Origin: Microlunatus antarcticus
GTDB taxonomy: Bacteria; Actinomycetota; Actinomycetes; Propionibacteriales; Propionibacteriaceae
Direction of reading: 5' to 3'
DNA length: 64,000 nucleotides
NCBI RefSeq assembly: GCF_014193425.1
Contig: NZ_JACHZG010000001.1
Location: 806,001 to 870,000 of the forward strand
In this document: positions 1 through 64,000 of the stretch, piece by piece
Layout of the letters: each line of letters begins with the position of its first letter
Position numbering within the stretch: the stretch's first letter is position 1
The notes under the pieces: model-generated
What the model saw: the letters and a program-made list of their open reading frames with translations, nothing else
Told to the model about the DNA's origin: nothing
Databases searched by the model: none
Program-made: the position numbers and the translations under genes

Positions 1-585
1 CTGGTCCGGCCCGAGGTCGCCGCGGAGCGCTGGACCTGGCTGCCCCTGCTGGCCGGGCTCGCGGTCTCCGACGGCATCCGGCAGGAGGCCGACCTCCCGG
101 CCGACCTCAAGTGGCCCAACGACGTCCTGGTGCTGGGCCGGAAGGTGTCCGGCGTCCTCGCCGAGCGGGTGGAGACCCCCGACGGCCCGGCCGTCGTGAT
201 CGGCATGGGCGTCAACGTGCACCTGACCGCCGAGGAGCTGCCGGTGCCGACGGCCACGTCGCTGGCGCTGGTGCTGGCCGAGCTCGGGCTGGGCGCCTTC
301 CCGCTGCACCGGACGAGCATCATCTCGACGACGTTGCGCTCGCTGGAACGGATCCTGCGCCGCTGGGAGGAGGTGGCCGACGTGCCCGGGATCGGGGCGG
401 AAGGCCTGGCCCTCGCCTACCGCGAGCGGTGCGCGACGCTCGGCCGCGAGGTGCGCATCAGCCTGTCCGACGGCACCGCGGTCGACGGCGTGGCCCGTGA
501 CGTCGACGCCTCCGGCCGTCTCGTCCTCGAGACCGCCGACGGGCCGCGCACCTTCGCCGTCGGGGACGTCGTCCACCTGCGCTGA
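1..585 (+). CDS. birA: Biotin--[acetyl-CoA-carboxylase] ligase, C-terminal part (5' end outside window)
   Basis: The frame is open from base 1 and ends at TGA 583-585, so about 194 C-terminal residues are present. The biotin protein ligase core is recognisable from KWPNDVLV followed by the RKVSGVL block, the segment that in BirA contacts biotinyl-AMP and its lysine. The GMGVNVH strand and a small SH3-like C-terminal domain (SDGTAVDGVARDVD) follow. The enzyme attaches biotin to the carrier lysine of acyl-CoA carboxylases. Its place upstream of PH-domain, GtrA, purK and purE genes matches the actinobacterial order remembered from M. tuberculosis. The N-terminal part is not in this window, so a DNA-binding domain cannot be judged. 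Confidence 0.93.
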   Translation: MVRPEVAAERWTWLPLLAGLAVSDGIRQEADLPADLKWPNDVLVLGRKVSGVLAERVETPDGPAVVIGMGVNVHLTAEELPVPTATSLALVLAELGLGAFPLHRTSIISTTLRSLERILRRWEEVADVPGIGAEGLALAYRERCATLGREVRISLSDGTAVDGVARDVDASGRLVLETADGPRTFAVGDVVHLR

Positions 586-639
586 GCAGGACCGGCCGAG
601 GGGGTGTCTCTGGGCGTTCTCCTGTGCCACATTGAGGTG

Positions 640-1101
640 GTGACGGAGACGTCGAGCGTGTACGAGGCCGCCGGCGGCGCGGCGGGGATGCTCGCCCTCG
701 CCGAGGCGTGGCACGCGCGGGTCGTGGTCGACGAGGTCGTAGGTCACGCGTTCAGCCACGGGTTCGACCCGCACCACACGGAACGGCTCGCCGCCTACCT
801 CGGGGAGGCGCTCGGCGGCCCGGCCGCCTTCTCCACCCGCTACGGCGACGAGTCGGCCGTGGTGCGGATGCACGCCGGGAACGGCGAGCACCCCGAGATG
901 GACGACCGCGCCGTGGCCTGCTTCGACGGGGCGCTGGACGACGTCGGTGTCGGGGTCGAGACCCGGCTCGGCGGCGTGCTGCACGACTACTTCGCCTGGT
1001 CGACCCGGGGTGCCATGGCCGCCTACCCGGACTCGCCGGACGACGTCCCGAGCGGTCTGAGCATCCCCCGCTGGTCGTGGGAGGGCCTCGTCAGGGGCTG
1101 A
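640..1101 (+). CDS. Group II truncated haemoglobin (GlbO-like)
   Basis: The protein is about 153 residues and has the truncated-globin pattern: an N-terminal YEAAGG block, a GGPAAFS segment between helices, then VVRMHAGNGEH, where the histidine (about residue 78) matches the haem-ligating F8 position of M. tuberculosis trHbO. WSTRGAMAAYP closes the fold. Such proteins bind O2 and may detoxify NO or peroxide. The start is uncertain. The longest frame begins at GTG 604; GTG 637, 640 and 658 are alternatives, and 658 has a GGAG nine bases upstream. I chose 640 because globins of this group have only a short leader before the first helix. The gene lies between birA and the PH-domain gene and appears to be an addition to the conserved order. 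Confidence 0.82.
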   Translation: MTETSSVYEAAGGAAGMLALAEAWHARVVVDEVVGHAFSHGFDPHHTERLAAYLGEALGGPAAFSTRYGDESAVVRMHAGNGEHPEMDDRAVACFDGALDDVGVGVETRLGGVLHDYFAWSTRGAMAAYPDSPDDVPSGLSIPRWSWEGLVRG

Positions 1102-1149
1102 CCGGAGGAAGACCCGAGTCGGACGTCCGGAGAGGTCCGCTGTGCCACC

Positions 1150-1671
1150 ATGGCTGGCGTGGGCCTGCCGTCGCGGATGCTGGGTGCCGACGAGTACGAG
1201 GTCCTGCACACGCGGACCCACGCCAAGGCGCTCGTCGGCCCTGCGCTCGCGCTCATCGGCATCGGCGCGCTCGTCGGCGCCGGCACCGCGGTGATCCCCA
1301 CCGACTACCGCCCGCTGGGCCAGGTCGTCGTGCTCGTGCTGGGCGGCGCGCTGGCCGGCTGGGCGTGCGTACGCCCGTTCCTGCGCTGGCGGGCCACGAC
1401 GTACTCGCTCACCAACCGTCGCCTGGTCATGCGGACCGGCGTGCTGAGCAAGGTGAGCGTCGACCTGCCGCTGTGGCGGATCAACGACGTCTCGACGCAG
1501 CGCAGCCTGGGCGACCGGGTGCTCGGCTGCGGGACGCTGGTCGCCCAGACCGCGGGGGAGGGCTCGGTGGCGCTGCGCGACGTGCCCGACGTCCAGCACG
1601 TGCAGCGCGCGGTGTCGGAGCAGCTCTTCGGCGAGCTGAACGCCGCCCCGGGCCCCGGAGGCGCCCGGTGA
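1150..1671 (+). CDS. PH-domain membrane protein (bPH2/DUF304, YdbS-like)
   Basis: This 173-residue protein has two hydrophobic segments (about residues 27-50 and 56-73) and then a bacterial pleckstrin-homology type 2 domain. The domain is recognised from TTYSLTNRRLVMRTGVL, the DLPLWRINDVSTQRS turn and VALRDVPDVQ near the end. The role of this family is not established; it is membrane-bound with the domain facing the cytoplasm by analogy. The stop codon overlaps the GTG of the GtrA gene by four bases (GTGA), so the two are translationally coupled. The pair occurs next to birA in other actinobacteria (Rv3278c-like, from memory). Confidence 0.85.
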   Translation: MAGVGLPSRMLGADEYEVLHTRTHAKALVGPALALIGIGALVGAGTAVIPTDYRPLGQVVVLVLGGALAGWACVRPFLRWRATTYSLTNRRLVMRTGVLSKVSVDLPLWRINDVSTQRSLGDRVLGCGTLVAQTAGEGSVALRDVPDVQHVQRAVSEQLFGELNAAPGPGGAR

Positions 1672-2117
1672 GCCACCTGCCCCAACCGGTCGAGCTGCCG
1701 GTCACGGAACGTGCCTCCGCGCTGCCGCTGCGCACCCAGCTCGTGCGCTTCGTGCTGACCGGCGGCCTCTCGGCCCTGGTCGACTTCGGCCTGCTCGTGC
1801 TGCTGATGCATCTCGGGCTGGGCCACACCGCCGCCAAGTCGCTGTCGTTCATCGCGGGCACGACGACCGCGTACCTGATCAACCGCCGCTGGACCTTCGT
1901 CGCGGAACCGTCCCGGCGCCGCTTCGCCGCCGTGGTCGTCCTCTACGCGGTGACGTTCGCGCTCCAGGTCGGCCTGTTCTCGGTCCTCTTCGACCTGCTC
2001 TCGGCCCAGGACCTGTCGCTGCGGGTGGTGCAGCTCGTCGGCTTCGTGGTCGCGCAGGGCATCGCGACCACGGTCAACTTCGTCGTGCAGCGGGGTCTGA
2101 TCTTCAAGATCGCGTGA
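1668..2117 (+). CDS. GtrA-family membrane protein
   Basis: The protein has 149 residues and four predicted membrane helices. The GtrA signature is clear: QLVRFVLTGGLSALVDFG in helix 1, a middle FIAGTTTAYLINRRWTF segment and a C-terminal FVVQRGLIFK. GtrA proteins help move polyprenyl-linked sugars across the membrane during cell-surface glycan synthesis. GTG 1668 overlaps the preceding stop. A strong hairpin at 2122-2151 follows directly, so this gene ends the birA-side transcript. Confidence 0.88.
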   Translation: MSHLPQPVELPVTERASALPLRTQLVRFVLTGGLSALVDFGLLVLLMHLGLGHTAAKSLSFIAGTTTAYLINRRWTFVAEPSRRRFAAVVVLYAVTFALQVGLFSVLFDLLSAQDLSLRVVQLVGFVVAQGIATTVNFVVQRGLIFKIA

Positions 2118-2121
2118 GGCC

Positions 2122-2151
2122 GCCGCCCGGGGTCCCCCCGGCCCGGGCGGC
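2122..2151. terminator. Hairpin between convergent genes
   Basis: A perfect 10-bp GC-only inverted repeat (GCCGCCCGGG/CCCGGGCGGC) with a 10-nt loop begins four bases after the GtrA stop, and the DUF4394 gene converges from the other side. It is likely to work in both directions; there is no T-tract. Confidence 0.6.
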
Positions 2152-2165
2152 AGCCCGTCACGGGG

Positions 2166-3002
2166 TCAGTCGAGGTCGACGGCGAGGTCGGTGACCGCGT
2201 AGGGCAGCGAGCCGACCTTGTCGATGTCACCGGTCAGCAGGTCGACGGTGTAGAAGGACGACTTGCCCTTGACGGTCACGGTGGCGTAGCCCTCGACCGA
2301 GTTGGTCCGGCCGGACTTGATGTCGGAGAAGATGTCGAAGCCGACCCCGGCCCCGGCGTCCACCCCGAGCTTGCCGGTCGCGGCGAGCGAGCCGGCGTTG
2401 GCCGGGGACTGCACCGCGATCTGGTCGAGGTTGGTGTCGAGCACGAACAGCGTGGTCCCCGTGGCGGCGGCCAGGTCGTTGTTCGTGTACGCCGCGCCGG
2501 CGACGCCGGTCCCGGGGACGTTGCCGGTGGGGAGCACGTACGTGAGCGCACCGTCGGTCACCGTCGGCACGGTGGGCCCGTCGCCCTCGCCGAAGGGCTG
2601 GCGCAGGTTCTGCCCGGTGTCGCTGACGACCCGCAGGGCGTTGGCGGCCGGGTTGAAGTCGACGCCGAACGAGGTGCCGTCGAGCGCGACCGAGAGCTGG
2701 CCGACCTTGGTGGCCTTGGCCGAGCTCGTCGACAGCGTGTAGAGGCCTCCGGCGTTGCCCACGCCGTAGAGCTTGCCGTTCTGGACGCGGCGGTCGATGC
2801 CGACGAGAGAGGCGTCGCCCGTCAGGCCGGTGATGGCCTTGGTGCGCTTGGCCTTCGTCGGCTTGTCGGTGTCGAAGCGGACCAGGCGGTCGCCGGCCAG
2901 CCCGGTGGCGTCCTCGGCGGAGGCGGCCATGGCGGTGGCCGGGACGGCGAGGCCGGCGACGGCGACGGCGGCGATGGCGATGGTGACGCGGCGGAGCTTC
3001 AT
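2166..3002 (-). CDS. Secreted DUF4394-domain protein
   Basis: The protein has 278 residues and begins with a Sec-type signal peptide: MKLRRV, a hydrophobic alanine/valine stretch, then cleavage near AMAAS-AE at about residue 27-30. The rest is the DUF4394 beta-propeller-like domain, seen in FDTDKPTKAK, the SLVGIDRRVQNGKLYGVG segment, GVDFNPAANALRVVSD and GYATVTVKGKSSFYTVDL. Function is unknown; the domain resembles repeats of extracellular proteins. The gene stands alone, convergent with GtrA and divergent from the oxidoreductase at 3199; the 196 bases between the two divergent genes must hold both promoters. Confidence 0.8.
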   Translation of the reverse strand: MKLRRVTIAIAAVAVAGLAVPATAMAASAEDATGLAGDRLVRFDTDKPTKAKRTKAITGLTGDASLVGIDRRVQNGKLYGVGNAGGLYTLSTSSAKATKVGQLSVALDGTSFGVDFNPAANALRVVSDTGQNLRQPFGEGDGPTVPTVTDGALTYVLPTGNVPGTGVAGAAYTNNDLAAATGTTLFVLDTNLDQIAVQSPANAGSLAATGKLGVDAGAGVGFDIFSDIKSGRTNSVEGYATVTVKGKSSFYTVDLLTGDIDKVGSLPYAVTDLAVDLD

Positions 3003-3198
3003 CGGTCAGTTCCCTTCGGTCGCCCGGACCCGGGCGGAGGGTCGCCCGGTGGCGACTGCGGGTGTGTACGCGGCCGGCAGCGCTGGCGTTGAGGTGCGAC
3101 GGAAACTTCTTTCGCGAGGTCGGGCCGACGCGCGTGAGACATCTCGCACCGGTTCCCGGCGAGGAACAACGACGGTGTCCGGCGCCCTTGCACCTGGC

Positions 3199-4158
3199 AT
3201 GAGAGCAGCGGGAGTGACCGAGTTCGGCGGGCCGGAGGCCCTGCACCTGGTGGACGTCCCGGAGGTGCACGCGGGACCCAACGAGGTCCGCATCGCCGTC
3301 CGCGCGGCCGCGGTGAACCCGACCGACACGTACGCGCGCAACGGCACGTACGCCACCCGGCCGGGCGCCCCGCAGGAGATGCCGTGGATCCCGGGCATGG
3401 ACGTGGCCGGGGTGGTCGACGAGGTCGGACCCGGCACCGACGGGCGGCTGGCGGTCGGCGACGACGTGATGGGCATCGTGATCCCGGCCGGCAGCCACGG
3501 GGGCTACCGCGAGCAGATCGTGCTGCCGGCCGCCTCGGTGGTCGCGGTCCCGGCGGGCGTGGACCACGCCGCCGCCGCCTCGCTGCCGATGAACGGTCTC
3601 ACCGCCCGGCTCGCGCTCGACCGGATGGCGCTGGAGCCGGGTGAGGTGCTGGCGGTGACCGGTGCCGCGGGCTCCTTCGGCGGCTACGTCGTCCAGCTCG
3701 CGAAGACCGACGGCCTGACGGTCGTCGCCGACGCCAGAGAGAGCGACGTCGACCTGGTGCGCTCCCTCGGCGCCGACGTCGTGCTGCCGCGCGGGGAGGG
3801 GTTCGCCGCAGCCGTCCGGGAACGGTTCCCCGACGGGGTGGCCGGCCTGGCCGACGGGTCGGTCCAGGGGGCCCAGGTCCTGCCCGCCGTGCGTGACGGC
3901 GGCGTGGTCACGACGGTCCGCGGCTACCGCGGCGAGGACGCCGACGTCGAGCTGGCCCGCGGGGTCCGGGTGCTGCCGGTGATGGTGCGCGACTACGGGC
4001 AGGCCACCGACGCGCTGGACCGGCTGCGGGCGCAGGCCGAGGCCGGCGAGGTCACCCTGCGCGTGGCCGACGTGCTCCCGGCCGCCGAGGCGGCGGAGGC
4101 CCACCGTCGGCTCGAGGCGGGCGGCGTCCGCGGGCGGCTCGTGCTCGACTTCGGGTGA
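3199..4158 (+). CDS. NADP-dependent zinc-less alcohol dehydrogenase / quinone oxidoreductase (MDR family)
   Basis: The 319-residue protein has the medium-chain dehydrogenase layout: a GroES-like N-terminal domain (AVNPTDTYARNG, then PGMDVAGVVDEVGPG) and a Rossmann domain with TGAAGSFGGYVVQLAK for NADPH binding. The catalytic zinc ligands of alcohol dehydrogenases are absent, as in quinone oxidoreductases. The true substrate cannot be told. ATG 3199 is chosen because MRAAGVTEFGGPEAL is the usual family N-terminus; the frame is open much further upstream but only as the shadow of the divergent gene. Confidence 0.87.
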   Translation: MRAAGVTEFGGPEALHLVDVPEVHAGPNEVRIAVRAAAVNPTDTYARNGTYATRPGAPQEMPWIPGMDVAGVVDEVGPGTDGRLAVGDDVMGIVIPAGSHGGYREQIVLPAASVVAVPAGVDHAAAASLPMNGLTARLALDRMALEPGEVLAVTGAAGSFGGYVVQLAKTDGLTVVADARESDVDLVRSLGADVVLPRGEGFAAAVRERFPDGVAGLADGSVQGAQVLPAVRDGGVVTTVRGYRGEDADVELARGVRVLPVMVRDYGQATDALDRLRAQAEAGEVTLRVADVLPAAEAAEAHRRLEAGGVRGRLVLDFG

Positions 4159-4192
4159 GCGTGGGTCCGCGGTCCGGATAGGCTGCGGCGAC

Positions 4193-5368
4193 GTGACGAC
4201 CGCAGCCCCACCCGTCCGCCCGTTCGTGGTCGGCATCGTCGGTGGCGGGCAGCTGGCGCGGATGATGTACGAGGCCTCGATCGGGCTCGGCATCCGGGTC
4301 GCCCTGCTCGCCGAGGGACCGGACGTGTCCGCCGCGCAGGTCGTCCACGACGTGACCGTCGGCGACTACACCGACCACGCGACCCTGCGGGCGTTCGCCG
4401 CCCGCTGCGACGTGATCACCTTCGACCACGAGCACGTGCCCACCGGGATCCTGCGGGACCTCGAGGCCTCGGGCGTCGCCGTCCGGCCCGGGCCCGACGC
4501 GCTCGTCCACGCCCAGGACAAGGTCGTCATGCGCGACCGGCTCAGCGCCGCCGGGATCCCGTGCCCCGCCTACCGCGTGGTCGCCGACGCGGACGCCTTG
4601 CGCGCCTTCGGCGACGAGACCGGCTGGCCGGTGATCGCCAAGACCTCCCGGGGCGGCTACGACGGCAAGGGCGTGTGGAAGATCGACTCCGCCGAGCAGG
4701 CCGGGGAGCCGTTCGCCGCCCTCGGCGGGCTCTCCGCCGGCGCGGAGATCCTGGCCGAGGAGTACGTCGACTTCGCCCGTGAGCTGAGCGCGCTGGTCGT
4801 GCGCTCGCCGTCGGGGCAGGCGGTGGCGTACCCCGTCTCGGAGTCGGTCCAGCGGAACGGGATCTGCGTCGAGACCACCACACCCGCCCCCGGGCTCAGC
4901 GAGGAGCAGGCGGTCGCGGCCGAGGCGCTCGCGCTGCAGGTCGCCGCCGAGCTGGGCGTGGTCGGGGTGCTGGCCGTCGAGCTCATGGAACGACGCGACG
5001 GCACCGTCGTCGTCAACGAGCTGGCCATGCGCCCGCACAACACCGGGCACTGGACCATCGACGGCGCGCACACCTCGCAGTTCGAGAACCACCTGCGCGC
5101 CGTCCTCGACCTCCCGCTCGGCGACCCGGGGACCCGCGACCCCTGGACGGTGATGGCGAACGTCCTCGGCGGCGCCGAGCCCGACCTGCCCTCCACGCTG
5201 CTGCACTGCTTCGCCCGCGACCGCCGGCTCCGCGTCCAGCTGTACGGCAAGGAGGTGAAGCCGGGCCGCAAGGTCGGGCACGTCACCACGTACGGCGACG
5301 ACCTGGTCGAGGTACGCCGACGGGCGCGGCACGCGGCCGGCTACCTGATGGGGGACCCGAATGCCTGA
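4193..5368 (+). CDS. purK: N5-carboxyaminoimidazole ribonucleotide synthase (ATP-grasp)
   Basis: PurK converts AIR, ATP and bicarbonate to N5-CAIR in purine synthesis. The 391-residue product begins with [13 protein letters not shown], has the ATP-grasp lid [15 protein letters not shown] and the metal/phosphate-binding end [15 protein letters not shown]. Start is GTG 4193. A TAGGCT box lies eight bases upstream and there is no Shine-Dalgarno sequence, so the message may be leaderless. The 3' end overlaps purE by eight bases, and PurE uses the product. Confidence 0.96.
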
Positions 5369-5873
5369 GCCCACGCGCGTGCGGGCCGGCATCGTGATGG
5401 GCTCCGACTCCGACTGGCCGACCATGGAGGCCGCGGGCGTGGCGCTGGCGGAGTTCGGGATCGCGTACGAGGCCGACGTCGTCTCCGCGCACCGGATGCC
5501 CGACGCGATGCTGACCTACGGGCGGACGGCGCACGAGCGCGGGCTCGAGGTGATCATCGCCGGGGCCGGGGGAGCGGCGCACCTGCCGGGCATGCTCGCC
5601 GCGGTCACCCCATTGCCGGTGATCGGGGTCCCCGTCGCGCTCAAGCACCTCGACGGGATGGACTCGCTGCTCTCGATCGTGCAGATGCCGGCCGGTGTGC
5701 CGGTGGCCACCGTCTCGATCGGCAACGCCCGCAACGCCGGCCTGCTGGCCGTCCGCATCCTCGCCGCGGGCGACCCGGCCTTGACCGCGCGCATGCTCAC
5801 GTTCCAGGACGACCTGCGGCGCAGCGCGGAGGCGAAGGGCGAGGCGGTGCGGCGTGCCGTCCACCCCGGGTGA
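5361..5873 (+). CDS. purE: N5-carboxyaminoimidazole ribonucleotide mutase
   Basis: PurE moves the carboxyl group of N5-CAIR to give CAIR. The 170-residue protein has the class I signatures: [12 protein letters not shown] for phosphate binding, VSAHRMPD with the catalytic histidine, and [12 protein letters not shown]. It overlaps purK by eight bases and the next gene by twenty, so the three are one transcript. Confidence 0.96.
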
Positions 5874-6651
5874 GGCCGTCGGCGGGCTGAGCCTGCTCGG
5901 CCGGGGCGCCTCGTTCCTGCTGCGCCGGCCCCGGCTCTTCTGGCTCGGCGCGCTGCCGCCGCTGGTGACCTCGGTCCTGTTCGTCGTCGCGCTGGTGGTC
6001 CTGGTCGACCACCTGGGCGTGCTGACGTCCGCGCTCACGCCCTTCGCCGCCGGGTGGTCCGCCGGAGTGGCGCTCACCGCCCGGGTCGTCGTCGGGACGC
6101 TGCTGGTCGGGGGCACCGTGCTGCTCATGGTGCTGGTCTTCAGCACCCTGACCCTCGCCGTCGGGTCGCCGGTCTACGACGCCATCAGCGAGGCGGTCGA
6201 CCGGGCGTTCCCGGACGCGCCGCCGGCCGTCGAGAAACCGTTGCGGACCGGAGCCGTCCGCGCCGTCCGGCAGTCCGTCGGCCTCGTCCTCGTCTCGCTC
6301 GCCGGGGCGCTGGTGCTCTTCGGCGCGGGCTTCGTGCCCGTCGTCGGCCAGGTCGCGGCGGCCGTGGGTGGCGCCCTGTTCGGCGGCTGGATGCTGGTCA
6401 CCGAGCTGGTCGGCAGCCCGCTGGAACGTCGCGGCGTGCTCACCCTGCGGGGCCGCCGCGAGACCCTGCGGCGCCGTCGCTGGCGCAGCTTCGGGCTCGG
6501 CGTCCCGTGCTTCCTGCTGCTCTCGGTCCCGTTCGTCGCGGTGGTCGTCTTCCCCGTCGCGACGGCGGCCGGGACGCTGCTCGCCCGGCAGCTCCTGAAC
6601 GAGTCGACCGACCTCCCCGACGGCCGGTCGCCGCAAGTTACCCGCCGGTAA
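5854..6651 (+). CDS. EI24/CysZ-like membrane protein
   Basis: The 265-residue protein has four or five hydrophobic segments and the EI24-domain pattern, including [20 protein letters not shown] and, near the C-terminus, [21 protein letters not shown]. Distant relatives include CysZ sulfate permease, but no transport substrate can be inferred here. GTG 5854 lies inside the end of purE (20-base overlap). Confidence 0.8.
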
Positions 6652-6672
6652 CCTCGGGCGTACGCTGCCCGC

Positions 6673-7845
6673 ATGGTCCCCACCGTCGAGGACGCCGCCG
6701 CCATGTTCCGGCCCTCCGAGGAGCACGAGGCCTTCCGGGCCGCCGTCCGCGAGCTCTGCGACGCCAAGGTCGCGCCGCTCGCCGCCGAGGTCGACGAACG
6801 GGCCGAGTTCGGCTGGGCCTCCTACGAGGCGCTGCGGGCCGGCGACTTCCACGCTCCCCACGTCCCCGAGGCGTACGGCGGGGTCGGGGCCGACGCGCTT
6901 GCCACCGCGATCGTCATCGAGGAGGTCGCCCGGGCCTGCGCGTCGACCTCGCTGGTGCCCGCGGTGAACAAGCTCGGCTCGCTGCCGTGGATGCTGGCCG
7001 GCAGCGAGGAGCTCCGGCAGCGCTACCTGCCGCGGGTGGCCAGCGGCGAGGCGCTCGTCAGCTACTGCCTCTCCGAGTCCGAGGCGGGCAGCGACGTCGC
7101 CGCCATGCGGACCCGCGCGGTGAGCGACGGCGACGAGTGGGTGCTGGACGGGGCCAAGCGCTGGATCAGCAACGCCGGCGTCTCGAGCCTCTACACGGTG
7201 TTCGCGGTGACGGACCCCAGCGCCCCGCGCGGGCACGGCATCAGCGCGTTCGTGGTCGAGCGCGACGACCCCGGCGTCTCCTTCGGCGCGCCGGAGAAGA
7301 AGCTCGGCATCAAGGGCTCACCCACCTGCGAGGTCTACCTCGACCACGTCCGGCTCCCGGCCGACCGGATGGTCGGCGAGCCCGGGGCCGGCTTCGCCCT
7401 GGCCCTGCGCACGCTCGACCACACGCGGGTGACCATCGCGGCGCAGGCTGTCGGCATCGCGCAGGGCGCGCTCGACGCGACCCTGGCGTACGTGGCGGGC
7501 CGTCAGCAGTTCGGCCATCCCGTCGGCGACTTCCAGGGTGTGCAGTTCATGCTCGCCGACATGGGCATGCGGGTCGAGGCCGCACGCCAGCTCACGTACG
7601 CCGCCGCGGGGCGGAGCGAGCGCGACGACCCGGACCTGACCTGGTTCGGGGCGAGCGCCAAGTGCTTCGCCTCCGACGTGGCCATGGCTGTCACGACCGA
7701 CGCCGTGCAGCTGTTCGGCGGCTACGGCTACACCCGCGACTACCCGGTCGAGCGCATGATGCGCGACGCGAAGATCACCCAGATCTACGAGGGCACCAAC
7801 CAGGTGCAGCGCGTCGTCATGGCCCGCCAGCTGCTCAAGCGCTGA
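6673..7845 (+). CDS. Acyl-CoA dehydrogenase (FadE25-like)
   Basis: This 390-residue FAD enzyme introduces the trans-2 double bond into an acyl-CoA. Seen are the FAD/substrate loop YCLSESEAGSDVAAM, the WISNAG turn, and the C-terminal QLFGGYGYTRDYPVERMMRD block followed by IYEGTNQVQR, whose glutamate is the usual catalytic base. The chain-length preference is unknown. A fadE25-type gene next to purE is the mycobacterial arrangement as I recall it. A TACGCT box sits six bases before ATG 6673 without a Shine-Dalgarno sequence, so it may have its own leaderless promoter. ATG 6703 is an alternative start. Confidence 0.93.
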   Translation: MVPTVEDAAAMFRPSEEHEAFRAAVRELCDAKVAPLAAEVDERAEFGWASYEALRAGDFHAPHVPEAYGGVGADALATAIVIEEVARACASTSLVPAVNKLGSLPWMLAGSEELRQRYLPRVASGEALVSYCLSESEAGSDVAAMRTRAVSDGDEWVLDGAKRWISNAGVSSLYTVFAVTDPSAPRGHGISAFVVERDDPGVSFGAPEKKLGIKGSPTCEVYLDHVRLPADRMVGEPGAGFALALRTLDHTRVTIAAQAVGIAQGALDATLAYVAGRQQFGHPVGDFQGVQFMLADMGMRVEAARQLTYAAAGRSERDDPDLTWFGASAKCFASDVAMAVTTDAVQLFGGYGYTRDYPVERMMRDAKITQIYEGTNQVQRVVMARQLLKR

Positions 7846-8083
7846 CGGGCCTGCGATCCCGCGAGAGGTAGGTTTCCGCGCGTCCTGAGGCGGAATCGGC
7901 GCCGCAACCTACCGCGCGGCGGCCCCGGCGTCAGCCCGTCGGCTCTCCCCGCGTACGACCACGGTCTTGATCTCGCGAGCTCCGTGAGAATAGGCGTGCC
8001 CCTAAGAGCAACCTGTCAGTGACCTGTGCTTGTCTTCAGCCCTCGGGCCGGAACCCTCCGGCCCCGGCTCAGGGGGTCCCTAC

Positions 8084-9643
8084 GTGAACGATCGTCCACG
8101 CACCGTGCGACGTACAGCCCGATCACTGCTGATCGCCGCGGCGGTGACCGCCATCGCGGCCGCCGGCGCCGTGCCCGCGGGGGCCGCGACACGGCCCGCG
8201 CTCACGCTCGAGGCCGCCCGGTCCAACGTCACCGTCTACCGCTACGTCGAGGACGACGACGGCGAGGGCGACGGCGGCGTCTACGTCGACGGCGACCTGG
8301 GGATCTACGCCGTGGCCGACCCCAAGCAGGCCTTCGAGGTGCGGGCGACGCGCAAGGACTACAGCAGCCCGCTCGTCGCGACGCTGGTGCGCAAGGGCAA
8401 GGACCGCACGCTCCCGGTGCCCGCCGACCTCACCGGGCTGACGGACTTCTCGCGCACCACCTTCCGCGACAGCAAGGGCAAGGTCGTGACGACCTCGACC
8501 TCGTCGTTCTGCGCGAACTCGTACGAGCCCGTCCGCCGCTCGCCGAAGGCGCCGGCCACCTCGCCCTACCCGCAGAGCTGCGGCGACGCCCGCAACCCGT
8601 ACGCGCTGGGCGCGGTCTGGGGCCTGCAGGCCGGCTACGCGACCAGTCTCTCCGGCAACGAGGACTACTACGACGGCGAGGACGAGCCCGGTGGCCTGTC
8701 CGACCTGAAGCCTGGCTCGTACACGGCGACGGTCAGCGTGACCCCGGCCTACCGCGAGGCGCTGCGCATCCCGGTCGTCAAGGCCCAGGCGACCGTCCAC
8801 GTGACCGTCGTCGACGTCAAGGAGGACGACTGCCGGACGGCCCGCGGGTGCCGGCGAGCGGACCCGAACCGCGCCGCGAGCGCGAAGGTGGAGAAGGCGC
8901 CGAAGAAGCTGACCGGGTCGAAGGTGAAGCCGAGCGGTCCGCTGCCCGACCTCCGCTCGCTGCCGGCGTGGGGGATCGTGTCCGACGGTCGCTACCTCAA
9001 CTTCAGCGCCACCGTCTGGAACGCCGGCCCCGGCCGCCTCGTGGTCGACGGGTTCCGTGACGACAAGGACGCGGACCTGATGAACGCGTACCAGTACTTC
9101 TTCACCGCGTCCGGCAAGCAGAAGGGCTACGCGCCCGTCGGCGGCATGGAGTGGGACGCCCGGGACCACCACCAGCACTGGCACTTCAAGGACTTCGCGC
9201 GCTACAGCCTGGTGAGCGCCGACCTCAAGACGAGCGTGGTCAGCGGCAAGGAGGCCTTCTGCCTCGCCAACACCGACGCGGTCGACTACACGGTCAAGGG
9301 CGCCAGCTGGAGGCCGCAGAACACCGACCTGTCCACCGCGTGCGGCGGGCGGCAGGCGCTCGGGGTCCGCGAGGTGCTGGACGCCGGCTCGGGCGACACC
9401 TACGAGCAGTTCCGGGAGGGTCAGGCCTTCGACCTGACCACGGTGAAGAACGGCACCTACTACATCGAGGTGGCGGCCAACCCGGACTCCGTGCTCTACG
9501 AGCGCAGCACCAAGAACAACGTGTCGCTGCGCAAGGTCGTCATCGGCGGGGTCAAGGACAAGCGCACCGTCGTCGTCGAGAAGGTCGGCGTCATCGACGA
9601 GCCGCCGGTCGAGATCGAGGAGCCCGAGCTCGCGCACCGCTGA
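8084..9643 (+). CDS. Secreted lysyl-oxidase-family copper protein
   Basis: The 519-residue protein starts with a twin-arginine-like but probably Sec signal (RRTARSLLIAAAV...PAGAA, cleaved near residue 35). The C-terminal part matches the lysyl oxidase fold: WNAGPGRLVVDGFR, then a histidine cluster DHHQHWHFKDFARYSL with H362, H363, H365 and H367 as likely copper ligands, and KNGTYYIEVAANPD. Lysyl oxidases deaminate peptidyl lysines; bacterial ones are little studied. The N-terminal 250 residues, with acidic patches (EDDDGEGDGG), are not assigned. GTG 8084 is chosen because AGGGGG lies eight bases upstream and it places the signal peptide at the N-terminus; ATG-less upstream codons to 8030 are open but unlikely. 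Confidence 0.78.
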   Translation: MNDRPRTVRRTARSLLIAAAVTAIAAAGAVPAGAATRPALTLEAARSNVTVYRYVEDDDGEGDGGVYVDGDLGIYAVADPKQAFEVRATRKDYSSPLVATLVRKGKDRTLPVPADLTGLTDFSRTTFRDSKGKVVTTSTSSFCANSYEPVRRSPKAPATSPYPQSCGDARNPYALGAVWGLQAGYATSLSGNEDYYDGEDEPGGLSDLKPGSYTATVSVTPAYREALRIPVVKAQATVHVTVVDVKEDDCRTARGCRRADPNRAASAKVEKAPKKLTGSKVKPSGPLPDLRSLPAWGIVSDGRYLNFSATVWNAGPGRLVVDGFRDDKDADLMNAYQYFFTASGKQKGYAPVGGMEWDARDHHQHWHFKDFARYSLVSADLKTSVVSGKEAFCLANTDAVDYTVKGASWRPQNTDLSTACGGRQALGVREVLDAGSGDTYEQFREGQAFDLTTVKNGTYYIEVAANPDSVLYERSTKNNVSLRKVVIGGVKDKRTVVVEKVGVIDEPPVEIEEPELAHR

Positions 9644-9704
9644 CCGCAGCGCGTAGAGCCCGCAAGGAGTCTGGGGAAAACTCCGTGCTCGGTCGTCCGG
9701 ACCA

Positions 9705-11372
9705 GTGAGAATGCTGTCCGTGACGACCGAGCAGGACCCCAGGCAGCTCTTCGCCCCACCACCCGCCGACGGCGGGCTCTTCGTGGGCGGCTCGATCCTC
9801 GACAGCCGTACGGGGGTGGCGGCGGCCGCCGAGCAGTGGGCCGGCGGGGCCGGCAACCTCGACCTCGACGACCTCTCCGTCGAGCTGCTCCAGGTGGCGC
9901 AGCAGCGACCCGGCGCCCCCGACGAGAACGCCGCGGGGCGGCGGGCGTCGGCGCTGATGCTGGCCCGGCGCTTCGGCGAGGCGCTCGCGGCGCTGCCGCC
10001 GGACCTCGTCCTGCCGCCGCCGGGGGACGACGACCTCCGTCGTGACCACCTCGTGGCCGCCACCTGCCGGGCCGCGCTCGGCGACGACGGGGCCATGGCC
10101 TGGCTCCGCCAGGTCGCGCCGCTGGTCTCGGCCACCGACTGGGCGGGCTACCTCGCGCACTGCCTGCTCCGCGTCGGCGACGCTCGCGGGGACCTCGGGC
10201 TGTCCGAGGCTGCGCTCGGCCAGCTCCAACGCCTGGGCGACAAGGGGCGTCGCGTCCTGCCGCGCATCGTCGCGGACGTGGTCGGGCGTCGGCCCCGGGC
10301 CAAGCCGGAGGGACCGGCCGGCCGGACGAAGATCTGGGGTGCGCCCCGGGACAACCCGACGTCCACCGCCGTGCGGGAGTCCGCCGGGGTGCTGCGGGTG
10401 GCCACCGACCTGCTCCACAGCGCGTCCGAGTCGTTCGTCTCCGACCCGCAGCTGGTGCTGGACACCGCCGAGCTCCTGCGCATGCGTGGCGACCGGGACG
10501 GCGCGGCCCTGCTGCTCCACGTCGTCGACCGGACCAACCCGCACGTCGCGCGGATCCAGGCCGCCCTGGCCGCGTACGTCCCGCCGGGCGCAAAGGGCCG
10601 ACGCCGCCTGCGTCGCGTGCTGCTCCTCGTCCTGGGCGCCATCGCCTTCCTCGTCAGCGGTGTGACCGGCTACCCGACGATCGCGCTCTTCGCGGGGATC
10701 GGCATCGGGCTCGTCGAGATCTTCGCCCGCGAGCCCGGCCTCAACCGTTTCGACACCGGCGTCGCGAGCGAGTACGCGGAGAAGATCGGCATCCGCGCCT
10801 TCTTCCTCGCGCCCCGGTCGGTCGCGGACGAGGTGCCGCTCGGCGGCACCCGCAAGGTGCTCCCGATCGTCCTCGGGGTCCTCGCCCTGGTCCTGGGCAT
10901 CCTCGTCTTCCCGCCCGCCCGGGACGTCGCGGCGGCCCACGGGCAGCCGGCGGGGTGGATCACCTCGCCCGCGCTCGGAACGTTCCTGGTCTGGATCGTC
11001 CTCTTCCCGGCCCTGGTGACCTGGGCGGCCAGCCTGGTCCCGGACCGCCGCCTCGGCTACGTCGTCCCGCGGCTCACGGCCGCGCAGTCGGAATGCCAGT
11101 GCCGCCGGTGGACGTGGGTGGCCGGACCGTTCGCCTTCGCCTACAGCACCGCCCACCTCGTGCCCGTCGAGACGCCGGCCGCGCTGCGACCCGTCCTCGA
11201 CCGGTACGGGCCGCTGCCGCCGTCGGTCGTCAGCTGCACCACCACGGGCGCGGCCTGGCTGGTGCTGACCCTGGGGCCGGAGAACGGGAAGATCCTGCTG
11301 CGCAGCCCGCTGGGGACCCTGCCCGACCCGGTCGAGCCGCCGGAAGGACTGCCGACCGGGCAGTACCTCTAG
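9705..11372 (+). CDS. Unrecognised multi-domain membrane protein
   Basis: The product (up to 555 residues) matches no family I can name. Residues 1-295 are soluble and helical, with alanine/leucine-rich segments that could be TPR-like repeats (LVLDTAELLRMRGDRDGAALL). Then come hydrophobic stretches at about 303-345, 385-407 and 422-447. A short C-terminal domain contains a cysteine cluster SECQCRRW, next to a tryptophan-rich turn. GTG 9705, ATG 9711 and GTG 9720 are all possible starts and none has a clear ribosome site. It is followed by a convergent LCP gene 36 bases away. Codon use is like the neighbours. Confidence 0.6.
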   Translation: MRMLSVTTEQDPRQLFAPPPADGGLFVGGSILDSRTGVAAAAEQWAGGAGNLDLDDLSVELLQVAQQRPGAPDENAAGRRASALMLARRFGEALAALPPDLVLPPPGDDDLRRDHLVAATCRAALGDDGAMAWLRQVAPLVSATDWAGYLAHCLLRVGDARGDLGLSEAALGQLQRLGDKGRRVLPRIVADVVGRRPRAKPEGPAGRTKIWGAPRDNPTSTAVRESAGVLRVATDLLHSASESFVSDPQLVLDTAELLRMRGDRDGAALLLHVVDRTNPHVARIQAALAAYVPPGAKGRRRLRRVLLLVLGAIAFLVSGVTGYPTIALFAGIGIGLVEIFAREPGLNRFDTGVASEYAEKIGIRAFFLAPRSVADEVPLGGTRKVLPIVLGVLALVLGILVFPPARDVAAAHGQPAGWITSPALGTFLVWIVLFPALVTWAASLVPDRRLGYVVPRLTAAQSECQCRRWTWVAGPFAFAYSTAHLVPVETPAALRPVLDRYGPLPPSVVSCTTTGAAWLVLTLGPENGKILLRSPLGTLPDPVEPPEGLPTGQYL

Positions 11373-11408
11373 GGCCGGTCGCCGCCAGGAGCTCTTCCCC
11401 GCACGGGG

Positions 11409-12692
11409 CTACTTCGCGTACTTGCCGAGCTTGGAGGTGTCGCCCCGCGCGATCTGGGCGAACATGTCCGACGCCGCGGACGCGTCCCAGAGCACCGCCG
11501 AGCCCACCGGCGTGCTGTAGCCGGGGTTCGCGACCGGGACCGTGAGCGTCAGCCCGTCGCCGGCCGAGACCGTCCGGAGCGCGAGCGCCGCCTGCCCGGT
11601 GTCGACGATCGTCGTGTCCTGCCCGATCCTGACCGCCGACGCGGTGGCGTTGCACAGCCGCCAGTAGCGGACGGGGTCGAGCACGGTGGCCGGGGACGCC
11701 GCCTTCTTGGCCACCGCCGCGAGCATCTCGCGCTGCCGCTCGACGCGGCCGAGGTCGCCGCGCGGGTCCGCCTTGCGCATCCGGACGTAGCCGAGCGCCG
11801 TGGTCCCGTCGAGGGTCTGGCAGCCCTTCTTCAGGTCGAGGTGCGAGTCCTGGTCCTTGATCGCCGACGGGACGCACATCCGGATCCCGTCGAGAGCGTC
11901 GATGACCGAGACGAAGCCGCCGAAGCCGACCTCGGCGTAGCCGTCGACCCGCAGGCCCGTGTTCTGCTCGACCGTCTGCACGAGCAGGTCGGGACCGCCG
12001 ATCGCGTACGCGGCGTTGATCTTGTCCTGCCCGTGACCGGGGACGTCCACGTAGGAGTCGCGGGGGAGCGAGACCAGGACGGGCTTGCCGGTCGCCGGCT
12101 TGATCACCAGCATGATCGTGTCCGTGCGCTGCCCGGCGACCGAGCCGGTGCCGAGCTTCTTCTGCTGGGCCTTGCTGAGCCCCTCGCGCGAGTCCGACCC
12201 GACGAGCAGGAACGTCTCGCCCGGCTGGTCGCCGGGCCGCTTGCCGCTCGGGGTGTCGTCGACGCGGCCGACCTGGCTCCACGCGTACGCGGGCACGCCG
12301 ACCAGCCAGACCACCCCGAGCAGCACGAGCACGAGGAGCGCGCGGAAGAAGGTGCGGACGGGGCGGCGCCGTCTACGCGGCCGGCGGGACCCGTCTCCAG
12401 GACCGCCGGGCCCGTCCGGACCGTAGGGGCCCCCGGGTCCCTGCGGCGGCACGCCGCGCGGGTCCGGCGCGAAGCCCGCTCCGTACGCGGGCGTCCGTGG
12501 GTAGTCCGCAGGCGTGGGTCGGACGGCAGGCCGGGGCGGTGCGGGAGGAGCGGCGGCAGCGGGGGGAGCGGCAGCGGCGCGGGACTCACCACGGTCAGCG
12601 GGTGCCGGCATCACGCGCGTCGGCTCGGGCTCGGAACGGCGCTGCTCACGCCCGTAGAGCCAGTCGAGGTCGGCCTCGTGGCGGTTGGCCAT
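11409..12692 (-). CDS. LCP (LytR-CpsA-Psr) family cell-wall ligase
   Basis: LCP enzymes transfer polyprenyl-phosphate-linked glycopolymers to peptidoglycan. This 427-residue protein has a proline-rich cytoplasmic tail (1-105), one membrane helix (about 115-137) and an extracellular LCP domain. The domain shows FLLVGSDSR, the QRTDTIMLV motif, VSLPRDSYV and the YVRMRKADPRGDLGRVERQ segment, whose arginines bind the lipid pyrophosphate. ATG 12692 has a TAGCCT box six bases upstream and no Shine-Dalgarno sequence. It is divergent from a second LCP gene. Confidence 0.9.
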   Translation of the reverse strand: MANRHEADLDWLYGREQRRSEPEPTRVMPAPADRGESRAAAAPPAAAAPPAPPRPAVRPTPADYPRTPAYGAGFAPDPRGVPPQGPGGPYGPDGPGGPGDGSRRPRRRRRPVRTFFRALLVLVLLGVVWLVGVPAYAWSQVGRVDDTPSGKRPGDQPGETFLLVGSDSREGLSKAQQKKLGTGSVAGQRTDTIMLVIKPATGKPVLVSLPRDSYVDVPGHGQDKINAAYAIGGPDLLVQTVEQNTGLRVDGYAEVGFGGFVSVIDALDGIRMCVPSAIKDQDSHLDLKKGCQTLDGTTALGYVRMRKADPRGDLGRVERQREMLAAVAKKAASPATVLDPVRYWRLCNATASAVRIGQDTTIVDTGQAALALRTVSAGDGLTLTVPVANPGYSTPVGSAVLWDASAASDMFAQIARGDTSKLGKYAK

Positions 12693-12865
12693 GCGTCGAG
12701 GCTACCGGCGCGAGGGCTCCGCGGAGTCAGACCACAGGCCTGACCACATCGGTCCGCGGGACCCCGGCGTGGCACGGCCCGACTGACCCCGGTGCCTGTC
12801 CATACTGACGGACGGCCTGTTCCGGCGGGCCGAAAACCGTTGGTCGGCAGAGAGGCTCCACCCGA

Positions 12866-14401
12866 GTGTCCAGCACCTTGACGCCCGAGCGCGAGGGCAT
12901 GCGCGACGACGACGGCTCCGCCGAGCGCGACCGTCTGATCACCGACTCGCTGCAGACCGCGGAGCGGCGCAGCGAGCGGGTCAAGCTCCGTCGCGGCCTC
13001 ACGTTCCTGCTCATGACGCTGGTGCTGCCCGGCTCGGCGCAGGTCGCCGCGGGCAACCGCCGGATCGGCCGGACCGCGCTCCGGGTGTGGGCCGCCCTGT
13101 GGGTCCTGGCCGTCCTGGCCGGCCTCTTCGTGCTCGTCTGGCACAGCGCCGCCATCACCGTCATCACCCGGCCGGTGACGCTGCGCATCGTGCAGGGCGC
13201 GCTCGTCGCGCTCGGCATCGGGTGGGCGCTGCTCTTCCTCGACGCCTGGCGCATCGCGCGCCCGCCGGAGATGGCGCGGCGCAACCGCCTGGGCTTCGCG
13301 ATGCTCAGCATCGGGCTCGCCTTCACCGTCCTGATCGGTCTCATCGCCTCGGCCAACGTCGTGTCCGCCCAGCGCGAGCTCGTCAGCAGCGTGTTCTCGG
13401 GCGGCGGCGACAAGGTCGCCAAGGCCGGCCGCATCAACATCCTGCTCATGGGCGGCGACGCCGGAGCCGACCGCACGGGCCTGCGCCCGGACAGCATGAC
13501 CGTGGCCAGCGTCGACCAGGCCACCGGTCGTACGGTCTTGATCAGCCTGCCGCGCAACCTGGAGAAGGCCCCGTTCCCGGCGTCCTCGCCGATGCACAAG
13601 AAGTTCCCCAAGGGCTTCGACTGCCCCAACGACGTCTGCATGCTCAACGCCGTCTACACCTACGCGATGGGCCACAAGGAGCTCTACCCGAAGGTCAAGA
13701 ACCCCGGCGCGCAGGCGACCAAGGAGGCGATCGAGGGCGTCACCGGCCTGACGATCAACTACTGGTCGCTCATCGACCTCAAGGGCTTCGAGGACCTGGT
13801 CGACGCGCTCGGCGGCATCAACATGGACGTCTACCGTCGCGTCCCGATCGGCGGTGGGCCCACCCACCCGATCTACGGCTACGTCGAGGCGGGCAAGAAC
13901 CGTCACCTGGACGGCAAGGAGGCGCTGTGGTTCGCCCGCTCGCGCTCCGACTCCAGCGACTGGGACCGGATCGTCCGGCAGAAGTGCGTGATGAACGCGA
14001 TGCTCAACCAGCTCGACCCGCTGACCGTGCTGACCAAGTTCAACGGCATCGCCAGCGCGAGCAAGGAGATCGTCGCCACCGACGTCCCGAGCTCGCAGGT
14101 CTCGACGATGCTCGACCTGGCGCAGAAGGCGAAGACCAAGCCGGTCGGCAGCCTGGCCATCGTCCCGCCGCTGCTGAAGAAGCCGGCCGACCCGGACTTC
14201 CCGAAGATCCAGGCCGCCGTCGCCGAGCAGATCGCCAAGTCCGAGGCGATGGACGAGCCCAAGCCGTCCGCGACCGCGGTCCCGGCGGGCAACGCGTCGG
14301 CCAGCACCAAGCCCAAGAAGTCCTCGACGAGCTCGAGCTCGTCCGACCCGGCGAAGAAGGGCGTGGACACGTCCAACCTGTCCAAGGTCTGCTCTGCCTG
14401 A
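12866..14401 (+). CDS. LCP family cell-wall ligase with multi-helix membrane domain (CpsA-like)
   Basis: The 511-residue protein has four hydrophobic helices in the first 175 residues and then the LCP catalytic domain. Visible motifs are INILLMGGDAG, DRTGLRPDSM (the conserved arginine and aspartate), LISLPRNL and ALWFARSRSDSSDWDRIVRQ. A serine/lysine-rich C-terminal tail follows, ending KVCSA. It lies 34 bases before a glycosyltransferase gene, which fits a role in attaching cell-wall glycan. The four-helix form is the CpsA type; Rv3267 is the mycobacterial equivalent from memory. Start is GTG 12866. Confidence 0.9.
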   Translation: MSSTLTPEREGMRDDDGSAERDRLITDSLQTAERRSERVKLRRGLTFLLMTLVLPGSAQVAAGNRRIGRTALRVWAALWVLAVLAGLFVLVWHSAAITVITRPVTLRIVQGALVALGIGWALLFLDAWRIARPPEMARRNRLGFAMLSIGLAFTVLIGLIASANVVSAQRELVSSVFSGGGDKVAKAGRINILLMGGDAGADRTGLRPDSMTVASVDQATGRTVLISLPRNLEKAPFPASSPMHKKFPKGFDCPNDVCMLNAVYTYAMGHKELYPKVKNPGAQATKEAIEGVTGLTINYWSLIDLKGFEDLVDALGGINMDVYRRVPIGGGPTHPIYGYVEAGKNRHLDGKEALWFARSRSDSSDWDRIVRQKCVMNAMLNQLDPLTVLTKFNGIASASKEIVATDVPSSQVSTMLDLAQKAKTKPVGSLAIVPPLLKKPADPDFPKIQAAVAEQIAKSEAMDEPKPSATAVPAGNASASTKPKKSSTSSSSSDPAKKGVDTSNLSKVCSA

Positions 14402-14435
14402 CCCGGCCGGCGGCGGCCCGGGGGAGGACGACGGC

Positions 14436-15434
14436 GTGAGCGCGGGCTGGCCCGGCGTCTCCGTGGTGATGCCGGTGCTCAACGAGGAGCTCCACCTCGA
14501 GGCGGCCGTCTCCGGCGTCCTGACGCAGGAGTACCCCGGCGAGCTCGAGGTCGTCCTCGCCGTCGGTCGCAGCAAGGACGCGACGCGCGCCATCGCCGAC
14601 CGGCTGGCCGCGGTCGACCCCCGGGTCCGGGTCGTCGACAACCCGGCCTCGCGGACGCCCCACGCGCTGAACCTGGGCGTCGCCGCCGCCCGGCACGACG
14701 TGATCGTGCGGGTCGACGGGCACGGGATGCTCACCGACGGCTACATCCGCCGCGCCGTCGAGCTGCTCGACGAGACCGGCGCGGCGAACGTCGGCGGCGT
14801 CATGGACGCGCAGGGGACCTCGCCCTTCGAGGAGGCCGTGGCGGCGGCGTACACGACCAAGCTCGGCCTCGGCGGCAGCTCCTTCCACCTCGCGGAGTCG
14901 CAGGCGGGGCCGGCCGAGACCGTCTTCCTCGGGGTGTTCTGGCGCGAGGCGCTGCAGGCGGTCGGGGGCTTCGACGAGACCATGCACCGGGCCCAGGACT
15001 GGGAGCTCAACCACCGGCTGCTGGCCAGCGGGCGGACGATCTGGTTCTCCCCGGACCTGCGTGTCACCTACCGGCCCCGTTCCTCGGTGCGGGCGCTGGC
15101 CAAGCAGATGTACGACACCGGCAAGTGGCGCCGCGAGGTCATCCGGCGCTACCCCGACACCGCGAACGTCCGCTACCTCGCCCCGCCGCTGGCCACCGCC
15201 GCCATCGCCGGCGGCACGCTGCTCGGCCTGGCCGGGTCGGTCACGGGGTCCCGGCTGCTCCGGCTGGCCTGGGCTGCCCCGGCGGGCTACGCGGCGGTGA
15301 TCCTGGGCGGCTCCGCCGTCACCTCCCGCTCTATGTCCGACGCCGCCCGCGTACGCCTGCCCCTCGTCCTCGCCGTCACCCACCTGTCGTGGGGGGCCGG
15401 GTTCCTGGTCGGGCTGCGGCGCCCGCGTTCCTAG
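14436..15434 (+). CDS. Glycosyltransferase family 2
   Basis: The 332-residue protein has a GT-A domain: VSVVMPVLNEELHLEAAV nucleotide-binding strand, VRVDGHGM as the DxD-like motif and RAQDWELNHRL as the acceptor-side ED motif. Hydrophobic segments from about residue 245 anchor it in the membrane. The donor sugar is unknown. Its position next to the LCP gene suggests a cell-wall glycan role; a GT (wbbL) is also near the LCP gene in mycobacteria, though this one need not be the rhamnosyltransferase. Confidence 0.88.
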   Translation: MSAGWPGVSVVMPVLNEELHLEAAVSGVLTQEYPGELEVVLAVGRSKDATRAIADRLAAVDPRVRVVDNPASRTPHALNLGVAAARHDVIVRVDGHGMLTDGYIRRAVELLDETGAANVGGVMDAQGTSPFEEAVAAAYTTKLGLGGSSFHLAESQAGPAETVFLGVFWREALQAVGGFDETMHRAQDWELNHRLLASGRTIWFSPDLRVTYRPRSSVRALAKQMYDTGKWRREVIRRYPDTANVRYLAPPLATAAIAGGTLLGLAGSVTGSRLLRLAWAAPAGYAAVILGGSAVTSRSMSDAARVRLPLVLAVTHLSWGAGFLVGLRRPRS

Positions 15435-15455
15435 GGACGCGGCGGGGTCGTTGCC

Positions 15456-15513
15456 CAGGTGCGCACTTCCGCACCTGAACGCGCTGTGGAAAAGGTGCGG
15501 AAGCGCGGACCTG
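15456..15513. terminator. Long hairpin downstream of the glycosyltransferase
   Basis: Two 21-base arms (CAGGTGCGCACTTCCGCACCT and its near-complement ending at 15513) pair with two mismatches around a 16-base loop. The 5' arm itself contains a second 7-bp inverted repeat, so two alternative folds are possible. It lies 22 bases after the stop and is probably a terminator. Confidence 0.5.
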
Positions 15514-15585
15514 CGAGCGGCTGTCCGGTTAGGTTCCTCTTCCTGCCTCAGATACCCGGCTCAGCCGGACGACCGTGGAGACCCC

Positions 15586-16179
15586 GTGAACCTTCCCCCG
15601 TCCCTTCGCCGCGCCGCCGTCGTGGCTGCGCTCGTCACCGTCACCTCCCCGCTCGCCGCCTGTGGCGGGGGCGGGAACACGTCGTCCTGGGTCGGGACGT
15701 TCTGCGGGGCGGGCTCCGACCTTCGGGGCAGCCTGTCGCGGAGCAACGACCAGCTGCGGGAGGTGCTGAAGGCGGGCGGTGCACCGGCCGACGTCAAGCT
15801 GTCCGTCGTCAGCAGCGCCGGGGCCTACGTGAACGCGTCGACCGTCGCGGGCGTACGGGTCAAGCAGGCCGGTGAGCCATCGGTCGACCAGGGGGCTGAG
15901 ATCGAAGCGGCGGTCGTGGCGAAGTACGCCGCGATCGACACCCAGCTCAAGGCCCTCCAGGACGAGGCCGAAGCGTTGCCCACCTCCAGCACCGGCGCGC
16001 TGGCGGACGCGCTCGGTCCCTACAGCCAGAAGCTGTCCGACGTCAGCCGCGACGTGGCCGGCAGCTTCGAGGAGCTGAAGCAGTACAAGGGCTACGCCAA
16101 GCTCGACAAGGTGTCGCGCACGCCCGACGACTACGACACGGCCGACAGCTGCACGCGGTTGCGCACCGTCGCCCCGTAG
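15586..16179 (+). CDS. Putative lipoprotein, function unknown
   Basis: GTG 15586 gives a 197-residue protein with a lipoprotein signal: SLRRAAVVAALVTVTSP and the lipobox LAAC, then a GGGGN spacer. The mature part is helical, with few aromatic residues and a final C (DSCTRL) that could pair with the cysteine in WVGTFCGAGSD. No family is recognised. It is separate from the tautomerase operon, whose operator begins 24 bases after its stop. Confidence 0.7.
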   Translation: MNLPPSLRRAAVVAALVTVTSPLAACGGGGNTSSWVGTFCGAGSDLRGSLSRSNDQLREVLKAGGAPADVKLSVVSSAGAYVNASTVAGVRVKQAGEPSVDQGAEIEAAVVAKYAAIDTQLKALQDEAEALPTSSTGALADALGPYSQKLSDVSRDVAGSFEELKQYKGYAKLDKVSRTPDDYDTADSCTRLRTVAP

Positions 16180-16202
16180 CGGGACTACGAAGCTTCTGCT
16201 AC

Positions 16203-16216
16203 TTTGTCCTGACAAA
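16203..16216. promoter_or_regulatory. Palindromic operator upstream of the tautomerase gene (IolR-like)
   Basis: TTTGTCCTGACAAA is a 6+2+6 palindrome; its reverse complement occurs in front of iolC at 16670. The core TGTCCTGACA fits the consensus I recall for the C. glutamicum GntR-type inositol regulator IolR. A second copy of half of it, TGTCAGGA, follows at 16221-16228. Confidence 0.65.
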
Positions 16217-16234
16217 CTTCTGTCAGGAGTCGTC

Positions 16235-16624
16235 ATGCCGCTGGTCCGGATCGATGTCGTCGAGGGGCGCGAGCCCGCCGAGCTGCGCCGGCTGGCGGAC
16301 GTGGTGCAGGAGGTCCTCGAGGAGGTCTTCGCCGCCCCGCCGCGGGACCGCTACCAGGTCGTCGAGGAGCACCGCTCCACCCACCTGATCCTGCAGGACA
16401 CGGGCCTGGGCTTCGACCGGACGGACGACCGCGTGCTCGTCCAGGTCTTCCAGCAGGGGCGCAGCGACGAGCAGAAGAAGGCGCTCTACGCTCGACTCGC
16501 GGAACGGCTGGAGGCGGAGTGCGGCGTCGCCCCGACCGACCTCGTGGTGTCCGTCGCTGCGAACGGTCGCGCCGACTGGTCCTTCGGGCTGGGTCGGGCG
16601 CAGTTCCTCGAGGGCGACCTCTGA
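16235..16624 (+). CDS. Tautomerase family protein
   Basis: The 129-residue protein begins MPLVRIDVVEG, so proline is exposed as the catalytic Pro1 of the 4-oxalocrotonate tautomerase/MIF fold. The rest (LVQVFQQGRSDEQKKALYARL, DLVVSVAANGRADWSFGLG) fits the larger Tautomerase_2 type. AGGAG seven bases before ATG 16235 supports the start. It shares an operator with the iol operon and may act on a keto-intermediate, but the substrate is not known. Confidence 0.85.
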   Translation: MPLVRIDVVEGREPAELRRLADVVQEVLEEVFAAPPRDRYQVVEEHRSTHLILQDTGLGFDRTDDRVLVQVFQQGRSDEQKKALYARLAERLEAECGVAPTDLVVSVAANGRADWSFGLGRAQFLEGDL

Positions 16625-16669
16625 GGGACGACCGCGGGAACACCTGTGAAGTCGGCAAGACTCCCCGCA

Positions 16670-16683
16670 TTTGTCAGGACAAA
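16670..16683. promoter_or_regulatory. Palindromic operator at the iol promoter (IolR-like)
   Basis: TTTGTCAGGACAAA is the exact reverse complement of the operator at 16203. It ends three bases before the -35 box of the iolC promoter, a position suited to repression. No iolR gene is in this window. Confidence 0.7.
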
Positions 16684-16686
16684 GGA

Positions 16687-16715
16687 TTGACAGTGTCGGT
16701 CCGTGATCGTAGGTT
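16687..16715 (+). promoter_or_regulatory. iol operon promoter
   Basis: TTGACA at 16687-16692 and TAGGTT at 16710-16715 are 17 bases apart, close to the vegetative consensus. The start codon of iolC lies 45 bases downstream with GAAGGAG before it. The operator abuts the -35 box. Confidence 0.7.
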
Positions 16716-16760
16716 CGTGCCAGGTCCCACCCCCGCGCGTCGGGTACTCGAAGGAGAGCG

Positions 16761-17807
16761 ATGACCAGCCAGCCAGCCGTGCCCGCCGACGTGGACGGGA
16801 CGGCGCCCGACGGGCTGCAGGTGCTGACCTTCGGTCGCGCCGGGGTCGACGTCTACCCGCTGCAGGTGGGCGTGGGCCTGGAGGACGTGGAGACCTTCGG
16901 CAAGTACCTCGGCGGCACCACCGCGAACGTCGCCGTCGCGGCCGCGCGCTTCGGCCACCGCACCTCGATCATCACCGGCGTCGGTGACGACCCCTTCGGC
17001 CGCTTCGTCCGCCGCGCGCTGCGCGACCTCGGCGTGAGCGACGAGTTCGTCGTCACCAACCACACGTACGCGACCCCGGTCACCTTCTGCGAGATCTTCC
17101 CGCCCGACGACTTCCCGCTGTGGTTCTACCGCAAGCCGACGGCCCCCGACCTGCAGATCACGCCCGCCGACATCGACTTCGACGCGGTGCGGGCCACCGA
17201 GCTGCTGTGGCTCTCGGTGACGGGTCTCAGCGAGGAGCCGAGCCGGCAGAGCCACTTCGAGGTGCTCGAGGCCCGCGCCCGCAAGCCCTTCACCGTGCTC
17301 GACCTGGACTACCGCCCGATGTTCTGGGACACCCCGGCGCACGCGACCGAGCAGGTCCAGAAGGTGCTGCCGAACGTCACGGTCGCCGTCGGCAACCGCG
17401 AGGAGTGCGAGGTCGCGGTGGGCGAGACCGAGCCCGAGCGCGCGGCGGACGCCCTGCTCGCGGCCGGCGTCGAGCTGGCCGTGGTCAAGCAGGGCCCCAA
17501 GGGCGTGCTGGCGAAGACCCGGTCGGGGGAGCGCGTCGAGGCGCCGCCGATCCCGGTCCGCCCGCTGAACGGCCTCGGTGCCGGCGACTCTTTCGGAGGA
17601 TCACTGATTCACGGTCTGCTCGAGGGCTGGCCCCTGGAGAAGGTGCTGCGCCACGCGAACGCCGCCGGCGCGATCGTCGCCTCGCGGCTGGAGTGCTCGA
17701 CGGCGATGCCGACGCAGGAGGAGATCGAGACCCTCCTCGCCGGCGGGGACCCCAACGAGCGGCTGGCGGACTCGCTGGCCTCGCACTTCGCCGGGTCCGG
17801 CCGATGA
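16761..17807 (+). CDS. iolC: 5-dehydro-2-deoxygluconokinase
   Basis: IolC phosphorylates 5-dehydro-2-deoxygluconate. The 348-residue PfkB-type kinase shows GGTTANVAVAAARFG near residue 52-66, GVGDDPFG, and the ATP/catalytic motif LGAGDSFGGSLIHG near residue 272, with the aspartate as base. GAAGGAG before ATG 16761 supports the start. The stop overlaps the next ATG (ATGA), as do the other genes downstream, giving one translationally coupled operon. Confidence 0.93.
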   Translation: MTSQPAVPADVDGTAPDGLQVLTFGRAGVDVYPLQVGVGLEDVETFGKYLGGTTANVAVAAARFGHRTSIITGVGDDPFGRFVRRALRDLGVSDEFVVTNHTYATPVTFCEIFPPDDFPLWFYRKPTAPDLQITPADIDFDAVRATELLWLSVTGLSEEPSRQSHFEVLEARARKPFTVLDLDYRPMFWDTPAHATEQVQKVLPNVTVAVGNREECEVAVGETEPERAADALLAAGVELAVVKQGPKGVLAKTRSGERVEAPPIPVRPLNGLGAGDSFGGSLIHGLLEGWPLEKVLRHANAAGAIVASRLECSTAMPTQEEIETLLAGGDPNERLADSLASHFAGSGR

Positions 17808-18751
17808 CCGCCACCTCGACGACCGTGCACCGCCCGTCCGCGGTCGGGCTCGTGTCCGACGGCCGGTTCGTGTCCTCGGTGGCCGAGATCAACGAGGTCC
17901 GGGCCCGCGAGCCGCAGCGGATCGGCGAGCTGCTGGCGAACCGCGAGCGCCGCGACCTCTTCGGGGCCGACGGCAAGCTGATGATCGTCGCCTGCGACCA
18001 CCCCGCCCGCGGGGCGCTGGGCGCGTCCGGCAAGAAGAACGCGATGGCCGACCGCCTCGAGCTGCTCGACCGGCTCGCCACCGCGCTGTCGCGGCCCGGG
18101 GTCGACGGGCTGCTCGCCACGGCGGACATCGCCGAGGACCTGCTCCTGCTGGGCGCGCTCGAGGGCAAGCTCGTCTTCGCGTCGCTGAACCGCGGCGGCC
18201 TCCAGGGATCGTCGTTCGAGATGGACGACCGCAACACCGGCTACGACGTGCGGGGCACGCTCGAGGCGCGGTTCGACGGGCTGAAGATGCTGACCCGGAT
18301 CGACCTCGACGACCCGGGCACCGTCGCCACGCTCGAGCGTCAGGGCCAGGTCGTGACGGAGTGCAACCGGGCCCGGCTCATCGCCATGGTCGAGCCCTTC
18401 ATGTCGCGTCGGGTGCCCACCAAGCACGGCACCAAGGTCGTCAACGACCTGACCGCCGACGCTGTGATCAAGTCCGTCGCGATCGCGTCCGGCCTCGGTG
18501 CCTCCAGCGCGTACACGTGGATGAAGCTCCCCGTCGTGCCCGAGATGGAGCGCGTGATGGCGTCGACGACCCTGCCCACGCTGCTGCTGGGCGGCGACCC
18601 CGAGAACGCGCCGGACGAGACGTACGCCGCGTGGTCGGCCGCGCTCGCGCTGCCGTCGGTGCGCGGCCTGGTCCTGGGCCGCACGATGCTCTACCCGGCC
18701 GACGACGACGTCGCCAAGGCCGTGGACACCGCGGTCGGGCTGGTGCGATGA
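17804..18751 (+). CDS. Cgl0159-type (beta/alpha)8-fold protein, iol aldolase-like
   Basis: The 315-residue protein belongs to the family that follows iolC in C. glutamicum and other actinobacteria (Cgl0159). It has a lysine-type aldolase-fold look: LMIVACDHPARGALG near residue 60, then FASLNRGGLQGSSFEMDD, and SRRVPTKHGTKVVN. It is a candidate for the aldolase step on 6-phospho-5-dehydro-2-deoxygluconate, for which no other gene is present here; this is an inference from position. It is translated by ATGA coupling from iolC. Confidence 0.82.
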   Translation: MTATSTTVHRPSAVGLVSDGRFVSSVAEINEVRAREPQRIGELLANRERRDLFGADGKLMIVACDHPARGALGASGKKNAMADRLELLDRLATALSRPGVDGLLATADIAEDLLLLGALEGKLVFASLNRGGLQGSSFEMDDRNTGYDVRGTLEARFDGLKMLTRIDLDDPGTVATLERQGQVVTECNRARLIAMVEPFMSRRVPTKHGTKVVNDLTADAVIKSVAIASGLGASSAYTWMKLPVVPEMERVMASTTLPTLLLGGDPENAPDETYAAWSAALALPSVRGLVLGRTMLYPADDDVAKAVDTAVGLVR

Positions 18752-19629
18752 CCTCGATCCACTACCTCCCCGCGGGCACCGCCGGTGCGGACGGGTACGA
18801 CGTCGCGATCACGCCGGAGTCGGCCGGCTGGGGCTACTCAGGCCTCCACGTGGTGACCCTCGCGGCCGCCGAGGAGCACGGGTTCGCGACCGGCGAGGAC
18901 GAGGTCCTCGTCGTCCCGCTGAGCGGGGCCGTCTCCGTCGAGGCCGACGGCAGCCACCTCGACCTCGCCGGGCGCGCGGACGTGTTCGCCGGCCCGACCG
19001 ACTTCTCCTACCTGCCGCCGGGCACGACCGCGACGCTCGTGAGCGAGCGGGGCGGACGCTTCGCGCTCTGCTCCGCCCGGACGGACCGTCGCCTGCCCGT
19101 CCGGCACGGCGCTGCGGCCGACGTCCCGGTCGAGCTGCGCGGCGCCGGCGGGTCGAGCCGCCAGGTCCGCAACTTCGGTACGCCGGAGGCCCTCGACGCC
19201 GGCGCGATCATCGCCTGCGAGGTGATCACCCCGGGCGGCAACTGGTCGTCCTACCCCGCGCACAAGCACGACGAGGCGAGCGAGACCGAGAGCGCGCTGG
19301 AGGAGATCTACTACTTCGAGATCGCCGCCGGCCCGCAGGGTCAGCCGGGCCTCGGCTTCATGCGGACCTCTTCCTCGCCCGGCCACCCGATCGAGGTGAC
19401 CGAGGAGGTCCACGACGGCGACGTCGTCCTCGTCCCGCACGGCTGGCACGGCCCCGCCGTCGCCGCCCCGGGCCACCCGATGTACTACCTGAACGTGATG
19501 GCCGGACCGCCCGCCGCCGGTGACGGCAAGCGCGCCTGGCTCATCACCGACCACCCCGACCAGACCTGGGTCCGCGCCTCGTGGGCCGACCAGGCGGTCG
19601 ATCCCAGACTGACCGGAGAGACCCGATGA
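18748..19629 (+). CDS. iolB: 5-deoxy-glucuronate isomerase
   Basis: IolB converts 5-deoxyglucuronate to 5-dehydro-2-deoxygluconate. The 293-residue bicupin shows the metal-binding second cupin: GGNWSSYPAHKHDE, LEEIYYFEI and VLVPHGWHGP, with the histidines and glutamate as ligands. The N-terminal half is the degenerate cupin. It overlaps both neighbours by four bases. Confidence 0.95.
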   Translation: MTSIHYLPAGTAGADGYDVAITPESAGWGYSGLHVVTLAAAEEHGFATGEDEVLVVPLSGAVSVEADGSHLDLAGRADVFAGPTDFSYLPPGTTATLVSERGGRFALCSARTDRRLPVRHGAAADVPVELRGAGGSSRQVRNFGTPEALDAGAIIACEVITPGGNWSSYPAHKHDEASETESALEEIYYFEIAAGPQGQPGLGFMRTSSSPGHPIEVTEEVHDGDVVLVPHGWHGPAVAAPGHPMYYLNVMAGPPAAGDGKRAWLITDHPDQTWVRASWADQAVDPRLTGETR

Positions 19630-21530
19630 GCAACACCGTGCGCATGACCGTCGCGCAGGCCACGATCAACTTCCTCGGGGCCCAGTTCAGCGAGTCCGAC
19701 GGGGTCGAGCAGAAGCTCTTCGCCGGGTGCTTCGGCATCTTCGGCCACGGGAACGTGGCCGGCATCGGCCAGGCCCTCCTGCAGGCCGAGCTCGAGCAGC
19801 CGGACCTGCTGCCGTACGTGCTCGGGCGCAACGAGCAGGCCATGGTGCACTCCGCGGTCGCGTACGCGCGGATGAAGGAGCGGCGCCAGACCTGGGTCGT
19901 GTCGACCAGCGTCGGCCCCGGCGCGACCAACATGCTCACCGGCGCCGCGCTCGCGACGATCAACCGGCTGCCCGTGCTGCTGCTCCCGGCGGACACCTTC
20001 GCCGACCGCTCGGCCTCGCCGCTGCTGCAGGAGCTCGAGCACCCGTACGCCGGCGACCTCACGGTCAACGACGCGTTCCGCCCGGTCTCGACCTACTTCG
20101 ACCGCGTCTGGCGGCCCGAGCAGCTCGCCCCGGCCCTGATGTCGGCGATGCGGGTGCTCACCGACCCGGCGACCACCGGTGCGGTGACGGTCTGCTTCCC
20201 GCAGGACGTGCAGGTGCAGGCGTACGACTGGCCCGTCGAGCTCTTCGAGCGTCGGGTGTGGCACATCGCCCGCCCGCGGCCCGAGACCCGCGTGCTCGAG
20301 CAGGCGGCGGCCGCGATCCGCTCGGCCAAGCGGCCGCTGATCGTGGCCGGCGGCGGCGTCCACTACTCCGGGGCGACCGACGCCCTGGCCGCCTTCTGCG
20401 CGGCCACCGGCATCCCGGTCGGGCAGACCCAGGCGGGCAAGGGGACGCTCCTCTACGACCACCCGCAGTGCCTGGGCGCCATCGGCTCGACCGGGACGAC
20501 CGCCTCCAACGCGGTCGCCGCCGAGGCCGACCTGGTGATCGGCATCGGGACCCGCTACTCCGACTTCACCACCGCGAGCCGGACGGCGTTCGCCGACCCG
20601 GGCGTCGCGTTCGTCAACGTCAACGTGGCCGGGATCGACGCGGTCAAGCAGTCGGGGCTCTCCGTCGTCGCCGACGCCCGCGAGACCCTCGCCGCGCTCA
20701 CCGACCTGCTGGCCGGGCACCACGTCGACCAGGCCTACGTCGACCGCTACACCGCGCTCGACGCCGAGTGGGAGGCCACGGTCACCTCGGTCTTCGCCGA
20801 GCCGGAGACGAGCGAGGGCCTGCTCAGCCAGAACGCGGTCATCGGCGCGGTGAACGAGCTGTCCGACCCGCGCGACGTCGTCGTCTGCGCGGCCGGCTCG
20901 ATGCCCGGCGACCTGCACAAGCTCTGGCGCACCCGCGACCCGAAGGGCTACCACGTCGAGTACGGCTACTCCTGCATGGGCTACGAGGTCGCCGGCGGCC
21001 TGGGCGTGGCCATGGCGTGCCCGGACCGCGACGTCTTCGTCATGGTCGGCGACGGCTCGTACCTGATGATGGCCACCGAGCTGGCGACCGTCGTGCAGGA
21101 GCACGTCAAGCTCATCACGGTCCTCGTGCAGAACCACGGCTACGCCTCGATCGGCGCGCTGTCGGAGTCGCTCGGGTCGCAGCGCTTCGGCACCCGCTAT
21201 CGCGCCCGCGGGGCGGAGAGCCACCGCCTGGACGGGGACTTCCTGCCGGTCGACCTCGCGGCCAACGCCGCGAGCTTCGGGCTCGAGGTGATCAAGGCCC
21301 AGACCATGGCCGAGCTCGCCGACGCGATCAAGGTCGCCAAGGCGGGGTCCGAGCCCGTCGTGATCTACGTCGAGACCGACCCGTTCATCGACGCGCCGCC
21401 CTCGGACTCGTGGTGGGACGTCCCGGTCAGCGCCACGTCCACGCTGGAGTCCACCCAGCGGGCGCGCACCACCTACGAGGAGCACAAGGCCCGGCAGCGG
21501 CTGTTCCTCACCCCGCCCCGCACGTCCTGA
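19626..21530 (+). CDS. iolD: 3D-(3,5/4)-trihydroxycyclohexane-1,2-dione hydrolase
   Basis: IolD is the ThDP enzyme that opens the inositol ring. The 634-residue protein has the three ThDP-enzyme domains: an N-terminal pyrimidine-binding domain (FGHGNVAGIGQALL; the activating glutamate region near RNEQAMVH), a central nucleotide-like domain, and a C-terminal domain with VGDGSYLMMATELATVV and QNHGYASIG, the magnesium/diphosphate motif. It overlaps iolB by four bases. The 69 bases before iolE contain AGAAGGAG near 21583. Confidence 0.95.
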   Translation: MSNTVRMTVAQATINFLGAQFSESDGVEQKLFAGCFGIFGHGNVAGIGQALLQAELEQPDLLPYVLGRNEQAMVHSAVAYARMKERRQTWVVSTSVGPGATNMLTGAALATINRLPVLLLPADTFADRSASPLLQELEHPYAGDLTVNDAFRPVSTYFDRVWRPEQLAPALMSAMRVLTDPATTGAVTVCFPQDVQVQAYDWPVELFERRVWHIARPRPETRVLEQAAAAIRSAKRPLIVAGGGVHYSGATDALAAFCAATGIPVGQTQAGKGTLLYDHPQCLGAIGSTGTTASNAVAAEADLVIGIGTRYSDFTTASRTAFADPGVAFVNVNVAGIDAVKQSGLSVVADARETLAALTDLLAGHHVDQAYVDRYTALDAEWEATVTSVFAEPETSEGLLSQNAVIGAVNELSDPRDVVVCAAGSMPGDLHKLWRTRDPKGYHVEYGYSCMGYEVAGGLGVAMACPDRDVFVMVGDGSYLMMATELATVVQEHVKLITVLVQNHGYASIGALSESLGSQRFGTRYRARGAESHRLDGDFLPVDLAANAASFGLEVIKAQTMAELADAIKVAKAGSEPVVIYVETDPFIDAPPSDSWWDVPVSATSTLESTQRARTTYEEHKARQRLFLTPPRTS

Positions 21531-21599
21531 CCCGCCCCTCCCGACCTCCCCGTCTCGACCCGTCCGTACGCACCTCCACCGCAGAAGGAGCACCACGCC

Positions 21600-22517
21600 G
21601 TGCCTGGCAAGCTGACCATCGGAACCGCCCCCGACTCCTGGGGCGTCTGGTTCCCGAGCGACCCCGAGCAGGTCTCGGCCGACGTCTTCCTCCGCGAGGT
21701 GGTGGAGGCCGGCTACGAGGCCATCGAGCTCGGCCCGTACGGCTACCTGCCGAAGGACCCGCGGGAGCTGTCCGACGCCCTCGAGGCGCACGGGCTGACC
21801 GTGCTCGCCGGCACCGTGTTCTCCGGGCTGCACCGGCCGGGCTCGTGGGACGACGTGTGGAAGCAGGTGACCGACGTCGCGGCACTGACCAAGGCCGTCG
21901 GCGGCGAGCACATCGTCGTCATCCCGGCGATGTACCGCGACGAGAAGACCGGCGCTGACCTCGAGCCGTCGACGCTCACCGACGAGCAGTGGACGCTCCT
22001 GACCGGCCAGACCGACGAGCTGGGCCGCCGGATCCTCGAGGAGTACGGGCTCAAGGTCCAGTTCCACAGCCACGCCGAGAGCCACGTCGGCTACCAGCCC
22101 GACATCGAGCGGTTCCTCGAGGCCACGAACCCCGACTACGTAAACCTCTGCCTCGACACCGGCCACGTCGCCTACTACGGCGGTGACTCGGTGGAGCTGA
22201 TCACCAAGTACCCCGAGCGCATCGGCTACGTGCACCTCAAGCAGGTCAGCCCCGAGGTGATGGAGGAGGTCCGGGACAAGAACATCGTGTGGCCCGAGGC
22301 CGTCCGGATGGGCGCGATGACCGAGCCGCCGCTCGGCGTGCCGGACATGCCCCCGGTGCTCGACGCCCTGGCTGCGCTGAACCGGCCGATCATGGGCATC
22401 GTCGAGCACGACCTCTACCCGTGCCCGGCTGACCTGCCGCTGCCGATCGCCAAGCGCACGCGGACGTACCTGCAGTCCTGCAGCTCCGCCCAGATCGACC
22501 TCGGGAACCGCGCGTGA
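21600..22517 (+). CDS. iolE: Myo-inosose-2 dehydratase
   Basis: IolE removes water from 2-keto-myo-inositol to give the substrate of IolD. The 305-residue protein has the xylose-isomerase-like TIM barrel: TAPDSWGVWFP at the N-terminus, then FHSHAESHVG, CLDTGHVAYYGGD and MGIVEHDLYP, which carry the metal ligands. GTG 21600 has AGAAGGAG upstream. The stop overlaps the GTG of iolG by four bases. Confidence 0.93.
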   Translation: MPGKLTIGTAPDSWGVWFPSDPEQVSADVFLREVVEAGYEAIELGPYGYLPKDPRELSDALEAHGLTVLAGTVFSGLHRPGSWDDVWKQVTDVAALTKAVGGEHIVVIPAMYRDEKTGADLEPSTLTDEQWTLLTGQTDELGRRILEEYGLKVQFHSHAESHVGYQPDIERFLEATNPDYVNLCLDTGHVAYYGGDSVELITKYPERIGYVHLKQVSPEVMEEVRDKNIVWPEAVRMGAMTEPPLGVPDMPPVLDALAALNRPIMGIVEHDLYPCPADLPLPIAKRTRTYLQSCSSAQIDLGNRA

Positions 22518-23515
22518 GCGCCGACCTGAGGATCGCCGTCCTCGGCGTCGGGATGATGGGGGCGTTCCACGCGGACGCGCTCGCCACCCGGGTCAAGGGC
22601 GCGACGGTCACCGTGGTCAACGACTTCGCCGCCGACAAGGCCGCAGAGGTCGCCGCCCGAATCGGTGCGCGGGTCGTCGCCGACCCGTTCGAGGCGATCG
22701 CCGACCCCGAGGTCGACGCCGTCCTGATCGCGACCCCGGGCGCGGCCCACGCGGGCCAGGTCCAGGCCTGCCTCGACGCGGGCAAGCCGGTGCTCTGCGA
22801 GAAGCCGTTGACCACCGACATCGCGTCCTCGTACGCGCTGGTGCAGGCCGAGGCCAAGCTCGACCGGCCACTGGTCCAGCTCGGCTTCATGCGGCGCTTC
22901 GACGCCGAGTACGTCACCCTGCACGACCTGATCACCTCGGGCGGGCTGGGCAACCCGCTGCTCGTGCACTGCACGCACCGCAACCCGACGGTGCCGGAGC
23001 ACTTCAACTCGGAGTTCATGATCCGCGACTCCGTGGTGCACGAGGTCGACGTCGCCCGCTTCCTGCTCGACGAGGAGATCACCTCGGTGCAGGTGCTCCG
23101 CGGCGTGGCCACCTCGGCCGCGCCGGAGGGCACGAACGACCCGATGATCGTGGTCTTCGAGACCACCTCGGGCCGCCTCGTCACCGACGAGATCTACGTC
23201 CGCAGCGGCATCGCGTACGAGGTCCGCACCGAGGTCGTCGGCGAGGCCGGCAGCGCCATGATCGGGCTCGACCAGAACCTCGTGCGCACGACCACCGACG
23301 GGCGCTGGGGCGGCACGATCACCCCGGGCTTCGTCGAGCGGTTCGGGCAGGCCTACGACACCGAGCTGCAGCGGTGGGTCGCCGCGGCGAAGCAGGGCAC
23401 GATCGACGGCCCGGGCGTCTGGGACGGCTACGCCGCGGTCGCGGTCTGCGAGGCCGGCGTGCAGGCCGTCCGGACCGGTGAGAAGGTGCCGGTCGTCATG
23501 GAGGCCCGGCCATGA
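22514..23515 (+). CDS. iolG: Inositol 2-dehydrogenase (Gfo/Idh/MocA family)
   Basis: IolG oxidises myo-inositol to 2-keto-inositol with NAD+. The 333-residue protein shows VLGVGMMGAFHADAL for dinucleotide binding, CEKPLTTD with the conserved lysine, and RDSVVHEVDVARFLLDE, where the aspartate/histidine pair is catalytic in this family. The iol context makes inositol the likely substrate; another inositol stereoisomer or related sugar is possible. Confidence 0.9.
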   Translation: MSADLRIAVLGVGMMGAFHADALATRVKGATVTVVNDFAADKAAEVAARIGARVVADPFEAIADPEVDAVLIATPGAAHAGQVQACLDAGKPVLCEKPLTTDIASSYALVQAEAKLDRPLVQLGFMRRFDAEYVTLHDLITSGGLGNPLLVHCTHRNPTVPEHFNSEFMIRDSVVHEVDVARFLLDEEITSVQVLRGVATSAAPEGTNDPMIVVFETTSGRLVTDEIYVRSGIAYEVRTEVVGEAGSAMIGLDQNLVRTTTDGRWGGTITPGFVERFGQAYDTELQRWVAAAKQGTIDGPGVWDGYAAVAVCEAGVQAVRTGEKVPVVMEARP

Positions 23516-23537
23516 TCAGCAGGCAGGGGGCGTCGTC

Positions 23538-24431
23538 GTGAGGCTGGCCCTCGACGCGCAGATGTTCTTCGCCACGAGCAGCGTCTACGAGCTGCCCGAC
23601 ATCGCGGCGGGCCTCGGCTACGCCTGGATCGAGCTGTCGCCCAAGGACGACTTCATCCCGTTCTTCCGGCACCCCCGGATCGACGACGCCGGCGTCCGCC
23701 GGCTCAAGAAGGTCGCCGCCGACGCCGGCGTCGGCTTCGCCTCGATCATCCCGCTCAACCGCTGGTCGGGTCCCGACGAGGGCCAGCGCCAGGCCGCCGT
23801 CCGGTCGTGGAAGCGGTCGATCCAGATCGCCGTCGACCTCGGCGTGGACGTGCTCAACTCCGAGTTCAACGGCCGTCCGGAGGACCCGGAGACCGCCGAG
23901 GCGATGTTCCTGCGGTCGATGGACGAGCTCCTGCCGATCGTCGAGCGCGAGGGGATCAGGCTCGTGCTCGAGCCGCACCCGGACGACTTCATCGAGGACG
24001 GCCTGGACGCGGTCGGGATGATCCGGGGGCTGAACCACCCGAGCGTCAGCTTCCTCTACTGCACGCCGCACGCGTTCCACCAGCGCCACAGCCCGGCGGC
24101 GATCATCGAGGCGGCCGGCGACCTGGTGAGCTACGTGCACCTGGCCGACGCCTTCGACCACACGGCCTCGCACGGCCTGCGCTACATCACCAACCCGCCC
24201 GGCAACGCCGTCCGCGTGCACCAGCACATGGAGGTCGGGCGCGGCGAGGTCGACTACGACGCGGTCTTCGCCGCGCTCGCCGCCGTCGGCTTCGACGGTG
24301 TCATCAGCAGCTGCGTCTTCGGCTTCGAGGAGGACGCGCGCGCGATCTCCGAGCGTCAGCGCGACGCGGCCGTCAGCCTGGTGACGCAGCACTTCGGCGC
24401 CGACCAGGCCGCCGCCCTCACCCGTACCTAG
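23538..24431 (+). CDS. iolH: Sugar phosphate isomerase/epimerase family protein (IolH-like)
   Basis: The 297-residue protein is a second xylose-isomerase-type TIM barrel: RLALDAQMFFATSSV, NSEFNGRP, LEPHPDDFIEDG and FLYCTPHAFH supply typical metal ligands. It resembles IolH of inositol clusters, whose exact reaction is unsettled. GTG 23538 is chosen because GCAGGGGG precedes it and the family begins here; the frame is open to 23478 inside iolG. Confidence 0.82.
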   Translation: MRLALDAQMFFATSSVYELPDIAAGLGYAWIELSPKDDFIPFFRHPRIDDAGVRRLKKVAADAGVGFASIIPLNRWSGPDEGQRQAAVRSWKRSIQIAVDLGVDVLNSEFNGRPEDPETAEAMFLRSMDELLPIVEREGIRLVLEPHPDDFIEDGLDAVGMIRGLNHPSVSFLYCTPHAFHQRHSPAAIIEAAGDLVSYVHLADAFDHTASHGLRYITNPPGNAVRVHQHMEVGRGEVDYDAVFAALAAVGFDGVISSCVFGFEEDARAISERQRDAAVSLVTQHFGADQAAALTRT

Positions 24432-24465
24432 ATCCGATCAGCAACCCGACAGGCAGGAACCCAGC

Positions 24466-25959
24466 ATGGCCACCACCCTCCACCACTGGCTGAACGGCGC
24501 GACCTTCGAAGGCTCCGGCGGTCGCTTCAGCGACGTGACCAACCCGGCGACCGGCGAGGTCAGCGCCCAGCTGGCCCTGGCGTCGGAGGACGACGTCGAC
24601 GCGGTCGTCGCCGCGGCCTCCGCGGCGTTCCCGAAGTGGCGCGACACCTCCCTCGCCCGCCGCGTGCAGATCCTCTTCGCGTTCCGCGAGCTGCTGAACG
24701 CCCGCGCCGACGAGCTGGCCGCGATCATCACCAGCGAGCACGGCAAGGTCCTCTCCGACGCCCGCGGCGAGGTCGCCCGCGGCCAGGAGGTCGTCGAGTT
24801 CGCCTGCGGCATCCCGCACCTGATCAAGGGCGCGTTCACGGAGAACGCCTCGACCCGCGTCGACGTGCACTCGGTGCGCCAGCCCCTCGGCGTCGTCGGC
24901 ATCATCTCGCCCTTCAACTTCCCGGCCATGGTGCCGATGTGGTTCTTCCCGCTGGCCATCGCCTCGGGCAACACCGTCGTGCTCAAGCCGAGCGAGAAGG
25001 TGCCGACCGCGGCCCTGTTCATGGCGCAGCTGTGGAAGGAGGCCGGCCTGCCCGACGGCGTCTTCAACGTCCTCAACGGCGACAAGGTCGCCGTCGACGG
25101 GCTGCTGACCCACCCCGACGTGCAGTCGATCAGCTTCGTCGGCTCGACCCCGATCGCGCGCTACGTCTACGAGACCGGCACCTCGCACGGCAAGCGCGTC
25201 CAGGCGCTCGGCGGGGCCAAGAACCATATGCTCGTGCTGCCCGACGCCGACCTCGACCTCGCGGCCGACGCGGCCGTCAACGCCGGCTACGGCTCGGCGG
25301 GGGAGCGCTGCATGGCGATCTCGGCCGTGCTCGCCGTCGGCGACGTCGCCGACACGCTCGTGGAGAAGATCCGCGAGCGCACCGTCGGGCTGCAGACCGG
25401 CGACGGCACCCGCGGCTGCGACATGGGCCCGCTCGTCACCTCGGTGGCCCAGAAGCGCGTGGCCGGCTACGTCGACGCCGGTGAGGCCTCGGGCGCGACG
25501 CTCGTCGTCGACGGCCGCGACCCGAAGGTCAACGCCGACGGCAACGGCTTCTTCGTCGGCCCGACGCTCTTCGACCACGTCACGACGGACATGAGCATCT
25601 ACACCGACGAGATCTTCGGCCCGGTGCTCGCGGTCGTCCGCGTCGACACGTACGCCGAGGGCCTGCAGCTGATCAACGACAACCCGTACGGCAACGGCAC
25701 CGCGATCTTCACCAACGACGGCGGCGCGGCCCGGCAGTTCCAGAACGAGGTCAAGGTCGGCATGATCGGCATCAACGTGCCGGTCCCCGTCCCGATGGCG
25801 TACTACTCGTTCGGTGGCTGGAAGAACTCGCTGTTCGGCGACACCCACGCCCACGGCGTCGAGGGCGTGCACTTCTTCACCCGCGGCAAGGTCGTCACGT
25901 CGCGCTGGCTCGACCCGAGCCACGGCGGCATCAACCTCGGCTTCCCGCAGAACCAGTAG
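24466..25959 (+). CDS. mmsA: CoA-acylating (methyl)malonate-semialdehyde dehydrogenase
   Basis: This enzyme (also named iolA) turns malonate semialdehyde, or methylmalonate semialdehyde from valine, into acetyl- or propionyl-CoA. The 497-residue aldehyde dehydrogenase has GIISPFNFPAMVPMWF, VGSTPIARYVYE and the catalytic cysteine C282 in GSAGERCMAIS. The usual aldehyde-dehydrogenase glutamate motif is ALGGAKNH, which is normal for the CoA-acylating family. It ends the iol operon; a palindromic element (25984-26050) follows. Confidence 0.95.
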   Translation: MATTLHHWLNGATFEGSGGRFSDVTNPATGEVSAQLALASEDDVDAVVAAASAAFPKWRDTSLARRVQILFAFRELLNARADELAAIITSEHGKVLSDARGEVARGQEVVEFACGIPHLIKGAFTENASTRVDVHSVRQPLGVVGIISPFNFPAMVPMWFFPLAIASGNTVVLKPSEKVPTAALFMAQLWKEAGLPDGVFNVLNGDKVAVDGLLTHPDVQSISFVGSTPIARYVYETGTSHGKRVQALGGAKNHMLVLPDADLDLAADAAVNAGYGSAGERCMAISAVLAVGDVADTLVEKIRERTVGLQTGDGTRGCDMGPLVTSVAQKRVAGYVDAGEASGATLVVDGRDPKVNADGNGFFVGPTLFDHVTTDMSIYTDEIFGPVLAVVRVDTYAEGLQLINDNPYGNGTAIFTNDGGAARQFQNEVKVGMIGINVPVPVPMAYYSFGGWKNSLFGDTHAHGVEGVHFFTRGKVVTSRWLDPSHGGINLGFPQNQ

Positions 25960-25969
25960 TTCTTCGCGC

Positions 25970-26056
25970 CCCACGAGCCCCAGGTTTTTCACGTTCACGT
26001 GAAAAACTGACGCTGACCCCACCAGATCCGGTGGGGTCAGCGCCAGTTTCGCGTGG
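25970..26056. repeat. Palindromic intergenic element, copy A (bidirectional terminator-like)
   Basis: Two hairpins lie side by side. The first is GTTTTTCACG-TTCA-CGTGAAAAAC (25984-26007), a perfect 10-bp stem. The second is a 13-bp stem CGCTGACCCCACC/GGTGGGGTCAGCG around AGATCC (26011-26042). It separates mmsA from the convergent TfoX-like gene. Read on the minus strand, the second hairpin is followed by TTTTT, as in intrinsic terminators. Copies B and C are at 38351 and 47431. Confidence 0.8.
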
Positions 26057-26070
26057 TGAGCGGGCCCGGG

Positions 26071-26439
26071 TCAGCGGCGCGAGGCGGAGCGGGCGGCGGT
26101 GACGCCGCGTTCGATCCAGGCGCTCAAGGCGTCGTCGGTCAGGGCCTCGGGGGCGACGTTCACCCAGCTCTTCGAGGTGCGGCCGGCCATCGCCATCGGC
26201 TCGACGTCCGCGTCGGCGCAGAGCGCGTCGATCTCGGCCGGGTCGACGCGGACCATCAGGTCGCCCTTCGAGCCGGCGCAGACGGCCAGGTGGCCGGCCA
26301 CCATGAAGCCGAGGCCGCCGAACATCTTCTTCTCCTCGACGAGGCCGAGGTCGCCCTCGTCGTCGTCGAGCTCGCCGCCGAGCAGCTCCTCGGCGAGGAC
26401 CATGCGGATCCGGTCCGCGAGCGCGACGTCGTACGGCAC
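26071..26439 (-). CDS. TfoX N-terminal domain protein
   Basis: The 122-residue protein has the TfoX_N pattern: EEKKMFGGLGFMVAGHLAV, then LMVRVDPAEID and RTSKSWVNVAPEAL. This stand-alone domain is common in actinobacteria and its function is unknown; it should not be taken as a competence regulator. GTG 26439 is chosen because the longer frame would run through the divergent gene at 26527. Confidence 0.8.
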   Translation of the reverse strand: MPYDVALADRIRMVLAEELLGGELDDDEGDLGLVEEKKMFGGLGFMVAGHLAVCAGSKGDLMVRVDPAEIDALCADADVEPMAMAGRTSKSWVNVAPEALTDDALSAWIERGVTAARSASRR

Positions 26440-26526
26440 CCACTTAGTCTGACCGGGGGTGGCCGGAAGCGCGCCCGCCGGGTCGGTTACGTTCGGTCCC
26501 TCAAGCCCGACGACGCAGGAGGACCC

Positions 26527-26784
26527 GTGCCCGAACCGTTCGACGAGGTGCTGGAGCCCGAGCAGGACGGCGGTCTTCACCACGACCGCCGGGTGCACGG
26601 CGGAATGCCGGTCCGGGAGGACGACGACGCGCTCGAGCGTCTCGTGGAGGAGGACCGCGTCGCGGCGGGGGTGTCCGACTTCGCCGAGGACGACGTCCCG
26701 CCCGCCACGGACGCCCCGCCCGAGGGGACGTCGGAGGCCGTCACCCGGGCCCAGCAGGGGCTCTCGGGCGACACGACCGTCTGA
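26527..26784 (+). CDS. Small acidic protein, unrecognised
   Basis: This 85-residue frame starts at GTG with AGGAGG five bases upstream, a good ribosome site. The product is very acidic (REDDDALERLVEED, FAEDDVPP) with no hydrophobic segment and is likely disordered. No homology is recognised. G/C-ending codons agree with coding sequence. Its 3' end is 22 bases before the convergent TIGR03089 gene. Confidence 0.55.
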   Translation: MPEPFDEVLEPEQDGGLHHDRRVHGGMPVREDDDALERLVEEDRVAAGVSDFAEDDVPPATDAPPEGTSEAVTRAQQGLSGDTTV

Positions 26785-26806
26785 TCATCCGGCCGGTCGC
26801 GTCCGG

Positions 26807-27523
26807 CTAGTCGCTGACGACGGCGTCCACGCGCTCGGTCAGGCCGATCTGCCGAGCGCGCTCGTCGTCGGCGGCGCCGGCCAGGACCACGGACGAGCCG
26901 CCGTCGCGCAGCGGTACGACGACGGCGTCCCGTACGGTCGCCCACGGGTCCCCGGAACGCACCAGGAGCCGCTGCGCCGGGACCGGGCCGCCGAGGAGCA
27001 GGTCGGTCTGGTCCAGCGCCCGCTCGTGGTCGTGCCAGGCCGGGGCGTCGGAGGCGACGGGGTTGACGTTCCACACGTCGGGCTGGACGCGGACCTCCGC
27101 GGCGTAGTCCACGACGCCCGACGGCACGGGGGGCTCGAGCCCCAGGCCCAGCGGGTGCAACGAGCAGGCGACCAGCTCGGCCGTCCCCGGGTCGACGTCG
27201 GCGTAGTCCGGCCCGCACACCACGAGCGCGGCCTCGTCGGGCCGACCGAGGGTGAGGGTCGCGCCGGTCTGCCAGCAGGCCAGCGCCCACACCAGCGTCA
27301 TCCAGTGGCCGGGGTGGCGTGCGGCGACGAGGAGCTCGACCGACGCCCCAGGCTCCAGCATCAGCTCGTCGGTCAGCAGGTTGCTCGTCTTGGCGACCCA
27401 GTTCGCGAACGTCGTCCCCGACAGCTCCGTCCGGATCCCGGCGTCGACGTCGTAGTAGGTGACCAGCGGGGCCGAGCCGGCGGACCGGACCCGACGGGCG
27501 AGGAGCTCGGCGATCAGCGGCAC
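26807..27523 (-). CDS. TIGR03089 family protein (truncated AMP-binding-like)
   Basis: The 238-residue protein fits TIGR03089, an actinobacteria-only family resembling the N-terminal part of acyl-CoA synthetases: ELSGTTFANWVAKTSNLL, VELLVAARHPGHWMTLVWALACW. The ATP-binding P-loop and the C-terminal half of true synthetases are missing, so catalysis is doubtful. GTG 27523 has TACGCT six bases upstream and no Shine-Dalgarno sequence. It is divergent from manC; a TIGR03089 gene near the LCP and manC genes is also mycobacterial (Rv3268, from memory). Confidence 0.85.
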   Translation of the reverse strand: MPLIAELLARRVRSAGSAPLVTYYDVDAGIRTELSGTTFANWVAKTSNLLTDELMLEPGASVELLVAARHPGHWMTLVWALACWQTGATLTLGRPDEAALVVCGPDYADVDPGTAELVACSLHPLGLGLEPPVPSGVVDYAAEVRVQPDVWNVNPVASDAPAWHDHERALDQTDLLLGGPVPAQRLLVRSGDPWATVRDAVVVPLRDGGSSVVLAGAADDERARQIGLTERVDAVVSD

Positions 27524-27612
27524 GCCCGGAGCGTACCCAGCCGGGGCGGGCCGTCCGCGGCAGTTCTCGGGCAGGGACGTGGAGGGCGCCCGTTCCCCCT
27601 AGCCTTCTGCCC

Positions 27613-28692
27613 ATGCGGTACGTGCTGATCGTCGCCGGCGGGTCCGGCAAACGCCTCTGGCCCCTGTCCCGGCAGGACATGCCCAAGCAGCTGCTGAAGG
27701 TGGTCGGCGGCAAGAGCCTGCTGCGCCTGGCGTACGAGCGGGTCCAGGGTCTGGTGCCCGACGCGAACGTCCTGGTCTGCACCGGGGCGGACTACGCGGC
27801 CACCGTGGCGGCCGACCTGCCCGAGCTCCCCGCCGCGAACATCCTCGGCGAGCCCGAGGGCCGCGACTCGCTGAACGCGGTCGCCTGGCCCGCCGCGATC
27901 CTCGCCGCCCGCGACCCCGAGGCGGTCATGGCCGTGGTCACCGCCGACCAGATCATGAACCCGGTCGACGCGTTCCAGGCCGCCCTCGACGAGGCGTTCA
28001 CGGTCGCGGAGGAGTCGCCCGACGTGCTGGTGACCTTCGGCGTGGTGCCCACCTCGCCGCACGTCGGCTACGGCTACCTGCAGCGGGGCGAGCAGCTGCC
28101 CGGCCACCCGGACGTGTGCACGGTGCACGCGTTCAAGGAGAAGCCCGACGCGGCCACGGCCGAGCACTACGTGGGCTCCGGCGAGTACTGGTGGAACTCG
28201 GGCATGTTCGTCTGGCGCGCGGCCACGCTGCTGCGCCAGGTCGAGGCCCTCCAGCCCGACACGTACGCCGCGCTCGTCCGCCTGGCCGCCGAGCCCGAGC
28301 GGCTGGGGGAGATCTACCCCACCCTGCTCAAGATCAGCGTCGACTACGCGGTGATGGAGCCGGTGTCGCAGGGGCAGGGGAGCGCCCGCGTGGTCGCGGT
28401 CCGCCTGCCCATCAGCTGGCACGACGTCGGCGGCTTCGCGGCGCTGGGTGAGCACCTGCCCCAGGACGCGAGCGGGAACGCGGTCCAGGGCGTCAGCGTG
28501 CTGGTCGACGCCCACGACAACGTCGTGATCAACCAGTCCGAGGACGGTCGCCTCGTCGCGGTGGTCGGCCTGTCCGGCATGGTCATCGTCCAGACCCCGC
28601 AGATCACCCTCGTCTGCCCGACGAGCGAGGCCGAGCGCATCAAGGAGCTCCTCGCCCAGGTCACCGCGACCCTGGGCACCTCGTACGCGTAA
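27613..28692 (+). CDS. manC: Mannose-1-phosphate guanylyltransferase
   Basis: ManC makes GDP-mannose from mannose-1-phosphate and GTP. The 359-residue protein starts with the nucleotidyltransferase signature VAGGSGKRLWPLSRQDMP, continues with VTADQIM, and has FKEKPDAATA and WNSGMFVWR. The C-terminal phosphomannose-isomerase cupin of bifunctional enzymes is absent. TAGCCT seven bases before ATG 27613 and no Shine-Dalgarno sequence suggest a leaderless message. The phosphomannomutase at 39375 would supply its substrate. Confidence 0.95.
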   Translation: MRYVLIVAGGSGKRLWPLSRQDMPKQLLKVVGGKSLLRLAYERVQGLVPDANVLVCTGADYAATVAADLPELPAANILGEPEGRDSLNAVAWPAAILAARDPEAVMAVVTADQIMNPVDAFQAALDEAFTVAEESPDVLVTFGVVPTSPHVGYGYLQRGEQLPGHPDVCTVHAFKEKPDAATAEHYVGSGEYWWNSGMFVWRAATLLRQVEALQPDTYAALVRLAAEPERLGEIYPTLLKISVDYAVMEPVSQGQGSARVVAVRLPISWHDVGGFAALGEHLPQDASGNAVQGVSVLVDAHDNVVINQSEDGRLVAVVGLSGMVIVQTPQITLVCPTSEAERIKELLAQVTATLGTSYA

Positions 28693-28815
28693 CTTCTGTC
28701 TCCGCTTCGCTCGGACACCCGAAAGTGGTCGGTCCGGGCGGTGTGCAAGCGCTTCCAGAGGCCCCGGAGTGACCACTTGGCGCAGAGGTGAGCCCGCACG
28801 AGGCGAGCTCTGAAC

Positions 28816-29631
28816 TCACGCCGCGTTCGGCTCGGGGCTGCTCGAGTAGGGGTACTTGGCCATGAAGTCGGTGATCGCCTGGCCGCTGACCTGGGTGCAG
28901 GACTGGCGCACACCCTTCTGCTGCGTCTGGTCGCCCGGGTTGCTGGGGTCGGCCGTCCAGCGGGCGAGGACGACGTTCTTGCCCTCCGGGAACGTGCCGT
29001 CCGTCGACGAGTAGGGGGCGGCGATGAACTTCTGCGTCGGGTCGTACGTCTCGCTGCCGAAGGTCCCGGCGGCTTGGCGCAGCGCGGTGACGTCGGACTC
29101 CGGGGCGTCGGCGCGGTACCAGGCGATCGTGTAGCCGTGCTCCAGGTTGTGGACCAGCGTCTCGACCTCGGGCCGGTCGTCGGTGGAGTAGAAGTGCTTG
29201 GTGAACGCGGCCGGCGACGGGTAGTGCTTGCCGGAGTCGGGCGGCGACTGCGCGTACTGGACCTTGGTGCCCTCGGCGACGTGCTCCTGGTTGCCGGTGG
29301 CCGGGTTCTCCTGGACCGGGTCGCAGCCCGCGTCGGCGAGCGGTACGCCGATGGCGGCGAGGCCGGCGGCGGTGACCTTCGAGTCCTTGGCCACGAGGTA
29401 GATCGGGTAGGCGAGCAGCGCGGCCGCGACCACGATGCACACGGACAGCAGCAGGATCGTGCGGCGCCGCTGCTCGGCCTTGCGGGCCTTCTCGAACGAC
29501 GCGAGCCGGTCCCGGCGGTTGCCGCCCTCCTTGCCGCCGCCGTTCTTGCTGCCGCCGGCACTGCCCTTGGGGCCGGGGCCCTGGCCGTCCGAACGGCCCG
29601 CCGACGGTTTCGGCTGGGGGGCGTGGGTCAC
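28816..29631 (-). CDS. DUF3105 membrane-anchored protein
   Basis: The 271-residue protein has a glycine/lysine-rich cytoplasmic N-terminus, a membrane helix at about residues 59-80, and an external DUF3105 domain. The domain shows SGKHYPSPAAF, VHNLEHGYTIAWY and two cysteines (AGCDP, RQSCTQ). The histidines look able to bind a metal. Function is unknown. GAGGAGC before GTG 29631 supports the start. The 123 bases after its stop toward manC contain an 8-bp inverted repeat (AAGTGGTC/GACCACTT) and nothing else. Confidence 0.82.
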   Translation of the reverse strand: MTHAPQPKPSAGRSDGQGPGPKGSAGGSKNGGGKEGGNRRDRLASFEKARKAEQRRRTILLLSVCIVVAAALLAYPIYLVAKDSKVTAAGLAAIGVPLADAGCDPVQENPATGNQEHVAEGTKVQYAQSPPDSGKHYPSPAAFTKHFYSTDDRPEVETLVHNLEHGYTIAWYRADAPESDVTALRQAAGTFGSETYDPTQKFIAAPYSSTDGTFPEGKNVVLARWTADPSNPGDQTQQKGVRQSCTQVSGQAITDFMAKYPYSSSPEPNAA

Positions 29632-29744
29632 GGGGGGTGCTCCTCGGGCGGCGGGCGAGCGGGGCTCGCGGGTCGGGCCCAGAGGCCCGCGGACGAGGGT
29701 GATCCTAGACGGCCGCGCTGTGCGCGGGCCCCGTCACGAATCGA

Positions 29745-30662
29745 TCAGGGCCGGGTCGGGGCCAGGGTCACGCCCAGCAGTCGCTCGACGAACGCGGCGG
29801 CGGCGGGCTCCAGGGACGGCGCGCCGGGCCCGGTCAGCAGGGCGGCCGCGCGCTCGTCGGGCGGCAGGTCGAGCAGCGCCTCGTAGCGTCCGGGCTGGTC
29901 GACCGCGCCCAGCACCGCCGCCAGGACGGCCTCCTGGGCGCCGTGGCCGAACATGTCCTGCTCCGGCGGACGGGCGAGGTCGCGGGCCGTGCCCTCGTCG
30001 TCGCCGACGAGGTGCGCCAGGCCGCGCACCAGGGCGACGGGCCGGCCGGCGAGCTTGGTCTTGACCAGGTCGGCGGCGGCGGCGAGCTCGTCGGCCAGCG
30101 CCACGGCGGTCACGTGCAGGTCGTTGCCGTACGCGTCCCGCCGCCCGGCGTAGTCCTCGACCACCCGGACGCCGGCCGCCCCGATCGCCACGTCGGTCTG
30201 GCCCATCCGCCAGGCGCGGCCGAGGGTGTCGGACACGACGACGCCGACGCGGGCACCGGTCCGTTCGCGGACCCCGTCCCGCATGGCCGCCGCGCTGGCG
30301 TCGGGGTCGACGGGCAGGAGCAGCACCTCGCCCGGCTCGACGTTGGAGTTGTCGACGCCGGCGGCGGCGAGGACGAGGCCGATCCGGTTCCGGACGATGC
30401 GGGTCGGGCCACGTCGGGCCAGCGTGTGCACCGCGGCCTCGCGGATGGCGGACTCGCGCTCGGTCGCGGCGACGGCGCGTCCCTCGCTCTTGCTCACGAC
30501 CTTCGACGTCACGACCAGGATGTCGCCGTCGCGCAGCGGGCCGTCGGTGCCGGCGTCGACGGCCGAGAGCACGGTCGCCACGAGGTCGTCCCCGGCCGCC
30601 ACCTCGCCGATCCCGGCGAGCCCGACGACGAGCAGCTCGGCCCGGCCCGGGCCCGCGTTCAC
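29745..30662 (-). CDS. fbiB: Coenzyme F420-0:L-glutamate ligase (CofE/FbiB N-terminal domain only)
   Basis: CofE adds glutamates to F420-0. The 305-residue protein contains [16 protein letters not shown], the [18 protein letters not shown] block and [21 protein letters not shown], all typical of CofE. Mycobacterial FbiB (about 450 residues) has a C-terminal nitroreductase-like FMN domain that reduces dehydro-F420-0; here only about 50 unrelated residues follow. GTG 30662 overlaps the fbiA stop by four bases (GTGA), so the two are coupled. Confidence 0.92.
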
Positions 30663-31651
30663 CGGGGTCCCCGCGACTCCAGCACCTCGTCCACCGCGCT
30701 GCGGACGAACGCGGCCGTGGCGTCCGGGGTGCTCATGACCAGGTCGTGCACCAGGGTCGGGAGGCCGTCGGCCGTGAGCGCGGCGGCCGAGCCCGCGTCG
30801 CCGGTGTCGACCACCCACGCGTCGAGCACGCCGGACCCCGTACGGGCGCCGTAGTGCCGCCCGACGGCGGCCGCGTCGACGGCGACGCCGATGGTCGGCA
30901 GCAGCCGGTGCGCCATGCCGAGCACGGGCGCGCCGTGCAGGATCCCGGAGAACCCGAGGACCGGGGCGGGCGTCGCCCGCACCGCGTCGCGCAGGCCGGG
31001 GACGGCGAGGATCGGCCCGATCGAGACCACCGGGTTGCTCGGCCCGACCAGCACCAGGTCGGCGCCCAAGAGGGCCTCCTCGACCCCGGGCGCCGGGCGC
31101 GCGGCCTCGATGCCGACCTGCGTGAGCGCGAGGGCCTCGGGGACGGCGTGCAGGCGGACCCAGTACTCCTGGAAATGGACCGAGCGGCGGCCACCCGGCG
31201 CCTCGGCGTCCGCGATCTCCACGTACGTCTCGACCGGGTCGTCGGTCATCGGCAGCAGGCGCAGGCCCGGGTCGTGCGCCCACCAGCGGGCGCAGAGCCG
31301 CGCCGTGACCTCCGAGAGCGGCACGCCGGCGGCGAGCATCCCGGTCCGGACGAGGTGGGTGCCCAGGTCGCGGTCGCCGAGCCCGAACCAGGTGGGCTCG
31401 GCCCCGTATGCCCGCAGCTCCTCGATCGCGCGCCAGCTCTCGTCCAGCCGGCCCCAGCCGCGTTCCGCGTCGCCCCCGCCGCCGAGGGTGTACATCAGCG
31501 TGTCCAGGTCGGGGCAGACCCGCATCCCGTGGATGGTGATGTCGTCGGCGGTGTTCCCGACGATCGTCACGGTCGCGTCCGGGTAGGCCCGGCGGACTCC
31601 TGCGGTGAACCGGGAACCGCCCACGCCACCGGCGAGCACCACGATCTGCAC
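30659..31651 (-). CDS. fbiA: 2-phospho-lactate / phosphoenolpyruvate transferase of F420 synthesis
   Basis: FbiA/CofD joins the phospho-carboxylate moiety to FO to give (dehydro-)F420-0. The 330-residue protein shows [16 protein letters not shown] at its start, [12 protein letters not shown] and [13 protein letters not shown], and [14 protein letters not shown] 31651 is preferred to the longer frame because GGAAGG lies upstream and the family starts at the strand VQIVVLAGG. Confidence 0.94.
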
Positions 31652-31700
31652 CGCTCGATCCTTCCACCCGCCCACGAGGCCGCGGCCCTACTGTTCAGGC

Positions 31701-32405
31701 GTGGACCGACTCAGCCCCCTGCGGGTGCCGCTCGCCGTCGCCGCGCTGGCCGTGCTGACGCTGGTCGCCGCGGCCCGGGTCGTGCTCGGTCTGTCGGAGG
31801 TGGTGGGCACCGGCGGCTCGCGCGCGGTGGCCGCGGCCCGGCTCGCGCCCAACGGCAGCGACGCCGCCCTGACGGTCCTGGTCGGGGTGCTCGTCGCCTC
31901 GTGCTTCCTCGGCCCCGAGGTCGGCGTCCGTCGCCGTCTCGCCGTCTGGGGCGCCGCTCTGACGGTGCTGTCGGTCGTCGCGACGCTCGTGGCGCTGGGC
32001 CTGACGGACGCGGCGGTGGCGGGGTGGAACCTGGTCTGGGGACTGCCCGACCTCGCGGTCCCGGCCCTCGTCGGCGCCGGTCTGCTGGTGCTCGCCCGCC
32101 CGCAGCCCGTACCGACGTCGACGGCCGCGCTCGGCACCGCGGACGCTGCCGCGGAGGCGGACGACGGCCCGGTGGAGACCGCGCCGGACCCCGAGCTGCA
32201 GCCCTCCTGGACGCACGACGCGGCGGCGGGCGCGGTGTGGCGGACGGCGGGGGAGGCGGCCCGCGGTGCACCCGCGCAGGAGTGGGGCACTGCTGGTGAC
32301 CTGAGCTGGCCGACGGACCCGTCGACGCCCTCGGCCGCACCGGACGGGACGCGGGCGCTGCCGCCCGGGCGCGACGAGCGGGACGGCTCGCCGAACGCGT
32401 CCTGA
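31701..32405 (+). CDS. Unrecognised membrane protein
   Basis: The 234-residue protein has four hydrophobic stretches in the first 145 residues and a disordered C-terminal tail rich in Ala, Pro, Thr and acidic residues. No family is recognised. GTG 31701 has a TACTGT box six bases upstream and no ribosome site. It is divergent from fbiA and lies upstream of whiB2. Confidence 0.6.
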   Translation: MDRLSPLRVPLAVAALAVLTLVAAARVVLGLSEVVGTGGSRAVAAARLAPNGSDAALTVLVGVLVASCFLGPEVGVRRRLAVWGAALTVLSVVATLVALGLTDAAVAGWNLVWGLPDLAVPALVGAGLLVLARPQPVPTSTAALGTADAAAEADDGPVETAPDPELQPSWTHDAAAGAVWRTAGEAARGAPAQEWGTAGDLSWPTDPSTPSAAPDGTRALPPGRDERDGSPNAS

Positions 32406-32705
32406 GGTCCGGGCGACACGCTCTACCCCACGAGGGGTCCAGTCGCGAAACGACCCATCAGTATCTTTTGTCACACCAGTCACAAGCGCCCGCCACGCCG
32501 TGCCACCGCATTCTTCCACTGCTCACAGGTATTGACAGGCATGTAATTTCACGTATGTTGTTCCGCAAGCGATCGCCGGTCCGGGGGTCTCCCGGTGCCC
32601 AGGCAGCAGGAGCCCCGAGGGGCCGACGACGTTCCTGGTAGTCGGTGCGGCCCGCGAAGCCGCCTGGCGCCGGTCCACAAAGCTCGGGGTCGAAAAGGCG
32701 GGGTC
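32406..32705 (+). promoter_or_regulatory. whiB2 promoter and long leader
   Basis: This gene-free 300 bases is less GC-rich than its surroundings. TTGACA at 32532-32537 and TATGTT at 32554-32559, 16 bases apart, form the best promoter seen in the window. About 140 transcribed bases would precede GTG 32706, long for a message in this genome. Confidence 0.65.
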
Positions 32706-32972
32706 GTGAACGAGTTGCTAGCACTGGTCGAGGACGTAGAGATCGACGAGGGCCTCCTCGGATGGCAGGAACGGGCGCTCTGCGCCCAGACCGACCCGGA
32801 GGCGTTCTTCCCGGAGAAGGGCGGGTCCACCCGGGAGGCCAAGAAGGTGTGCCTGTCGTGCGACGTCCGCGGGGACTGCCTGGAGTACGCCCTCGAGAAC
32901 GACGAGCGCTTCGGCATCTGGGGCGGGCTGAGCGAGCGCGAGCGCCGCAAGCTCAAGAAGCGCGCCATCTGA
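32706..32972 (+). CDS. whiB2: WhiB-family Fe-S transcription regulator (WhiB2/WhmD-like)
   Basis: The 88-residue protein has the four cluster cysteines: one in RALCAQTDPEAFFPEKGG, two in VCLSCDV and one in GDCLEYAL. The turn motif GIWGGLSERERR and a basic end KLKKRAI bind DNA or sigma factor. WhiB2-type proteins control septation and cell division. The long leader and its place between the F420 genes and mannose genes agree with the mycobacterial order (Rv3260c region). GTG 32706 gives the canonical WhiB2 N-terminus. Confidence 0.93.
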   Translation: MNELLALVEDVEIDEGLLGWQERALCAQTDPEAFFPEKGGSTREAKKVCLSCDVRGDCLEYALENDERFGIWGGLSERERRKLKKRAI

Positions 32973-33093
32973 CGGCCGCCCGGGCGCGGGGCGTACGGCG
33001 TCTCCGCAGGACTTGGGTCCCGGGGTGCCGGTCCACGTAGAGTGACGTGTCGCCCGAGCGGGTGACCACGTCACCCGTAGGAGAGTCGTCCCC

Positions 33094-36000
33094 ATGCCCG
33101 AGCGCGTACGTCGCGTGCCCTCGGGCTCGCGGGGCCGGGCCGGGGTCTCGGAGGCCGGCTGGTCTGACCTCCCGCCCGCCGCCGCCGAGGGTGTCGACGA
33201 CAACCCCTGGGCCTGGGCCGCGGCTGAGCCCGTCGAGGGGGAGCGGCTCGACGTCTCCCGCTTCGACGTCACCGCCGTCCTCGTCTGCTTCGACGCGGCG
33301 CGCTGGCTGCCCGCCACCCTCGAGGGGCTGAGCGCGCTCGACGTGCGTCCCGACCGCCTCGTCGCCATCAACAACGGCAGCACCGACAGCACGGACGCCC
33401 TGCTCGAGCGGGCGCGCGCGGAAGGGCTGCTCGACGCCGTCTACACCGGCAAGAAGTCGTACGGCTTCGGCCAGGCCGTGGCCTCGGCGCTGCGCCAGGA
33501 CCGCGCGGTGCGGACGGGGTCGACCGAGACCGGCGCGACGGGCCTGCTGGACACGGGGCTGACCGGCACCGGGGACCTCGCCGACCACCCGGGCTGGTCG
33601 CGCGACCGCCGGTGGCTGTGGCTCCTGCACGACGACGCCGTCCCTGCGCCCGACGCGCTCTACCGCCTGCTCGCCCACGTGGCGCTCGAGCGGGACATCG
33701 ACATCACCGGCCCCAAGCTCCTGCTGCCGCGTCGCCGTCAGAGCAGCCACCAGCTCAGCGAGGTCGGCGTCACGATCTCCGCCACCGGGCGCCGTGAGCT
33801 GCTGCTGGACCGCGGCGAGATCGACCAGGGCCAGCGCGACCAGCCGGCCGAACGCCTGGGCGTCTCCACCTGCGGGATGCTCGTGCGGACGTCGGTGTGG
33901 CGCGACCTCGACGGGCTCGACCCCGCGGTGCCCGTGTTCCGTGACGGCGTGGAGCTGGGCTGGCGCGCCCACCTCAACGGCTACCGCGTCGTGACGACCC
34001 CCGACGCCGAGATGACCCACCGCCAGGTCGGCCGGGCGGGGCTGCGTCCGCGCGGGCTGACCGGGCGCCACCCCGGTGCGCTCGACCGGCTGCTCGGCAT
34101 GACCGTCGTCGCCGGCCACGCCCCGACGCGGTCGCTGCCGCTGGTCTGGCTCCGGCTCGTGCTCAGCTGCCTGGTGCTCGCGCTGGCCTACCTGCTCGGT
34201 AAGGCCCCGGGCCGCTCGCGTGACGAGCTGGCCGCGGTCTGGTCCTTCGTGATGCACCCCAACCGCTTGCGCTCCCTGCGCAGCCGGACGGCCTCCATCG
34301 ACCCCGCGCCCGGCACCGCCGAGGTGGTCCGGTCGCTGCGCCCGCCGTGGTGGTCGAGCCTGCGGGTCCTCGGCGAGATGCTCAGCGGCGCCCTGTCCGA
34401 GCGCTACGCGTCGGTCGCGGGCGAGGTCGACAGCGCCTCCCTCGACGAGCTGACCGCCGACGAGTTCAGCTCCGTCGCCGACGAGACCCCCCGCCACCCC
34501 TGGTTGCGCCCGGGGGCCGTGCTGTTCGTGGTCGCGGTGCTCGGGTCGTTCGTCGCCGGGCGTGGGCTGCTGGGGACCGGCTCGCTCGCGGCGCCCGCGC
34601 TGCTGCCCGCGTACGACTCGCTCGCCGACCTCTGGTCCGCCGTCTGGCACCCGATCCCCGGGGCGCCGGGGGAGACCTCGCCGCCCTGGCTGGCCGTGAC
34701 CGCCCTCGGCTCCACCCTGGCGCTCGGCCAGCCCGAGTGGTTCACCACGTTGCTGGTCTGCGGCGTCGTGCCGCTGGCGCTGCTCGCCGTGTACCCGATC
34801 GCCGCCCGTCTCGTGGTCGACCGACGCGTGCGGCTGTGGTTCGCCGGCACGTACGCGCTGCTGCCCGTGCTCCTGGCCGGGACCAACCAGGGCCGGCTCG
34901 CCGTCAGCGTCTTCGCGGTCGGGCTCCCGCTGCTGGCCCTCGGCGTCCGCAGCCTGGTGCTGCGCCGGGTGCGTTCCTTCGAGGCGTGGCGCGGCGGCTG
35001 GGGCGCGGGTGTCGTGCTCGTCGTGCTGTCGGCCTTCCAGCCCGCGGTGATGATCCTCGCCGTCGTCCTGGGCGTCCTCGGGGCCGTCGCCCTGCGGCGC
35101 ACCCCCCGCAAGATCGGCCGCATCGGCATCGCGGTCGGACTGCCGCTGGTGGTCTGGCTGCCGTGGTGGCCCACGCTGATCATCGCGCCCGGGCGGCTGC
35201 TGGTGGGGCCCGACGCTGCGCTCGACGCGGCCGGTTCCGCACCGGACGAGCTTGGCTTCCTGATCGGGCGCGGGCTCGGTCCGGGGCTGCCGCCGCTGTG
35301 GCTCGGTGCGGTCGTGCTCGGCACGGTCTGGGTCCTCGCGCTCTTCGGGCTGCTGCGGCGTCCCGCCCACCGCGTCGTCATCGCCGCCTGGGTGACCGCC
35401 TCCGCGAGCCTGATGCTCGCCGTCCTCTCGTCGCGCCTCGTCGTCGACGTGCCGCCGCTCGGCACCCAGGTCAGGCCCTGGGTCGGTGCGCTGCTGCTCG
35501 TGACGTTCGCCGCGCTGCTGGTCGCGGGAGCGGTGGGCGCGGACGGCGTGACCGGCGAGGTCGCCGGCCGCAGCTTCAGCTGGGTGCAGCCCGCCGCGGT
35601 GCTGGCCGGGGTCGCGGTGACCCTGGTGGCCGTCGGCGGCGGGGTCTGGTGGCTCTGGGCCGGTGCCCGGGGACCGGTGGAACGCAGCCCCGACGACCTG
35701 CTCCCCACGTACGTGAGCGTCGCCATGCGGTCCGACGCGCAGCCGCGCGTGCTGGCGCTGGACCTGAGCGGCGGCGGCGTGGGCTACAGCGTCCTCAGCG
35801 GCCGGCAGGGCGCCGCCCGCCAGGGTGACGCCGACCGCGGCTACGCCTTCGGCGGGTCGAGCACGGCCCGCGACGACGTCGCCGATGCTGTCTCCCGCCT
35901 GTCGGCCGGCTCGGCCGACGCCGACGTGACCCAGCGGCTCCGCCGGCTCGGCGTCGGGTACGTGGTCGTCCGCGGCGCCGACGACGAGGAACGGGCCCGG

Positions 36001-36459
36001 ATCGGGAACACCCCGGGCCTCGGCCCGGCCAGCGGGAACGGCGCCGCCGTGGTCTGGCAGCTCGACCCGGCCGTGGCCCGCGCCTCCGTGGTGCCCGCCG
36101 ACCCGGCGTCGACCGACCCGGTCGTCCCGGTCACGCGGGCGCCCGCCGCCGTGCCGCCCGGCTCCGGCGAACGGCACCTGCTGATCGGCGAGGCCGCCGA
36201 CCCGCGGTGGCACGCCACGCTCGGCGGGACCCGGCTGGCGCGCGTCGTCGACGGCTGGCAGGAGGGCTTCGTGCTGCCGGCCACCGGGGGCACCGTGGTC
36301 TGGTCCCTGCGCAGCCCGGCCTCGTGGTTCCTGCCCTTCCAGGGGCTCGCGCTGCTGGTCGCCCTGGTCTTCGCTGCCCCCGGCATCCGCCGGTCCGACG
36401 TCCGTGACCCCGTCCTCTCCGCGCGCCGCGCGGCCACCCTGTCGGAGGTGGGCTCGTGA
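33094..36459 (+). CDS. Large membrane glycosyltransferase, family 2 with multi-helix C-terminal region
   Basis: The 1121-residue protein has a GT-A domain (about 55-340): VTAVLVCFDAARWLPATLEG, NNGSTDSTDALLERA and WLLHDDAVPAPDAL with the DxD-like motif near residue 178. About twelve membrane helices and extracytoplasmic loops follow from residue 350 to the end. It probably adds or exports a cell-wall sugar; donor and acceptor are unknown. ATG 33094 overlaps no gene; GTG of the next gene overlaps its stop (GTGA), so DUF5719 is translated with it. Confidence 0.87.
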   Translation: MPERVRRVPSGSRGRAGVSEAGWSDLPPAAAEGVDDNPWAWAAAEPVEGERLDVSRFDVTAVLVCFDAARWLPATLEGLSALDVRPDRLVAINNGSTDSTDALLERARAEGLLDAVYTGKKSYGFGQAVASALRQDRAVRTGSTETGATGLLDTGLTGTGDLADHPGWSRDRRWLWLLHDDAVPAPDALYRLLAHVALERDIDITGPKLLLPRRRQSSHQLSEVGVTISATGRRELLLDRGEIDQGQRDQPAERLGVSTCGMLVRTSVWRDLDGLDPAVPVFRDGVELGWRAHLNGYRVVTTPDAEMTHRQVGRAGLRPRGLTGRHPGALDRLLGMTVVAGHAPTRSLPLVWLRLVLSCLVLALAYLLGKAPGRSRDELAAVWSFVMHPNRLRSLRSRTASIDPAPGTAEVVRSLRPPWWSSLRVLGEMLSGALSERYASVAGEVDSASLDELTADEFSSVADETPRHPWLRPGAVLFVVAVLGSFVAGRGLLGTGSLAAPALLPAYDSLADLWSAVWHPIPGAPGETSPPWLAVTALGSTLALGQPEWFTTLLVCGVVPLALLAVYPIAARLVVDRRVRLWFAGTYALLPVLLAGTNQGRLAVSVFAVGLPLLALGVRSLVLRRVRSFEAWRGGWGAGVVLVVLSAFQPAVMILAVVLGVLGAVALRRTPRKIGRIGIAVGLPLVVWLPWWPTLIIAPGRLLVGPDAALDAAGSAPDELGFLIGRGLGPGLPPLWLGAVVLGTVWVLALFGLLRRPAHRVVIAAWVTASASLMLAVLSSRLVVDVPPLGTQVRPWVGALLLVTFAALLVAGAVGADGVTGEVAGRSFSWVQPAAVLAGVAVTLVAVGGGVWWLWAGARGPVERSPDDLLPTYVSVAMRSDAQPRVLALDLSGGGVGYSVLSGRQGAARQGDADRGYAFGGSSTARDDVADAVSRLSAGSADADVTQRLRRLGVGYVVVRGADDEERARIGNTPGLGPASGNGAAVVWQLDPAVARASVVPADPASTDPVVPVTRAPAAVPPGSGERHLLIGEAADPRWHATLGGTRLARVVDGWQEGFVLPATGGTVVWSLRSPASWFLPFQGLALLVALVFAAPGIRRSDVRDPVLSARRAATLSEVGS

Positions 36460-38285
36460 CCAGCCCCGTACGCCGTGCCCTCGCGATCGTCGCCGTGCTC
36501 GTCGTGCTCGGCCTGGTCGTCGCCGCGGCCACCCTGATCCGTCCGCAGCAGCCGGACGCGCGCCAGGTCGGCACCGCCGTCGCGGGCCAGACCGACGCGA
36601 TCTGCACCGTCGGCACCGTCGGGTCGGGGGCGAGCGCCTCACCGTCGGCGAGCGCCGCACCCACCGCGACGACGCTGCCCTCGACCACCGTGCCGAGCAC
36701 GGTGCCCACCCCTGCGCCGACGGACGTCCCCACGGTGACGCCCGGTGCGGTCCCGACGACCACACCGGGTGCGGTGCCCACCCTGACGCCCGGCGCGGCG
36801 AGCACGACGCCGGCCCAGGCCCCGGCCGCACCCGGCGGCACCGCGAGCCCGAGCGTCACGGCGTCGGCCTCGCCGAGCACCTCGGCCGTCCCCACCCTCA
36901 CCCCCGGGGCCGGCACCCCGTCCGCGACGCCGAGCACGGGCGTCCCCGTCCCCGAGGCGACCCCGAGCACCGCGCCCACCCTCGTCCCGCTGCCCAGCGC
37001 GACGGCGAAGGCCGTGACCGGCAGCGTGGTCGCCGTCGCGTCCGGTCCGACGGACACCGGCACCGACGACCCGACCGGGCGCCTGACGCTCGGGCTGCTC
37101 GGGCAGGACCAGAGCGGCGCGACGGTCGACCGGCAGGGCCGCGGTGCGACGCTCGCCGGCGCGGCCGCGCCCGTGCTGCTGCAGGCCGGCGGCACGATCG
37201 CCACCACCGCGGTCGGCGCGGTGCTGAGCCGCTCCGACGACGGGCCCGAGGCCGGGCTCGAGGCGGCGCCCTGCCTGGTGCCCTCCACCTCCGCGTGGCT
37301 CCCGGGCATCGCCTCCGGGGCGTCGGACCGCACCGAGCTGGTGCTGAGCAACCCCGACGACACCGAGGCGACCGTCGACCTCGCCTTCTACGGCCGCAAC
37401 GGTCGGGTGGCCGTCCCCGGCAGCGCCGGCAGCGACGTCCCGGCCCGGTCGAGCCGGTCCGTCTCGCTGTCCGGGCTGATCGACGCCGAGGGCCCGCTCA
37501 CCGTCTCCGTGCAGGCCACCTCGGGGCGGGTTGCGGCGGCCGCCCGACGCATTCGCACCGCCGGCGACGCGCCGGCCGGCGCGGACTGGGTCGTCCCCGC
37601 GGCCGCACCGGCCACCCAGGTCGTGGTCCCGGCCGTCCCGGGGGACCAAGGCAGCCGCGAGCTGGTCGTGACCAACCCCGGCGAGCTGCGCACGACCGTG
37701 ACCGTCTCCGTCCTGGGGCTGCAGGGTCCGTTCGCGCCCGTCGGGGCCGAGACCCTCGAGCTGGGGCCGCAGAGCTCCGGAACGCTGGCACTGGCCGACG
37801 GTCTCGCCGGCACCGGCTCCGGGGTGGCGCTGACCAGCGAGCAGCCCGTCACCGCCGCCGTGGTGTCGACCAGCGCGCGCGACGAGGCCCAGGCCGACAT
37901 CGCCGTGCAGCCGGCGACGCCCGCCCTCGTCCGGACCGGCGTCAGCGCGGTCGCCACGACCCGCGACGTCGACGCCGAGCTCGTCCTCTCCAACGCTGCG
38001 ACGACCGACGTGAGCGTGCACTTCTCCGTCCGCAGCTTTGCCGGGGTCGAGCTGCGCGGCGGCGACGTCCTCCTCGCCGCGGGCGGCAGCGCCACGCGCC
38101 GCCTCACCTCGCCGGCCCCGTCGTACGTGGTGGTCGACGTCCCCGAGGGCTCGTCCGTCACCGGGGGCGTGGACCTGGCCGACACCGACGGCGACGTCGC
38201 CGGCCTGGCCTCGGTCCCACTGGTATCCCCGGACACCTCCGGCCCGCCGCCGGTCGTCGAGCAGGACCCGGCCGCCGGCCGCTGA
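36456..38285 (+). CDS. DUF5719 membrane-anchored extracellular protein
   Basis: The 609-residue protein has one N-terminal helix (about 8-28), then a Pro/Ser/Thr/Ala linker (about 55-195) with repeated TPGAVPT-like units, and a beta-rich domain with repeated TELVLSNPDD and AELVLSNAAT units (Ig- or C5-like). It matches DUF5719, usually encoded next to the glycosyltransferase upstream; the two are coupled by a GTGA overlap. The linker could be glycosylated, which is an inference. Confidence 0.8.
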   Translation: MTSPVRRALAIVAVLVVLGLVVAAATLIRPQQPDARQVGTAVAGQTDAICTVGTVGSGASASPSASAAPTATTLPSTTVPSTVPTPAPTDVPTVTPGAVPTTTPGAVPTLTPGAASTTPAQAPAAPGGTASPSVTASASPSTSAVPTLTPGAGTPSATPSTGVPVPEATPSTAPTLVPLPSATAKAVTGSVVAVASGPTDTGTDDPTGRLTLGLLGQDQSGATVDRQGRGATLAGAAAPVLLQAGGTIATTAVGAVLSRSDDGPEAGLEAAPCLVPSTSAWLPGIASGASDRTELVLSNPDDTEATVDLAFYGRNGRVAVPGSAGSDVPARSSRSVSLSGLIDAEGPLTVSVQATSGRVAAAARRIRTAGDAPAGADWVVPAAAPATQVVVPAVPGDQGSRELVVTNPGELRTTVTVSVLGLQGPFAPVGAETLELGPQSSGTLALADGLAGTGSGVALTSEQPVTAAVVSTSARDEAQADIAVQPATPALVRTGVSAVATTRDVDAELVLSNAATTDVSVHFSVRSFAGVELRGGDVLLAAGGSATRRLTSPAPSYVVVDVPEGSSVTGGVDLADTDGDVAGLASVPLVSPDTSGPPPVVEQDPAAGR

Positions 38286-38350
38286 CCTCGTCGTCCGACC
38301 TCGTCAGTGCGCCCTCGTCCCCTGGCACCCCGGGGGAAGTCCTGCTGACC

Positions 38351-38425
38351 ACGAGAAACTGGCGCTCACCGCAGCAGATCTGCCGTGCGCAGCGGTGGTT
38401 TTTCACGTGAACGTGAAAAACCTGA
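38351..38425. repeat. Palindromic intergenic element, copy B (inverted orientation)
   Basis: Read on the minus strand, it aligns along its length with copies A and C. It contains GTTTTTCACG-TGAA-CGTGAAAAAC (38398-38421), a perfect 10-bp stem, and a less regular second stem with CACCGC/GCGGTG arms (38367-38397) around the palindrome GCAGATCTGC. It lies between DUF5719 and the convergent zincin gene. Confidence 0.78.
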
Positions 38426-38460
38426 GGTTCCTGTGGCCCGCGGGACGGTGCGCGACAGGG

Positions 38461-38901
38461 TCAGTCGTCGTCGAAGCCGGCGCCGTCGGGGTCGATCTCC
38501 TCGACGCTGCGGCCGGTCAGGGCGCTGAGCTGCTCGACCACCGTGCGGTAGACGAGGATCCGGAGCCCCTCGCGGCTGGCCGCCCGGTGCTCCAGCGGGC
38601 GGCGGTAGAGCACGACCTGAGCGGGCCGGGCCGCGCTCGCCTCCACCGCCGAGGCCAGCGGCACGCGGCCCCCGGCCCACGCCGGGTCGAAGTTCGGGAC
38701 GTCCTCGACCCCGACGCTCAGACCGACCAGCGCCTCGGGGCACTGGCGCGACACGCGCTGGACCGCGGCGCCCACGCAGTCGTCGAAGAACGCGACCCGC
38801 GTCGCCGGCCGCAGCGGTGCCGCCCGGCGGACGCCGAGCTCGTTCGGCAGCACGAGCGGGCCGCGCAGCCCGCGCCCGTGGCGATCGCGGCGGCTCGACA
38901 T
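38461..38901 (-). CDS. Metallopeptidase-fold (zincin-like, DUF1025-type) protein with degenerate active site
   Basis: The 146-residue protein has the family core: VEDVPNFDP, ASAVEASAARPAQVVLYRRPLE and the terminal VYRTVVEQLSALTG. The family's HExxH helix reads VVEQL here, so the first zinc histidine is missing and catalysis is unlikely. It is divergent from DUF3499 over 77 bases, as in mycobacteria (Rv3258c/Rv3259, from memory). TAGCCT seven bases before ATG 38901 suggests a leaderless message. Confidence 0.75.
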   Translation of the reverse strand: MSSRRDRHGRGLRGPLVLPNELGVRRAAPLRPATRVAFFDDCVGAAVQRVSRQCPEALVGLSVGVEDVPNFDPAWAGGRVPLASAVEASAARPAQVVLYRRPLEHRAASREGLRILVYRTVVEQLSALTGRSVEEIDPDGAGFDDD

Positions 38902-38978
38902 GGCCCTCAGGCTAGTGCCGCACCGGCCAGTGGCGCGCCGCCGTCACCCCGCTCACGCGGAGCGGTAGCGTCGCGCCA

Positions 38979-39347
38979 ATGGGGATGCGTCGGTGCTCAC
39001 GAGCGGGGTGCCCCGCCCGGGCGGTGGCGACCCTGACCTACGTCTACTCCGACTCGCAGGCCGTGCTCGGCCCGCTGGCCTCCCGGGCCGAGCCGCACGG
39101 CTACGACCTGTGCGAGACCCACGCCCACTCCCTCTCGGTCCCGCGCGGGTGGGAGGTCCTCCGGCTGGCCAGCGGTGACCCGGTCGGGCCGGACGAGGAC
39201 GACCTCCTCGCGCTGGCCGACGCGGTGCGCGAGGTCGGGCTGTCGTACGACGCCCCCACGCCGGTCGAGGCGCCCGTCTCGCGGCCCAACATCGTCGAGC
39301 TGCGTCGCCGAGGTCACCTCACCGTCCTGGCCGATCCTGACGCCTGA
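38979..39347 (+). CDS. DUF3499 protein
   Basis: The 122-residue actinobacteria-specific protein has cysteines at RRCSRAGCPARA and LCETHAHS that could bind zinc, and an ending VSRPNIVELRRRGHLTVL. No function is known. TAGCGT seven bases before ATG 38979 suggests a leaderless message; ATG 38985 is an alternative. It sits before the phosphomannomutase gene. Confidence 0.85.
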   Translation: MGMRRCSRAGCPARAVATLTYVYSDSQAVLGPLASRAEPHGYDLCETHAHSLSVPRGWEVLRLASGDPVGPDEDDLLALADAVREVGLSYDAPTPVEAPVSRPNIVELRRRGHLTVLADPDA

Positions 39348-39374
39348 GGCTGATCGACCTCTAGGATCAGCCGC

Positions 39375-40739
39375 GTGCTGAACCCGTTCATCTTCAAGGC
39401 CAACGACATCCGCGGCGTCACCGAGGGCTCCGAGCCCGAGTGGGACGAGGCCGGCGCGTACGCGCTGGGCAGCGCGTTCGTCGAGGTCTTCGGCCTCGCC
39501 GGCGGCTCGGTCGTCCTGGGCCGTGACATGCGGCTCTCGGGCCCGCGCATGTCCGCCGCCTTCGTCGAGGCCGTGCTGGACGCCGGCGCGGACGTCGTCG
39601 ACGTGGGTCTGGCCAGCACCGACGAGCTCTGGTTCGCGTCGGGCCACCTCGGCCTGCCGGGCGTGATGTTCACGGCGAGCCACAACCCCGGCAAGTACAA
39701 CGGCATCAAGTTCTGCCACCCGGGCGCGCGGCCCATCGCCCCCGAGGAGCTCGTCACGATCGCCGAGCTGGCGCAGGCCGGCCGGGGGGCCGCGAAGGCC
39801 GAGACCCGCGGGACCCGCTCCGAGAACGACGTGCTGGGCGCGTACGCGGCGCACCTGCACGGGCTGGTCGACCTCACGGGGATCCGCCCGCTGAAGGTCG
39901 TCGCCGACGCCGGGAACGGGATGGCCGGGCACACGCTGCCGGCCGTGTTCCCGGGCGGGGCCGACGGGCCGCCGGTCGAGATCATCGGCCTCTACACCGA
40001 TCCGGACGGGAACTTCCCCAACCACCCGGCCAACCCGCTCGAGCCGCAGAACCTCGTCGACGCCCAGGCCACCGTGCGCGAGCGCGGCGCCGACCTCGCC
40101 CTCGTCTTCGACGGCGACGCCGACCGCTGCTTCATCATCGACGAGCGGGGCGAGGTGGTCAGCCCGTCGACCGTCACCGCCCTGATCGCCAGCCAGGAGC
40201 TCGGCCGCCACCCCGGCTCGACCGTCGTGGTCAACAACATCACCTCCCGCTCGGTCGCCGAGGTCGTCGCCGAGAACGGCGGCACGACGGTCGTGACGAA
40301 GGTCGGCCACACGTTCGTCAAGGCCGCCATGGCCGAGCACGACGCCGTCTTCGGCGGCGAGCACTCGGCGCACTACTACTTCCGCGAGTTCTGGGGCGCC
40401 GACACCGGCATGCTCGCCGCGCTGCACGTCCTGGCCGTCGCCGGGCGCAGCACGTCGCCGCTGTCCGCTCTCGTCACCGACTTCACCCGCTACGCCGCGT
40501 CGGGCGAGATCAACTCGACCGTCGACGACCCGGGCACGATCATCGAGGCCGTGGCGGCCGCGTTCGCGGGCCGCGGCGAGGCCGACCGGCTCGACGGGCT
40601 GATGGTGAACGGGCCGGACTGGTGGGTGAACGTACGCCGCTCCAACACCGAGCCGCTGCTGCGCCTCAACGTCGAGGCCCGCACCGAGGAGCAGATGGCC
40701 GCGCTGCGCGACGAGGCGCTGGCGATCATCCGCGGCTGA
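39375..40739 (+). CDS. manB: Phosphomannomutase / phosphoglucomutase
   Basis: The enzyme interconverts hexose-6- and hexose-1-phosphates; with manC it makes GDP-mannose. The 454-residue alpha-D-phosphohexomutase shows the phosphoserine loop FTASHNPGKYNGIK, metal loop VFDGDADRC, sugar loop GEHSAHYYF and phosphate loop RRSNTEPLLRL. A TAGGAT box at 39362-39367, seven bases before GTG 39375, and no Shine-Dalgarno sequence suggest a leaderless message. Confidence 0.95.
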   Translation: MLNPFIFKANDIRGVTEGSEPEWDEAGAYALGSAFVEVFGLAGGSVVLGRDMRLSGPRMSAAFVEAVLDAGADVVDVGLASTDELWFASGHLGLPGVMFTASHNPGKYNGIKFCHPGARPIAPEELVTIAELAQAGRGAAKAETRGTRSENDVLGAYAAHLHGLVDLTGIRPLKVVADAGNGMAGHTLPAVFPGGADGPPVEIIGLYTDPDGNFPNHPANPLEPQNLVDAQATVRERGADLALVFDGDADRCFIIDERGEVVSPSTVTALIASQELGRHPGSTVVVNNITSRSVAEVVAENGGTTVVTKVGHTFVKAAMAEHDAVFGGEHSAHYYFREFWGADTGMLAALHVLAVAGRSTSPLSALVTDFTRYAASGEINSTVDDPGTIIEAVAAAFAGRGEADRLDGLMVNGPDWWVNVRRSNTEPLLRLNVEARTEEQMAALRDEALAIIRG

Positions 40740-40804
40740 CGCCTGCACGCGCACTAGGATCGGCCGTCGTCGGGCTGTCGGCCCGCGGGACCTGAGGAGA
40801 CGTC

Positions 40805-41002
40805 ATGGCGGTCGAGCTCGCCCCCGAGCTGCTGGAGATCCTGGCGTGCCCGAACTGCCACGGCCCTCTCGCCGTCGACCACGAGCGCGACGAGCTCGTG
40901 TGCCAGACGCCCGACTGCGGGCTGGCCTACCCGGTGCGCGACCAGATCCCGGTGCTGCTGATCGACGAGGCCCGTCGCCCCGGTGCCGGCGACGAGGCGT
41001 GA
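40805..41002 (+). CDS. Trm112/YcaR-like zinc-ribbon protein
   Basis: The 65-residue protein has [33 protein letters not shown] and [11 protein letters not shown]: four cysteines in the Trm112 pattern. Such proteins stabilise methyltransferases or act alone; the partner is unknown. GAGGAG before ATG 40805 supports the start, with a TAGGAT -10 box about 45 bases upstream. Confidence 0.88.
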
Positions 41003-41035
41003 GCCCCGTGACCTCCCGGCGACGGTGACTGTGCG

Positions 41036-42061
41036 ATGACCGTGTTCGACGACGCCGCGCTCGACGACCCCGCCGCGCTGGCCGGGGCCGACCCGATCCT
41101 GCGCCGGCTGGCCGGGGCCGGCTCGCGCGTACGCCGGGAGACCGCCGACGCGGACGACCCGCTCGACCAGCTGCTCGGGCAGCCGCGGCCGCGGGCGGTC
41201 ATCGCCGCGGGCAGCGAGGCGCGCTTCATCCGCGCGATCCTCGAGCCGGTCTGCCCGGTGCCGTTCGTCGCCTGGCCCCGCCACGGGCTGCCCGGCTGGG
41301 TGGGGGCCCTCGACCTCGTGGTCGTCATGGCCAGCGACGTCGCACCGCCGTCGGTCGTCGCCACCGTCCACGAGGCCGTACGTCGCGGCGCGCTGCTGCT
41401 GATCGCGTGCCCGGCCGCCTCCGTCGTGGCCGACCACGCCGGCGGGTCCTCGACGATCCTGCTGCCCACCGCCACCGGGGACCCGTTGGCCGCCGCCGTC
41501 GTGGCGCTGTCCGCGCTGCACCGCATGGACCTCGGACCGGCCGTGGTCCCCGACGGCGTCGCCGACACCATGGACGAGGTCGCCCGCGACTGCTCTCCGA
41601 TGGCCGACGTCACCGAGAACCCGGCCAAGGACCTCGCGCTCTGCCTGGCCGACGCGCAGCCGCTCGTCTGGGGTGGTTCCGTGCTCGCCGCCCGGGCCAG
41701 CCGGCGCGTGGCCGAGGCGCTGCGGGCGGCGACCGGCCGGGCCGCGCTGGCCGCGGACGCCGACGAGCTGCTGCCGATCATCGAGGCCACGACGTCGCGT
41801 GACCCCTTCGCCGACCCGTTCACCGACGGAGCCGCTGCGGACCGCCGCCCCTGCCTCGTCCTGCTCGACGACGGCAACAACGACCCGATGATCCGGGCCG
41901 ACCACGGACGCCTCGTCGCCGCCGCGGAACGCGCCGACATCCGGGTGTCCGTGGTGCAGCACCGCCGCGGCAGCGACGTCGACCGCTACGCCGCGCTGCT
42001 GCAGACCGGGATGTTCGCCTCGGTCTACCTCAGCGTGGGTCTGGGTCGCGCCGCAGCCTGA
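41036..42061 (+). CDS. SIS-domain phosphosugar isomerase-like protein
   Basis: The 341-residue protein resembles the actinobacterial bifunctional phosphoglucose/phosphomannose isomerase-like family (Rv3256c type): LDLVVVMASD, then MADVTENPAKDLALCLADAQPLVWGGS and MFASVYLSVGLG. Position after phosphomannomutase supports fructose-6-phosphate/mannose-6-phosphate isomerisation. Conserved active-site residues were not checked. No manA follows, unlike mycobacteria. Its last 32 bases overlap the convergent gene. Confidence 0.78.
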   Translation: MTVFDDAALDDPAALAGADPILRRLAGAGSRVRRETADADDPLDQLLGQPRPRAVIAAGSEARFIRAILEPVCPVPFVAWPRHGLPGWVGALDLVVVMASDVAPPSVVATVHEAVRRGALLLIACPAASVVADHAGGSSTILLPTATGDPLAAAVVALSALHRMDLGPAVVPDGVADTMDEVARDCSPMADVTENPAKDLALCLADAQPLVWGGSVLAARASRRVAEALRAATGRAALAADADELLPIIEATTSRDPFADPFTDGAAADRRPCLVLLDDGNNDPMIRADHGRLVAAAERADIRVSVVQHRRGSDVDRYAALLQTGMFASVYLSVGLGRAAA

Positions 42062-43109
42062 CGACGAGCTTGCGGGCGGCGACGCCGCCACGCAGCCGCT
42101 CCAGGCCCGCCGGGATCGACGCCAGGTCCTCGCCGACCACCTCCGCCGGGGGCGAGGGTCGGTAGCGGCCGTGGGCGAGCGCGACCGGCAGGACGTCGCG
42201 GAACATCGCCGGGCCGACCGCGGACCGCGCCGGCGACCCGCCCCAGATCGCCGAGACCCGGACGCCGTACGGCCGCGCGAGCTGCCGGCGTACGGCGGTG
42301 ACCGGGCTGGGGTAGGCCGAGGCCACGCGACGGGTGCCCTGCGTTCGCCGGGCGACCCGGATCGTCCGGGACAGCGAACCCGCCCCGATCGCCACGGTCC
42401 CCGCGAGGGTGTGCCCCTCGAGGGCGGCCACGACCTCGTCCACCGCGGAACGTCCCCGGTAGTCGACCACCGCCGACGCGCCGAGGCCGAGCACCAGCGC
42501 GGCGCTGCGCGGGGACGCCGTGGCCACGACGCGGTAGCCGGCGGCCCGGGCCAGCTGGACGGCGTTGTTGCCCACGCTGGTCGCCGCGCCCCAGACCAGC
42601 ACCGTCTCGTCCCGCTCGTCGCCCGCTTTGACGGGCGTGCCGACGGGAAGCGGCAGGCCGAGCTGGTCGGGCTCGAAGAGGCCCGCGGCAGCGGTGGTCA
42701 GGGCCAGCGGCAGCACGACCGCGTCGGTCAGGGCCACCTCGTCGGGGACGTGGGCCGTGAGGTCGGCAGCGAGGACGACGACGTGCTGGAACGCCCCGTG
42801 CGCCGGGTCGTTCCGGAACCTCTCCTGCCCGCTCGCGAAGCCGACGACGCGGTCCCCGATCCGGAACCGGGAGACGCCCTCGCCGACCGCGACCACGGTG
42901 CCGGCCACGTCCGTGCCGAGCACGGTGGGGAGGCGGAGCCAGGGGTAGACGAAGCGGCGGGCGACCCCCGGCATCGCGTCGACCGGGTTCAGCGCGACGG
43001 CGTGGGCCTCGACGACGAGCTCGCCGGGCCTGGGCGTCGGGGTGGGCGCCGGCCCGACGCGGAACGTCCCGCGCCGGTCGACCCAGAGGGCCTGGTGGGT
43101 GGCGGTCAT
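42030..43109 (-). CDS. Zinc-type alcohol dehydrogenase / quinone oxidoreductase (MDR family)
   Basis: The 359-residue MDR protein has a GroES-like domain (AVALNPVDAMPGV, LGTDVAGTVVAVGEG) and a Rossmann domain (VWGAATSVGNNAVQLARAAG). No zinc-ligand set is evident, so it is closer to enoyl/quinone reductases than to zinc alcohol dehydrogenases. ATG 43109 overlaps the upstream stop by four bases, making one operon with the saccharopine-dehydrogenase-like gene. Confidence 0.87.
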   Translation of the reverse strand: MTATHQALWVDRRGTFRVGPAPTPTPRPGELVVEAHAVALNPVDAMPGVARRFVYPWLRLPTVLGTDVAGTVVAVGEGVSRFRIGDRVVGFASGQERFRNDPAHGAFQHVVVLAADLTAHVPDEVALTDAVVLPLALTTAAAGLFEPDQLGLPLPVGTPVKAGDERDETVLVWGAATSVGNNAVQLARAAGYRVVATASPRSAALVLGLGASAVVDYRGRSAVDEVVAALEGHTLAGTVAIGAGSLSRTIRVARRTQGTRRVASAYPSPVTAVRRQLARPYGVRVSAIWGGSPARSAVGPAMFRDVLPVALAHGRYRPSPPAEVVGEDLASIPAGLERLRGGVAARKLVVRLRRDPDPR

Positions 43110-44209
43110 GCCGCGGCTCCGATCCGGGTGTAGGTGCCGCCGACGGCGGTCGCCAGGCCGGCGCCGAAGAGGGCGGCGGGGGTGAAGGCGCCGGGGCGGC
43201 CGTCGCCGCGGAGCAGCCGGCGCGCGACCTCGGTCACGAGGGCGTCGGTCGTCTCCTGGGCCTCGCCGAGTCCCAGCCAACCCTCCGAGGTCGTGCCGTC
43301 GTCCCACGTCACGACCGCGTGGCCCCACGAGTGCGTACGGGGGGCCGGCCGGGCCGGGAACGTGACGGCCGCGAGCCGGCGGGCGGCGAACCGCCGGAGC
43401 GGACCGACGGCCAGCAGGGTCGACGCCGCCGGCAGCACGAGCCGCGCCAGCTGGGAGTGCGGCACCTCGCTCGAGGCCGACTCCACGTCCGGCGCCCCGC
43501 TGGCCCGCTGCGCCGCGACCAGCTCGCCCAGCGGCATCAGCCCGGCGCTGACGTGGTCGCCGTCCGGGGTGACGAGCGGGTGGACGCCGCCGCCGAGGGG
43601 GGCCGGGGTCAGCCGGCCGTCCGCGAACCGTCGGCCCTGGAAGCGGCCTCCGCCGGAGACCCCGGGCAGCCCCTCCATGAGGGTGCCGGCCAGGGCCTCG
43701 CCGAGCGGGCCCGACTGCAGGGCGAGCGAGGGCACCATGTCCGTCCGGACCCGGACGGCGCGCCGGCCCGCGTCGCGACCCTCCGCGCACAGCCAGGCGA
43801 CGACGCTCTCGGTCGCCGCCACGCCGAAGCCCGCGCCGGTCACGAGCGTCCGGCCCGCCCGTACGGCGTCCTCCCCGCGGGCGAGGAGCGCCGGGACGGC
43901 GGCCAGGTCGTTGGCGAGGTCGACGTAGTCGCTGCCCGCGGCCAGGCAGGCGTCGACGACCGGCGTCATGGTGCGGGTGAACGGTCCGACGGTGCTCACC
44001 ACGACCGTGGGCCGGGCCTCGCGGATCCCGGCGGTCGCCGCGTCCAGGGTCGGGGCGACGTACGTGCGGTGGCCGCGCGCCGCGGCGGCCTCGCGCAGCC
44101 GACCCGCGTCGCGACCCACGAGGACGGGGGAGTCACCTCCGTCCGCGAGGCGGTCCGCGACGCCGCGTCCCACCCGCCCGGTGCCACCCAGGACCCAGAT
44201 CTCCGTCAT
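43106..44209 (-). CDS. Saccharopine dehydrogenase-like NADP-binding protein
   Basis: The 367-residue protein begins WVLGGTGRVGRGVADRLAD, a Rossmann fold of the saccharopine-dehydrogenase-like reductase superfamily (also trans-acting enoyl reductases). VVSTVGPFTRTMTPVVDAC and DYVDLANDLAAVPALL are typical. The lysine-pathway role is not implied; the TetR-controlled context suggests a xenobiotic or lipid reductase. AGAAGGAG before ATG 44209 supports the start. Confidence 0.83.
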   Translation of the reverse strand: MTEIWVLGGTGRVGRGVADRLADGGDSPVLVGRDAGRLREAAAARGHRTYVAPTLDAATAGIREARPTVVVSTVGPFTRTMTPVVDACLAAGSDYVDLANDLAAVPALLARGEDAVRAGRTLVTGAGFGVAATESVVAWLCAEGRDAGRRAVRVRTDMVPSLALQSGPLGEALAGTLMEGLPGVSGGGRFQGRRFADGRLTPAPLGGGVHPLVTPDGDHVSAGLMPLGELVAAQRASGAPDVESASSEVPHSQLARLVLPAASTLLAVGPLRRFAARRLAAVTFPARPAPRTHSWGHAVVTWDDGTTSEGWLGLGEAQETTDALVTEVARRLLRGDGRPGAFTPAALFGAGLATAVGGTYTRIGAAA

Positions 44210-44225
44210 GTCGCTCCTTCTCGGT

Positions 44226-44244
44226 GATGACACGAGGTGTCATC
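44226..44244. promoter_or_regulatory. TetR-type operator 1
   Basis: GATGACAC-GAG-GTGTCATC is a perfect 8-bp inverted repeat. It is between the divergent reductase and tetR genes, 16 bases upstream of the reductase start. Confidence 0.72.
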
Positions 44245-44255
44245 TCCTTCCGAGT

Positions 44256-44272
44256 ATGGCACGTCGTGTCAT
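44256..44272. promoter_or_regulatory. TetR-type operator 2
   Basis: ATGGCACG-T-CGTGTCAT matches operator 1 with one mismatch between arms. It overlaps the first possible start codon of tetR (ATG 44256), which supports GTG 44289 as the true start. Confidence 0.6.
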
Positions 44273-44288
44273 CGCTTACGATCGGACG

Positions 44289-44870
44289 GTGGCGAGGTGG
44301 AGCCCGGACGCCCGGGGCCGGCTGGAGCGGGCGGCGCTCGAGCTGTTCGTCGAGCAGGGCTACGCCGCGACGACGGTCCCGGAGATCACCGCGCGGGCGG
44401 GGCTGACCACCCGGACGTTCTTCCGGCACTTCGCCGACAAGCGTGAGGTGTTCTTCGCCGGCGACGAGATCTCCGCCTTCGCCGGCCGGCTGCTCGCCGA
44501 CGCGCCGGCCGACCTCGACCCCGTCGCCCTCCTGGAGGGGGGCCTGCGCCAGACGGCCGCGGCCCGGTTCGACGGACGCCGGGAGGAGGTCCGCCGGCGC
44601 CGCGACGTGATCCTGGCCGAGCCGGCGCTGCGCGAGCGCGACGCGCAGAAGCGTGACGACCTCGTCCGCGTCATCCGGCCGGCGCTCGTGGCCCGCGGCG
44701 TCGAGGAGCTGGAGGCCGCCCTGCTCGCCGAGCTCACCGTCCTCGTGCTGCACGTGGCCCTCGAGGCCTGGCTCGCCGAGCCGGTGGAGCGGCCGATGGG
44801 CGAGGTCGTCGCCGAGTGCTTCACCCGGCTGCGCGGCGTGCTGACGGCCGGCGACGTCCCTCAGGTCTGA
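44289..44870 (+). CDS. TetR-family repressor
   Basis: The protein (193 residues from GTG 44289) has the TetR helix-turn-helix: RLERAALELFVEQGYAATTV then ITARAGLTTRTFFRHFADKREVF. A ligand-binding domain follows, with no recognisable inducer class. It is divergent from the two-gene oxidoreductase operon and the two inverted-repeat sites between them suggest that it represses both. ATG 44256 is an alternative start eleven residues longer; operator 2 would then lie inside the gene. Confidence 0.9.
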   Translation: MARWSPDARGRLERAALELFVEQGYAATTVPEITARAGLTTRTFFRHFADKREVFFAGDEISAFAGRLLADAPADLDPVALLEGGLRQTAAARFDGRREEVRRRRDVILAEPALRERDAQKRDDLVRVIRPALVARGVEELEAALLAELTVLVLHVALEAWLAEPVERPMGEVVAECFTRLRGVLTAGDVPQV

Positions 44871-44883
44871 CAGGATCAGCCCC

Positions 44884-45867
44884 GTGAGCACAGAGGGTGG
44901 CAACAAGGCCGTCATCGCGGCGCTGTCCGCCAACCTGGCCATCGCGGCGGTCAAGTTCGGGGCCTTCGCCCTGACCGGGGCGTCCTCCATGCTCGCCGAG
45001 GCGATCCACTCGGTGGCCGACTCCGGCAACCAGGTGCTGCTGCTGGTCGGCGGCCGGCGCGCGAAGAAGGGCGTGACGGCGGAGCACCCGTTCGGCTACG
45101 GGCGTGAGCGCTACATCTTCGGCTTCATCGTGGCCGTGGTGCTGTTCAGCGTCGGCGGTCTGTTCGCGCTCTACGAGGCGTACCACAAGTGGCACGAGAT
45201 CCGGCTGGGTCACGCGGACTCGTTGGCGGAGGGTCGCTGGTGGTGGGTGCCCCTGGTCGTCCTGGGCGCGGCGATCATCGCCGAGAGCCTCTCCTTCCGG
45301 ACGGCGATCCGGGAGTCCAACCGCACCCGCGGCCAGCAGAGCTGGCCGAAGTTCATCCGCTCCGCCAAGGCGCCCGAGCTGCCGGTGGTCCTGCTCGAGG
45401 ACTTCGCCGCGCTGATCGGCCTGGCCTTCGCGTTCGTCGGGATCCTGCTGACCCTGGTGACGGGCAACGGGCTGTTCGACGTGCTCGGCACCGCGCTGAT
45501 CGGGCTGCTGCTCGTCGCCGTGGCCGTGACGCTGGCGATCGAGACCAAGAGCCTGCTGCTCGGCGAGTCGGCGGGTCCGGAGGTCGTACGCAGTATCGAG
45601 GCGGCCCTGGCCGGGACCGAGGGCGTGGAGCGGGTCATCCACATGAAGACGATGCACATGGGCCCCGAGGAGATCCTCGTCGCCGCCAAGTTCGCGGTCA
45701 GCCCCACGGAGCGGGCCGTCGAGATCGCCGAGACCATCGACCGGGCCGAGGTGGCCATCCGGGCCGCCGAGCCGATGGTGACCTCGCTCTACCTCGAGCC
45801 GGACGTCTACCGCGAGGACTACACCCCCGCGGCCCGACCGGAACGTCCGGGTCCCGCGGGCCACTGA
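44884..45867 (+). CDS. Cation diffusion facilitator (ZnT9-like subgroup)
   Basis: The 327-residue protein has six membrane helices and the CDF site in helix 2, [12 protein letters not shown] (HxxxD). Helix 5 reads [12 protein letters not shown], so the usual second HxxxD pair is replaced, as in the ZnT9-like branch. Zinc export should therefore not be assumed. The C-terminal cytoplasmic domain is [26 protein letters not shown] seven bases before GTG 44884 suggests a leaderless message. Confidence 0.87.
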
Positions 45868-45920
45868 GCCCCCGGGCGAGCGGCCCGTCCGGCTGGTCCG
45901 CCCGCACTAGGCTGGCGCCC

Positions 45921-47357
<1,437 letters not shown>

Positions 47358-47430
47358 CCCGTACGCCCGGGGCTCGCACTCGGTTCGAGCGCCCCGCATG
47401 ATGAGGCCCGGGACGTTCGTCCCCATCCTC

Positions 47431-47516
47431 CCCACGAGTCCGAGGTTTTTCACGTTCACGTGAAAGTCCGGCGCTGACCACGGCAGATCTGCCGTGGTCA
47501 GTGCCAGTTTCCCGTG
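47431..47516. repeat. Palindromic intergenic element, copy C
   Basis: Same family as copies A and B. First stem TTTCACG-TTCA-CGTGAAA (47448-47465); second, a loopless 28-bp palindrome with 14-bp arms (CTGACCACGGCAGA and complement, 47474-47501), extended by one more mismatched segment. It lies downstream of ahcY, facing the minus-strand DUF294 gene. Confidence 0.8.
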
Positions 47517-47534
47517 CAGGGCTGGACCGCTGCG

Positions 47535-47670
47535 GCGCTCGTACGGTCGACCCGTCTGGCCGGTCTCCCACCCGACCCTCGCCCCACGTTCGCTCGCCTT
47601 CGTGAGCTTCGCGCGGGTTGCAGCACGAGCGAACGCACCAAGAGCGAGCGAACGCCCCGCGTACGAGCGC
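47535..47670. repeat. Nested long inverted repeat before the DUF294 gene's 3' end
   Basis: Perfect 11-bp arms GCGCTCGTACG (47535-47545) and CGTACGAGCGC (47660-47670) enclose an inner pair CGTTCGCTCG / CGAGCGAACG (near 47587 and 47645). Together with copy C it fills the 316-base gap between ahcY and the minus-strand gene, which has no open frame of note. Confidence 0.6.
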
Positions 47671-47673
47671 GGG

Positions 47674-49527
47674 CTAGGAGACGGCCCACTCGTCGGTGGG
47701 GAGCCAGGCGGTGAGGTTGTCCATCCGCCGCTGGACGCCGGCGATCTCGCGGACGGCCGAGGCGATCACGCTGCGGTCGAGCGGGGACAGGTGCTCCAGG
47801 CGCAGCACGTCGGAGGGTCGCTCGCCGCGCGCGATCTGGTCGAGCTGCGCCTCCAGGCGCAAGCCCTGCAGCACCTCGAACACCTCGGCCAGGGTCCGTG
47901 CCTGCGCGGCGGGCAGCATCTCGCTCGTGCCGGACTCGCGCAGCCGCTCGGGCGTTGGCAGCGCGGCGACCCCGGCGCTGAGGGCGCCCCAGCGGGCGAT
48001 GTTGGTGATCGGCAGCAGCGCGTGCGCCTTGATGTCGAACGTCTCCGGCCGACGGGCCAGGAGGTCGCGGACCGACCGCATGCGAGCGCGGTAGGCGAGG
48101 GTCTCCTTGAGCAGCAGCTGCATGGTCAGCGGGTGGGCGCGCAGGTCGTTGAAGACCCGCGCCACGGCCGGCAGGCCGGTGTCACCCCAGACGGGCCGGG
48201 CGTCGACGAGCAGCGACGTCATCATCGCGCCCTGGTTGACGATCGGGTTGTCCAGCCAGCCCTGCGCCGCCTTGCGCCACTCGCTCTTGGTCCGCGAGAA
48301 GTCGGGTCGGTACGCGGCCGCCCCGTGCCGGTCGTGGCCCAGCCCCGCCCGGGCGAGGAGGTCGTGCACCTCGGCGAACGCCCGGCGGAACTCCTTCACC
48401 GTGGCCGGTGGCAGGCCGTCGTCGAAGGACACGGCCGAGTCGACGTCGGAGCTCGGGACGGCCTCGCGGCGGCCGTTGCTGCCGATCGACAGCCAGGTGA
48501 AGCCCTGCCGCGGCAGATCCGGGTGCGCGTCGAGCACCAGCTCGATGGCACGACGCAGGCAGGCGTCGACCAGGGCCGAGTAGACGGCCAGGACGCGGGC
48601 GGAGCCGAGCCCGCCCTTGAGCAGCTCGGCCAAGAGCGCGGGGAGCCGGCGGCCCGTGGCGGCCAGGGTGTCGGCGTCGGGTGCCCGGCGCAGCTGCTCC
48701 TGCAGCCCCGTGCCGGCGGTCCCGGTCGCGACCACGACGTCGAGCGGGCACACGGCCCCGCGGACCGTCCCGCTCCGGTCGGCGACCAGGAGGTACTCGG
48801 CCTCGCGGTCCAGCATCGCGACCACCGCCTCGGTGACCGAGTCGTCCGGGGCGACGAGCACCGGGTCGGGGTCGGCGACCTCGCCTACGGGGGTGTCCAT
48901 GGGACGTCCGGGGACGAGGACGGCCTCGCGCAGCAGCCGGTCGGTCAGCAGGCCGGGCCGTCCGTCGGCCATCGTCACGACGCAGTAGCCGACGTCCCGC
49001 TCGGACATGGCCTCCACGACCCGGCGCACCGGCTCGCTGCCGGCCACGACGAGGGGAGGGGTGCGCAGCAGGTCGGAGACCGTGGAGTACGTCGGCGCCG
49101 CCCGCCGGTGCAGCGCCGTCGACACCTCGCTGGCCAGGAACCGCGTCCCACCGCGTGACGTGAACGCGGGCAGCACGGCCGCCTCCGGGAGACGGGCCAC
49201 GGTCGTGGGGCGCAGCGCCACCGCGCGCGGCCCGACGGGCTGGCCCGTGAGCATCGCGGAGAAGCCGAAGAGCCCGCCGGGCTCGAGCCGCTCCTGCGCC
49301 GGGCCGGCCAGCTGGTCGGCCTCGTTCCAGAGCCCGACCCGGCCGGCCACCACGACGAACACCTCGACGGTGGGCTCCGCGAAGGCATCGACGACCACCT
49401 CGCCCGCCCGGACGTCCTGCAGCTGCGCCGCCTCGGCCAGCGTCGTCAGCGCGTACCGGTCGAGCGAGTCGAAGGGCGGGTGCCCCGCCAGGAAGTCCTT
49501 CAGCGCCACCGCGTCCACGCCCCCCAT
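47674..49527 (-). CDS. Cyclic-nucleotide-binding, CBS and DUF294 nucleotidyltransferase-like protein
   Basis: The 617-residue protein has, in order, a cNMP-binding domain (about 10-130), two CBS repeats (about 145-260; FGYCVVT-like), a DUF294 nucleotidyltransferase domain with GSNGRREAVPSSDVDSAV (the GS-x-G-R-E...D-x-D metal motif), and the DUF294 C-terminal helical domain. This is the architecture of proposed signal-responsive nucleotidyltransferases, related to GlnD-like enzymes. The target is unknown. ATG 49527 is chosen (MGGVDAVALKDFL); GTG 49518 is possible. Confidence 0.85.
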   Translation of the reverse strand: MGGVDAVALKDFLAGHPPFDSLDRYALTTLAEAAQLQDVRAGEVVVDAFAEPTVEVFVVVAGRVGLWNEADQLAGPAQERLEPGGLFGFSAMLTGQPVGPRAVALRPTTVARLPEAAVLPAFTSRGGTRFLASEVSTALHRRAAPTYSTVSDLLRTPPLVVAGSEPVRRVVEAMSERDVGYCVVTMADGRPGLLTDRLLREAVLVPGRPMDTPVGEVADPDPVLVAPDDSVTEAVVAMLDREAEYLLVADRSGTVRGAVCPLDVVVATGTAGTGLQEQLRRAPDADTLAATGRRLPALLAELLKGGLGSARVLAVYSALVDACLRRAIELVLDAHPDLPRQGFTWLSIGSNGRREAVPSSDVDSAVSFDDGLPPATVKEFRRAFAEVHDLLARAGLGHDRHGAAAYRPDFSRTKSEWRKAAQGWLDNPIVNQGAMMTSLLVDARPVWGDTGLPAVARVFNDLRAHPLTMQLLLKETLAYRARMRSVRDLLARRPETFDIKAHALLPITNIARWGALSAGVAALPTPERLRESGTSEMLPAAQARTLAEVFEVLQGLRLEAQLDQIARGERPSDVLRLEHLSPLDRSVIASAVREIAGVQRRMDNLTAWLPTDEWAVS

Positions 49528-49556
49528 GCTCTCAGCACGGGGGGCGTGGCGGGGGA

Positions 49557-52169
49557 TCAGCAGTGCGTGCTGGTCTTGCCGGACTCGCGGTCGTAGAGGA
49601 TGTAGCCGCCCACGAAGTCGGCGCGCCGACCGCCGTCCACGGCGTACTCGTCCTTGATCGGCAGGCCGAGGCACGACTTCTCGTAGCCCGCCCGCTTGTA
49701 CTCCTGACGGACGAGCCCGTAGACCAAGTGGGCGCCGTGGGCCTTCGACCAGTAGATCGACCGGCCGTCGGTGAAGCCCTCGTACTCGCCGCCCTTGACC
49801 TTCTTCACGTCGGTCGCCGGCAGGCCGTACGCGTTCGGGCCGCCCGCGTCGAGGTACTTCGTCAGGATGGCCCCGCGGCTGACCGAGGTCTTGCCCTTGG
49901 TGATGTGGTAGATCCGGGCGTCCTCGAACACCGACGCCTGGCCGCCCTTGACGTCGACCTCGTCGGCGGTCGGGAAGCCGAGCTTGGCGATGCCGCCGGA
50001 GCCCAGGAACTTCTTGAGGATCAGGCCGTGCACCTCGTGCGCGCCGGTGTCCTCGCTCCAGATGAGGCGACCGCCCTGGTAGGTGCGGCTCCGCCCGCCG
50101 GTGCTGCTGTACTCGGCGCCCTTCGTCTTGCCCAGGAACGACTTCGCCCCGCCCAGCGCGGCGTACTTCTCCTCGATGAACGTCTTGTACGTGGCCGTCA
50201 GGGCCACGTCGCGGTCCGGCATGACGAACGTGTGGTTGGCCTTGCCGCCGTCGCTCCAGCTGACGAAGTGCTGGTAGCCGGACGTCTCGGGGGCGTCGAG
50301 CTGCACCTCCTGGGCCTCGACCTCGCGCGAGGAGAAGGTCGTGACGCCGTCGATGTTGACCGGGACCTTGCTCTTCACGGTGACCGTGCGGAGGTTGGGC
50401 CGGGCGAGGTAGACCTTCGAGACCTTGGCGCCGCGCTCGTCGGTCGCCGAGACGGTGATCTGCATCGACGTGTCCGAGCCGTGGTCGGTGAAGTCCTTGC
50501 TGTACGAGCCCCCGGTGGTGCGGCCGTCGGGGTGCAGGTGGCAGCTGTTCGGGAACGGGCAGTGCAGCAGGATCGTCTCGTAGGTGACGTCGAGCTTGCC
50601 GTCCTCCACGTCGGTCGCGGTCGCCGACAGCTTCACCGGCTCACCGACCTTGAAGAGCTTCGTCGCGGCGGGCGTCGTGACCGACAGGGCGGGGGAGTGG
50701 TTCGCGGGGTAGACGGTCACCTCGGCGGAGTCGCTCGCCCCGATCGAGTCGGTCGCGGTCACGCTGACCTTCTGGGCCGCGGTGCCGGTGTAGGTGTGCT
50801 TCGGCGTCTCGCCGGTCCCCGTGGACCCGTCGCCGAACTTCCAGGCGTAGGTCAGCTTGTCGCCGTCCGGGTCGTACGAGGCGGCGGCGGAGAAGGAGAC
50901 CGTACGGCGGTCGGCGTCGGTGCTGAAGGTGATGTCGGCGGTGGGCTTGCGGTTGCCGCTGCCGTAGACGATCCGCTGGATCTTGCCCGACAGGATGTCG
51001 GCGTAGGTCATGTCGCCGTTCGGGCCCGCGTGGAACGCGACCGGTCCGCCGGCGCCCTTGATGAAGCCGCCGCCCTCGGGCTTGCGGGTCATCTTCCCGT
51101 TCGCGTCGACGGCCATGGTCCAGACCTGGTTGCGGGTGTAGTCGCCCAGGAAGTAGGAGTTCTTGTACTTCGCGGGGTAGGCCGAGCCCGTGTAGAGCGC
51201 GCCGCCGGTGATGGAGGCACCGCGCCCGGAGTGCGTGTAGGTCCAGATCGGGCGGACGTCCTTGTTCTTCTTGTACAGGGCCTTGCAGGTCGCGTACGTG
51301 CCGAAGCTGGTCCGCCGGGCGCCCTCCATGCAGGGCCAGCCGGCGTTCGCGCCGGAGCCGATCATGCTGACCTCCTCCACGTTGCGCCAGCCGACGTCGC
51401 CGACGTTGAGCAGCCCGGAGCGGGCGTCGATGCTGAAGCGGAACGGGTTGCGGAAGCCGTAGGCGTACACCATGCTCCGGATCGACGACGGCTTGTCGGC
51501 GTCGTAGAAGGGGTTCGTGCTCACGCCCCGGCCGTCCGGCGTGACGCGCAGGATCTTGCCGTGCGCGTCGTCGAGGTCCTGGGCGCGCAGCGCCTTCGGG
51601 TCCCCGTTGTTGCCCGCGTTGTCGCCGATGCTCCAGTAGAGGGAGCCGTCCGGCGCCGTGACCACGCTGTCCGGGCCGTGGGTCGTGCCGGTCTCGGTGA
51701 TCTTGGGCGAGGTGTCGTCGCCGTCGACCACGGTCTTCGACTTCGTGAAGGTCGTCGGCGAGCCCGCGGGCAGCGCCTGCCACTCCTCGAGCATGGCGTG
51801 CCCGGTGCCGCCGACCTTGCCCTTGTCGTAGCTGAGGTAGACGTGACCGGTCGAGGCGTAGTCACGGGCGAGCGCGAGGCCCAGCAGACCGTGGTCGTCC
51901 ACCGCCCGTACGCCGGGGACCTTGCCGATCTTGCGCGCCTTGCCGCCGTCGGGCACGAAGGTGATCGTGCCCTCCTTGCCGATGGTCAGCAGGCTGCCGT
52001 CGGGGAGCCAGGAGAAGTTGGTGAGCTCGTAGTCGTCCTGCCCGCTGTCGTAGCCGACCAGGGAGAAGCCGGCCGGGAGCTTCGGTGCGGCCTCCGCCGG
52101 TGCGGCGGACAGGACGGAGACCCCCACGAGAGCGAGGGCGGGAAGGGTGACGAGCAGGCGTCTGAGCAT
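49557..52169 (-). CDS. Secreted PQQ-type glucose/sorbosone dehydrogenase with PKD and LGFP repeats
   Basis: The 870-residue protein has a Sec signal peptide (1-27), then a six-bladed GSDH propeller (about 35-400; WLPDGSLLTIGKEG, VDDHGLLGLALARDY, DDAHGKILRVTPDG). A PKD domain follows (SYDPDGDKLTYAWKFGDGS) and then further beta domains. Four LGFP repeats (LGFPTADEV, YGLPATDV, LGLPIKDEY) end the protein; LGFP modules are thought to bind cell-wall material. Such proteins oxidise sugars with PQQ, but the PQQ requirement is not shown. No PQQ synthesis genes are near. Confidence 0.87.
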   Translation of the reverse strand: MLRRLLVTLPALALVGVSVLSAAPAEAAPKLPAGFSLVGYDSGQDDYELTNFSWLPDGSLLTIGKEGTITFVPDGGKARKIGKVPGVRAVDDHGLLGLALARDYASTGHVYLSYDKGKVGGTGHAMLEEWQALPAGSPTTFTKSKTVVDGDDTSPKITETGTTHGPDSVVTAPDGSLYWSIGDNAGNNGDPKALRAQDLDDAHGKILRVTPDGRGVSTNPFYDADKPSSIRSMVYAYGFRNPFRFSIDARSGLLNVGDVGWRNVEEVSMIGSGANAGWPCMEGARRTSFGTYATCKALYKKNKDVRPIWTYTHSGRGASITGGALYTGSAYPAKYKNSYFLGDYTRNQVWTMAVDANGKMTRKPEGGGFIKGAGGPVAFHAGPNGDMTYADILSGKIQRIVYGSGNRKPTADITFSTDADRRTVSFSAAASYDPDGDKLTYAWKFGDGSTGTGETPKHTYTGTAAQKVSVTATDSIGASDSAEVTVYPANHSPALSVTTPAATKLFKVGEPVKLSATATDVEDGKLDVTYETILLHCPFPNSCHLHPDGRTTGGSYSKDFTDHGSDTSMQITVSATDERGAKVSKVYLARPNLRTVTVKSKVPVNIDGVTTFSSREVEAQEVQLDAPETSGYQHFVSWSDGGKANHTFVMPDRDVALTATYKTFIEEKYAALGGAKSFLGKTKGAEYSSTGGRSRTYQGGRLIWSEDTGAHEVHGLILKKFLGSGGIAKLGFPTADEVDVKGGQASVFEDARIYHITKGKTSVSRGAILTKYLDAGGPNAYGLPATDVKKVKGGEYEGFTDGRSIYWSKAHGAHLVYGLVRQEYKRAGYEKSCLGLPIKDEYAVDGGRRADFVGGYILYDRESGKTSTHC

Positions 52170-52284
52170 GAGCGGGACCTGAGTTCTCTCGGGCGGACCG
52201 GGGTCCGCGAGGAAGGACGCGGGCCCAGCCCCCCCGGGCCACCCGCGCGTCCAGTAGAACTCAGGTTCGACTCAGGAACAACGA

Positions 52285-52333
52285 CCACGCGGGCGCGTCC
52301 CCCGACCGGAGGTCGAGGAGCGCGCCCGCGTGG
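52285..52333 (-). terminator. Hairpin downstream of the glutamate-binding gene
   Basis: Arms CCACGCGGGCGCG and its complement (13 bp) enclose a further 5-bp stem (CGACC/GGTCG), so a near-continuous hairpin forms between the glutamate-binding gene and the dehydrogenase gene. There is no long T-tract. Confidence 0.6.
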
Positions 52334-52349
52334 CGGAGCAGGGTGAGGG

Positions 52350-53210
52350 TCAGTCGATCTCGGGCGGGCTCGGCAGGTCGTAGCCGGACGGGCCCACCGT
52401 CTTCTTCAACGCGGCCTTCCAGGAGCCGTCCGCGACGTACTCCTTGAGGGCGGCGTTCACCTTGGTGACCATCTCGGTGTCGCCCTTCTTGACCCCGATG
52501 CCGTAGCTCTCCTTCGAGAAGCCCCGGCCCACGAGGCGCAGCTTGCCCTTGTACTGGGGCTCGGCCGCGAAGCCGGCGAGGATCACGTCGTCGGTCGTGA
52601 CGGCGTCGACCTCGCTGGCGGCCAGGGCAGCCACGCACTCGGAGTAGCGCGGCTTCTCCAGTAGCGTGACCTTGCCGCGGTGGTCCTTCAGGATGTTGTC
52701 GGCCGAGGTCGTGCCGGCCACCGTGCACAGGTTCCGGCCGTTGAGCGTCCCCGGGCCGGTGATGTCCTCCTCGTTGCGCCGGACCAGGAGGTCCTGCTCG
52801 GCGTCGAAGTACGGCCCGGCGAAGTCGACGACCTGCTTGCGCTCGTCGGTGATGGAGAAGGTCGACACGATCAGGTCGGCACCGCCGGAGGTCAGCAGCT
52901 GCTGACGCGTGTCGCCCTCCGCCTCGACGAACGTGATGTTCTCCGCCGGCACGCCGAGGGCCTTGGCCACGTAGGTCGCGGTCTCGACGTCGAAGCCGGT
53001 GTAGGTGTCACCGTCCTTCATCCCGATCCCGGGCTCGTCGACGGGGATGCCGATGGTGAGCTTCCCGCCGCTCGAGGCGCCGGGCACCAGCGAGGGCGAC
53101 GCGTTCGGCTCGGCGGTCCCCCCGCAGGCGGCGAGGGTCGTGACCAGGAGGGCCGAGCCGACGGTCGCGAGCGCGATCCGTCCGGCCCGGCGGGTCCGCT
53201 GTGCGTTCAC
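52350..53210 (-). CDS. ABC glutamate-type substrate-binding lipoprotein
   Basis: The 286-residue protein has a lipoprotein signal (LVTTLAACGG lipobox) and the family 3 solute-binding fold: LTIGIPVDEPGIG, GFDVETATYVAKALG, LIVSTFSITDERKQVVDFAGPY and a cysteine pair (NLCTVAG, YSECVAAL). These are the usual features of GluB/GlnH. GluB is normally encoded with ATPase and permease genes; none is adjacent, and an amino-acid permease follows instead. The start is GTG 53210. Confidence 0.88.
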   Translation of the reverse strand: MNAQRTRRAGRIALATVGSALLVTTLAACGGTAEPNASPSLVPGASSGGKLTIGIPVDEPGIGMKDGDTYTGFDVETATYVAKALGVPAENITFVEAEGDTRQQLLTSGGADLIVSTFSITDERKQVVDFAGPYFDAEQDLLVRRNEEDITGPGTLNGRNLCTVAGTTSADNILKDHRGKVTLLEKPRYSECVAALAASEVDAVTTDDVILAGFAAEPQYKGKLRLVGRGFSKESYGIGVKKGDTEMVTKVNAALKEYVADGSWKAALKKTVGPSGYDLPSPPEID

Positions 53211-53277
53211 CGTGATGCTCCTTTGCTCAGGGTGCTGCTCAGGTGGGTTGCTTCAGGTGGGTTGCTGCCGGTCCGAC

Positions 53278-54858
53278 TCAGCCGGGGAGCTGGGTGGAGT
53301 CCTGCTTGTCCTTGTCCAGGTCGTCGGGGCTGACGTCGGAGCCGTAGGTCGGGCCGTTGAGCGACCAGACCGCCTTGAGCCGGTCGTTCGTGTTCTCCAC
53401 GACCTTGGGCTTGACCACGCGCCACCCGATGGTGAGGGCGAGGATCAGGAGCGGGATCCCGAACACGACGACGAGGAAGCTCGTCTTGTGCAGGAACTCC
53501 GGCGAGCTCTGCCAGCCCGAGACCGCCAGGCCGATCAGCACGAGGGCCAGGAAGACCAGCCCGACGTAGCTCGTGTAGGGCGATCCCGGGGCCTGGAACG
53601 GGCTGGCCGGGACGACGCCGCGGTCGCTCAGCTGCCGCAGCCGGATCTGGCAGGCGAAGATCGTGCCCCACGTCCAGAGGATCATGATCGACGTCGCCTC
53701 GACCGCGATCTCGAAGGCGTCCGGGGTGAGCGCGTTCAGCACCGAGCCGAGGACGAAGACGATCGAGGTCATGAGGATGCCGGCGTACGGGACGCCCGAC
53801 TTGCTCATCTTCAGCGTGAACTTCGGCGCCTGGTCGCTCATGCCGAGGCTGCGCAGCACGCGGCCGGTGGAGTAGAGGCCCGAGTTGAGGCTCGACATGG
53901 CCGCGACGATGAGGACGGCCTGGATGAGCGCGCCCATCCAGCTCAGGCCGAGCCGCTCGAAGACGGTGACGAAGGGGCTGGTGCCCGCGGTGTAGTCCTG
54001 CGTCGGCAGCATGCAGACGAGCAGCAGGATCGAGCCGATGTAGAAGACGGCGATGCGGAAGATGACCGCGTTGACGGCCTTCGGCACCTCCTTCTTGGCG
54101 TTGGCCATCTCGCCGGCGGCGACGCCGACCATCTCGATCGCGGCGTAGGCGAAGACGACGCCGGACATGACGAGGATCGGGCCGTACCAGTTGTAGTCAC
54201 CGCTGGAGGGCCAGAAGCCGCCCGGGTTGCTCCACAGGTTCTGGAAGCCGGCCTTGTGGCCGCCGATGTCGAACCCGCCGATGACGACGACCAGGCCCAC
54301 GAGCAGGAAGACCACGATCGCGCCGACCTTGAGGATGGCCGCCCAGAACTCGAACTCGCCGAACGCGCGCGCCGACAGCAGGTTGATCGAGAGCACCACC
54401 ACGAGAGCCACGAGGACCGTGATCCAGGTGGGCAGCGTCGGGAACCAGTACTGCATGTAGAGGCCCACCGCGGACAGCTCGGCGATGCCGGTCAGCGCCC
54501 AGTTGAGCCAGTAGACCCAGCCCGTGACGAAGGCCCACTTCTCGCCGAAGAACTCGCGCATGTACGAGACGAAGGCGCCCGACGTGGCGCGGTGCAGCAC
54601 CAGCTCGCCGAGGGCCCGCATCAGGAAGTAGGCGATGACGCCGACGACGGCGTAGCTGATGATCAGGGCGGGGCCTGTGCTGTGCAGCCGCGAGGCCGAG
54701 CCGAGGAACAGCCCGGTGCCGATCGCGCCGCCGATGGCGATCATCTGGACGTGGCGGCTGCTGAGCGTCTGCTGGTAGCCGGCCTGCTCCGCGTCGAGGC
54801 CCGTGTGCTCGGTCTCCGCAGGCTCGGTGGCGTCGGTCGCCTTGGTGTCCTGGCTCAT
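53278..54858 (-). CDS. APC-family amino-acid permease
   Basis: The 526-residue protein has about twelve membrane helices and the AAT-family start ISSRHVQMIAIGGAIGTGLFLGSA-like segment, then GVFAYAAIEMVGVAAGEM. Its specificity is not resolved. It lies 67 bases from the substrate-binding gene on the same strand, and a 14-base direct repeat (TCAGGTGGGTTGCT, at about 53240-53268) sits between them. The divergent transglutaminase gene starts 255 bases away. Confidence 0.9.
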   Translation of the reverse strand: MSQDTKATDATEPAETEHTGLDAEQAGYQQTLSSRHVQMIAIGGAIGTGLFLGSASRLHSTGPALIISYAVVGVIAYFLMRALGELVLHRATSGAFVSYMREFFGEKWAFVTGWVYWLNWALTGIAELSAVGLYMQYWFPTLPTWITVLVALVVVLSINLLSARAFGEFEFWAAILKVGAIVVFLLVGLVVVIGGFDIGGHKAGFQNLWSNPGGFWPSSGDYNWYGPILVMSGVVFAYAAIEMVGVAAGEMANAKKEVPKAVNAVIFRIAVFYIGSILLLVCMLPTQDYTAGTSPFVTVFERLGLSWMGALIQAVLIVAAMSSLNSGLYSTGRVLRSLGMSDQAPKFTLKMSKSGVPYAGILMTSIVFVLGSVLNALTPDAFEIAVEATSIMILWTWGTIFACQIRLRQLSDRGVVPASPFQAPGSPYTSYVGLVFLALVLIGLAVSGWQSSPEFLHKTSFLVVVFGIPLLILALTIGWRVVKPKVVENTNDRLKAVWSLNGPTYGSDVSPDDLDKDKQDSTQLPG

Positions 54859-55113
54859 ATCGTCCTCGAGGGGGGTCGTGACCGTGCGGTCGGTGTGGGG
54901 GAAGACAGGGGTGCCTCAACGAGCACACTGTCGGCTGGGTTCCCGCTTGGCAAGGACCTGCGTGTAACGGTCCGTCGTACGGATGTTCGCGCGTCGTTCA
55001 CCTCCGCCGCGGGGAGGTGTCCGGCGTCGCCGGCCCCGCTAGGGTCGTGCACCGGGGTCTCGCACGGGTGCGCGGTCGTCGGCGGAGGATCCAGGGGAAG
55101 AGGAGAGAGGCCG
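54859..55113. promoter_or_regulatory. Divergent promoter region of permease and peptide-tag operon
   Basis: This 255-base gap must hold promoters for the permease (minus) and the transglutaminase operon (plus). I see GGAAGAGGAGAG before ATG 55114 as ribosome site, but no convincing -35/-10 pair or operator. Confidence 0.35.
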
Positions 55114-58100
55114 ATGAGCATCAAGGTCGCGCTCGAGCACCGCACCACGTACCGGTTCGGTGCGCCGACCCAGCTGTACCCGCACGCGGTCCGGCTGCGG
55201 CCTGCGCCGCACACCCGGACGCCGGTCGAGGCGTACTCGCTGACGGTCACCCCGGCCGACCACTTCCTCAACTGGCAGCAGGACCCGTTCGGCAACTGGG
55301 TGGGCCGGCTCGTCTTCCCCACGCTGGCGCGCGAGCTGGAGATCACCGTCGGCCTGGTCGTCGACCTCGGGGTGATCAACCCGTTCGACTTCTTCGTCGA
55401 GGAGTACGCCGAGACCTTCCCCTTCACCTACGACGCCGAGCTCGCCGCGGACCTCGGGCCCTACCTGGCCAAGCCGGACGACGCCCCCGGACCGCTGTTC
55501 ACCGGCTGGCTCGACGGGCTCCCGCTCGACCTGTCCACCCCGCAGCGCACCGTCGACTTCCTGGGCGCGCTCAACGGGCTCGTGACCGGCCGGGTCGCCT
55601 ACTCGGTCCGCATGGAGACCGGCGTGCAGACGCCGGACCAGACCCTCGAGCGGGGCATCGGCTCGTGCCGGGACTCGGCCTGGCTGCTGGTCGAGGCGCT
55701 GCGGCACTTCGGGCTCGCCGCCCGGTTCGTCTCCGGCTACCTCGTCCAGCTCTCCTCCGACGACCCGGCGCAGGGCGGGCCGAAGGAGGACTTCACCGAC
55801 CTGCACGCCTGGGCCGAGGTGTACGTGCCGGGCGCCGGCTGGATCGGCCTGGACGCGACGTCGGCGCTGTTCGCGGGCGAGGGCCACATCCCGCTCTCGG
55901 CCACGCCGACCCCGGCGTCGTCCGCCCCGATCACCGGCGCCACCGGGCCCGCGGACGTCGACTTCTCCTTCTCCAACACCGTGCGCCGGATCCACGAGGA
56001 CCCGCGCGTCACCAAGCCGTACGCGCCCGGGCAGGTCGAGGCGCTGCAGCGCTCCGGCGCGGCCGTGGACGAGCGGCTGCGCGCCGCCGGGCTGGCGCTG
56101 ACCATGGGCGGCGAGCCCACCTTCGTGTCGCGCGACGACATGGTGAGCCCGCAGTGGACCGTGGCGGCCGACGGCCCGGAGAAGCGGCTGGCGGCCAACC
56201 GGCTCGCCGGGGCGCTCGCCGAGCGGTACGCCACCGGTGGCCTGGTCCAGCGCAGCCAGGGCAAGTGGTACCCGGGCGAGCCGCTGCCGCGCTGGCAGAT
56301 CGGGTTGATCTGGCGCCCGGACGGCACCCCGGTCTGGAGCGACCCCGCCCGCCTGGTCGACCCGTTCGACGAGACGCAGGCGAGCCCGGACGCGGCCGGG
56401 CAGGCGCGCGCGCTGGCGTCGGCGATCGCGACGGACCTCGGGCTGCCGGCCGACCAGCCGCTGGGCTGCTACGAGGACCCGCTCGCCGTGCTCGCCGTCG
56501 AGGTGCGCCGGCCCGAGGGCCCGCGGCCCGAGCTGGACCCGGAGTCGGCCGACCCGGAGGTCGTCGCCACGCTCGACGCCGCCACCGAGCCCGTCGCCTG
56601 GGCCCTGCCGATCGTGCCGGCCTGGTTCGGCGACGTCTGGGCGAGCCCCGCCTGGCGGACCCGCCGCGGCCGGCTCGTCCTCGTCCCTGGTGACTCCCCG
56701 GCCGGCGCCCGGCTGCCGCTCAGCTCGGTCGCGTGGCGCGACCCGGACTACGTCGGCGAGCCGTCGTACGTCTCCCCGCCCCCGGACCTCTCCGCCTCGG
56801 TGGGCCGCCCGCAGGCGGTCGTCGTCGACCCGGTCGAGGTGCCGACGCGCACCGCGATCGTCGTCCAGGCGCGCGACGGGTACGTGCACGTCTTCCTGCC
56901 ACCGGACGAGCAGCTCGAGCGCTGGCTCGAGATCGTCGGCCTGGTCGAGCGGGCGGCGGCGGCGACCGGGGCCCGCGTCGTGCTCGAGGGCTACGGCCCG
57001 CCGCCGGACCCGCGTGTCACGCAGCTGCTCGTCACCCCCGACCCGGGCGTGATCGAGGTCAACCTGCACCCCACCAGCAGCTGGGAGGACCTCAGCGAGC
57101 TGACCCACACCCTGTACGCGCTCGCCGCCGAGCAGCGCCTCGGCACCGAGACGTTCGCGATCGACGGGCGCCACTCGGGCACCGGCGGCGGCAACCACAT
57201 CACCCTCGGCGGAGCCACGCCGGCGACCTCGCCGATGCTGCTCCGGCCCGACCTGCTGGTCAGCATGCTGACCTGGTGGCAGCGTCACCCGTCGCTGTCG
57301 TACGTCTTCTCCGGTCGGTTCGTCGGCCCGACGAGCCAGGCGCCGCGGTTCGACGAGGGCCGGCCCGAGAGCCTGTACGAGATGGAGATCGCCTTCGCGG
57401 AGATCGAGACGTACACCCCGCCCGCCGAGGACGACCCCGAGCACCCCGAGGCGCGGCGGCGCGGCCTGCCCTGGATGACCGACCGGGCGCTGCGGCACCT
57501 GCTGACCGACCTGACCGGCAACACGCACCGGGCCGAGTTCTGCATCGACAAGCTCTACAGCCCCGACTCCGCCCGCGGGCGGCTCGGCCTGCTGGAGCTG
57601 CGCGGCTTCGAGATGCCGCCGCACCCCGACATGGCCCTGGTGCAGGCGCTGCTCGTGCGCGCCCTCGTGGCCCGCTTCGCCGAGGAGCCGTTCTCCGCGC
57701 CGCTGGTGCGGTGGGGCACCGCCCTTCACGAGCGGTTCCTGCTGCCGCACTTCGCCATGGCCGACCTCGGGGAGGTGGTCGCCGACCTGCGCGCCCACGG
57801 CTTCGAGATCGAGGAGTCCTGGTTCGCGCCGTACGCCGAGTTCCGCTTCCCGCGGCTGGGCGTGGCCCGCGCCGGCTCGGTCGACCTCGAGCTGCGCCAG
57901 GCGATCGAGCCCTGGAACGTGCTCGGCGAGGAGGCGACCTCCGGCGGGACCGCGCGCTTCGTCGACTCCTCGACCGAGCGGATCCAGGTCCTGGTCTCGG
58001 GCTTCGCCCCGGAGCTGCACCTGGTGACCTGCAACGGTGTCGCTGTGCCCATGACGCCGACGGGCACGCCGGGGGAGTACGTGGCCGGCGTCCGCTTCCG

Positions 58101-58431
58101 CGCCTGGAAGCCGTGGTCCTCGCTGCACCCGACGCTGGAGATCGACGCCCCGCTGCGCGTCGAGGTCGTCGACCGGGCCAACCGCGTCTCGTTGGGCGGG
58201 GCGACCTACCACGTCGTGCACCCGGGCGGTCGTTCGTACGACACCCCGCCGGTCAACGCGCACGAGGCGGAGGCCCGCCGGGCCCGGCGCTTCGAGGCGA
58301 TGGGGCACACGGCCGGCGAGATCGACGTCACCGCGCTCGAGGCCGAGCTGCTTCGCCGCACGAACGACGGCACCGACTACCCGGTGACCCTCGACCTGCG
58401 CCGTCGCGTGCCCACGTCCTGGGGTCGCTGA
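55114..58431 (+). CDS. Transglutaminase-like / DUF2126 putative amidoligase fusion
   Basis: The 1105-residue protein starts with the bacterial transglutaminase N-terminal region (VALEHRTTYRFGAPTQLYPH), then a transglutaminase core with Cys185 (GIGSCRDSAW), His231 (DLHAWAEVYV) and Asp247 (GLDAT), the expected triad. From about residue 325 (LALTMGGEPTFVSRDDM) to the end is DUF2126, a putative amidoligase domain with TGGGNHITLGG and HRAEFCIDKLYSP. Known relatives are predicted to form or trim peptide bonds; substrate unknown. The ATP-grasp gene follows after 12 bases. AGGAGAG before ATG 55114. Confidence 0.9.
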   Translation: MSIKVALEHRTTYRFGAPTQLYPHAVRLRPAPHTRTPVEAYSLTVTPADHFLNWQQDPFGNWVGRLVFPTLARELEITVGLVVDLGVINPFDFFVEEYAETFPFTYDAELAADLGPYLAKPDDAPGPLFTGWLDGLPLDLSTPQRTVDFLGALNGLVTGRVAYSVRMETGVQTPDQTLERGIGSCRDSAWLLVEALRHFGLAARFVSGYLVQLSSDDPAQGGPKEDFTDLHAWAEVYVPGAGWIGLDATSALFAGEGHIPLSATPTPASSAPITGATGPADVDFSFSNTVRRIHEDPRVTKPYAPGQVEALQRSGAAVDERLRAAGLALTMGGEPTFVSRDDMVSPQWTVAADGPEKRLAANRLAGALAERYATGGLVQRSQGKWYPGEPLPRWQIGLIWRPDGTPVWSDPARLVDPFDETQASPDAAGQARALASAIATDLGLPADQPLGCYEDPLAVLAVEVRRPEGPRPELDPESADPEVVATLDAATEPVAWALPIVPAWFGDVWASPAWRTRRGRLVLVPGDSPAGARLPLSSVAWRDPDYVGEPSYVSPPPDLSASVGRPQAVVVDPVEVPTRTAIVVQARDGYVHVFLPPDEQLERWLEIVGLVERAAAATGARVVLEGYGPPPDPRVTQLLVTPDPGVIEVNLHPTSSWEDLSELTHTLYALAAEQRLGTETFAIDGRHSGTGGGNHITLGGATPATSPMLLRPDLLVSMLTWWQRHPSLSYVFSGRFVGPTSQAPRFDEGRPESLYEMEIAFAEIETYTPPAEDDPEHPEARRRGLPWMTDRALRHLLTDLTGNTHRAEFCIDKLYSPDSARGRLGLLELRGFEMPPHPDMALVQALLVRALVARFAEEPFSAPLVRWGTALHERFLLPHFAMADLGEVVADLRAHGFEIEESWFAPYAEFRFPRLGVARAGSVDLELRQAIEPWNVLGEEATSGGTARFVDSSTERIQVLVSGFAPELHLVTCNGVAVPMTPTGTPGEYVAGVRFRAWKPWSSLHPTLEIDAPLRVEVVDRANRVSLGGATYHVVHPGGRSYDTPPVNAHEAEARRARRFEAMGHTAGEIDVTALEAELLRRTNDGTDYPVTLDLRRRVPTSWGR

Positions 58432-58443
58432 GGTGGGCACCCC

Positions 58444-61146
58444 ATGACGCTCCTCGGTCGCTACCTCGAGGCCGCGCGGCAGCCCGACGCCGAGCAGGCG
58501 GGGGCCGGCTTCGACGAGCTCGTCGGCCCCGACGGCGCCCCGCGCCCGGCCTGGGCCGACCTCGTCGACGGGCTCGCCGAGGCGTCGGACGACCTCGCCT
58601 CGGCCCGCCGGGAGGTCGCGCGGCTGCTCGAGGACGACAACGTCACCTACACCCCGAGCCCCGCGTCGACGCGCTCCATCGCCGACGCGCCGACCGACGC
58701 CCCGCCCGCCCCGGCGGCGCTCGAGCAGCCCCGGCCCTGGCGGCTCGACCCGCTGCCGCTCGTCCTGCACGAGCGCGAGTGGGCGACGCTCGAGGCCGGC
58801 GTCGTCCAGCGCGCCGAGCTGCTCGACGCGGTCCTGGCCGACCTGTACGGCGCGCGCCGGCTGCTGGCCCGCGGCCAGCTGCCGCCCGCGGCCGTGCTCG
58901 ACCACGAGGAGTATCTGCGGCCCGTCGTGGGGGCCGACAGCGTGGTCGACCAGCGGCTCTTCATGACCGGCACCGACCTCGGGCGCGACGCGAGCGGGGC
59001 CTGGAAGGTCATCGCCGACCGGACGCAGGCCCCGTCCGGCGCCGGCTTCGCCATGCAGAACCGGCGTGTCGTCTCCCGGGTGCTGCCCGACCTCTACCAT
59101 GCCGCCCGGCTGCACCGCCTGACGCCGTTCTTCCAGGCGATGCGGGTGGCGCTCGTCGAGTCGGCCCCGAGCACGGTCGAGGACCCGCGCGTCGTCGTGC
59201 TGAGCCCGGGCACGCACTCCGAGACCGCGTTCGACCAGGCCTTCGTCGCCTCCCTGCTCGGCTACCCGCTGCTCGAGGGCAGCGACCTGCTGGTGCGCGA
59301 GGGCCGCGTCTGGATGCGGGTGCTCGGCCGGCTCGAGCAGGTCGACGTGATCCTGCGCCGGGTCGACTCGACCTGGATGGACGCGCTCGAGCTCCGGGGC
59401 GGCTCCCGCCTCGGCGTCACCGGGCTGCTGGAGTGCGTGCGGCAGGGGACCGTGAGCGTGGTCAACACGATCGGCTCCGGCGTCCTGGAGAACCCGGCGC
59501 TGCTGCCCTTCCTGCCCGAGCTGTGCGAGCGGCTGCTGGGCGAGCCGCTGCGGCTCCCGTCGGTCGACACCTGGTGGTGCGGCGACGACGAGGGGCGGGC
59601 GTACGTCCTCGCCCACCTCGACGACCTCGTCGTGCGCCCGGTCAGCCGCGGGCACGCCCGCAGCGTGGTCGGCGGCGCCCTGAGCCGGGAGCAGCGCGAG
59701 CGGCTGGTGGCCCGGATCGAGGCGACCCCGCACCACTTCGTGGGCCAGGAGGTGCTGCCGCTCTCGTCTGCGCCGACCGTCCCCGACGACCCGGCCGCCG
59801 GCTCGGCCGGGCTGGTCCGGCGCAGCGTCGTGCTGCGCACGTTCGCGGTGCGCAGCGGCAGCTCCTACACCGCCATGCTCGGCGGTCTGGCCCGGACGAA
59901 CGACGAGGACGCGGCCGATCGCGGACCCCTGGTGACGTCGCCCGACGGCGGCGTGGCCAAGGACGTCTGGGTCGTGCGCAGCGAGGCGGGCCCGACCTCA
60001 CGGGTCGCCACCACCCGCAGCCGGGCGGAGGAGGGCAGCGCCGTGCTGCCCGGGGCGGCGACGGCGGCGATGGTGCCGCGCGTGCTGAGCGACCTCTACT
60101 GGTTCGGTCGCTACGCGGAGCGGGCGGAGGACCTGCTGCGCCTGGTCCTGGCCAGCCGGACCGTCAGCATCGAGACCGACGTCGACGTGCGGCCCGGGCA
60201 CGCCCTCGACGTGCTGCTGCAGGCGCTGACCCACGTCAGCACCACCTACCCGGGCTTCCTCGCGCTGCCCGACGACCCCGTCGAGCGGCGCGCGGCCGTC
60301 ATGCCGGAGCTGCGGTCGCTCATGCTCGACCGTCGCCGCCCCGGGTCGGTGGCGCAGTCGCTCCAGGCGCTCACCGTGAACGCCCAGGGCGTGCGCGACC
60401 AGCTGTCGGAGGACGTCTGGATGGTCCTCGCCGACGCGGAGCGGGCGCTGCAGGCGCTCGGCCGGCAGCCGCAGGACCAGGGCCTCCATCTCAACGAGGC
60501 CGGGGAACGCGTCCTGTCCGGGCTGCTCGCCCTCTCCGGCATCGCCGGGGAGAACATGGTCCGCGACCCCGGCTGGCTGCTGCTCGACACCGGTCGCGGC
60601 CTGGAACGCGCCCTGCAGGTGCTCAGCCTGCTGCGCACGACGCTCGTCGACTCGTACGGCCCGGACGTCGACCGGGCGGTGCTCGAGGCCGCGCTGACGT
60701 CGAGCGAGTCGATCGTCACGTTCCGCCGGCGCTACCGGGGACGTTCCGGGGTGCCGGCCGTGGTCGAGCTGCTGGTCGTCGATGCGTCCAACCCGCGCTC
60801 GGTGGCCTACCAGCTGCAGCGCATGCAGGCCGACCTGCGGGCCATCCCCAACACCTCGCCGACGGCCCGGCCGCTCCGGCTGCTGGACCGGCTGGTCGAG
60901 ACCGTGCGGCTGGCCGACCCGGTCGCCCTCGGCACCGTCCTGCCGCCGGCGGGCGACGCCCTGCCGGGCACGCCGGGGCGGCGCGACGCGCTGGAGGAGT
61001 TCTGCGCGGACCTGCACGGGTCCCTGCGCGAGCTGTCCACGGCCGTGCGCGACCACTACCACGAGCCGCCGCCCACCCAGCAGTCCCTGCAGCGTCAGCA
61101 GGCGCTGGCCGTGTGGGCGCGCGAGCAGGAGGGGAGCACCCCGTGA
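58444..61146 (+). CDS. Circularly permuted ATP-grasp and alpha-E fusion
   Basis: The 900-residue protein joins two families that are separate genes in many bacteria. Residues about 90-520 are the circularly permuted ATP-grasp (DUF404/DUF407): IADRTQAPSGAGFAMQNR, SETAFDQAFVASLLGYPL, LRRVDSTWMDALEL and the ending VDTWWCGD. Residues about 533-890 are the alpha-E domain: MVPRVLSDLYWFGRYAERAE and ENMVRDPGWLLLD. The ATP-grasp would activate a carboxylate for peptide bonding; the alpha-E role is unknown. Stop overlaps the next GTG (GTGA). Confidence 0.9.
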   Translation: MTLLGRYLEAARQPDAEQAGAGFDELVGPDGAPRPAWADLVDGLAEASDDLASARREVARLLEDDNVTYTPSPASTRSIADAPTDAPPAPAALEQPRPWRLDPLPLVLHEREWATLEAGVVQRAELLDAVLADLYGARRLLARGQLPPAAVLDHEEYLRPVVGADSVVDQRLFMTGTDLGRDASGAWKVIADRTQAPSGAGFAMQNRRVVSRVLPDLYHAARLHRLTPFFQAMRVALVESAPSTVEDPRVVVLSPGTHSETAFDQAFVASLLGYPLLEGSDLLVREGRVWMRVLGRLEQVDVILRRVDSTWMDALELRGGSRLGVTGLLECVRQGTVSVVNTIGSGVLENPALLPFLPELCERLLGEPLRLPSVDTWWCGDDEGRAYVLAHLDDLVVRPVSRGHARSVVGGALSREQRERLVARIEATPHHFVGQEVLPLSSAPTVPDDPAAGSAGLVRRSVVLRTFAVRSGSSYTAMLGGLARTNDEDAADRGPLVTSPDGGVAKDVWVVRSEAGPTSRVATTRSRAEEGSAVLPGAATAAMVPRVLSDLYWFGRYAERAEDLLRLVLASRTVSIETDVDVRPGHALDVLLQALTHVSTTYPGFLALPDDPVERRAAVMPELRSLMLDRRRPGSVAQSLQALTVNAQGVRDQLSEDVWMVLADAERALQALGRQPQDQGLHLNEAGERVLSGLLALSGIAGENMVRDPGWLLLDTGRGLERALQVLSLLRTTLVDSYGPDVDRAVLEAALTSSESIVTFRRRYRGRSGVPAVVELLVVDASNPRSVAYQLQRMQADLRAIPNTSPTARPLRLLDRLVETVRLADPVALGTVLPPAGDALPGTPGRRDALEEFCADLHGSLRELSTAVRDHYHEPPPTQQSLQRQQALAVWAREQEGSTP

Positions 61147-62018
61147 CGCGCTACCGGATCGAGCACGTCACGCGCTACGACTACGACGCCGACGTGACGG
61201 GCAGCTTCGGGCAGTTCCACCTCACGCCGCGCGCGCTGCCCTGGCAGGACGTGCAGTCGTGCGAGCTGAGCATCGAGCCCACCCCGGGCACGCTGCTCTC
61301 CCACACCGACCTCTACGGCAACACCAAGTCGTCGTTCCACGTCACCAATCCGCACACCGAGCTCGTGGTGCGCGCGGTCAGCGTCGTCGACGTGGTCCCG
61401 CCGGTGCTGCCGCCCGAGGCCCTCGCCGTCCCCTGGGAGGATGCGCGACCCACCGTGCGGACCGACGAGCCGGACGCGTGGGAGGCGACGGACTTCACGT
61501 TCCCGTCGCCGTACGTCGACGTCCCGGCCGAGGTCGAGGCGTACGCGCGGGTGTCCTTCACCCCCGGCCGCCCGCTGGGGGAGGCGGCGACCGAGCTCAT
61601 GCACCGCGTGCACGACGACTTCGCCTACCGGCCACGTTCCACGATCATCGGCGAGAAGGTCGTGGACCTGCTGGTCAAGCGGCACGGCGTCTGCCAGGAC
61701 TTCTCGCACGTGATGGTGGCCGGGCTCCGCTCGCTCGGCCTCGCCGGGCGCTACGTCAGCGGCTACCTCGCCACCCGCCCGCCGCCCGGCCGGCCGCGCC
61801 TCGTCGGCGCGGACGCCAGCCACGCCTGGGTCGGGGTCTGGGTGCCCGGTGCCGGCTGGCTGCATCTCGACCCGACCAACGACCGGCTGACCGACGCCTC
61901 CCACGCGACGGTGGCCTGGGGGCGCGACTACGGCGACGTGCCGCCCGTGCGCGGCGTGATCTTCACCGAGTCGAAGAACTCGACGATGAAGGTCTCCGTC
62001 GACATGGCACCGGCCTGA
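61143..62018 (+). CDS. Transglutaminase-like protein
   Basis: The 291-residue protein begins with the same beta-domain as the 55114 gene (RYRIEHVTRYDYDADVT) and has a transglutaminase core with Cys184 (HGVCQDFSHV), His227 (ASHAWVGVWV) and Asp243 (LHLDPTND). It may act as a peptidase or amide-bond enzyme for the other two operon members. It overlaps the ATP-grasp stop by four bases and is the operon's last gene; the convergent sixA follows after 18 bases. Confidence 0.9.
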   Translation: MTRYRIEHVTRYDYDADVTGSFGQFHLTPRALPWQDVQSCELSIEPTPGTLLSHTDLYGNTKSSFHVTNPHTELVVRAVSVVDVVPPVLPPEALAVPWEDARPTVRTDEPDAWEATDFTFPSPYVDVPAEVEAYARVSFTPGRPLGEAATELMHRVHDDFAYRPRSTIIGEKVVDLLVKRHGVCQDFSHVMVAGLRSLGLAGRYVSGYLATRPPPGRPRLVGADASHAWVGVWVPGAGWLHLDPTNDRLTDASHATVAWGRDYGDVPPVRGVIFTESKNSTMKVSVDMAPA

Positions 62019-62036
62019 CGTCTGTCCTCGCCCGGC

Positions 62037-62570
62037 TCAGCCGCGCGGGGCCTCGTACGCGGTGAGGGCGGCGTTGCCCGGGCCGAGGTCGTCCCAGGAC
62101 CCGAAGACGGCGAAGACGGCGATGCCGCTGGTCTTGTACTTGCCCAGCGGGCCGTCCCCGGAGACGCGGTTGAGGCGCTGGGCCAGGTCTGGCAGGCCGG
62201 GTCCGTGACCCACGAGCACGACGGTCGTGACGGTGGCGGGCAGCGCGTGCAGGAGGTCGAGGAGCGTGTCGGACCAGGCCTCGTAGATCGTGCTCTCGAA
62301 CCGCACCGGGACCGTTCCGAGGGCGTCGGGCTCGGCCTCGACCACGCGGTCCCAGGTCTGCCGGGTGCGGACCGCCGTCGAGCACAGCACCAGGTCGGGC
62401 CGGCCGACGTGCTCGGCCAGCCAGTGCCCGGCGGCGGCGGCGTCGCGCCGGCCACGCGGGGAGAGCGGTCGGGCCACGTCGGCGAGGTCGCCGTCCCACG
62501 ACGACTTGGCGTGGCGGAGCAGGACGAGCCGGCGCAGCGGGGGCGTGTCCTCAGCCCGGGCGGTGACCAT
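62037..62570 (-). CDS. sixA: SixA-type phosphohistidine phosphatase (histidine phosphatase family)
   Basis: The 177-residue protein has the catalytic LVLLRHAKSSWD (RH motif), RPLSPRGRRDAA, CSTAVRTRQTW and VLVGHGPGLPDLA, with the second catalytic histidine. SixA removes phosphate from phosphohistidine; other phospho-substrates are possible. ATG 62570 is preferred because it is the usual family N-terminus, with TACCGT eight bases upstream; the frame extends to 62657. Confidence 0.87.
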   Translation of the reverse strand: MVTARAEDTPPLRRLVLLRHAKSSWDGDLADVARPLSPRGRRDAAAAGHWLAEHVGRPDLVLCSTAVRTRQTWDRVVEAEPDALGTVPVRFESTIYEAWSDTLLDLLHALPATVTTVVLVGHGPGLPDLAQRLNRVSGDGPLGKYKTSGIAVFAVFGSWDDLGPGNAALTAYEAPRG

Positions 62571-62714
62571 GGGGCTAGACGGTAGCCGGGTCCCCACCCC
62601 TGGAGCTCGGCCCATGACCCGCAGGCGTGCCGGCGACGGAGTCCTCGTGCGGCGCACCGGTGGCCTGGTCCTGGTCGAGCGGGGTCCAGGTCACCTGCGC
62701 CTCGGTGACGGTGA

Positions 62715-62993
62715 CCGGCCTCGGCCGCACGAGCGTCGGTCCGTAGCGGACGACCGGCCGCGCCCGACGAGGGCACCGACCCGACGAAGCGACCCTTCAG
62801 CTCACCGGGGACGTACGCCGTCGACAACGCCTCCAGCCTGGTCACCACCCAGGCCGTCGTGCAGTGCGCGGGCCCGGAGCAGACCTGGACCTTCACCGCC
62901 GAGGGCGACCCGGCGACCGGTCAGATCAACTGCGCGATCGAGCCGGCCCGCAGCGCCGCCCTGGCTCGATCCGTCTTCGCCCAGAGCTGCTGA
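62715..62993 (+). pseudogene. 3' remnant of an unrecognised (secreted?) gene
   Basis: The frame is open only after TGA 62712-62714 and has no ATG or early GTG start, yet ends at TGA 62991 with strongly coding-like codons. It reads KRPFSSPGTYAVDNASSLV, then VVQCAGPEQTWTFTAEGD, QINCAIEPARS and FAQSC: three cysteines, which suits an exported protein. I cannot name a family. Upstream sequence in another frame or a frameshift may hold the 5' part. On the minus strand 62620-62760 is also coding-like, so the assignment is open. Confidence 0.4.
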
Positions 62994-63350
62994 GCGGTCT
63001 CACTCGCGCGTCGTTCTGCGCGCCGGCTGTGCGGCGTCTTCAGACCGGTGCGGCATCATCGTGCCGCGTCGTCGACCCGCCTTGCGCGTCTTCCCGCTCC
63101 GGTCTGAAGACGCGTACGTGCTGCGTCTTGTGGGCTGCGTCTTCCGGTTCTGGTCTGAAGACGCGTACGTGCTGCGTCTTGTGGGCCGCGTCTTCCCACT
63201 CTGGTCTGAAGACGCGTACGTGCTGCGTCTTGTGGGCCGCGTCTTCCGGCTCTGGTCTGAAGACGCGTACGTGCTGCGTCCTGCGGGCTGCGTCTCCCGG
63301 CTCTGGTCCGAAGACGCGACAGCCCGCGTACGCAGCGGGGGCGAGCGGCC
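62994..63350. other. Gene-free gap holding the 51-bp tandem array
   Basis: No gene is supported between the remnant's stop and the DUF3039 gene. The first 90 bases contain an inverted copy of part of the repeat unit (GCGTCTTCAGACCGG, at about 63043). The rest is the tandem array listed separately. Confidence 0.6.
63086..63317. repeat. 51-bp tandem repeat, four full units plus a partial fifth
   Basis: Units begin at 63086, 63137, 63188, 63239 and 63290. Each has an 8-bp stem GCGTCTTC...GAAGACGC around a 12-nt loop, then a constant 23-base segment (GTACGTGCTGCGTCTTGTGGGC-like). The fifth unit keeps only the hairpin. The unit is a multiple of three, which keeps all frames open, so the repeat peptides are shadows. 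Confidence 0.85.
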
Positions 63351-63650
63351 CTACTTGTCCTTGCCGCCCTTGAAGCCGCCCGAGCCCTTGTCGGGCTTGC
63401 CCGGCTTGAGGCCCTCCCAGATCTCCTTGCACTCCGGGCAGACCGGGAAGCGCTCGGGGTCGCGGCTGGGGATCCAGGTCTTGCCGCAGAGGGCGACCAC
63501 GGGCGTGCCCATGACCATCGCCTCGGTCAGCTTCTCCTTCGGCACGTAGTGCGCGAACTTCTCGTGGTCGCCGTCCTCGACGCGGAACTCGCGCGTCTCG
63601 GTCCGCTCGTCGACGATCGTCTCGGCCCCGGGTGCTGTCTGCTGACTCAC
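63351..63650 (-). CDS. DUF3039 protein
   Basis: The 99-residue actinobacterial protein has FRVEDGDHEKFAHYVPKE, VVALCGKTWIPSRDP and VCPECKEIWEGL; cysteines suggest a zinc-binding site, and a glycine/lysine tail ends the protein. Function is unknown. GTG 63650 has a TAGAAT box six bases upstream and no ribosome site, which suggests a leaderless message. Confidence 0.86.
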   Translation of the reverse strand: MSQQTAPGAETIVDERTETREFRVEDGDHEKFAHYVPKEKLTEAMVMGTPVVALCGKTWIPSRDPERFPVCPECKEIWEGLKPGKPDKGSGGFKGGKDK

Positions 63651-63721
63651 GCCGACATTCTAGAGACGTCCGCCGAAGCCGGCACCCTGCCGAGGCCGCG
63701 AACTGTGGTGAACTTGGCCCA

Positions 63722-64000
63722 GTGAGCCAGCCCGAGACGATGCCCGCAGAGCTGGGGTCGCCGCTGCCGCTGTCGCAGCGCCGGCTGACGATCGGGCTCT
63801 GCACCCTCACCGTGTCCATCGCCTTCGAGGCGATCGCGGTCGCGACGGCCATGCCGGTCGCGGCGCAGGACCTGAACGGGATCCGCTACTACGCCTGGGC
63901 GTTCTCCCTCTTCGTCATCGGCATGCTGCTGTCGACCGTCATCACCGGGCGGATCTGCGACCGGCTCGGGCCGTCCCGCCCGATGCTGGTCGGGCTCGGC
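63722..64000 (+). CDS. MFS transporter, N-terminal part (cut by window end)
   Basis: GTG 63722 starts a frame open to the end of the window (93 residues). It has two membrane helices (LTIGLCTLTVSIAFEAIAVA; YYAWAFSLFVIGMLLSTVIT) and the MFS loop GRICDRLGPSRPMLV, typical of drug/H+ antiporter families. The substrate is unknown because the rest is missing. Confidence 0.85.
   Translation, partial: MSQPETMPAELGSPLPLSQRRLTIGLCTLTVSIAFEAIAVATAMPVAAQDLNGIRYYAWAFSLFVIGMLLSTVITGRICDRLGPSRPMLVGLG

Follow-up and report, generated by a model that had tools for sequence, protein, structure and literature searches.

A conserved transglutaminase-amidoligase operon of Microlunatus antarcticus in which the ATP-grasp domain lacks the expected Mg-ATP residues

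The three genes at positions 55,114 to 62,018 of the window, the 64,000-nucleotide stretch of Microlunatus antarcticus DNA analysed here, encode two predicted ligase domains and raise the question of which of these can still act as a ligase and whether the operon works alone. Gene 1 (55114..58431, + strand, 1105 aa) encodes a putative amidoligase (DUF2126) fused to a transglutaminase-like domain; it matches the Pfam families Bact_transglu_N, Transglut_core and DUF2126 (1093 bits for DUF2126), with its transglutaminase part in the Pfam stretches 6-84 and 150-248. Gene 2 (58444..61146, + strand, 900 aa) encodes a circularly permuted ATP-grasp domain at residues 105-485 (CP_ATPgrasp_2, 453 bits) fused to an Alpha-E domain at 543-872 (230 bits). 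Gene 3 (61143..62018, + strand, 291 aa) starts with GTG, overlaps the stop of gene 2 by 4 bp and encodes a stand-alone transglutaminase-like protein (Bact_transglu_N and Transglut_core). Coordinates and Pfam matches bear out an earlier account made from the DNA letters (hereafter the preliminary description), which had noted three nearly touching genes with these domains. A promoter and terminator scan of the operon gave 0 sites, and shuffled sequences gave 0.1 and 0.4.

The preliminary description had placed an activating ligase in each half of the operon. This is not supported for the ATP-grasp half, which is without the expected Mg-ATP residues, as are all members of its clade that were read, with one lysine excepted. 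We call the operon type described here, with its fused ATP-grasp-Alpha-E protein, set 1, and give the name set 2 to the group of separate genes for an intact permuted ATP-grasp, an Alpha-E protein and a transglutaminase. Gene 2 shares 34% identity with an intact paralogue on contig C18 of the same genome, and 3n6x is a solved relative (3.2e-61). Codons 190-200 (59011..59043, + strand) read IADRTQAPSGA where the paralogue has LEDNFRVPSGV, and the expected Mg-binding E-x-N is thus A191-D-R193. The lysine of the DDK motif is replaced by proline (P351). Codons 395-408 (59626..59667, + strand) read LVVRPVSRGHARSV where the paralogue has a lysine and a glycine loop; the loop is gone, with RGHARS instead. 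In all, A191, R193, P351 and R398 stand where the paralogue has E, N, K and K. We assume that these E, N and K are Mg-ATP residues, with roles as in E. coli glutathionylspermidine synthetase (Gss). The letters of E. coli Gss fit the assumed roles. Comparison of the ATP-grasp families with a profile of Gss and 30 relatives gave the expected register and was not significant (probability 0.4%, E 0.15), and profile alignment of the single E. coli Gss sequence with ATP-grasp families gave nothing useful.

The same losses run through set 1. Among 111 set 1 rows, in which one locus is counted twice (L040 = L242), none retains the E, none the N and one the DDK lysine. By comparison, E and N are kept in 37/37 set 2 rows and in a further 38/38, two batches that overlap in at least the repeated loci L135 and L138, and in 13/13 rows in which the ATP-grasp is fused to a GCS2 domain. 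Not every second copy in a genome is of the set 1 type, as the second copies L230, L240 and L241 retain E and N. To judge from these alignments, and with the roles as assumed, the ATP-grasp domain of gene 2 has lost its expected Mg-ATP residues, and we infer that it would no longer activate a carboxylate with ATP.

Loss of canonical residues is no proof of inactivity, as some pseudokinases with swapped metal residues stayed active. Gene 2 could still encode an ATP-dependent ligase that binds the nucleotide differently, through ADRTQAPSG and GVLENP, and the operon would then have two active ligases. The strong conservation of the new signature speaks for this: arginine occupies the N position in 99/111 set 1 rows, R193 and E349 are invariant in 34 rows, and the VVK position is K in 45/111 and K or R in 89/111. 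However, the glycine loop and the DDK lysine disappeared along with the two expected metal ligands, and we recognised no replacement nucleotide motif in gene 2. We therefore consider an active gene 2 unlikely, although it is the strongest of the alternatives. A literature search for inactive ATP-grasp or for the mycobacterial gene names, whose coverage did not extend to Iyer et al. (2009), returned no match.

Whether the operon depends on other genes can be approached through its distribution. In a sample of the class (118 genomes, 43 with set 2), set 2 was present in 18/18 set 1 genomes (Fisher p 8e-10, a value that ignores relatedness). It was likewise present in 35/36 set 1 genomes with named loci and in 36/37 readable set 1 genomes among 200 Pseudomonadota; the two set 1 genomes showing no set 2 are G139, a MAG, and G440. 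Set 1 may also have spread horizontally. A stand-alone pathway that has no need of set 2, such as one for a secondary metabolite, would agree with the position of set 2 on another contig in this genome (C18) and with the 18 class genomes including this one, in which the sets never lie on one contig within 20 kb. It seems rather improbable given the near-complete co-occurrence in three samples and the placement of set 1 within 20 kb of set 2 in 7/35 named-locus genomes and 9/36 Pseudomonadota. The surroundings of the operon also argue against it. Four flanking genes tested as a clue to the substrate are conserved only as far as close relatives, and there is therefore no sign of a larger pathway. 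Just upstream of the operon and facing away from it lie genes for a solute-binding protein (52350-53210, minus strand) and an amino-acid permease (53278-54858, minus strand), so that the statement that no transporter lies in the window is not literally true. We excluded this pair from the unit because, among 23 actinobacterial loci searched over their available stretches, only Microlunatus flavus (L010) shares both genes.

The operon is not special to this window and represents a common conserved set: the same three genes recur in the same order and with the same fusions in Actinomycetota and Pseudomonadota. Of the preliminary description, the operon itself, its conservation and the suggested place among predicted amidoligase sets find support. 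Fusion is the norm for this set and not, as had been thought, a local reduction of four or more genes. The altered set 1 copies form one clade, with support 100/100 when the motif columns are removed (50 set 1 rows) and 100 with all columns (53 set 1 rows); it spans several phyla. Conserved throughout the clade are a signature of its own and further residues of the pocket, among them the R of DLRPF (111/111), the arginine (104/111) and aspartate (105/111) of RRxD and the K of KDxW (73/75). Left out were L063, L069 and L070, which lack a fused set 1 protein, L022 and L036, where set 2 is only partial, L001, L002, L004-L009 and L090, which are fragments or duplicates of other loci, and G074 (two partial pieces). 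L065, with a partial ATP-grasp, is in the gene-order count and outside the residue count, and adjacent DUF2126 genes with overlapping stop-to-stop frames in L115, L117, L118 and L122 were counted by hand. That gene 2 is a decaying, functionless remnant in this genome would fit the lost catalytic motif residues, but this is hardly credible for an open frame whose gene order and Alpha-E motif are both conserved and whose relatives from several phyla carry the same substitutions as one clade.

The preliminary description proposed a check of metal and ATP residues and named loss of the ATP-binding residues in both ligase domains as evidence against its reading. The loss is confined to one half: the ATP-grasp residues are gone, and the conserved residues of DUF2126 are kept. 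DUF2126, for which we assume a glutamine-synthetase-like fold, has motifs in gene 1 starting at 332 (GGEPTF), 383 (GKWYPGE), 644 (PGVIEVN), 690 (TGGGNH) and 826 (LLELRGF). Thirteen of 14 tested positions are identical in 59/59 rows (E334, E389, E648, N650, G691, G693, H695, R806, E808, K813, E828, R830 and E833), and K384 is kept in 57/59. Profile comparison with GCS2 domains was not significant, although one alternative alignment did bring the ELR motifs together. DUF2126 was found only with set 2 (63/63 in Pseudomonadota, 16/16 in the class), and in L243 it lies directly upstream of intact ATP-grasp and Alpha-E genes. It is absent from 11/70 set 1 loci within the stretch examined, and gene 2 therefore does not require it everywhere. 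The best reading of these patterns is that DUF2126 is the predicted ligase of this operon.

Both transglutaminase domains have the Cys-His-Asp triad at the positions first noted, confirmed on re-reading the residues: C185/H231/D247 in gene 1 and C184/H227/D243 in gene 3. The triad is kept in 61/61 rows of the gene 1 type and 71/71 of the gene 3 type; of the two set 2 transglutaminases compared, one is gapped at the His position. The Alpha-E ER motif of gene 2, WFGRYAER, is invariant in 34 rows.

Systems of amidoligases, Alpha-E and transglutaminases were predicted by Iyer et al. (2009), as cited in PMC5666114, PMC6376114 and PMC3597751. The present operon has the same domains and operon logic, but its ATP-grasp, joined to Alpha-E in one protein, is without the residues expected to bind Mg-ATP. 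DUF2126 is reportedly part of the same prediction. By annotation, the mycobacterial genes Rv2566, Rv2567 and Rv2569c share these three domain architectures, and the gene for the second transglutaminase lies away from the other two, an arrangement also seen in loci L127 and L130. The Anbu operon of P. aeruginosa, Y. bercovieri and P. putida has ATP-grasp, Alpha-E and transglutaminase genes in a row, according to PMC6376114. It comprises four separate genes including the Anbu peptidase, in contrast to the fused three-gene set here, and we take it to be of the set 2 type by description only. No Anbu peptidase gene was found among the neighbouring genes scanned for set 1 or set 2, and 0/7 C18 frames scanned were Anbu-like. 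In the same paper (PMC6376114), the ATP-grasp of the Y. bercovieri Anbu operon released phosphate from ATP, and pull-downs gave no complex of Anbu with other operon proteins. RloABC and RimK-RimB of Pseudomonas each combine an ATP-grasp protein with a peptidase, and Rlo also has a transglutaminase-like protein; they differ in that the ATP-grasp is RimK-like and the transglutaminase-like protein of Rlo sits in the membrane and is inactive (PMC12239564). A similar pairing to that of our operon occurs in the GCS2 fusion, of which this genome has its own copy (L111, 7642-10221), where a glutamate-cysteine-ligase-type domain is joined to a permuted ATP-grasp. That fusion is one protein, and its E, N, K, K and loop glycines are kept in 13/13 rows.

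Overall, we consider it reasonably probable that set 1 is an add-on to set 2, with gene 2 as a pseudo-ligase and DUF2126 as the ligase. The operon would then add to the core set 2 elsewhere in the same genome. DUF2126 of gene 1 would form one amide bond and set 2 another, gene 2 would hold substrate or product or dock Alpha-E, and the transglutaminase domains would act on amide bonds of this shared product, by cleavage or by transfer. Related clusters in Pseudomonas and Burkholderia respond to nitrogen shortage, and for this reason our guess is that the product may be a peptide or tag with a part in storing or recycling nitrogen. More tentatively, and with some doubt, set 1 could be a widespread and probably ancient pseudo-ATP-grasp system (the tree does not prove age), in which a dead ligase fused to Alpha-E regulates, or carries substrate for, the intact ATP-grasp and Alpha-E of set 2. 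The pathway would then tag peptides under nitrogen shortage or store nitrogen, and the set 1 operon would have no ligase but DUF2126. With a likely active and a probably inactive ligase told apart, and with set 1 seen to lean on set 2, a loose prediction becomes one that a few deletions and assays could address. If true, set 1 would provide a conserved pseudoenzyme among the ATP-grasp ligases.

The three genes of the preliminary description, all on the forward strand, were borne out in coordinates and domain make-up by gene calls and domain search: gene 1 (55114-58431) encodes a transglutaminase fused to DUF2126, gene 2 (58444-61146) a permuted ATP-grasp fused to Alpha-E, and gene 3 (61143-62018) a transglutaminase. 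Genes 1 and 2 are 12 bp apart, genes 2 and 3 overlap by 4 bp, and the catalytic triads claimed for both transglutaminases were both found. The host genome is 4.37 Mb and the closest named relative of gene 2 is from Microlunatus flavus (84%). Close to the window end lies a 51-bp tandem array (63085-63318; 4.6 copies, 91% match, score 391), and the reverse strand encodes one 870 aa protein with a glucose/sorbosone dehydrogenase domain, PKD and LGFP repeats (49557-52169).

A scan with gene 2 over named genomes gave 61 loci, 58 of which encode the fused protein of this operon type (set 1), and a search of 118 genomes of the same class added 17, making 75 loci plus the window (76). Transglutaminase-DUF2126 is encoded directly upstream in 59 of the 70 loci with more than 3.6 kb of upstream sequence (55 by script, 4 by hand), and DUF2126 is absent from the available stretch in the other 11. 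A same-strand transglutaminase gene follows directly in 73 of the 75 loci with enough downstream sequence; in L127 and L130 a transglutaminase gene is nearby, not directly downstream. DUF2126 is fused to transglutaminase in 59/62 cases, the other three being truncated at contig ends. The loci belong to Actinomycetota and Pseudomonadota, plus one Planctomycetota locus (L049), which has no DUF2126. These counts show a genuine, conserved three-gene unit whose fusions are the normal condition, with the limit that the 76 loci were chosen partly by Alpha-E fusion, so that this fusion is not independent in them. A search of 200 Pseudomonadota genomes without gene 2 as seed yielded 36 matches of set 1 type that were read, all with open frames of at least 803 aa.

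We take the metal- and ATP-binding residues of E. coli glutathionylspermidine synthetase to be R316, D318, E330, N332, K498, K533 and R598. In its sequence these positions carry the expected letters, and D, E and N have the order and spacing seen in set 2, the unfused permuted ATP-grasps encoded with separate Alpha-E and transglutaminase. The E and N are kept in 37/37 rows of set 2 and 13/13 rows of set 3 (GCS2-fused permuted ATP-grasps), as are DDK and the VVK lysine in every row having letters there (one set 2 row is partial). EDN and DDK also occur in every one of 38 additional set 2 rows, 32 of which fit the strict glycine-loop pattern. The set 1 alignment has 111 rows, one locus being counted twice: 12 are seeded actinobacterial rows (including the window), the class search supplied 17, seeded loci of other phyla 46, and Pseudomonadota the 36. 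None of the 111 rows has the E or the N: the first position carries A, S, G, N or D and the second R, W, H or Q. The DDK lysine is kept in one row and the VVK lysine in 45. The D of the D, E, N series is kept in 101 rows and replaced by E in 10; the DLRPF arginine is present in 111/111, and RRxD has its arginine in 104 rows and its aspartate in 105. With these residue roles, the set 1 pocket is predicted to have kept one side and lost the Mg-ATP side, and gene 2 is a conserved and probably dead ligase.

In a tree built without the motif columns, all set 1 rows fell on one side of a branch (support 100/100), a split present in 200/200 bootstrap trees checked; the all-column tree agrees. The tree contained 50 set 1 rows (all 29 actinobacterial and 21 of the 46 others), and L061, L049 and L111 were flagged as long branches. 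Judged from this unrooted tree, the set 1 ATP-grasps share one origin.

The host genome encodes three permuted ATP-grasps: gene 2, the set 2 protein, whose gene lies on contig C18 close to one for a class II tRNA synthetase, and a set 3 protein with intact residues (L111 7642-10221; G000:C1:2479006-2480118). The latter is a long-branch member of the GCS2-fusion family, which was read in 13 of the 118 class genomes. A single DUF2126 gene was found. Two glutamine-synthetase matches (G000:C7:30770-31765 and G000:C17:1285-2280) are identical in score and length and are possibly one stretch assembled twice.

Among the 118 class genomes, 43 contain set 2 and 18 (the host included) set 1, all 18 within the 43; the 16 genomes with DUF2126 all have both sets. 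Set 2 was found in 35/36 named-locus genomes (37 loci, with L069 removed as it has no fused protein), the lone exception being a MAG. By score and frame length, 111 of the 200 Pseudomonadota genomes have set 2, and the 36 set 1 type matches, counted among the matches listed (64 genomes have at least two), all lie inside these 111; three second copies that were read were not set 1. One genome, G141, is in both the named-locus and the Pseudomonadota sample. An additional set 1, in the Pseudomonadota genome G440, is without set 2 and DUF2126. DUF2126 occurs in 63/200 Pseudomonadota genomes; each of these belongs to the 111, and 33 of the 36 genomes with set 1 are among them. The two sets are at most 20 kb apart in 7/35 named-locus and 9/36 Pseudomonadota genomes, but no genome of the 18 in the class has them on one contig within that distance. 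L243 shows what resembles the same gene order in an unfused, intact state, with transglutaminase-DUF2126 directly ahead of an intact ATP-grasp that has both EDN and DDK, followed by Alpha-E. Neither set 2 nor DUF2126 was found in the 3.4 Mb genome of locus L245, which encodes a set 1 protein.

In DUF2126, 13 of 14 tested positions are kept in 59/59 rows, so it is a candidate for the operon's active ligase. The P. putida genes PP_2685-2688 are presumably ATP-grasp, Alpha-E, transglutaminase and Anbu genes. One of them is named as a transglutaminase, and under nitrogen limitation the table values in three strains are 11 to 37 for PP_2686-2688 and 1.1 to 4.8 for PP_2685 (PMC7801951). In an ntrC mutant of B. 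cenocepacia, likewise a proteobacterium, the values range from -6.0 to -9.4 for I35_5080-83, which are annotated as DUF404/407, DUF403 and two transglutaminase proteins (PMC5491218). The Anbu operon of Y. bercovieri encodes an ATP-grasp that released phosphate from ATP; the authors could not distinguish amide formation from hydrolysis, and no complex appeared in an Anbu pull-down (PMC6376114). On this basis we place set 1 as probably a helper of set 2 within one amide-forming pathway, in which gene 2 would be a pseudo-ligase. The three-gene set is ordinary as an operon; its more interesting part is the conserved, probably dead ligase.
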